From positions 1 through 23,100 of the IMG/VR virus record IMGVR_UViG_3300022074_000393: a DNA stretch of 23,100 nt; one strand, written 5' to 3'. Source of the DNA: a virus. A program made the position numbers and the translations under genes. The notes beneath the pieces were generated by a model. It was not told where the DNA came from, made no database searches, and saw only the letters and a list, made by a program, of their open reading frames with translations. This document shows, in pieces, positions 1 to 23,100 of the stretch; positions within the stretch are counted from its first letter, which is position 1, and every line of letters begins with the position of its first letter.

Positions 1-1
1 A

Positions 2-412
2 GGTAGTAACTTAACATTTAATTCTAGTTCAGGCACATTAGGTGCAACAGTATTTTCAGGATCAGGTTCATCACTTACAGGAGTAGTTATAGAAACTGCT
101 AGTACAGGAAGTGCCGAAATACCTGTAGGTACAACAGCACAAAGAGATGGCTCACCTGCAACAGGTATGTTTAGATTCAACTCTACAACAACAGGATTCG
201 AGGGCTACGATGGTAGTGCTTGGGGTGCGATTGGTGGTGGAGGTGGTGCTACTGGAGCAGGTGGAGACGAAGTATTCCAAGAAAACGAAAGAGTAGTTAC
301 AACCAACTATACTTTATCTACCAATAAATCTGCTATGTGCGTTGGACCATTAACGATTAATACAGGGGTTACAGTTACAATCCCATCAGGAGAGAGGTTA
401 GTTATCTTATGA
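2..412 (+). CDS. Tail fibre protein, 5'-truncated
   Basis: The frame is open from the first complete codon of the window, so the N-terminus lies upstream. The visible 136 residues are Gly/Ser/Thr-rich. They contain IPVGTTAQRDG, then a short MFRFNSTTTGFEGYDGSAWG motif, a Gly run, and a tail ending in GVTVTIPSGERLVIL. This is the familiar C-terminal layout of fibre and appendage proteins in marine phages, where the FEGYDGSAW motif closes a beta-rich region and the final part forms a tip. It ends in an ATGA overlap with the next fibre gene, so the two are probably translationally coupled. The role in host-surface recognition is inferred from this family pattern and from the neighbours. An internal ATG at 167 is not taken as the start because coding continues in frame before it. 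Confidence 0.8.
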   Translation, partial: GSNLTFNSSSGTLGATVFSGSGSSLTGVVIETASTGSAEIPVGTTAQRDGSPATGMFRFNSTTTGFEGYDGSAWGAIGGGGGATGAGGDEVFQENERVVTTNYTLSTNKSAMCVGPLTINTGVTVTIPSGERLVIL

Positions 413-924
413 CAGTTAAGATTAATGCAGATACATCAGACGGATTAAAGTTTGTATCAGATACAAGTGGTGTTATAGATTTACAATCAAATGGCACAAC
501 AAAAGCATCACTTAGTACAGGTGGTGTGTTTACTACTACAGGACAATCACAGGTAGAAGCTGTTAATACACCTGCTCAAGTTACAGTAAATAGTGCAACA
601 GCAACATCACTAGCTAGTGTATCAATTACAACGACTGGAAAACCTGTAATGCTTACAGCTTGTGGAGAATCAAATCCAGGACAAACAGGGGGTTGGTTTT
701 ATTACAGACTTTATAGAGGTAGTACAGAAATAGGAGCAAGGCATAAAGCAGAAAATGGTGGTGTATCATCTCAGAATTATGTTTTTGCTATAACTCACAT
801 TGATACACCTGCAGCAGGAACTTACACTTATTCGATACAAGCATATCAAGGTAGTGGAACTCATGTATTTGGCGAAGATGGAGATGTGGAGGGTGCTGTA
901 ATAACAGCACATGAAATATTATGA
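409..924 (+). CDS. Tail fibre / receptor-binding tip protein
   Basis: A 171-residue protein with a repetitive Thr/Ser/Gly-rich N-terminal stem (residues 1-50, including DGLKFVSDTSG and LQSNGTTKASLSTGG). It is followed by a beta-rich domain of about 115 residues with alternating hydrophobic strands (KPVMLTACGESNPG, GGWFYYRLYRGSTEIG, AGTYTYSIQAYQGSG). The stem matches the short fibre repeats common in marine phage fibres; the C-terminal part looks like a jelly-roll tip. It starts within an ATGA overlap with the preceding fibre and ends in another ATGA overlap with a small partner gene. It probably forms a trimeric distal fibre or adhesin at the virion tail. The exact ligand cannot be read from the sequence. 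Confidence 0.72.
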   Translation: MTVKINADTSDGLKFVSDTSGVIDLQSNGTTKASLSTGGVFTTTGQSQVEAVNTPAQVTVNSATATSLASVSITTTGKPVMLTACGESNPGQTGGWFYYRLYRGSTEIGARHKAENGGVSSQNYVFAITHIDTPAAGTYTYSIQAYQGSGTHVFGEDGDVEGAVITAHEIL

Positions 925-1217
925 GTAGTGTAATAGCAAAAGCAATTTTAAGATTAGAACCAAACGCACAATTTGCTATATTTGGTGGTAAAGATGATTA
1001 TACAATTAGATGGGATAGCAAAGATATAACACAACCAAGTCAATCAGATATAGATGCAAGTATTGTTGAGGTAGAAAAGTTAGATTATCAATTAAAAAGG
1101 TTAAAAGAATATCCTGACATTGGCGACCAACTAGATGACCTTTATGCAAAAGGAGCTTTCTCAGACGAGATGGCAGCAAAGATTAAAGCAATCAAAGACA
1201 AATACCCTAAAGGATAA
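921..1217 (+). CDS. Small fibre-partner protein, putative tail fibre assembly chaperone
   Basis: A 98-residue acidic protein. The N-terminal half has a small beta-like motif (ILRLEPNAQFAIFGGKDDY, IRWDS), then PSQSDIDASIVEVEKLD, EYPDIGDQLDDLY and a basic helical tail. The pattern of a PS-x-x-D/E-I-x-A-x-I helix followed by EYP-x-I-x-D-Q-L-D is common in small proteins encoded beside phage fibre genes and often considered assembly chaperones; that function is inferred. It is coupled to the preceding fibre by an ATGA overlap. It shares the PSxxDhxAxIxE motif with the gene at 3150, so the two look like diverged paralogues serving different fibres. Confidence 0.6.
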   Translation: MSSVIAKAILRLEPNAQFAIFGGKDDYTIRWDSKDITQPSQSDIDASIVEVEKLDYQLKRLKEYPDIGDQLDDLYAKGAFSDEMAAKIKAIKDKYPKG

Positions 1218-1220
1218 ATT

Positions 1221-2336
1221 ATGGCATTAACATTACATGGTACAGTATCAGATAACACAGTAGCTTTAGATAGAAAGACTGCTACCCCAATCATAATTAA
1301 TGGCGATATGCAAATAGCACAAAGAGGTACAAGTAATTCAGGTGTTACAAGTGAGGGATATCATAATGGTCCTGACAGGTGGAAACTTGTGCCACTAGGA
1401 ACTGTTACAATATCTCAATCGACAGACACTCCAACAGGACAAGGATTTAAAAACAGTTATAAGATTGATGTAACAACTGCTGATACAAGTTTAGCATCAG
1501 GAGATAACAGTAGGTTCATGACTTTTTTAGAAGGTCAAAATTTACAAATGTTTAATAAAGGTAATTCAGGTGCAGAAAATTTTACGATAGCTTTTTGGAT
1601 TAAAAGTAGTAAAACAGGCACTTATGTAATGGAACTTGTAGATGATAATGATAGGCATTGTTGTAAAACATACACAGTATCTAGTGCAAATACTTGGGAG
1701 AAAAAAGTTGTATCAATACCTAATGAAACATCAAATGCAATAGATGATGATAATACTTTAGGTCTACAAGTATATTGGTGGTTTGCAGGTGGTAGTGATT
1801 TTACATCAGGCACACTAGCAACAGCATGGGCTAGTAAGACAAGTGCTAATCGAGCAGTTGGTCTTAATGTAAACTGTTATGACAGCACAGATAATGAAGT
1901 TTATATAACAGGCATACAAATGGAAGTTGGTGATTTTGATTCTAACAGCATACCTGACTTTCAGTTTGAAGATGCAGGTACAAGTCTAGCTAGATGTCAG
2001 AGGTATTGCAGTTTAATTAAAGCAGATGCTACTACTACGAGGTTTGCTATGGGTTTTGCTAATTCTACCTCACAGGCAGAGGGTGTGGTTTATTTCCCTA
2101 CAAGCATGAGAACAGGACCTACTTTGGTTACATCAGGCACAGCTAGTGATTATGGTTGTACTGTTGCAGGTGCAATAGGGACTTGCACATCAACACCTAT
2201 TGTAGGGAATCAGTCAAACACTAATCCTTATTTTCAAGATGTATATTTTACACAATCAGGTTTGACAGCTAATGGTCCACAAGGTTTGTGTGGAAAAACA
2301 ACAGATGGATTTTTAAGATTTGAGGCAGAATTGTAA
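1221..2336 (+). CDS. Large tail fibre/appendage protein with carbohydrate-binding-like domain
   Basis: A 371-residue protein. Near the N-terminus it has the motif IINGDMQIAQRGTS followed by DRWKL, a hallmark of a widespread phage and prophage fibre family. In that family the motif precedes a jelly-roll domain similar to carbohydrate-binding modules. The middle (about residues 55-235) has strand-rich stretches such as FTIAFWIKSSKTGTYVMEL and ends with YITGIQMEVGDF, a typical closing strand of that domain. The remaining 135 residues, starting near FQFEDAGTSLARCQRYC, form a second beta-rich tip domain. The gene begins 3 bases after the previous stop and ends in a TAATG overlap with a 58-codon gene. 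The role, binding host-surface glycans, is inferred from the family. Confidence 0.78.
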   Translation: MALTLHGTVSDNTVALDRKTATPIIINGDMQIAQRGTSNSGVTSEGYHNGPDRWKLVPLGTVTISQSTDTPTGQGFKNSYKIDVTTADTSLASGDNSRFMTFLEGQNLQMFNKGNSGAENFTIAFWIKSSKTGTYVMELVDDNDRHCCKTYTVSSANTWEKKVVSIPNETSNAIDDDNTLGLQVYWWFAGGSDFTSGTLATAWASKTSANRAVGLNVNCYDSTDNEVYITGIQMEVGDFDSNSIPDFQFEDAGTSLARCQRYCSLIKADATTTRFAMGFANSTSQAEGVVYFPTSMRTGPTLVTSGTASDYGCTVAGAIGTCTSTPIVGNQSNTNPYFQDVYFTQSGLTANGPQGLCGKTTDGFLRFEAEL

Positions 2337-2512
2337 TGGCAATAGAATCAGCAAAATATTACAAAGACCATATTACAAACACAAATGTATCAATTATATT
2401 TGTAGACAATGGTGTAACAAAATCTGTTGGTATAAATGCAACAGACAACATAGACTACCAAGCTATACAAGAATGGGTAAAAGCAGGTAACACAATAGAG
2501 GAAGCAGACTAA
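2336..2512 (+). CDS. Small fibre-locus protein (58 aa)
   Basis: A short gene sitting exactly between two fibre genes, with TAATG overlaps at both ends. This makes it very unlikely to be a chance frame. The product begins MAIESAKYYKDH and ends YQAIQEWVKAGNTIEEAD. The C-terminal part resembles a short motif (YxAIxEWxxxGNTIxEAD) recurring in small proteins encoded among fibre genes of marine phages. There is no signal peptide or membrane segment. It may be a minor virion component or a partner of the 371-residue fibre just upstream. The function is unknown and the family recognition is from memory of the pattern, not a search. Confidence 0.72.
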   Translation: MAIESAKYYKDHITNTNVSIIFVDNGVTKSVGINATDNIDYQAIQEWVKAGNTIEEAD

Positions 2513-3150
2513 TGGCATTAGTAATTAAAGGAAGTAGCTCAGGACAAGTAACAGTTGATGTTCCTGCAAGTGCAGGGACGAACACTCTAACTTTACCTGC
2601 GACAACTGGCACAGTATTAGATACCAATAGTGCTTTAGCATCTAGCAAATTAAGTGGAGCTTTACCTGCTATAGATGGTTCTGCATTGACAGGTGTTGGT
2701 GGTGGAATAACACAAGCAGATATATGGAGATTGACTACAAATGTAACATCAGATACAGGTGGTGTTAGTAATTTTGAAAGAGCAGATGATACAGTAGCTA
2801 CTAAAGTAGGAGATGGTGTTAATTTTTCAACTCCTTATTTTACATTTAATGCTACAGGCATTTATTTAATTCAATCTATGGTTTTATTTGCACCTACAAA
2901 CGATAGTGATAATGCAATATGGATTACTAATTATCGTAATGATTCATCAGGTGCAGCAGACACATTAGCCGAGTGTCAAGGTTCAGATGGAAACACATCA
3001 AATTTTTCACAATGTATTATCGATGTAACAAATACAAGCAACGACCAAATTTATTTTCAAGTCATATCATTAGCGTCAGGTGGTAATGTAACAGGTAATA
3101 CTAATGCAAATAATACTTGTGTCAGTTTTATCAGATTAGGAGATACATAA
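2512..3150 (+). CDS. Tail fibre protein with C1q-like tip domain
   Basis: A 212-residue protein. The N-terminal 65 residues (LVIKGSSSGQVTVDVPASAG, TLTLPATTGTVLD, GSALTGVGGG) are the standard stem module of many marine phage fibres. From about residue 68 (ADIWRL) onward a beta-rich domain of 140 residues follows, with strands such as YFTFNATGIYLIQSMVLFAP and CIIDVTNTSNDQIYFQVISL and a closing CVSFIRLGD. This arrangement resembles the C1q/TNF-like trimeric jelly roll often found at fibre tips. TAATG overlaps join it to the small genes before and after it. It is probably a structural adhesin; the fold assignment is an inference from strand pattern. Confidence 0.75.
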   Translation: MALVIKGSSSGQVTVDVPASAGTNTLTLPATTGTVLDTNSALASSKLSGALPAIDGSALTGVGGGITQADIWRLTTNVTSDTGGVSNFERADDTVATKVGDGVNFSTPYFTFNATGIYLIQSMVLFAPTNDSDNAIWITNYRNDSSGAADTLAECQGSDGNTSNFSQCIIDVTNTSNDQIYFQVISLASGGNVTGNTNANNTCVSFIRLGDT

Positions 3151-3437
3151 TGGCAAAAGATTATCTACAACTAGCATTAGCTTATTTTAATACAGATAAA
3201 GGTCAATGGTATAAATGGAAAACAGATTATACAGGTAGTGAAAGAATGGCATATGCTAATTTAGAACTTGCAAATGATTCAGCAACAATGCCTAGTGAAG
3301 CAGATGTAAACGCTAAGATACAAGAAATTAAAGACGCAGAAACACAAAAATCAACTGATAAAACAAATGGTACAAACAAATTAAAAGCATTGGGCTTGAC
3401 TGATGCAGAAATCAAAGCACTAACACAAAAATATTAG
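3150..3437 (+). CDS. Small fibre-partner protein, paralogue-like to the gene at 921
   Basis: A 95-residue protein starting at MAKDYLQLAL. The ATG at 3150 overlaps the previous stop as TAATG, and this decides the start over an in-frame ATG at 3117 inside the fibre gene. The product has a short aromatic/basic N-terminus (KGQWYKWKTDYTG), then LELANDSATMPSEADVNAKIQEIKDAE and a helical tail ending ALGLTDAEIKALTQKY. The PSEADVNAKIQEI segment lines up with PSQSDIDASIVEV of the gene at 921, so both probably belong to one family of fibre-associated small proteins. The C-terminal halves differ. The role in fibre folding or attachment is inferred from position. Confidence 0.62.
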   Translation: MAKDYLQLALAYFNTDKGQWYKWKTDYTGSERMAYANLELANDSATMPSEADVNAKIQEIKDAETQKSTDKTNGTNKLKALGLTDAEIKALTQKY

Positions 3438-3446
3438 AGGTAACTA

Positions 3447-4172
3447 ATGGGATTAGAAACAGGAACATATATAGACAGTCTTAACAGCTCAAACCCTACA
3501 GCAGGTGATGCCGTATCAGAGGGTGATGACCATTTAAGACTTATAAAATCGACAGTAAAAGCAACATTCCCAAATTTATCTGGTGCTTGTACGAGTACAC
3601 AGGCAGAATTAAATCTACTCGATGGTGTTACGGCAAATACTACAGAACTTAACTATGTAGATATAACAACACTTGGAACAGTAGAAGCGTCTAAAGCTGT
3701 AACTGCCGATGCAAACAAAGATGTCACAGCTATACGAAATCTTACTATTACAGGTGCATTATCAGCAGGTAGTGGACTTGTAACTATGTCAGACATATAT
3801 CCTGTAGGAAGTATTTATATCAATGCAGCAGTAACAACTAACCCTGCAACCTTGTTAGGATTTGGTACATGGGTAGCATTTGGTTCAGGCAGAATGATGG
3901 TTGGTTATAACGCAGCAGATAGTGATTTTGACGCATTACAAGAAACAGGTGGTGCTAAAACTCATACATTGAGTATTGCTGAAATGCCATCTCACAATCA
4001 CAATAGACCTTTAGGTTGGAAACCTGCTCCAAACTCAACAGATGTTGATATAACAGGTGGTAATGGTATTAATCCTCAAACTAACATGGTCACAGACAAT
4101 ACTGGTGGAGGTGGAGCTCACAACAACATGCCACCATACATCGTTGCATATATGTGGAGAAGAACTGCATAA
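3447..4172 (+). CDS. Tail fibre protein with phage tail-collar domain
   Basis: A 241-residue protein. Its N-terminus carries a module common to many phage fibres (DSLNSSNPTAGDAVSEGDDHLRLIK, ending near TFPNLSG), then TQAELNLLDGVTANTTELNYVD repeats that form a stem. The C-terminal 125 residues match the phage collar domain: IYPVGSIYINA, FGTWVAFGSGRMMVG, TGGAKTHTLSIAEMPSHNH and NNMPPYIVAYMWRRT. In this family the collar domain forms the trimeric fibre tip. A GAGGT ribosome-binding sequence lies shortly before the ATG, and the gene ends in a TAATG overlap with the next gene. The domain call is strong; the receptor is unknown. Confidence 0.88.
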   Translation: MGLETGTYIDSLNSSNPTAGDAVSEGDDHLRLIKSTVKATFPNLSGACTSTQAELNLLDGVTANTTELNYVDITTLGTVEASKAVTADANKDVTAIRNLTITGALSAGSGLVTMSDIYPVGSIYINAAVTTNPATLLGFGTWVAFGSGRMMVGYNAADSDFDALQETGGAKTHTLSIAEMPSHNHNRPLGWKPAPNSTDVDITGGNGINPQTNMVTDNTGGGGAHNNMPPYIVAYMWRRTA

Positions 4173-5746
4173 TGGCAACATTTGTAGCACCTGCACCTAA
4201 AGGTCTAGTAAAAGATACAAACAATACTGTATTGCCCCCTGAATTCTATTCAGAAGCATCTAATATAAGATTTGCAGATAGTGCAGCTAAAAAGATTAAA
4301 GGACATGACCAGGTATTCGGCACACCTACAGTTGCCCCATATTTCGTTATTAACTGGGCAACAGGTACAAATGTATATTGGTATTATGCAGGTACAGCAA
4401 AGATTTACAGACAAAGTGGTAGCTCAACACATACAAATTTTACAAGGGCTTCAGGTGGAGATTACTCAACTAACTTAACAGCAATAGGAAACTGGACAGG
4501 AACTATTTATAATGGTCTACCTATATTATGTAATGGTGTAGACCAACCACAAGTATTAGCTACGACAGGAGCTAGTGCATTTAGTGATTTAACTAATTCA
4601 GGTGGTAGTGTTTGGCACTCTGTAAGTGGAACTACAACTGTTTGTAAAACTATTAAAGCATTTGGTAATTATTTAATAGCTTTGAATACTACAGAAAATG
4701 GAGTAAGTTTACCTAACAAAGTTAGATGGAGTGACGCAGCAGAAAATTTTTCATTACCATCTTCTTGGACAGCATCAGCAACTAATGATGCAGGGTCTGC
4801 AACAATTGGAGATGAATCAGATTTTATTATAGATGGTCTTGCATTGAAACAATCATTTGTAATATACAAAGCAAACTCTACATGGTTAGTTAATTATATA
4901 GGTGGTAATCTTGTATTTAGTTTTCAAAAACTATTTAACGATACAGGTGTATTAACAAGAAACTGCATAGCAGAGTTTGATGGTAAACATTTTATTGTAA
5001 CTCAAGGTGATTTAATCGTACATGATGGTGTAGCAAAACAGTCAGTAGCAACAAATTCTATTAAAAGACAATTGTTTGATGATATTAATGATGACTATTA
5101 TCAACTTACATTTTGCACACACAATGTTCAACAGTCTGAGATGTGGGTATGTTACCCTAGTATTGGTTCACAATATTGTAATAAGGCATTAATTTATAAC
5201 TACGTTAATAACTCATTTACTTTTCGTGACTTACCTAATATTTATCATATTGGTCCGGGCATTGTAGACCCCGGTGCAACATCTGTTGTATGGTCAGGAC
5301 AGTCTATGACATGGACAGCTTATAGTGGTACATGGGGAGATAGACAATATAACCCAACAGAAAGGTCTATTCTTATGGCAGGTGTAGCAGATACTAAACT
5401 GTATCGTGGAGATTTTGGGCAACAATTTGCAGGTGAAAACTACATCACAACCATAGAAAGAAAAGGATTAACTTTAGATGGCAACACGAACACAGTAAAA
5501 CAAGTAAGAAAACTTACACCTAAGATAGCAGGAACTGGCAAATGTACTATATCGGTAGGAAGTTCTATGAGTCCTAACGGCACATATACATTTACACCTA
5601 GTCAAGAATTTACACCTAATACGCAAAACAAAATAGATTGCAGAAGTACAGGTAAATTTATAGCAGTAAGATTTCAACACACAGAAGATAGCACTTTTGA
5701 ATTAAACGGATATGATTTAGAATATGAGGTAATTGGAGAAAGATAA
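4172..5746 (+). CDS. Podovirus-type structural protein, probable tail/stabilisation protein
   Basis: A 524-residue protein starting MATFVAPAPKGLVKD at the ATG that overlaps the preceding stop (TAATG); an upstream in-frame ATG at 4154 lies inside the previous gene. The N-terminus (GLVKDTNNTVLPPEFYSEAS then NIRFADSAAKKIKGHDQVFG) is characteristic of a structural protein family in podoviruses. It is followed by many short strands with regular aromatic positions, as in a beta-propeller (VYWYYAGTAKIYRQ, TWLVNYIGGNLVFSFQKLF, HFIVTQGDLIVHDG, SEMWVCYPS). The closing KFIAVRFQHTEDSTFELNGYDLEYE is typical. A role as tail hub, nozzle or head-stabilisation protein is plausible from family and position, but the sequence alone cannot distinguish these. 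Confidence 0.65.
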   Translation: MATFVAPAPKGLVKDTNNTVLPPEFYSEASNIRFADSAAKKIKGHDQVFGTPTVAPYFVINWATGTNVYWYYAGTAKIYRQSGSSTHTNFTRASGGDYSTNLTAIGNWTGTIYNGLPILCNGVDQPQVLATTGASAFSDLTNSGGSVWHSVSGTTTVCKTIKAFGNYLIALNTTENGVSLPNKVRWSDAAENFSLPSSWTASATNDAGSATIGDESDFIIDGLALKQSFVIYKANSTWLVNYIGGNLVFSFQKLFNDTGVLTRNCIAEFDGKHFIVTQGDLIVHDGVAKQSVATNSIKRQLFDDINDDYYQLTFCTHNVQQSEMWVCYPSIGSQYCNKALIYNYVNNSFTFRDLPNIYHIGPGIVDPGATSVVWSGQSMTWTAYSGTWGDRQYNPTERSILMAGVADTKLYRGDFGQQFAGENYITTIERKGLTLDGNTNTVKQVRKLTPKIAGTGKCTISVGSSMSPNGTYTFTPSQEFTPNTQNKIDCRSTGKFIAVRFQHTEDSTFELNGYDLEYEVIGER

Positions 5747-6003
5747 TGGCACAAGCCCCTAAGTACACACCAAATCCAGTACCGGCTAACCCTGAAGATT
5801 TACCTAGATATATCTTTGAGGAACTTATTAAACTTCAAGGTTCGTTAGAAGAAAACGCAACAACTTTTATAGAAGTAAAAAACGTAGAACCTGAAAGAAT
5901 TAAACAAGGAGATATAATCTATGCTGATGGTACTAATTTTAATCCCGGAAGTGGAGAGGGTATATACTTTAGAAATGCAGCAGGAAGTTGGGTTAAATTA
6001 TAA
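5746..6003 (+). CDS. Small structural-locus protein (85 aa)
   Basis: An 85-residue protein joined to the upstream structural gene by a TAATG overlap. The N-terminus is Pro-rich (KYTPNPVPANPEDLPRYIFEE), followed by a short helix and a strand-rich end (GDIIYADGTNFNPGSGEGIYF then RNAAGSWVKL). The end pattern is like short virion decoration or fibre-base proteins found beside tail genes in marine phages. It has no membrane segment and no catalytic motif. It probably belongs to the virion or its assembly; the function is not known. Confidence 0.55.
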   Translation: MAQAPKYTPNPVPANPEDLPRYIFEELIKLQGSLEENATTFIEVKNVEPERIKQGDIIYADGTNFNPGSGEGIYFRNAAGSWVKL

Positions 6004-6015
6004 AAGGAGAAATAA

Positions 6016-6450
6016 ATGATATACGTTTCAGGAATACCATCAAGATATATTGATGATGTATGGGAACATTGTGTAGAGTATATAGCAATGGGTATTAATA
6101 AATCTCAAGAAGAAATGAATGAGCATGATATCTATTACTTTTTAAAAGATGGAGAAATGCAGTTATGGGTTGTGTTCGATGAAGATAATAATAAAGAAAT
6201 TAAAGCTGTAGTTACTACACAAATAATAAACTATCCACAAAAAAAAGTGTGCAGAATAGTTACACTAGGTGGCAATGGCATGGATGAATGGGTCTCACAA
6301 GTATTAGATGTACTAGAAGATTGGTCAGAAGAACAAGACTGTGAAGCTATGGAAACTGTATGCAGAAAAGGATTCGTTAAAAAATTAAAGAACTTTGGTT
6401 ATGAACAAACATATACCATAGTTGGAAAAGAACTCACAACAATACATTAG
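6016..6450 (+). CDS. GNAT-like N-acetyltransferase family protein
   Basis: A 144-residue protein preceded by a good ribosome-binding site (AAAGGAGA). The pattern is a start with short helices (IPSRYIDDVWEHCVEYIA), then LKDGEMQLWVVFDED, strand VVTTQIINYPQKKVCRIVTLG, GGNGMDEWVSQVLDVLEDW and CEAMETVCRKGFVKKLKNFGY. This corresponds to a short GNAT-type fold seen in many podovirus structural clusters, where the strand reaching the TLGG turn leads into the acetyl-CoA-binding helix. The canonical Q/RxxGxG/A loop is not obvious, so activity is uncertain and it may be a GNAT-fold protein with another role. It sits between tail and internal virion genes. Confidence 0.6.
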   Translation: MIYVSGIPSRYIDDVWEHCVEYIAMGINKSQEEMNEHDIYYFLKDGEMQLWVVFDEDNNKEIKAVVTTQIINYPQKKVCRIVTLGGNGMDEWVSQVLDVLEDWSEEQDCEAMETVCRKGFVKKLKNFGYEQTYTIVGKELTTIH

Positions 6451-6459
6451 GAGAACACT

Positions 6460-7362
6460 ATGAGTAAAGGTGGAGGTGGCACTAATACTGTCCAAAAAGC
6501 CGACCCATGGGTAGGACAACAACCCTATCTAACTGATATATATGGAGAAGCATCAAGACTTTATGACCAAGGTCCAATGCAATTTTTCCCCGGACAAACA
6601 TATGCAAGTCCGAGTGATAGAACTATACAAGCAGAAGAAATGATAGCTAATCAAGCTTTGGGTAGCCAACAAGTTATGGCTAATCAAGCAGCACTAGCTA
6701 ATCAGTTTGGCTTAATGCAACCACAAATGTTATCAGAAAATCCATATCTTGCAGGTGCAACAGAAGCTGCACTAAGACCAGTCTATGGACAAGCACAAGG
6801 TTTACTACAACAAGCTAGACGTGGTGCTACAGGTGCAGGTCAGTTAGGTGGTACAAGACAAGCTATACTTGAACAAGGTGTTATAGCAGATTATATGCAA
6901 AAGGCAGGTGATATAAGTTCTCAAATGTATTCCAAAGCATATCAAGATTCTATTGATGCACAACAAAGAGCAATTAGTTTAGCTCCAAGTGTAATGCAAA
7001 TGGGATTAGCTCCTGCACAAACATTAGGTCAAGTAGGAATGTCAGAACAAGCAAGACAACAACAAGCTATAGATGAAGCTCGTTCTAGATTTGAGTTTGC
7101 ACAACAAGCTCCACAACAAGCACTAAGACAATACTCAGACATAGCATTAGGTAATATGTTGCCCGGCTCACAAACTACATCTATGTCAGGTGGAGACCCA
7201 TCGTTTATGCAACGAGCAGTAGGTGGTAGTTTATTAGGCATGGGTGTTTATGGAGCAGGAACATCAGCAGGATTGATTGGGGCAGGTGAAGCAGCATTAG
7301 TTTCAAATCCCGTAGGAGCTACAATAGCAGCAGGACTAGCAATAGCTAGTTTATTTGATTAG
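6460..7362 (+). CDS. Virion protein, probable internal/DNA-ejection protein
   Basis: A 300-residue protein with a strong ribosome-binding sequence (TAGGAGA) 9 bases before the ATG. It starts MSKGGGGTNTVQKADPWVGQ, followed by PYLTDIYGEASRLY, a motif common in podovirus virion proteins. Residues 50-230 are Gln/Ala-rich and helical (many AxxQ and QQA steps). The last 55 residues are a Gly/Ala-rich hydrophobic tail (GGSLLGMGVYGAGTSAGLIG, VGATIAAGLAIASLFD) able to enter a membrane. Helical Gln/Ala content plus a hydrophobic C-terminus is what ejection proteins show. It heads a four-gene run ending in the 1164-residue protein. Confidence 0.6.
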   Translation: MSKGGGGTNTVQKADPWVGQQPYLTDIYGEASRLYDQGPMQFFPGQTYASPSDRTIQAEEMIANQALGSQQVMANQAALANQFGLMQPQMLSENPYLAGATEAALRPVYGQAQGLLQQARRGATGAGQLGGTRQAILEQGVIADYMQKAGDISSQMYSKAYQDSIDAQQRAISLAPSVMQMGLAPAQTLGQVGMSEQARQQQAIDEARSRFEFAQQAPQQALRQYSDIALGNMLPGSQTTSMSGGDPSFMQRAVGGSLLGMGVYGAGTSAGLIGAGEAALVSNPVGATIAAGLAIASLFD

Positions 7363-7370
7363 GAGATATT

Positions 7371-8129
7371 ATGAGTAATAGTTTTTTAAATAAAGATTAT
7401 CTAAACTTTATGACTGGTATCTTTAAATCAGATGAAGAAAAGAAAAAAGAGTATGAAGATAATATTGCTAAAAATGTTCAAGCAATGGAAATGGAAAACG
7501 CTAAAAGAATAGCTGACAGAAAAACATTTGTTGGCAAACCTAGCCCATTATATGATACAACTGATACAGTTTACTTAAGTGATTTAGGTGGTAAATATTA
7601 TACAGACTCAGGACCTTTTACCAGACCCGGAGTATTGTTTAGTTCTTTATCTCCTGAAGAACAAAACAAAGCATTAATGGACACAAAACAAGTTGCAGAT
7701 TCTAGGAATCAAATGTCAAAAATTATTCCGGGAATTGAAAAAGGAACAATAATAAATCCTACATTATTACAACCTGATGCAAGACAAGCATATTTAGAAG
7801 AAGCAGGAAAAGTTTTTAGTACAACACAACAAGATAAATTAGCATCAGCACAAAGAACTATGATGCAACAAATGTCTACAAATGAAAATCTAAATCCATC
7901 AAAAGAAGTAGCAGAATATTTATCTACTTTAAATAAAGGTGATACTAAAGCTGTGGCAGAATCTCTTAAAGGAATGTCTCCTAATACATTAATGACTTTA
8001 CTCAGTGCTTTTCAAACAGACAAACCTACGCCACCACCTTTAACTAAAATTCCGACAGCTACAAAAGGAGTATTGCAAGATTATGAAGACCCATACGAAA
8101 GATACAGAAGACAAGGAGGAATATTATAG
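7371..8129 (+). CDS. Virion-locus protein of unknown function (252 aa)
   Basis: A 252-residue, mostly helical, charged protein with TAGGAGAT upstream of its ATG. The N-terminus is rich in Lys/Glu (KSDEEKKKEYEDNIAKNV), the middle has helices (DARQAYLEEAGKVFSTTQQD, LASAQRTMMQQMSTN) and the C-terminus is Pro-rich and basic (DKPTPPPLTKIPTATK, YERYRRQGG). No enzymatic motif, signal peptide or membrane segment is visible. Its position between the putative ejection proteins at 6460 and 8701 suggests it is packaged or helps assembly. It ends at a TAG whose last base begins the GTG start of the next gene. Confidence 0.5.
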   Translation: MSNSFLNKDYLNFMTGIFKSDEEKKKEYEDNIAKNVQAMEMENAKRIADRKTFVGKPSPLYDTTDTVYLSDLGGKYYTDSGPFTRPGVLFSSLSPEEQNKALMDTKQVADSRNQMSKIIPGIEKGTIINPTLLQPDARQAYLEEAGKVFSTTQQDKLASAQRTMMQQMSTNENLNPSKEVAEYLSTLNKGDTKAVAESLKGMSPNTLMTLLSAFQTDKPTPPPLTKIPTATKGVLQDYEDPYERYRRQGGIL

Positions 8130-8701
8130 TGGCTATAGATAAAGAAAAAGATTTAGCATCAGGGCTTGGTGAACTTATTGCTCCATCAACAGCAGGTAAT
8201 ACTCAAGACATGCTTAAAGCTATACAAAACGCTGCTTTGATAAGAGCAGGTATAGGTATAATGAGTCAAAGGCAAATGGGTGAGTCAGGTTATGATGTAG
8301 CTAGTAGAGTATTAAAAGATGTGTCTGCTGATGCTACAACACAAATTGCTGCTGTACAAAAATTACAAAAAGATGCTGCTGCTACAAAACTTGCAGGAGT
8401 TAAAGAACAAAGAGCAGTTGGTAAAGATGCTTTAAGTGCATATGATAAATTGTATTTTACTAAAGACGAAATAACAGGTGCTGTAACTCAAAAACGTAGT
8501 GATTTGCAAAGAGCAAAAATTCCACCCCCAACTCAAGAATTATTTAAAAACGAAATGTATGATTTGTTTTTAGCTGACGCAGGTTTGTTTGACAGACTTA
8601 ATGCAGCACATATAAGAGGTGTTGAAACAGCAAGACAAAATAATCAAAAACATGAATGGGAAGATACTATTGCACAGTTTAATAAATTCTTAGGAAGATA
8701 A
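8129..8701 (+). CDS. Virion-locus protein of unknown function (190 aa, GTG start)
   Basis: A 190-residue helical protein. Its GTG start overlaps the previous stop as TAGTG, and an AGGAGGA ribosome-binding sequence lies about 10 bases upstream, so the start is well supported. The N-terminus contains a Gly-rich segment and a helix (DMLKAIQNAALIRAGIGIMS, RQMGESGYDVASRVLKDVS). The middle is Ala/Lys/Thr-rich (TTQIAAVQKLQKDAAATKLA) and the end is amphipathic. It ends in a TAATG overlap with the 1164-codon gene. Tight coupling to the large protein suggests a common role in the internal virion or ejection apparatus. No known family is recognised. Confidence 0.5.
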   Translation: MAIDKEKDLASGLGELIAPSTAGNTQDMLKAIQNAALIRAGIGIMSQRQMGESGYDVASRVLKDVSADATTQIAAVQKLQKDAAATKLAGVKEQRAVGKDALSAYDKLYFTKDEITGAVTQKRSDLQRAKIPPPTQELFKNEMYDLFLADAGLFDRLNAAHIRGVETARQNNQKHEWEDTIAQFNKFLGR

Positions 8702-11700
8702 TGGCAACAGATTTAAGTAAAATATTTGAAGAGGAATTGATACCTAAGTCTACATCTAATGTAGATATGACAGAAATTTTTAATCAAGAACTTGCTCCCT
8801 CAGAATACTCTACTATTAATGAAGACAAGGTAGGGACTGTAAGAGAAGATGTCCCCGGTATAAATTCAAGAGATGAAGCCATGAAGTTTGCTGCTAGTAT
8901 GGGGTTTTCCGATACATATAGAGGTATTAAACAATTTATAGGTTTTGGCGAACAAGAAATGAAAGCAGACCAAAACAAATTAAATAACATATTTGCTAAC
9001 AAAGAGTATGGTAGGGCAGCATTAGGTGCATATATGGGTGGTGTAGTAGCTGACCCATTTGGTTGGGTAATACCAGTAGCAAAAGCTAAGTCAGTATCAT
9101 CATTAGTCAAACAAGGCATAGCATATGGTGCAGGATTTGGTGCAGTAGGATATACAGATGAAGCTGCTTTTGGACAAGATACGTCTATGTGGGAAAAAAA
9201 ATTATACCAAGCAGGACTAGGTGCAGTTGGTGGTGGTGCTATAACAGGGGTTATAGGAATAGCAGGTAAAAAAGCATTAGGATTTGATGAACCTACAGCA
9301 GCTTTAAAAGCTACAGATGATGTAGAAGCAAGAAGAATTAATAAATTAAATGAACAAGAACTTAATAAAGAGCCATTAAAAGATGGCACTATGGATGAGA
9401 AACTTACATTAAAAGAATCTTATAGAAAAAAAGTAGGACAACCTTTGTTTGATGCAATGACAAAAAATCCATTAGCAGCAGGTGGAGCAGGACTCGGACT
9501 TTATACGTCAGCATCTTTTTTAGAAGATGGCAACGATTCAACTAATTATTTATATAATACAGCACTAACAGCAATGGCTACATTTGCAGGGTTAAAAGCA
9601 GGTAAATCTTTACAAGGAACAGAAATGGGTAATAAACTTTTATACCATATAAATTCTGAAATACACATGTCTCCTGAAGTTTATAGTCAATGGAATAAAA
9701 TGAAAGGAAGTATACAAGGACATCAGGGAGCTATAGCTAATTTACATAATGACTTAAGTGGACTTACAAAAGAAGAAAATAAATTAGCTTATCAATTATT
9801 TAGTGGAGATTTATCAGAAGATGGTTTAAATAAAATAGTACAAAACCATGCAGAAATGGGACAAGAAACTATTGATAAACTATTAAAATTAAAAGATAAA
9901 AAAATAGGAGTCTTTACTAAATTAGGACAAGACATGAGAGATGCAGGTCTTTTAAGTGATGACGTATTTAAAACTAATCTTGATTCATATTTAAAAAGAA
10001 GCTATCAAAAAGTTTTAGAAACTAGAGGAGAAAAAGATGCTACTAAATTGGTTAGCACATTAGGTAAAATAAGAGGAGATAGCATTAGAAGTAGAGGGTT
10101 TGTACAAAAAAATGTACCAAAAGAAAGGATGCCTTTAATTGTAGAAAGATTAAGAAATGATAGAGAACAAGATTTTAAAATAAAAGAAGACTATGAAAAA
10201 AGGTTTCCTGATGGAGATGATGTACCTGCAACAGTACCTAATGAAAAAAAAGGTAAACTTATAAATAGAATTACAGAAAAAGATGACCCTGATTACAACC
10301 CCGACTTACCTGAACTAGACCAAATGTCTAATTATGGAGTATTGGTTACTAAGAATGAAGATGGAACGTATGATATTCTTTCTCAGCTTACCAAACAAGA
10401 AAGAAGAGAACTAGGGGAGATAGAAGATGCTGCATTATCTATAGCAAGAACATCGCAAGATTTGAATACAACACTAGGGTTAGGTAGATTTTATAAAGGA
10501 ATAGAACAAGATGGTATATCCAAAGGATATGTTTTTAATACTACAGACTTGGTAGGGAAAGACAAACAGTTTGAAAATGTAAATGATATGCTTGAAAACG
10601 GTTACAAAGTTATTCCTAATACTAAAATTAAAAATGAAAGTGGTGATAATATTCCTGAGTTTGGTGCATTAGGAGGTAAGGTTGTACCTGAAGATGTATA
10701 TAAAGATATTAAGTTATTAACTGAAGTAACAAATAATAAATATAGAAAAGGTTTATGGAACAAATGGTTTAAGTTACAAAGTTTTTGGAAAAAAACAAAA
10801 ACAGTATATAACCCTGCTGTACATATGAACAACTTAGTTGCTAATTTTTCTATGTTTTATATGGCAAACGGAAGTTGGAAAGTTTTTGCTCAAGCAAGAA
10901 AAGAGTTTAAAGAAATTCTTAAATATGAAAGAGGAGAAATACCTAAAGAAAAACTACCTAAAGATTTAAGAGATTTGTATGATGAGGGTGGTCTTAGTGC
11001 TGACATGGTAACTAATGAAATGCGTCAAGGTGGAAACTTTAACAGAAGAATGGATGAACTGTTAGATTCATATAAAATTAATGGTAATGAATTTATGAGT
11101 GATGCACTAGATACAGGTGCAAAACAACTTAGAAAAGCAGGAAGAATTTATGGAAGTGCAGACAAATGGGCATCAGACTGGTATCAATTAGAAGATAAAA
11201 TTTTTAGATATTCTTTGTATAAAACAAGAAAGCAACAAATTAATCCTAAGACTGGTAAGTTATATACTAATGAAGAAGCAGCAAATGATGCTATAAAATA
11301 TTTTATTGATTATGATATTAAAACTCCATTTATTAATGGCATAAGAAACACAGCAGTTCCTTTTCTTTCATACAGTTATAGAGTAGTCCCATTGTTACTT
11401 GAAACAGCAGTTGTTAGACCTGAAAAATTTGCAGTATTAGCTGCATTAGGATACACAGCTAATGATATATTTACGGATGTAGCAGGTTCAAATAAATTTA
11501 AGCAAGGACAAGAAAGAAAATTAATGCAAGATTTTAGAAAAAAGAAAATGTTTGATAACCCTGTGGTTGATATGCCTTATTCAAATATAAGACTTCCTTA
11601 TAATGGAGTAAATGGTGGTGCTAAATATTTTGACATAACTAGAAAACTTCCGGGTGGTGATGTATTTGATATGGGAGGAGATACAGGTGGTGATGCACCT

Positions 11701-12195
11701 TTCTTACCTGCTGCTGCACAACCCGGTGGTCCTGCTGTAAGTGCAATAAACAAACTTCTTTTAGGCAGAGATTCTTTTACGGGACAATCATTTAACGAAA
11801 TGGGTATGGATGCTTCAGAAATTTTTGGCTCAAGAATATCAGCACTTGCTAAAGATTTTGTACCTAATGTTCCTAACCCACTTGTCAGAACATTTGCAGG
11901 AGATAAAATTACTAGAGCATTTAATGATGATTACCAAACATTATCTGACCCAGTAAGCAAAACAGAATCTATAGCAAGTGTGTTTGGGTTGTCCGTAAAT
12001 ACAGCAGACATTGATAGATTAACTACTTTAAAATCAAAAGAATTACAGAGTATAAATTCAGATTTTTCTAAAGCTATAAAAAAAATAAACAATGAAAGGA
12101 TGAAAGGAATAATAGACTTTGATGAATACACAGAAGAGTATAATAATTTAAGGGAAAGATTTACTAAAGAAGTTAAAGGGCTTACAAAAGAATGA
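8701..12195 (+). CDS. Very large virion protein, probable internal DNA-ejection protein (1164 aa)
   Basis: The largest gene in the window. The N-terminal region has Gly/Ala-rich hydrophobic segments that could enter a membrane (about residues 100-130, ALGAYMGGVVADPFGW; 165-195, YQAGLGAVGGGAITGVIGIA; 255-275, PLAAGGAGLGLYTSASF). These alternate with long charged helices. Around residues 690-715 there is a conserved-looking block (LQSFWKKTKTVYNPAVHMNN), and around 815-840 WYQLEDKIFRYSLYKTRKQ. This block architecture, of a WKxxKTxxNPAVHxxN core with a helical C-terminus, occurs in giant proteins of marine podoviruses, by position comparable to T7 gp16. No transglycosylase (lysozyme-like) motif is seen. 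It starts at TAATG and overlaps the holin-like gene by ATGA. Confidence 0.6.
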   Translation: MATDLSKIFEEELIPKSTSNVDMTEIFNQELAPSEYSTINEDKVGTVREDVPGINSRDEAMKFAASMGFSDTYRGIKQFIGFGEQEMKADQNKLNNIFANKEYGRAALGAYMGGVVADPFGWVIPVAKAKSVSSLVKQGIAYGAGFGAVGYTDEAAFGQDTSMWEKKLYQAGLGAVGGGAITGVIGIAGKKALGFDEPTAALKATDDVEARRINKLNEQELNKEPLKDGTMDEKLTLKESYRKKVGQPLFDAMTKNPLAAGGAGLGLYTSASFLEDGNDSTNYLYNTALTAMATFAGLKAGKSLQGTEMGNKLLYHINSEIHMSPEVYSQWNKMKGSIQGHQGAIANLHNDLSGLTKEENKLAYQLFSGDLSEDGLNKIVQNHAEMGQETIDKLLKLKDKKIGVFTKLGQDMRDAGLLSDDVFKTNLDSYLKRSYQKVLETRGEKDATKLVSTLGKIRGDSIRSRGFVQKNVPKERMPLIVERLRNDREQDFKIKEDYEKRFPDGDDVPATVPNEKKGKLINRITEKDDPDYNPDLPELDQMSNYGVLVTKNEDGTYDILSQLTKQERRELGEIEDAALSIARTSQDLNTTLGLGRFYKGIEQDGISKGYVFNTTDLVGKDKQFENVNDMLENGYKVIPNTKIKNESGDNIPEFGALGGKVVPEDVYKDIKLLTEVTNNKYRKGLWNKWFKLQSFWKKTKTVYNPAVHMNNLVANFSMFYMANGSWKVFAQARKEFKEILKYERGEIPKEKLPKDLRDLYDEGGLSADMVTNEMRQGGNFNRRMDELLDSYKINGNEFMSDALDTGAKQLRKAGRIYGSADKWASDWYQLEDKIFRYSLYKTRKQQINPKTGKLYTNEEAANDAIKYFIDYDIKTPFINGIRNTAVPFLSYSYRVVPLLLETAVVRPEKFAVLAALGYTANDIFTDVAGSNKFKQGQERKLMQDFRKKKMFDNPVVDMPYSNIRLPYNGVNGGAKYFDITRKLPGGDVFDMGGDTGGDAPFLPAAAQPGGPAVSAINKLLLGRDSFTGQSFNEMGMDASEIFGSRISALAKDFVPNVPNPLVRTFAGDKITRAFNDDYQTLSDPVSKTESIASVFGLSVNTADIDRLTTLKSKELQSINSDFSKAIKKINNERMKGIIDFDEYTEEYNNLRERFTKEVKGLTKE

Positions 12196-12626
12196 TACCG
12201 TTTGAAGTTATAACAATGCTTGGCTCTAGTCTATTTACTGGACTACTATCTATATGGTCACAGAAATCTAAAGATTCAGCAGACCAACAGAAGTATCTTA
12301 TGCAAAGAGCAGAGATAGAAAGAGCATCAGTTAATGACGCAAGAAAAGATAACAGTCAGTATCAATCTACGACAAGAAGATGGATGGCATTACTTGCAGT
12401 GTTTTTTATAGTATGCCTACCTAAACTAGCAGTATTCTTAGACCCATCAGTACAGGTACACTTAATGTATCTTGACCAAGTTAAAGAGGGATGGTGGATA
12501 TTTGGTAGCACACAAGAAGTAACAACATTTAAAGGTATCGGTGGAATAGTAATTACTACAGCAGATACACATTTTCTAGCAGCAATATCAGGATTCTATT
12601 TTGGTTCTGCTGCAACAAGGAGATAA
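12192..12626 (+). CDS. Membrane protein, holin candidate
   Basis: A 144-residue protein coupled to the giant virion gene by ATGA. It has a hydrophobic N-terminal helix (FEVITMLGSSLFTGLLSIW), a charged helical middle (residues 22-58, QKYLMQRAEIERASVNDARK), a second membrane helix (RWMALLAVFFIVCLPKLAVF) and a hydrophobic end (GIGGIVITTADTHFLAAIS then GFYFGSAATRR). A layout of helix, charged coil, helix, and final helix ending FYFG is seen in three-helix holins of the GTA/phage type. Holin function is inferred: no endolysin gene lies next to it, so the lysis role is not confirmed by context. Confidence 0.55.
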   Translation: MIPFEVITMLGSSLFTGLLSIWSQKSKDSADQQKYLMQRAEIERASVNDARKDNSQYQSTTRRWMALLAVFFIVCLPKLAVFLDPSVQVHLMYLDQVKEGWWIFGSTQEVTTFKGIGGIVITTADTHFLAAISGFYFGSAATRR

Positions 12627-12627
12627 C

Positions 12628-12876
12628 ATGGCTATAGAAAGAGCAGGTGAAAAATTTTCAGGATATAATAAACCAAAGAACTCACGCAAAGGTGGTAAAA
12701 AGTTTGCTGTATTAGCTAAAGAGGGAGACAAGATTAAGCTCATCAGATTTGGTGATGCTAACATGAAGATTAAAAAGAACATACCATCAAGACGTAAATC
12801 TTTTAGAGCAAGACACAAGTGTGATACTGCTAAATCTAAACTAACAGCTAGATATTGGAGCTGTAAAAAATGGTAA
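12628..12876 (+). CDS. Small basic protein, DUF5872-like
   Basis: An 82-residue strongly basic protein. The ATG at 12628, with an AAGGAGAT sequence just upstream, is preferred over an in-frame ATG at 12601 within the preceding gene. The protein reads YNKPKNSRKGGKKFAVLAKE, then GDKIKLIRFGDANMK, RRKSFRARHKCD and AKSKLTARYWSCKKW. The order KF-x-V-L-A-K-E-G-D-K-I-K-L-I-R-F-G and then RR-x-SF-x-ARH and a terminal YW-x-x-KKW is the signature of a small phage family of unknown role (DUF5872-like). Its charge would suit binding nucleic acid or virion interior, but that is speculation. Confidence 0.7.
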   Translation: MAIERAGEKFSGYNKPKNSRKGGKKFAVLAKEGDKIKLIRFGDANMKIKKNIPSRRKSFRARHKCDTAKSKLTARYWSCKKW

Positions 12877-13484
12877 GATTATATTTAGCTATAATTATAT
12901 TAAGCATTTTTATTTTAGGTTATGCAATAGAAGATGCTGTGTCAGATGTTACATCAAATGGTGCTACAACTAACAGTCAAACAAATACTTCAGGAAGTAA
13001 CACAGCTATATCCGGTGGGTACTCACAAGAAACCACAAATAATTATACGGGTGGTCAAACTAATACTACAACTAATTCAACAAGCAATAGCACTAACCAA
13101 GAGACTGCCGTTAATAGTGCAACAGCACCTGCTATGTCTGTGTATAGCCAACAGTCATGTGTCATTCCACTATCTATTGGCATGACCGTTATTGGCTTCA
13201 GCACAAGTCTTGGAACATATCATCATGATTTAAAATGTGAACAAAGACAAAGAGCCAAACTACTAAATGGATTAGGAATGAAAGTTGCAGCGATATCATT
13301 AATGTGTCAAGACAAAAACGTATGGAAAGCAATGATGGATGCAGGAACACCATGTCCTATAGATGGATTAATCGGTGAACAAGCTAAACAAAGATGGGAA
13401 GAACTAGGTAATGAAAAAGTTTTTGATACTGTTAATGCTACCTCTAGTGGCAAACGCAGACACTTCAGCAAATCTAATTACTAA
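12870..13484 (+). CDS. Exported Asn/Thr-rich protein with conserved Cys domain
   Basis: A 204-residue protein beginning 7 bases inside the end of the upstream gene. The first 18 residues (MVRLYLAIIILSIFILGYA) form a signal peptide or membrane anchor. Residues 27-80 are a low-complexity Asn/Thr/Ser/Gly spacer. Residues 87-175 form a compact domain with Cys97, Cys123, Cys146 and Cys162 (QQSCVIPLSIG, CEQRQRAKLLNGLGMKVAA, LMCQDKNVW, AGTPCPIDG), suggesting disulfides outside the cytoplasm. This domain type occurs in marine phage late regions; its function is unknown. The last 24 codons overlap the signal-peptide region of the next gene in another frame. Confidence 0.62.
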   Translation: MVRLYLAIIILSIFILGYAIEDAVSDVTSNGATTNSQTNTSGSNTAISGGYSQETTNNYTGGQTNTTTNSTSNSTNQETAVNSATAPAMSVYSQQSCVIPLSIGMTVIGFSTSLGTYHHDLKCEQRQRAKLLNGLGMKVAAISLMCQDKNVWKAMMDAGTPCPIDGLIGEQAKQRWEELGNEKVFDTVNATSSGKRRHFSKSNY

Positions 13485-14655
13485 CGGTACGTTTGATAAC
13501 GGCACTACAGGTTGGACTACATCAGGTGATGCACAAGTTATAGGTGATTGCTGTCCGGGTGGACATGACTTTGAGTTTGGAAACAGTGGGTCTATAGAAC
13601 AAACATTTGATTTAACATCGGATGATATTACTACTCAGATGCTAGACAACGGTATTACTCTCAACTCTACAGTAGAAGTACAAAATGGTGAGGGTGGTGT
13701 AGGTTCTTGGTGTCCTAACTGTGGCGATGCTGACAGTTTTAGAATAGACTTAACAATACTTGACAATAATAGTCAGGTATTAACTACGACTACACAAACA
13801 AGAACAGATGTAACAGGTATTAATGGTGTAGATTTTACTGACTCTATAACATATACAGGTACTGGTAGTTACTATGGCAACATATTTATTAAAGGCGAAG
13901 ACGCATCAACAGGAAGACTTGGTGGACCAAACGTAGATAACATATCAGTTACCATGGAATATGACCCTGTTGTTTTATCATTAGAACAAACACAACACAT
14001 ATCTGCTGTTGCTGAAATCGTAGAAGAAATATATATAGAAGAATTTGTTTACGAAGAACCTGTTATTGAAGAGATTATCTTTGAAGAACCTATGGTTGAA
14101 ATCATAGAAGAACCTGTTTTTATAGAAGAAGAATTTATTGAGGAGACTATTGTCTTAGCTCCTGCTATGATAGAACCTGAGATAATAGAAGAGGTTATAG
14201 AAGAACCGGCTATTGAAGAAGTGTTTGAAGAAATAGTAGAAGCACCTATTGAAGAAGAACTTGTGGAGGAAATTAATGAAACAGAAACTATCGAAGAAAC
14301 AGAAAGAGATACAGAAGTTAATGAAAGTAACGGAGATGTTATCGCAGAAGAAACCGAAGTCGATAACGAGAGTGGGAGTATTGAAACCGAACTAACAATA
14401 GAAGAAATATCTATTAAGGTAGCTGATAAAATTAAAACAATAGATGGTCAGCTCAAAGCTACACAAATGATAGTAGCTAAGGTTATGCAGAAACACAACA
14501 AGATATCAAGTTACTCAAAAGTAAACACAGATATATTTATACAACCAAATATAGTTGATATAGATATAGGTACATATACAAACAATACCTATGTAGATAT
14601 CAGAAACATTTATCCAAACCAAACATACGAGGACAGACTATGGACATCAAGGTAA
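13411..14655 (+). CDS. Secreted protein: signal peptide, beta domain, Glu/Pro-rich linker
   Basis: A 414-residue protein. A classical signal peptide occupies residues 1-16 (MKKFLILLMLPLVANA, cleavage before DTSA), which decides the start at 13411 even though it lies inside the previous gene. Residues 19-185 form a beta-rich domain opening with NLITNGTFDNGTTGW and closing with GGPNVDNISVTMEYD, the pattern of galactose-binding-like or carbohydrate-binding modules; Cys47, Cys48, Cys101 and Cys104 may pair. Residues about 203-330 are a Glu-dominated linker with repeated EEP steps (FVYEEPVIEEI, IIEEPVFIEEE, EVIEEPAIEEV). A helix (330-365) and a Tyr/Asn-rich tail follow. It is probably exported and binds a surface polymer; its function is unknown. 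Confidence 0.65.
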   Translation: MKKFLILLMLPLVANADTSANLITNGTFDNGTTGWTTSGDAQVIGDCCPGGHDFEFGNSGSIEQTFDLTSDDITTQMLDNGITLNSTVEVQNGEGGVGSWCPNCGDADSFRIDLTILDNNSQVLTTTTQTRTDVTGINGVDFTDSITYTGTGSYYGNIFIKGEDASTGRLGGPNVDNISVTMEYDPVVLSLEQTQHISAVAEIVEEIYIEEFVYEEPVIEEIIFEEPMVEIIEEPVFIEEEFIEETIVLAPAMIEPEIIEEVIEEPAIEEVFEEIVEAPIEEELVEEINETETIEETERDTEVNESNGDVIAEETEVDNESGSIETELTIEEISIKVADKIKTIDGQLKATQMIVAKVMQKHNKISSYSKVNTDIFIQPNIVDIDIGTYTNNTYVDIRNIYPNQTYEDRLWTSR

Positions 14656-14846
14656 TTGCAGGGATACTAGGAATAGCTATCAGTCTTGGTAGTCTATTCG
14701 TATTTCAAGGACAGTTAATACAGAGGGTTGAGGTGCTAGAATCTAAATCAGTACCTGATATTACCCCATTAGAAAAAGAATTATCTATACTCAAATCACA
14801 AGTAGAGGATTTAAAAGCTAGAAATAGTAATCCATTAATGAGATGA
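14640..14846 (+). CDS. Small membrane-anchored coiled-coil protein
   Basis: A 68-residue protein overlapping the end of the secreted-protein gene by 16 bases. Residues 4-24 (KVIAGILGIAISLGSLFVFQ) form one membrane helix, and residues 26-62 form a short coiled coil with leucines at regular spacing (QLIQRVEVLESK, LEKELSILKSQVEDLKARN). An N-terminal anchor plus periplasmic coiled coil is the shape of short inner-membrane spanins, but it is shorter than usual and has no overlapping outer-membrane lipoprotein gene, so spanin is only one option. It ends in an ATGA overlap with a 42-codon gene. Confidence 0.6.
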   Translation: MDIKVIAGILGIAISLGSLFVFQGQLIQRVEVLESKSVPDITPLEKELSILKSQVEDLKARNSNPLMR

Positions 14847-14971
14847 TAAAGATAATGAAGTTCTTATTAGGTAAGATAAGAACCAAATATCTAAGACCGG
14901 AGATATCTGTCTTAGAGTTTATACTAATATTGGTTATGTCATATTACATCACTGGATGGCTATATGCTTAA
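14843..14971 (+). CDS. Small membrane peptide (42 aa)
   Basis: A 42-residue product that begins in an ATGA overlap with the preceding stop. The N-terminus is basic (MIKIMKFLLGKIRTKYLRP) and residues 21-42 form one membrane helix (SVLEFILILVMSYYITGWLY). Basic residues before the helix favour an N-in orientation. Its place beside the holin-like and coiled-coil proteins suggests a membrane or lysis-related role, but no family is recognised. The next gene has its own AGGAGAT ribosome-binding sequence 18 bases downstream. Confidence 0.6.
   Translation: MIKIMKFLLGKIRTKYLRPEISVLEFILILVMSYYITGWLYA
14891..14915. repeat. 7-bp inverted repeat with nested palindrome
   Basis: CTAAGAC (14891-14897) and GTCTTAG (14909-14915) form a perfect 7-bp stem. 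The spacer contains the 8-bp palindrome AGATATCT. It lies inside the 42-codon membrane-peptide gene and is not followed by a T-run, so it is not a convincing terminator. Confidence 0.4.
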
Positions 14972-14988
14972 ACTGATAGGAGATAACT

Positions 14989-15201
14989 ATGAGTGCAAAT
15001 ATCCCTTACACAAAAAGGGAAATGCAAATCATCAAAGCAATCCGTGCTATTGACCCTAACATTAGGTTCAGTATTAAGAACAACATAAAGAATAGACTTG
15101 ACTACAAGTATGGTGGTATAGTATTCTTTAATTGTCTACCAATAAGTTGGGACGAAGTTATGGATAAGATTGATGAGCAAGAAGAAAGAAGACCTTATTA
15201 G
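14989..15201 (+). CDS. Small hypothetical protein (70 aa)
   Basis: A 70-residue protein with a clear AGGAGAT site 4 bases before its ATG. It is basic and looks mixed alpha/beta: YTKREMQIIKAIRAIDPNIR, FSIKNNIKNRLDYKYGG and a C-terminal helix (SWDEVMDKIDEQEERRPY). No known family is recognised and there is no membrane segment. The last 29 bases overlap the DUF3310 gene in another frame, so the two are probably expressed together. Confidence 0.6.
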   Translation: MSANIPYTKREMQIIKAIRAIDPNIRFSIKNNIKNRLDYKYGGIVFFNCLPISWDEVMDKIDEQEERRPY

Positions 15202-15388
15202 TAATCCTCCCCATTACACAAAGGGGATTGAAACTACTAGGTATATACGGTCATGGGATATGGACTATGTGCGTGGTAACATTATAAAGTATGTTACTAG
15301 GTTTCCATATAAAGGTACTCCTGTGTCTGATTTAAAGAAAGCTCGTTGGTACTTAGATTATTTAATTAACGAGGAAGAGAATAAATGA
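15173..15388 (+). CDS. DUF3310-family phage protein
   Basis: A 71-residue protein matching the DUF3310 pattern along almost its full length: NPPHYTKGIETTRYIRSWDM, then YVRGNIIKYVTRFPYKG and DLKKARWYLDYLI. This is a small, widespread phage family sometimes described as nucleotide-kinase-like; the biochemical role is not settled. The ATG at 15173 is chosen over a TTG one codon upstream. It lies inside the end of the previous gene and is joined to the metallophosphoesterase gene by an ATGA overlap. Confidence 0.85.
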   Translation: MSKKKEDLISNPPHYTKGIETTRYIRSWDMDYVRGNIIKYVTRFPYKGTPVSDLKKARWYLDYLINEEENK

Positions 15389-16461
15389 CATACCAAATAA
15401 ATAACAATGGTGGTAACTACAGCAGAGTAGGTATCATACAAAGGGATGAGGATGGTAATGCACTACAATGTCCTCATTGTGATTCAACACACTTAATTAA
15501 AGCAGGAACTTGTGGCACTCATAAACAAAGGAAGAGATGGAAGTGCAGGACTTGTAATAAAAAAACAGTAAGTCCTAAGATTATAAAGAATTACGAACTA
15601 GAAGAAGCAGAGAATCTCGATTGGTCTACTGAAGAACTAATCAATGCAAGAACAGAAGTCTTCAAAAGAAAAGAAGCAAGAGAAAAGTCAGAGAAGTTTG
15701 TCAATATAAAAATTGATGACAAGAAACCTATAGGATTATACATACAAGGAGACCCTCACGTTGATGATGATGGGTGTGACTGGTTATCATTAAGAAAACA
15801 TATAGATATAGTTAATGAAACAGATGGTATGTATGCTTGTTCTGTTGGTGACTTGTCTAATAACTGGGCTAGACGTGGTAAGTTAGCCGGATTATGGGCA
15901 GACCAAACTACCAATGGGGAACAGCAATGGCAGTTAGTTGAATGGTTAGTTAATGCAACACCTTATATATTTATTGTTGCAGGTAACCATGATATGTGGG
16001 CTATGGAGGGTGACCCAATCAATTGGATGTGCAAACCTTTAAAGACTGTATACTCCAACCATAGTGCAAGACTTAAAATTAAATTACCTAAACACGAAAT
16101 CAAAGTGAACTGTTCTCATAACTTCAGAGGACACTCAATGTATAATACAGCTCATGGTATTGTTAAACACGCATTGTTCAATGCAAGAGACCATTTACTT
16201 ATAGCAGGTCATACACATGTATCAGGATATAGTCCTATTAAAGATGCGAATTCTGACAAAACTATGCACTGCGTACAAGTTGGTTCTTACAAGAAGTATG
16301 ATAACTTTGCAAAGCAATTAAACCTACCATGTAAGATGATGTCAGCTTGTGCTGTTGCTGTATTTAATACTAATCTAACTGAAGACCACCCTGACTTTAT
16401 TAAAATATTTTGGGAAGTAGAAGAGGGTGCTGAGTATCTAAACTTTTTAAGGAACAAATAA
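15385..16461 (+). CDS. Metallophosphoesterase with N-terminal zinc ribbon
   Basis: A 358-residue protein with two recognisable parts. Residues 29-57 carry CPHC and CRTC pairs (Cys29, Cys32, Cys54, Cys57) with RWKC between them, a zinc ribbon similar to those at the N-termini of some transposases and phage proteins. Residues 115-340 are a calcineurin-like phosphoesterase: GDPHVD (Asp123, His125), VGDLSNN (Asp156), AGNHDMW (Asn201, His202, Asp203), a His in NCSHNFRGH and AGHTHVSG (His276, His278). All five metal-site motifs are present, so it should be active on a phosphoester; a nucleic-acid substrate is inferred from the ribbon. ATGA and TAATG overlaps tie it to its neighbours. Confidence 0.85.
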   Translation: MTYQINNNGGNYSRVGIIQRDEDGNALQCPHCDSTHLIKAGTCGTHKQRKRWKCRTCNKKTVSPKIIKNYELEEAENLDWSTEELINARTEVFKRKEAREKSEKFVNIKIDDKKPIGLYIQGDPHVDDDGCDWLSLRKHIDIVNETDGMYACSVGDLSNNWARRGKLAGLWADQTTNGEQQWQLVEWLVNATPYIFIVAGNHDMWAMEGDPINWMCKPLKTVYSNHSARLKIKLPKHEIKVNCSHNFRGHSMYNTAHGIVKHALFNARDHLLIAGHTHVSGYSPIKDANSDKTMHCVQVGSYKKYDNFAKQLNLPCKMMSACAVAVFNTNLTEDHPDFIKIFWEVEEGAEYLNFLRNK

Positions 16462-16760
16462 TGATACCAACTCTAACATTTTTAAATTGGGAAGACGCTG
16501 TTACACCTACACAAGGGTGGACAGACATTAAAGAATTAAAACCTGAACTAGCAGATTGCATATCTTTAGGTTTAATAGTAGAAGAGAATGATAAAACAAT
16601 TACTATTGTATCTCACATATCAGGCGATAAAGAGGGAACAGATATAGATGGTAGTTTAGTATTGGATAAGTCTTGGATTAAATTTAGGATAGATGTACCA
16701 GTGCCGGACAATCAACTAGAAAAACTTAAACAATGGTTACTAAAGAGGGTAGAAGAATGA
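16461..16760 (+). CDS. Hypothetical phage protein (99 aa)
   Basis: A 99-residue acidic protein that starts in a TAATG overlap with the phosphoesterase and ends in an ATGA overlap with the small terminase gene. The pattern TFLNWEDAVTPTQGWTDIKE, then ISLGLIVEENDKTITIVSHI and GSLVLDKSWIKFRIDV, resembles a short all-beta family seen in marine phages in which W-x-D is followed by SxGxLxxE and a closing strand. The role is unknown. The position just before the packaging gene suggests late expression. Confidence 0.6.
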   Translation: MIPTLTFLNWEDAVTPTQGWTDIKELKPELADCISLGLIVEENDKTITIVSHISGDKEGTDIDGSLVLDKSWIKFRIDVPVPDNQLEKLKQWLLKRVEE

Positions 16761-17248
16761 GAGTAGCAGACGAGAAAAAAGAAAAATTATTTGTAGAATA
16801 TTTTACAAGTGGAGAGACATTAGCTAACGCAACTAAGTCAGCACAAAAAGCAGGGTATAATAAGAACCCATCTCAAATGGGATACGTTCTCAAAAAGAAA
16901 TACGAAAAAGAAATCAGAAAGATTAATGAAGAAAAGATTACCGGTGTATCAGGTAAAGCAATCAATGTACTTGAAGACCTATTACATTCAGACCAAGACT
17001 CAGTAAGATTAAACTGTGCTAAATTAATATTAGAACTGGGTAACTACTCATCACAAAATATTAATATCAATATGGAAGACAACAAACATAAGACAGATGC
17101 TGAGTTGATTGAAGAATTACAGGGACTTGTTGCTAAGATTCCTGCATTAGCACCCAAGTTAATGGGTATCAAGGATGCAACAGCAGAAGAAAAACCTGAA
17201 AGCTCAGATAACCTATCTACAAAGGACGAGAAAAGAGTTACTCATTAG
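16757..17248 (+). CDS. terS: Terminase small subunit
   Basis: A 163-residue protein whose ATG at 16757 overlaps the previous stop as ATGA; an in-frame ATG 8 codons upstream is less likely. The N-terminal half has the small-terminase pattern of a helix-turn-helix after a short lead: EKKEKLFVEYFTSGETLANA, TKSAQKAGYNKNPSQMGYVL, then VSGKAINVLEDLLHSDQDSV and RLNCAKLILELGNYSSQNIN. The C-terminus is charged and flexible. The product would recognise the phage packaging site and hand DNA to the large terminase, which is not in this window. It is the last rightward gene before the convergent junction. Confidence 0.78.
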   Translation: MRVADEKKEKLFVEYFTSGETLANATKSAQKAGYNKNPSQMGYVLKKKYEKEIRKINEEKITGVSGKAINVLEDLLHSDQDSVRLNCAKLILELGNYSSQNININMEDNKHKTDAELIEELQGLVAKIPALAPKLMGIKDATAEEKPESSDNLSTKDEKRVTH

Positions 17249-17297
17249 TGGGTAGCATTGGTATAGGGTAGTATATTTACACTCGATAACGTCCATC
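17249..17297. other. Convergent intergenic gap, no clear terminator
   Basis: This gap of about 49 bases separates the end of the rightward late block from the end of the leftward early block. An imperfect inverted repeat joins TATAGGG (17262-17268, with adjacent TAG) to CCCTATA (17304-17310, with nearby CTA inside the membrane-protein gene). The loop is long and no U-run follows on either strand, so a bidirectional intrinsic terminator is possible but weakly supported. GGGTAG also occurs twice (17250-17255 and 17266-17271). No tRNA or gene is seen here. Confidence 0.35.
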
Positions 17298-17522
17298 CTA
17301 GCCCCCTATATTCTGCCAAGAGTATACGATACCGGACACTAACACAACAAATCCTATTGCATTAATAAATATCAATGGATTGTCTTTAGTTAGGATACCC
17401 GTTAACAACCAACCGAGTACCCCAACCACTTGAACATATAAGTTTAAAGGATATATGTTATATGAAGTTAAAAATATTCCAATCGTAAGAACAATTGAAC
17501 TAAACCATTTAAGTCTATTCAT
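17298..17522 (-). CDS. Small three-helix membrane protein, DUF6552-like
   Basis: A 74-residue membrane protein, the last gene of the leftward block. It starts MNRLKW at the ATG at 17522; a TTG two codons earlier is an alternative. Three hydrophobic segments are visible: WFSSIVLTIGIFLTSYN, LYVQVVGVLGWLLTGIL and FINAIGFVVLVSGIVYSW. The layout (RLKW, helix with NxxGIYP-like turn, then GxxxWL) matches the small DUF6552-type membrane family, whose function is unknown. A GGAG sequence directly abuts the ATG, which is unusually close. Eight bases overlap the end of the upstream zinc-finger gene. Confidence 0.65.
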   Translation of the reverse strand: MNRLKWFSSIVLTIGIFLTSYNIYPLNLYVQVVGVLGWLLTGILTKDNPLIFINAIGFVVLVSGIVYSWQNIGG

Positions 17523-18042
17523 CTCCAATCTTACTCAACGCACTATTCTCTATATCTTTAATCATATTGAGTATCTTTATGTATGGTTCTCTAAATTCCA
17601 TGTATCCCTCTTTTGTGTATCCCATAATCTGATGCCGGTTATCATCATCAAATATAAACTGACCAGTACCGTCACAATGGCTACACTTCTGAATAGTATT
17701 CCCAACTGAAACACTACCCACCCCTCGACAGAACGGGCAGGTAGTATCCATGGTTTCAGATAGAGCAAGGTTGATAAAACTTCTAATTAATAATCTGTCT
17801 GAATTCTTTAGTGCATCTATATTATGTTTAATAAATATATCAGCACAGTCTACAAAGATATCATCGAACAACATAGCCCTAGAGTATTCGTTATCTGTAT
17901 ACTTGGCTATGAGAAAATCATATTCTTCTGACGTTAATCCTTTAGTCCCTAAGAAATGTGATATGTCATCTGATGTTACTGAGTCGTGACTACCTGAACC
18001 TACCTGTAGTCCCATAGACTTAGCACATAAAAGAGATAACAT
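17515..18042 (-). CDS. DnaJ-like zinc-finger protein, candidate Q-type antiterminator
   Basis: A 175-residue protein. Residues 102-126 hold a zinc-binding pair CPFC-RGVG and CSHC-DGTG (Cys102, Cys105, Cys120, Cys123), the CxxCxGxG layout of DnaJ centres, which is also present in the phage Q antiterminator family. The N-terminal half is helical with an acidic middle (DDISHFLGTKGLTSEEYDFL); no J domain is present. Its place at the far end of the early operon fits a late-gene regulator, but it points toward, not away from, the late block, so Q function is an inference. A TTG start at 18054 would add four residues; the ATG at 18042 is chosen. Confidence 0.55.
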   Translation of the reverse strand: MLSLLCAKSMGLQVGSGSHDSVTSDDISHFLGTKGLTSEEYDFLIAKYTDNEYSRAMLFDDIFVDCADIFIKHNIDALKNSDRLLIRSFINLALSETMDTTCPFCRGVGSVSVGNTIQKCSHCDGTGQFIFDDDNRHQIMGYTKEGYMEFREPYIKILNMIKDIENSALSKIGDE

Positions 18043-18043
18043 C

Positions 18044-18316
18044 TCAGCTTTCAATAATCTTCCATATCCTATACTTGTTACCGGTATATCTTTTGGTTAC
18101 TATCTTAGCATCTCCATTTGCTAATTGAAAGTCATCTGTATATTGATATCTTCTAATAGCATCCCATGTTCTCATGTCATTTACTTCAAAAGAATCTCCA
18201 TCTTTCATCATGTCTATAGCTGATAAATACTTTTTATATTTCTTTGGTCTCCCAGTATATTCTACTGGGATTCCTTTATCTATTTTAATCTTCACTTGGT
18301 CTATCTTTACTTGCAT
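18044..18316 (-). CDS. Small hypothetical protein, DNA-binding-like (90 aa)
   Basis: A 90-residue basic protein. The pattern KKYLSAIDMMKDGDSFEVND, MRTWDAIRRYQ, then AKIVTKRYTGNKYRIWKI, resembles a short phage family in which a GDSF turn is followed by a helix and a strand ending in R-x-W. Basic residues and the helix suggest nucleic-acid binding, without proof. The gene overlaps the end of the upstream gene by 32 bases. An 8-bp inverted repeat lies within its first 25 codons. Confidence 0.58.
   Translation of the reverse strand: MQVKIDQVKIKIDKGIPVEYTGRPKKYKKYLSAIDMMKDGDSFEVNDMRTWDAIRRYQYTDDFQLANGDAKIVTKRYTGNKYRIWKIIES
18250..18270. repeat. 8-bp perfect inverted repeat inside a gene
   Basis: TCCCAGTA (18250-18257) and TACTGGGA (18263-18270) are perfect complements across a 5-base loop. 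It lies near the 5' end of the 90-codon gene, 46-66 bases after its start. No T-run follows on the leftward transcript, so it is a candidate RNA hairpin or operator rather than a terminator. Confidence 0.45.
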
Positions 18317-18515
18317 AATAATAGTCCCTCATTTTTTGTAGTCTATTTTGTCTTTGGTCTTCCGTTTCGTTAGACAATCTACTGCGTTTATTCTCTAAGA
18401 TATTATCTCTTAACTTATAATATCTATCCTTTGCGTATTGTTTCTTCTTCTCCCTGTTGTCCGGATTAGAATACCATACATTCCAGTATGTCTTTTTGTC
18501 CTCTCTCTTTTCCAT
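18285..18515 (-). CDS. Small highly charged hypothetical protein (76 aa)
   Basis: A 76-residue protein dominated by Lys, Arg, Asp and Glu with many Tyr, and almost no hydrophobic core: YWNVWYSNPDNREKKKQYAK, DRYYKLRDNILENKRSRLSN and QRQNRLQKMRDYYYASKDR. Its N-terminal half (NPDNREKKKQYAKDRYYKLR) looks like short phage proteins with repeated YY-x-x-R-KxK helices of unknown role. A GGAGGAGAT ribosome-binding sequence precedes the ATG. It is probably a long helix that binds nucleic acid or another protein; no family is assigned. Confidence 0.55.
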   Translation of the reverse strand: MEKREDKKTYWNVWYSNPDNREKKKQYAKDRYYKLRDNILENKRSRLSNETEDQRQNRLQKMRDYYYASKDRPSED

Positions 18516-18526
18516 ATCTCCTCCGT

Positions 18527-18856
18527 TTAGAATGGTTTATCGTTACCGTTGAACACCTCTTTTAGTTCATCAAGTTTCTTTTTACTTTCATAGTCATCCT
18601 CTTTTAACCACCCCGAGAACTCATATGTATCTCTAGTGTTAATAGTAAAGTCCTTTCTTTCTTTATTCAAGTTTTTATATTTACTGTTACCCATAAATGA
18701 TTGAGCATTTCTACCCTCAGTATCTACTATCATCTTTACTTTCTTAAACAATACCTCATTGATATCACCAAACTCTTTATCGTTTGTGAATAGTTTAATG
18801 TATATTCTTTCTCCTGTATCTGCATTTTTAATTGCAAGGTTTACATACTGTGCCAT
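18527..18856 (-). CDS. Hypothetical protein (109 aa)
   Basis: A 109-residue mixed alpha/beta protein with an AGGAGA site 7 bases before its ATG. The first part is strand-rich (QYVNLAIKNADTGERIYIKL, then FTNDKEFGDINEVLFKKVKM) and the end is acidic (GWLKEDDYESKKKLDELKEV). No motif or membrane segment is recognised. It lies directly after the recombination genes and one base beyond its neighbour, so it belongs to the same leftward transcript. Confidence 0.55.
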   Translation of the reverse strand: MAQYVNLAIKNADTGERIYIKLFTNDKEFGDINEVLFKKVKMIVDTEGRNAQSFMGNSKYKNLNKERKDFTINTRDTYEFSGWLKEDDYESKKKLDELKEVFNGNDKPF

Positions 18857-18857
18857 G

Positions 18858-19220
18858 TTAATCTCCTAATCGTTGGTAAAATCCTTTCTCTCTTCTTTCA
18901 TTTGCACTTAGAGTTTGAAACAATCTTAGTCTATGTTCTTGTGCTGATATCTTACTGGTAAGATTACCCACTAATTCTTTAGCATCTGCAATCTTATCTA
19001 TGTACATAACAACACTCTCATCTGTCATAGCTATAGCTTCCTTATGTGCCTGTGTTCCTTTAACATCAGAGCAATTAAGTAATGCTACTGCCATGGATAC
19101 TTTTTTATTTTCAGTTAGCTTATGTAGTTCTTTCTCAGCTTCAGCTTTAGCTATGCCTAGTTTCTCTACATAATCTACCAGTTGTTCTAACTCAACACTT
19201 GGTAACTTAAACGCACTCAT
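18858..19220 (-). CDS. Helical hypothetical protein linked to recombination genes (120 aa)
   Basis: A 120-residue mostly helical protein with coiled-coil potential (VDYVEKLGIAKAEAEKELHK, then VGNLTSKISAQEHRLRLFQT). A GGGGAGG site lies 9 bases before its ATG, and it overlaps the YqaJ-like nuclease gene by 14 bases. The tight overlap suggests it may work with the exonuclease or annealing protein, but no family is recognised. There is no signal peptide or membrane helix. Confidence 0.55.
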   Translation of the reverse strand: MSAFKLPSVELEQLVDYVEKLGIAKAEAEKELHKLTENKKVSMAVALLNCSDVKGTQAHKEAIAMTDESVVMYIDKIADAKELVGNLTSKISAQEHRLRLFQTLSANERREKGFYQRLGD

Positions 19221-19869
19221 TGTATTGAACCTCCCCGTTATATATAAATGATTGCTTACTCTTTCTTCTTGTTAAGAAATCTTTATCAAGACTACCTTTC
19301 AATAGATACCTAGCAAACTCATCTATCTTTGGTAACATGTAGTTATTAATATAGTCCTCGTTGTAAGGTATATAATATAACTTAGTGTTACCCTTTTGAT
19401 ATATACAAAAGTAAGTACCGTCAGCATTGTTATCTTTCTTTAGTTTCCTAGTTAGGTACTGCTGAAAATATACTTGTGGTAAATATCTTTTAACATACTT
19501 ATCAAAATCTTCTTGTTTATAATACGGTGATTTGATTTCAACCACTGCATTTTTTTCCATAATAAATCCGTCAGGTGTACACGATAACTGTACTGTTGTA
19601 TTGTCATCAGACATATAATCATATGACATTGTTTCCTGTGGCCCTAATAAATCAGAGCCACAGTTTACAACAACAAACTGGGTAGCTATCATGACATGAG
19701 CTACACCATATCTTTCACATTCATGTCCATGCGAGGTGTAAATTTCATTGACCGGTCTATCATCTTTCTCACCAATCAGAATAGCAAAGTGGTTCTGCCT
19801 TGAACAATAATCGTCATTCCCTATGACTCTTGCTATCTGACTGGCTCTCAAGTTATATAGTTTGTCCAA
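19207..19869 (-). CDS. YqaJ-type recombination exonuclease
   Basis: A 220-residue nuclease of the lambda Exo/YqaJ type. It shows the expected order: an N-terminal helix with SQIARVIG, the acidic site SHGHECERYG (Glu50), SCTPDGF (Asp100), VEIKSPYY (Glu111 and Lys113 of the ExK) and downstream QVYFQQY (Gln132, Gln136). It would chew 5' ends to give single strands for the annealing protein encoded just upstream. The start is a TTG at 19869, with GGAG 9 bases upstream; no ATG is available before residue 60. The first 17 bases overlap the end of the Sak-like gene. The exonuclease call is confident; substrate range is from the family. Confidence 0.82.
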   Translation of the reverse strand: MDKLYNLRASQIARVIGNDDYCSRQNHFAILIGEKDDRPVNEIYTSHGHECERYGVAHVMIATQFVVVNCGSDLLGPQETMSYDYMSDDNTTVQLSCTPDGFIMEKNAVVEIKSPYYKQEDFDKYVKRYLPQVYFQQYLTRKLKKDNNADGTYFCIYQKGNTKLYYIPYNEDYINNYMLPKIDEFARYLLKGSLDKDFLTRRKSKQSFIYNGEVQYNECV

Positions 19870-20428
19870 GCTTTTCTACTCCGTCTTCTCCTTTTACATT
19901 CCCAAGACTAGCTTTAAGTTTCTCTATATCTCCTGCTACTGTATCCTTAACTTCATTCTTTGTATGTTGTTTAGGTACTTGATTTTCATTAGGTTCTTTC
20001 TTAGATTCTTTAGCTGATTCTTTGTCTTTATCTGCTGATGGTATATCTTCACCGGCATATATATAATGACCAAGACCATACATTGCTAAACATTTAACAA
20101 GACATCTCATCATGCTGTCGTTTATCTGTCTAGCATCAGGACTAACTACTGCTTTGTTTTTATAATCCATAACAGGTAGCCACATGAATCTACTTTGCTC
20201 TTCAATTTTTACTGTACAATAAACCATAGCTGTACCGTCTGCTTGAATTCTTGGCTCATGAAATTCATAAGTAGCTTGAGGATAATGCTCCATCAAGGTA
20301 GCCCATGCCCATGACCAAGATAGATAATCAAACTTACCAACCTTTTGTTTGTGTTCATTGCAATCTATTTTAGATAGAGTATCCCATACACTTTTGCTAT
20401 CCAAATATCTATGTAATATGTCGTTCAT
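19853..20428 (-). CDS. Single-strand annealing protein, Sak/DUF1071 type
   Basis: A 191-residue protein of the DUF1071/Sak RAD52-like annealing group. Key blocks are GKFDYLSWSWAWATLMEHYP (around residues 32-50), LPVMDYKNKAVV and the signature MRCLVKCLAMYGLGHYIYAG followed by EDIP (107-130). The rest, from about 131, is a charged Lys/Glu linker, likely flexible. It would anneal single strands produced by the adjacent exonuclease. The start at 20428 (MNDILHRYL) is preferred over an ATG four codons upstream because GGAG lies 6 bases before it. Recognition rests on the motif pattern, which is strong. Confidence 0.82.
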   Translation of the reverse strand: MNDILHRYLDSKSVWDTLSKIDCNEHKQKVGKFDYLSWSWAWATLMEHYPQATYEFHEPRIQADGTAMVYCTVKIEEQSRFMWLPVMDYKNKAVVSPDARQINDSMMRCLVKCLAMYGLGHYIYAGEDIPSADKDKESAKESKKEPNENQVPKQHTKNEVKDTVAGDIEKLKASLGNVKGEDGVEKLGQTI

Positions 20429-20460
20429 CTTTTTCTCCATTTGTTACTGAGTATTATATT

Positions 20461-20739
20461 CTACTCGTTTATGTTTTGCAAGTACCAATCTAATAATTCT
20501 TCTTGCGTACCAAACCTTTCTTCAAATACCTTAGTGTTGTGATGCACCCCTTGATTACCTTGATGATGCTCATGACACAGTGGTATAAACTTCTTATTCT
20601 TTAATGCCATACCACCACCTGTTAAGTGATGTATCGTTGGCTCGGTATGTAGTCCATAATGTTTCTTACAAACCACACACCCGAACTCAACTGCTCTTTG
20701 ATATGCTTGTTTAGTTTTTTTATTAGGTGGTTTAGCCAC
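20461..20739 (-). CDS. Ref-like RecA-dependent nuclease (HNH type)
   Basis: A 92-residue HNH-type protein. Its Cys pair is in EFGCVVCKKHYG (Cys21, Cys24), followed by TIHHLTGGGMALKNKKFIPL (His37, His38) and CHEHHQGNQGVHH (Cys55, His58, His59, His66, His67), ending with FGTQEELLDWYLQN. This matches the RecA-dependent nuclease domain of the P1 Ref family. The start is taken as the GTG at 20739, which overlaps the upstream stop as TAGTG and gives the typical MAKPPNKKTK opening; a TTG at 20757 has no ribosome-binding site. Role: nicking of D-loops or recombination intermediates, inferred from the family. Confidence 0.75.
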   Translation of the reverse strand: MAKPPNKKTKQAYQRAVEFGCVVCKKHYGLHTEPTIHHLTGGGMALKNKKFIPLCHEHHQGNQGVHHNTKVFEERFGTQEELLDWYLQNINE

Positions 20740-20840
20740 TAAATAATAACTTCCCAAAACAATACGATAGCTGACACTATAATAAATACCTGACCATAAT
20801 CAGGTAGTTCATTAAAGAAATTAACTAGCTTATCAATCAT
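20739..20840 (-). CDS. Very small membrane peptide (33 aa)
   Basis: A 33-codon gene between the helix-turn-helix gene and the Ref-like gene. It starts in an ATGA overlap with the upstream stop and ends in a TAGTG overlap with the GTG start of the Ref-like gene, so translation of the cluster probably depends on it. The product begins MIDKLVNFFNELPDYG and ends in a hydrophobic helix (QVFIIVSAIVLFWEVII), consistent with a small membrane protein. Whether the peptide itself matters, or only its translation, cannot be told. Confidence 0.6.
   Translation of the reverse strand: MIDKLVNFFNELPDYGQVFIIVSAIVLFWEVII
20787..20806. repeat. 7-bp inverted repeat inside the 33-codon gene
   Basis: TACCTGA (20787-20793) and TCAGGTA (20800-20806) are perfect complements with a 6-base loop. 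It sits between the start of the 33-codon gene and the GTG of the Ref-like gene, so it could affect translational coupling. No T-run follows. Confidence 0.4.
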
Positions 20841-21070
20841 ACTGCGTCCTCCCTTTTCTCATGTAATACATACTCAACGAATCTACAACCATCACCCTCT
20901 TTGTCAAGACTCTCAATGTTATATCCTTTACCTCTAAGGTTAAAGATAATAGCTGACAATCTTGTAGCTTTGTACTGAGTGATAGCTTCCCAAGTTGTTA
21001 TACTTCCATAGTGTTTTAAGTGAGCCAATACCATTTGACTTTTATTCTTAGCTTCAATTAATAGTTTCAT
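20837..21070 (-). CDS. Helix-turn-helix protein (HTH_39-like)
   Basis: A 77-residue protein with a compact winged helix-turn-helix: QMVLAHLKHYGSITTWEAIT, QYKATRLSAIIFNLRGKGYN and a short wing (GCRFVEYVLHE). The pattern of hLxHLxxxGSITxxEAxxxY followed by RLSAxIxxLRxxGY is the HTH_39 family of small phage DNA-binding proteins. It may bind DNA in the early region or regulate transcription. It overlaps the previous gene by 17 bases and the 33-codon gene by ATGA. Confidence 0.75.
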   Translation of the reverse strand: MKLLIEAKNKSQMVLAHLKHYGSITTWEAITQYKATRLSAIIFNLRGKGYNIESLDKEGDGCRFVEYVLHEKREDAV

Positions 21071-21287
21071 CTGATATATCCTCGTCAGTTTTACCTAATC
21101 TTTCTTGCATTGCACTGTGCATGTGGTCGATTGCACCGTCTACAGTTTCTTGTAACTGTTCAATCATCCTGTCACAAAACCCAATGATTTTATCAAGGTC
21201 ACTACTGTGTGATATCTTATTTAAATCTTTACATAAATCCTTTATTGTTTTGTATCCGGATATCTCACCATTCATTTTGTCTATCAT
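21054..21287 (-). CDS. Small acidic hypothetical protein (77 aa)
   Basis: A 77-residue acidic helical protein in an ATGA overlap with the upstream gene and with GGGAG upstream of its ATG. The N-terminus is MIDKMNGEISGYKTIKDLCK, followed by two helices (DLDKIIGFCDRMIEQLQETV, GAIDHMHSAMQERLGK). No domain is recognised and there is no membrane segment. The helices could form a dimer. It lies between the loader candidate and the helix-turn-helix gene. Confidence 0.55.
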   Translation of the reverse strand: MIDKMNGEISGYKTIKDLCKDLNKISHSSDLDKIIGFCDRMIEQLQETVDGAIDHMHSAMQERLGKTDEDISDETIN

Positions 21288-21706
21288 TTATTTCTCCCGT
21301 ATTTTTTTATATTATCTACATGATACTGATAATTACTATCGGTATCACCCTTATGATTCGCAACATAAAATTGTGAGAATCTTACGTTGTGGTCATCAGT
21401 TTCTATCTTCAATGTTTTACTCTTTATATTCTGTTCTATGTTCTTCGATATGTCAAGGCACATTTGCATGACCTCTCTCAAATCAGGACACCATTCCTTT
21501 GTTTGAAACATAGCACTGTCCGGCAGGAACAAACTATCTATGACCTGTCTGATATGTGGTACACCATTGAGTGTACGCTTCCACACCTTACCGGTAACAG
21601 ATAAGTTATTACCTTGCATACCTGTACCATATCCACTCTTAAACTTATGACCGAACAGAGTAGTCATCATTGTAAATAGATTCTTTATATCTTTGTCTTC
21701 AAGCAT
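21284..21706 (-). CDS. Lambda P-like replication protein candidate (helicase loader)
   Basis: A 140-residue protein. The block LFTMMTTLFGHKFKSGYGTG, then WKRTLNGVPHIRQVIDSLFL and WCPDLREVMQMC, resembles the short replication P family, in which a FGHKWxS-like opening is followed by a W-x-x-x-L-x-x-I helix and ends with WPPxLxEFxxLC. In that family the protein loads the host replicative helicase. The match is by eye and lacks some conserved residues, so another small replication or virion-independent protein is possible. An AAGGAGG site lies 5 bases before its ATG, which overlaps TAATG with the neighbour. Confidence 0.45.
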   Translation of the reverse strand: MLEDKDIKNLFTMMTTLFGHKFKSGYGTGMQGNNLSVTGKVWKRTLNGVPHIRQVIDSLFLPDSAMFQTKEWCPDLREVMQMCLDISKNIEQNIKSKTLKIETDDHNVRFSQFYVANHKGDTDSNYQYHVDNIKKYGRNK

Positions 21707-21906
21707 TACACCTCCTTATATTTTATATACTTTCTATGTAACCCACGACCATCATCAACACCATCAGGGTATGCCTTGACTAGCAAACTATCTACACTGC
21801 CGGTCTCGTACATCTCACGCACTGCTATCATAGTATCTACGTCAGGTCTATGCCAGTCCCGTGGAAAGTATAGTGTTTTATAGAATGGCTTAAAATCTTT
21901 TTTCAT
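21706..21906 (-). CDS. Small hypothetical protein (66 aa)
   Basis: A 66-residue protein with an AAGGAG sequence a few bases before its ATG, located in the end of the 23-codon gene. The product reads MKKDFKPFYKTLYFPRDWHR, then PDVDTMIAVREMYETGSVDS and ends KAYPDGVDDGRGLHRKYIKY. It has mixed charge, no membrane helix and no recognised motif. It ends in a TAATG overlap with the P-like gene. Confidence 0.55.
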   Translation of the reverse strand: MKKDFKPFYKTLYFPRDWHRPDVDTMIAVREMYETGSVDSLLVKAYPDGVDDGRGLHRKYIKYKEV

Positions 21907-21909
21907 TTC

Positions 21910-21981
21910 CTACTCCTTACAAAACCATACAGCTATTGCAATAGAAAATAAAGCAAACAATATCATTAATGTTTCAATCAT
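21910..21981 (-). CDS. Very small membrane peptide (23 aa)
   Basis: A 23-codon gene in an ATGA overlap with the upstream stop. The product MIETLMILFALFSIAIAVWF plus CKE is essentially one membrane helix. Its last codons contain the AAGGAG ribosome-binding sequence of the next gene, so it may act as a coupling element even if the peptide has no function. The overlap geometry and clean hydrophobicity support it, but its size leaves doubt. Confidence 0.5.
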   Translation of the reverse strand: MIETLMILFALFSIAIAVWFCKE

Positions 21982-22163
21982 CCTCTACTCCCGTTAGCCC
22001 ACCTCGTTGCGATTTCATCTATGACCATGTCAATGTTAGGTACGATATCTTTAATACCCTCGTCCTCACATAAAGTTAAGAACTCATCAACAGTCTTACT
22101 TGTTATCTCATCAACTGCATCTTCATATCTTTCTTCTATTATTCTTTCATTATCTACACTCAT
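21978..22163 (-). CDS. Small acidic hypothetical protein (61 aa)
   Basis: A 61-residue strongly acidic protein: MSVDNERIIEERYEDAVDEI, TSKTVDEFLTLCEDEGIKDI, then VPNIDMVIDEIATRWANG. A GGAGGA site sits before the ATG inside the end of the upstream 48-codon gene. The helices and acidic charge recall small phage inhibitors or DNA mimics, but this is a guess and no family is recognised. Confidence 0.55.
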   Translation of the reverse strand: MSVDNERIIEERYEDAVDEITSKTVDEFLTLCEDEGIKDIVPNIDMVIDEIATRWANGSRG

Positions 22164-22296
22164 TTTTATCCTCCAATATTTCTACATCAAAATCACTCAA
22201 ACAATCTAATGCTACATCCAAAGCAATTTGTTTGTAGTCATCTTCATGATTCTCATACAACCCCACATAAACATCTTTGTATACTCTTACCATCAT
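22150..22296 (-). CDS. Very small hypothetical protein (48 aa)
   Basis: A 48-codon gene that starts in a TAATG overlap with the upstream stop, preceded by a strong AGGAGG site, and overlaps the next gene by 14 bases. The product reads MMVRVYKDVYVGLYENHEDD, then YKQIALDVALDCLSDFDVEI and ends LEDKNECR. It is compact, with one predicted strand and an acidic helix, and has no recognised family. The strong ribosome-binding sequence makes expression likely. Confidence 0.62.
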   Translation of the reverse strand: MMVRVYKDVYVGLYENHEDDYKQIALDVALDCLSDFDVEILEDKNECR

Positions 22297-22309
22297 TATC
22301 TTACCTCCT
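22293..22309 (-). promoter_or_regulatory. Ribosome-binding junction, copy 1 of a 17-base repeat
   Basis: AGGAGGTAAGATAATGA, read leftward, combines a near-consensus ribosome-binding sequence with the TAATG stop/start of two genes. An identical 17-base copy lies at 22484-22500 at the start of the upstream gene pair. Both preceding proteins therefore end in Glu-Val-Arg. Confidence 0.7.
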
Positions 22310-22487
22310 TATCATCTTCAAAATCATCTGCGTTTTGTATGCACTCGTCCCACTTTGAAGTAGACGTAAGCATATGAGTTTCACCCTCTCCGTCATAATA
22401 CATTTCCTCTGCCTTTTCAAAACTCTCTGCATAAATTGTTATTTCTTCTACCATCTCACAATGATTGTGCCAAATATATTCTTTCAT
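22296..22487 (-). CDS. Small acidic hypothetical protein (63 aa)
   Basis: A 63-residue acidic protein starting in a TAATG overlap with the replication-initiator candidate. The product reads MKEYIWHNHCEMVEEITIYA, ESFEKAEEMYYDGEGETHML and ends DDFEDDKEVR. The pattern of strand, helix with FEKAEEMYYDGE, then a tail resembles short phage proteins with a ITIYAESFEEAEE motif, whose role is unknown. Its stop region carries the ribosome-binding sequence of the next gene. Confidence 0.58.
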   Translation of the reverse strand: MKEYIWHNHCEMVEEITIYAESFEKAEEMYYDGEGETHMLTSTSKWDECIQNADDFEDDKEVR

Positions 22488-22500
22488 TATCTTACCTCCT
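22484..22500 (-). promoter_or_regulatory. Ribosome-binding junction, copy 2 of a 17-base repeat
   Basis: This copy joins the replication-initiator candidate to the 63-codon gene with the same AGGAGGTAAGATAATGA sequence as at 22293-22309, giving both downstream genes the same strong translation signal. Confidence 0.7.
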
Positions 22501-22888
22501 CTATATCTATTATTGTATTGTTATGTTTTGTATTGTTATGTAATGTAGTACGTACATTGTTCGTAGTCTTCTTAGTATAATTGTCTTGTGTTTCCTCAAT
22601 CTCAGGCATAAGTATTGTCACAGTTTCCTCTGACTTTTCATACTTTATTAACCCAAATGCTCTCAAACTTCTAAGATGTTTGTCCAAAGTTCGTATACTT
22701 TTTATAGCTAAAATACTTTTTAAGTATGCAAACTCAAACTCAACTTCAGGTTTACCACCCTCATAGTTATCAGCTATCATTTGTTTTAATGTAATATAAA
22801 AACCCATGCCCTCCAAAAAGTTAGGGCCACATGCACGTCTTACCTTACTATCTCTGTATTGGTTACTGTATTGTTGATACCATTTCAT
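22487..22888 (-). CDS. Replication-initiator-like winged-helix protein candidate
   Basis: A 133-residue protein. Residues 1-90 look like the N-terminal winged-helix domain of phage replication initiators and replisome organisers: WYQQYSNQYRDSKVRRACG, GMGFYITLKQMIADNYEGG, FEFAYLKSILAIKSIRTLDK and LRSLRAFGLIKYEK. The last 40 residues are a Thr/Asn-rich flexible tail (NYTKKTTNNVRTTLHNNTKH). A winged helix plus a flexible tail, upstream of a P-like loader, recalls a lambda O/P arrangement, but family identity is inferred from shape. It starts in an ATGA overlap with the upstream gene. Confidence 0.48.
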   Translation of the reverse strand: MKWYQQYSNQYRDSKVRRACGPNFLEGMGFYITLKQMIADNYEGGKPEVEFEFAYLKSILAIKSIRTLDKHLRSLRAFGLIKYEKSEETVTILMPEIEETQDNYTKKTTNNVRTTLHNNTKHNNTIIDIEEVR

Positions 22889-23073
22889 TTATCTTTCTCC
22901 CATTCAAATATAGACTTATCTATATAGAAGTGTTCGTGTATTGTTTGACATTCAAACCTTTCTCTAAAGTAATCAGCAATCTTTCTTCTACTCCATTTGT
23001 GTATACTCTTAGGTATATCCTCATCAGGTATCCAATAATCACTGACCTCAACGGTCCTTACTTTTATCTGCAT
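22885..23073 (-). CDS. Small hypothetical protein (62 aa)
   Basis: A 62-residue protein: MQIKVRTVEVSDYWIPDEDI, PKSIHKWSRRKIADYFRERF and ECQTIHEHFYIDKSIFEWEK. A basic helix (KWSRRKIADYFRERF) in the middle could contact nucleic acid, but no known domain is recognised. AAGGAG lies 7 bases before its ATG, and it overlaps the initiator candidate by ATGA. It is the first complete leftward gene in the window. Confidence 0.55.
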   Translation of the reverse strand: MQIKVRTVEVSDYWIPDEDIPKSIHKWSRRKIADYFRERFECQTIHEHFYIDKSIFEWEKDK

Positions 23074-23080
23074 TTATTAT

Positions 23081-23086
23081 CTCCTT
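23081..23086 (-). promoter_or_regulatory. Ribosome-binding site of the first complete leftward gene
   Basis: AAGGAG, read leftward, lies 7 bases before the ATG at 23073. The remaining bases to the window edge are too few to show a promoter or the preceding gene. Confidence 0.7.
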
Positions 23087-23100
23087 ACTAACCGTAGTTT

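Follow-up and report, generated by a model that had tools for sequence, protein, structure and literature searches.

Gene B of the window, by which we mean the whole 23.1 kb stretch of viral DNA analysed here (35% GC), belongs to a phage-specific module, A-B-C (Table 1), that is common to T7-like, T4-like and other Pelagibacter phages and to hundreds of marine viral contigs. On sequence comparison, proteins A and C and the C-terminal tail of B diverge together, and the N-terminal head of B, which comes in two families, changes independently of them. All three products carry predicted N-terminal export or membrane-anchor sequences.

Table 1. Features of the A-B-C module and of the genes just upstream of it (positions within the window).
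Feature	Position	Strand	Description
Gene h	12192..12626	+	Membrane protein of holin-like topology, shortly upstream of the module; phrog_38283 (unknown function), without a firm family match
Small basic protein	12601..12876	+	Between h and A; phrog_7595; absent from some loci
Gene A	12870..13484	+	N-terminal hydrophobic signal/anchor; conserved Asn/Ser/Thr-rich stretch (SGSNTAISGGY); C-terminal domain with four Cys
Gene B	13411..14655	+	414 aa; exported-type protein; jelly-roll head, followed by acidic linker and helical tail
B signal peptide	13411..13458	+	aa 1-16, MKKFLILLMLPLVANA followed by DT; predicted cleavage after VANA (sequence and crude test)
B head, alpha type (class 1)	13459..13980	+	aa 17-190; AF2, structure match, class assignment, Cys
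B acidic linker	14014..14406	+	aa 202-332; net charge -52, without Cys, predicted disordered
B tail	14407..14655	+	aa 333-414; conserved helical C-terminal segment, diverging in step with A and C
Gene C	14640..14846	+	N-terminal membrane segment, coiled coil and C-terminal NPL motif (alignment)

The open reading frame that a sequence-only reading of this DNA had picked out is present as described, and we regard gene B as a real gene because relatives occur in 10 IMG/VR contigs and in four annotated phage records, of which three are from cultured Pelagibacter phages. Relatives detected by tblastn were those of the Pelagibacter phages HTVC202P, Baldr and HTVC033P and of Votkovvirus S28-C10. The window's phage shows a distant LUZ24-type podovirus kinship through a virion structural protein (36% identity to Pseudomonas phage tf), and its host is probably SAR11, judging by the relatives of the module. 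Two of its tail-region proteins (409-924 and 2512-3150) match close relatives over their first 35-90 residues only; sharing limited to the N-terminal part is, in tail proteins, the usual sign of exchanged adhesin tips.

The linker of B had been read as some 125 residues rich in Glu and Pro. It comprises 131 residues and is indeed dominated by Glu (50 residues, 38%) with four EEP steps, but Pro accounts for just 5% (7 residues), so that 'Glu/Ile/Val-rich' (23 Ile, 13 Val) is the better description. The richest 120-residue Glu stretch reached up to 44% in B proteins compared with 18% in any other neighbouring ORF. Predicted disorder (AF2 pLDDT about 28) is consistent with the earlier idea of a flexible, acidic spacer that would be long enough to cross the periplasm. 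Three relatives with long Thr-rich heads have almost no Glu linker (L059 4679-6709; L094 4733-6826; L083 5013-6737), and the acidic linker is therefore typical of B rather than universal. The layout first proposed also lacked the conserved C-terminal helical tail that B possesses. AF2 gave a good model of the head, predicted the linker to be disordered and did poorly on the tail; because the models of both the tail and protein A were of low confidence, we make no claim about the fold of either.

The spacer had further been likened to that of TonB. B does resemble TonB in a charged stretch of about 100-280 residues expected to lie in the periplasm, and a freshwater relative is annotated tonB; this relative, in podophage ctXG6705 (L096 4851-6601), occurs in the same A-B-C order and has a similar architecture (signal peptide, Cys-rich head, Pro/Glu/Lys linker) with no detectable sequence similarity. 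B differs from TonB in its cleavable-type signal peptide in place of an anchor, its N-terminal head and its low Pro content. A TonB-like energy transducer was rejected, since neither Pfam nor NCBIfam gave a TonB C-terminal domain and there is no N-terminal membrane anchor, none being left if the signal peptide is cleaved. A second suggestion, cation binding, found no specific evidence.

Gene A precedes B in 79 of 97 loci and B precedes C in 64 of 68 (first 101 loci), the start of C overlapping the end of B by 16 bases in the window. The order A-B-C is kept in HTVC202P, HTVC033P, S28-C10 and Baldr, where a small additional gene separates A from B, and the module was also found in T4-like Mosig, HTVC115P and HTVC023P. 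A search for the same architecture in other marine phages, as had been proposed, thus recovered the same module in Pelagibacter phages and in hundreds of marine contigs, which contradicts the initial view that such a protein is unusual for a phage. Many of these contigs are fragments, and near-duplicates were collapsed ahead of counting. A profile search with A yielded at least 589 viral stretches against 11 bacterial contigs, and across 110 genomes of one bacterial family A was found in two and B in none; a host origin of the module was rejected on account of this near-absence from bacterial genomes.

Gene A corresponds to phrog_20531 (E=1.6e-10) and encodes exactly four Cys in all 89 homologues. 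Its C-terminal domain was modelled, at low confidence, as a beta hairpin plus helices (AF2), and a PDB fold search with protein A matched no known fold. Conserved across the A family is a hairpin at residues 97-123 (window 13158-13238), flanked by Cys and with hydrophobic residues in alternation, which is possibly membrane-inserting or possibly simply packed. These alternating residues prompted us to consider A as a beta-hairpin pore, a candidate rejected when structure searches gave no fold match; a peptidoglycan-binding role for the C-terminal 'DGxIG' motif found support neither in solved structures nor in Pfam. The Roseobacter phages CRP-207 and CRP-810 (L098 1834-3870 and L097 4779-6587) carry homologues of A without B or C; downstream of each come a gene for an unrelated protein, exported or helical, and a gene annotated as lysozyme.

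The window has 98% of its tail DNA, 94% of its linker and 100% of C in common with contig L009, and yet the two heads do not align past the first residues. Across 58 non-redundant loci, rank correlations were 0.66 between A and the tail, 0.51 between A and C and 0.54 between the tail and C, compared with 0.08, 0.05 and 0.15 between the head and the tail, A and C respectively. Three further scans led to a set of 338 A loci and 256 B proteins, in which the HMMs of the head classes formed two groups with mutual detection within each, i.e. alpha (classes 1 and 2) and beta (classes 3, 4 and 5). Heads could be assigned in 248 of the 256 proteins (97%; 146 alpha and 102 beta), and detection between groups at E<=1e-3 was limited to three weak class-1 hits (about 18 bits) to one beta model. 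A common ancestry of the two groups is possible, given the short N-terminal motif (T-x-N-L) found in both.

For 150 non-redundant loci, the A tree shows 29 changes of head type and the B-tail tree 25, of which at least 19 and 16, respectively, are forced by supported branches. Opposite head types were found in 22% of the pairs whose B tails are more than 90% identical. Among five pairs of near-identical phages whose contigs were compared, B was the sole gene below 70% identity in G147/G148 (21 shared genes, median identity 98%), G150/G151 (15 genes, 93%) and G142/G143 (10 genes, 90.5%), and one of two such genes in G145/G146 (28 genes, 98%) and G154/G155 (11 genes, 96%). Head type showed no link with tail-adhesin type in the few genomes compared, of which too few share adhesin tips to give more than low power; with that low power, the missing link might count against a simple 'mask my own receptor' model.

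The clean signal peptide first seen at the N-terminus of B recurs throughout its family, SP-like N-termini being present in 97% of 72 family members, as opposed to 17% of 424 neighbouring ORFs, and in 95% of A homologues, by a crude rule-based test (n-region/h-region/AxA) rather than SignalP; these N-termini support the export predicted earlier. All C proteins have an N-terminal hydrophobic segment. The four Cys of the window's B (C47, C48, C101 and C104) all lie in the head, Cys counts are even in most heads, and no linker plus tail among 150 B proteins contains a Cys, a pattern expected of exported proteins with disulfides.

A carbohydrate-binding-like beta domain with four Cys, another feature of the sequence-only reading, agrees with the AF2 model of the window's head, which has predicted strands from residue 36 to 184 (block pLDDT up to 95) and matches to folds of sugar-binding type. 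The top-ranking structures were the Fbs1 sugar-binding domain (1umh; VIA Z 18.3, 163 aligned, rmsd 2.9), the phage K2-2 tailspike, CBM61 (Z 14.3) and CBM16; the model also matches CBM22 and has the beta-sandwich jelly-roll of CBM_4_9. The head is thus alike in fold to CBM_4_9/galactose-binding-like modules and to Fbs1 (FBA) and differs from them in its low identity (15-17%) and in its Pfam score, B reaching 12.7 bits for CBM_4_9 (PF02018) against a gathering cut-off of 25.9. These comparisons cover one head type, the alpha head of the window. It is the modelled fold that suggests that the head may bind sugar. The vicinal pair C47-C48 (DCC; window 13549-13554) is kept in all 23 class-1 alpha heads and is absent from every other class, and the window's head has C101 and C104 besides. 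Disulfides between adjacent residues are rare in proteins. The ligand site of the class-1 head might lie near C47-C48.

The conserved parts of the module behave like a single machine, for which the head is a cartridge, and this fits a ligand that has two forms and differs between hosts. A surface or envelope glycan is for this reason a likelier ligand than a conserved target, and we accordingly favour, tentatively and at somewhat less than even chances, a late envelope-anchored lectin complex that modifies the host surface or occludes receptors, its head binding one of two host-surface ligands. C would anchor the complex in the inner membrane, the tail of B would bind C and/or A, the acidic stalk would cross or line the periplasm and the head would bind a host-envelope ligand of glycan type, one of two alternatives. 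Late in infection the complex would occlude or alter the infected cell's surface, which may keep out superinfecting phages and keep progeny off their own cell and debris. Of the three roles initially offered for the spacer protein, a change of the host surface during infection is the best, because the head behaves as a rapidly exchanged two-type cartridge. Against a surface role, the module is so widespread that it could serve a more basic late function.

A rival reading is lysis, by a spanin-like device that would rupture the envelope: C would sit in the inner membrane and B would span the periplasm, while the head would grip the outer envelope and A would help to break it. Like the two-component Rz/Rz1 spanins (features as in PMC6139136, where 91 of 677 phages had no spanin found), the A-B-C genes are overlapping late genes whose exported partners would cross the periplasm, and C has an i-spanin-like topology (N-terminal TM and coiled coil) and weakly matches the Rz-like profile phrog_739 (E=0.0063 in a relative, 0.24 in the window). 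Lytic enzymes are also close by, namely an endolysin near the module in HTVC023P (phrog_894, 4.8e-42), an amidase in HTVC033P (8.8e-55) and annotated lysozymes near the module or gene A in CRP-207, CRP-810 and ctXG6705, and in 47 of 86 loci a holin-like cluster occurs at most four genes upstream. That h is a holin is nevertheless unproven: its product has one or two hydrophobic segments and was present in 40 loci, and we rejected it as a holin after no Pfam hit and a weak hhalign match to a holin-like cluster (probability 19%). A-B-C moreover differs from Rz/Rz1 in its lectin-type head and in having no lipoprotein partner, the o-spanin lipobox pattern occurring in one of 72 B, three of 91 A and none of 58 C proteins. 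True spanins stand alongside it in the T4-like carrier surveyed, contig G145, which has its own i-spanin (phrog_739, 5.7e-14) and o-spanin lipoprotein (phrog_812, 7e-15), arguing against A-B-C as the spanin there. An exchanged, two-type lectin head has no obvious part in membrane fusion, and we find a spanin role rather unlikely and less likely than the surface role.

A further reading sees in the module a two-allotype recognition system, i.e. a secreted complex in which frequency-dependent selection would keep the alpha and beta heads in balance across unrelated phage families, for instance for excluding co-infecting phages or for matching one of two host envelope types. We hold this to be unlikely.

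B could also be an adhesin on infected cells that captures neighbouring host cells or particles and so raises the encounter rates of progeny, the 'sibling capture' put forward for pelagiphage curli genes (PMC7029224, PMC9599517). The head is of lectin type and its polymorphism could follow host surface types, and the curli secretion genes are likewise an exported envelope module, common to pelagimyophages and podophages. Infections with the curli-carrying phage Melnitz, however, showed no clumping (PMC9004378), and we judge this role quite improbable. A-B-C as curli itself (subunit or secretin; type VIII secretion) was rejected, as neither Pfam nor NCBIfam gave a CsgA/B/F/G hit for A, B or C. 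Least probable is a virion receptor-binding protein, as a metaviromic-island study read the annotation; the jelly-roll head is fold-related to tailspike and tail-fibre domains and shares the hypervariability of tail fibres described in excerpts of PMC3909814, but nearly all B and A proteins have predicted signal peptides, the Cys pattern is of disulfide type, the partner C appears membrane-anchored and in T4-like Mosig the module adjoins primase and not tail genes.

In excerpts of that study (Mizuno et al. 2014; PMC3909814), a 'putative carbohydrate binding domain containing protein' is the commonest identifiable gene in under-recruiting metaviromic islands (14 of 390 genes), and such genes are taken for host recognition or receptor binding. 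The B relative of Votkovvirus S28-C10 (MedDCM) bears exactly this name, from which we infer that the 14 island genes may belong to the B family. The hypervariability of 'carbohydrate binding' genes in marine phages was therefore already known from those excerpts; in them, and in a partial search of the wider literature, we found no mention of the A-B-C module, its export or the two-type exchange of its head, and the novelty of the module and of the two head families is provisional to that extent.

The swapping of heads between near-identical phages suggests that B acts at the host surface. Little is known about the surface interactions of SAR11 phages, which rank among the ocean's most abundant viruses. 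Here, a module is common to unrelated SAR11 phage families and its sole freely changing part is one two-state domain of lectin type. If true, this would help to account for the hypervariable genes described as 'carbohydrate binding' in marine viromes, and, should the ligand be a host glycan, SAR11 populations would be expected to contain two discrete envelope types to match the two head types.
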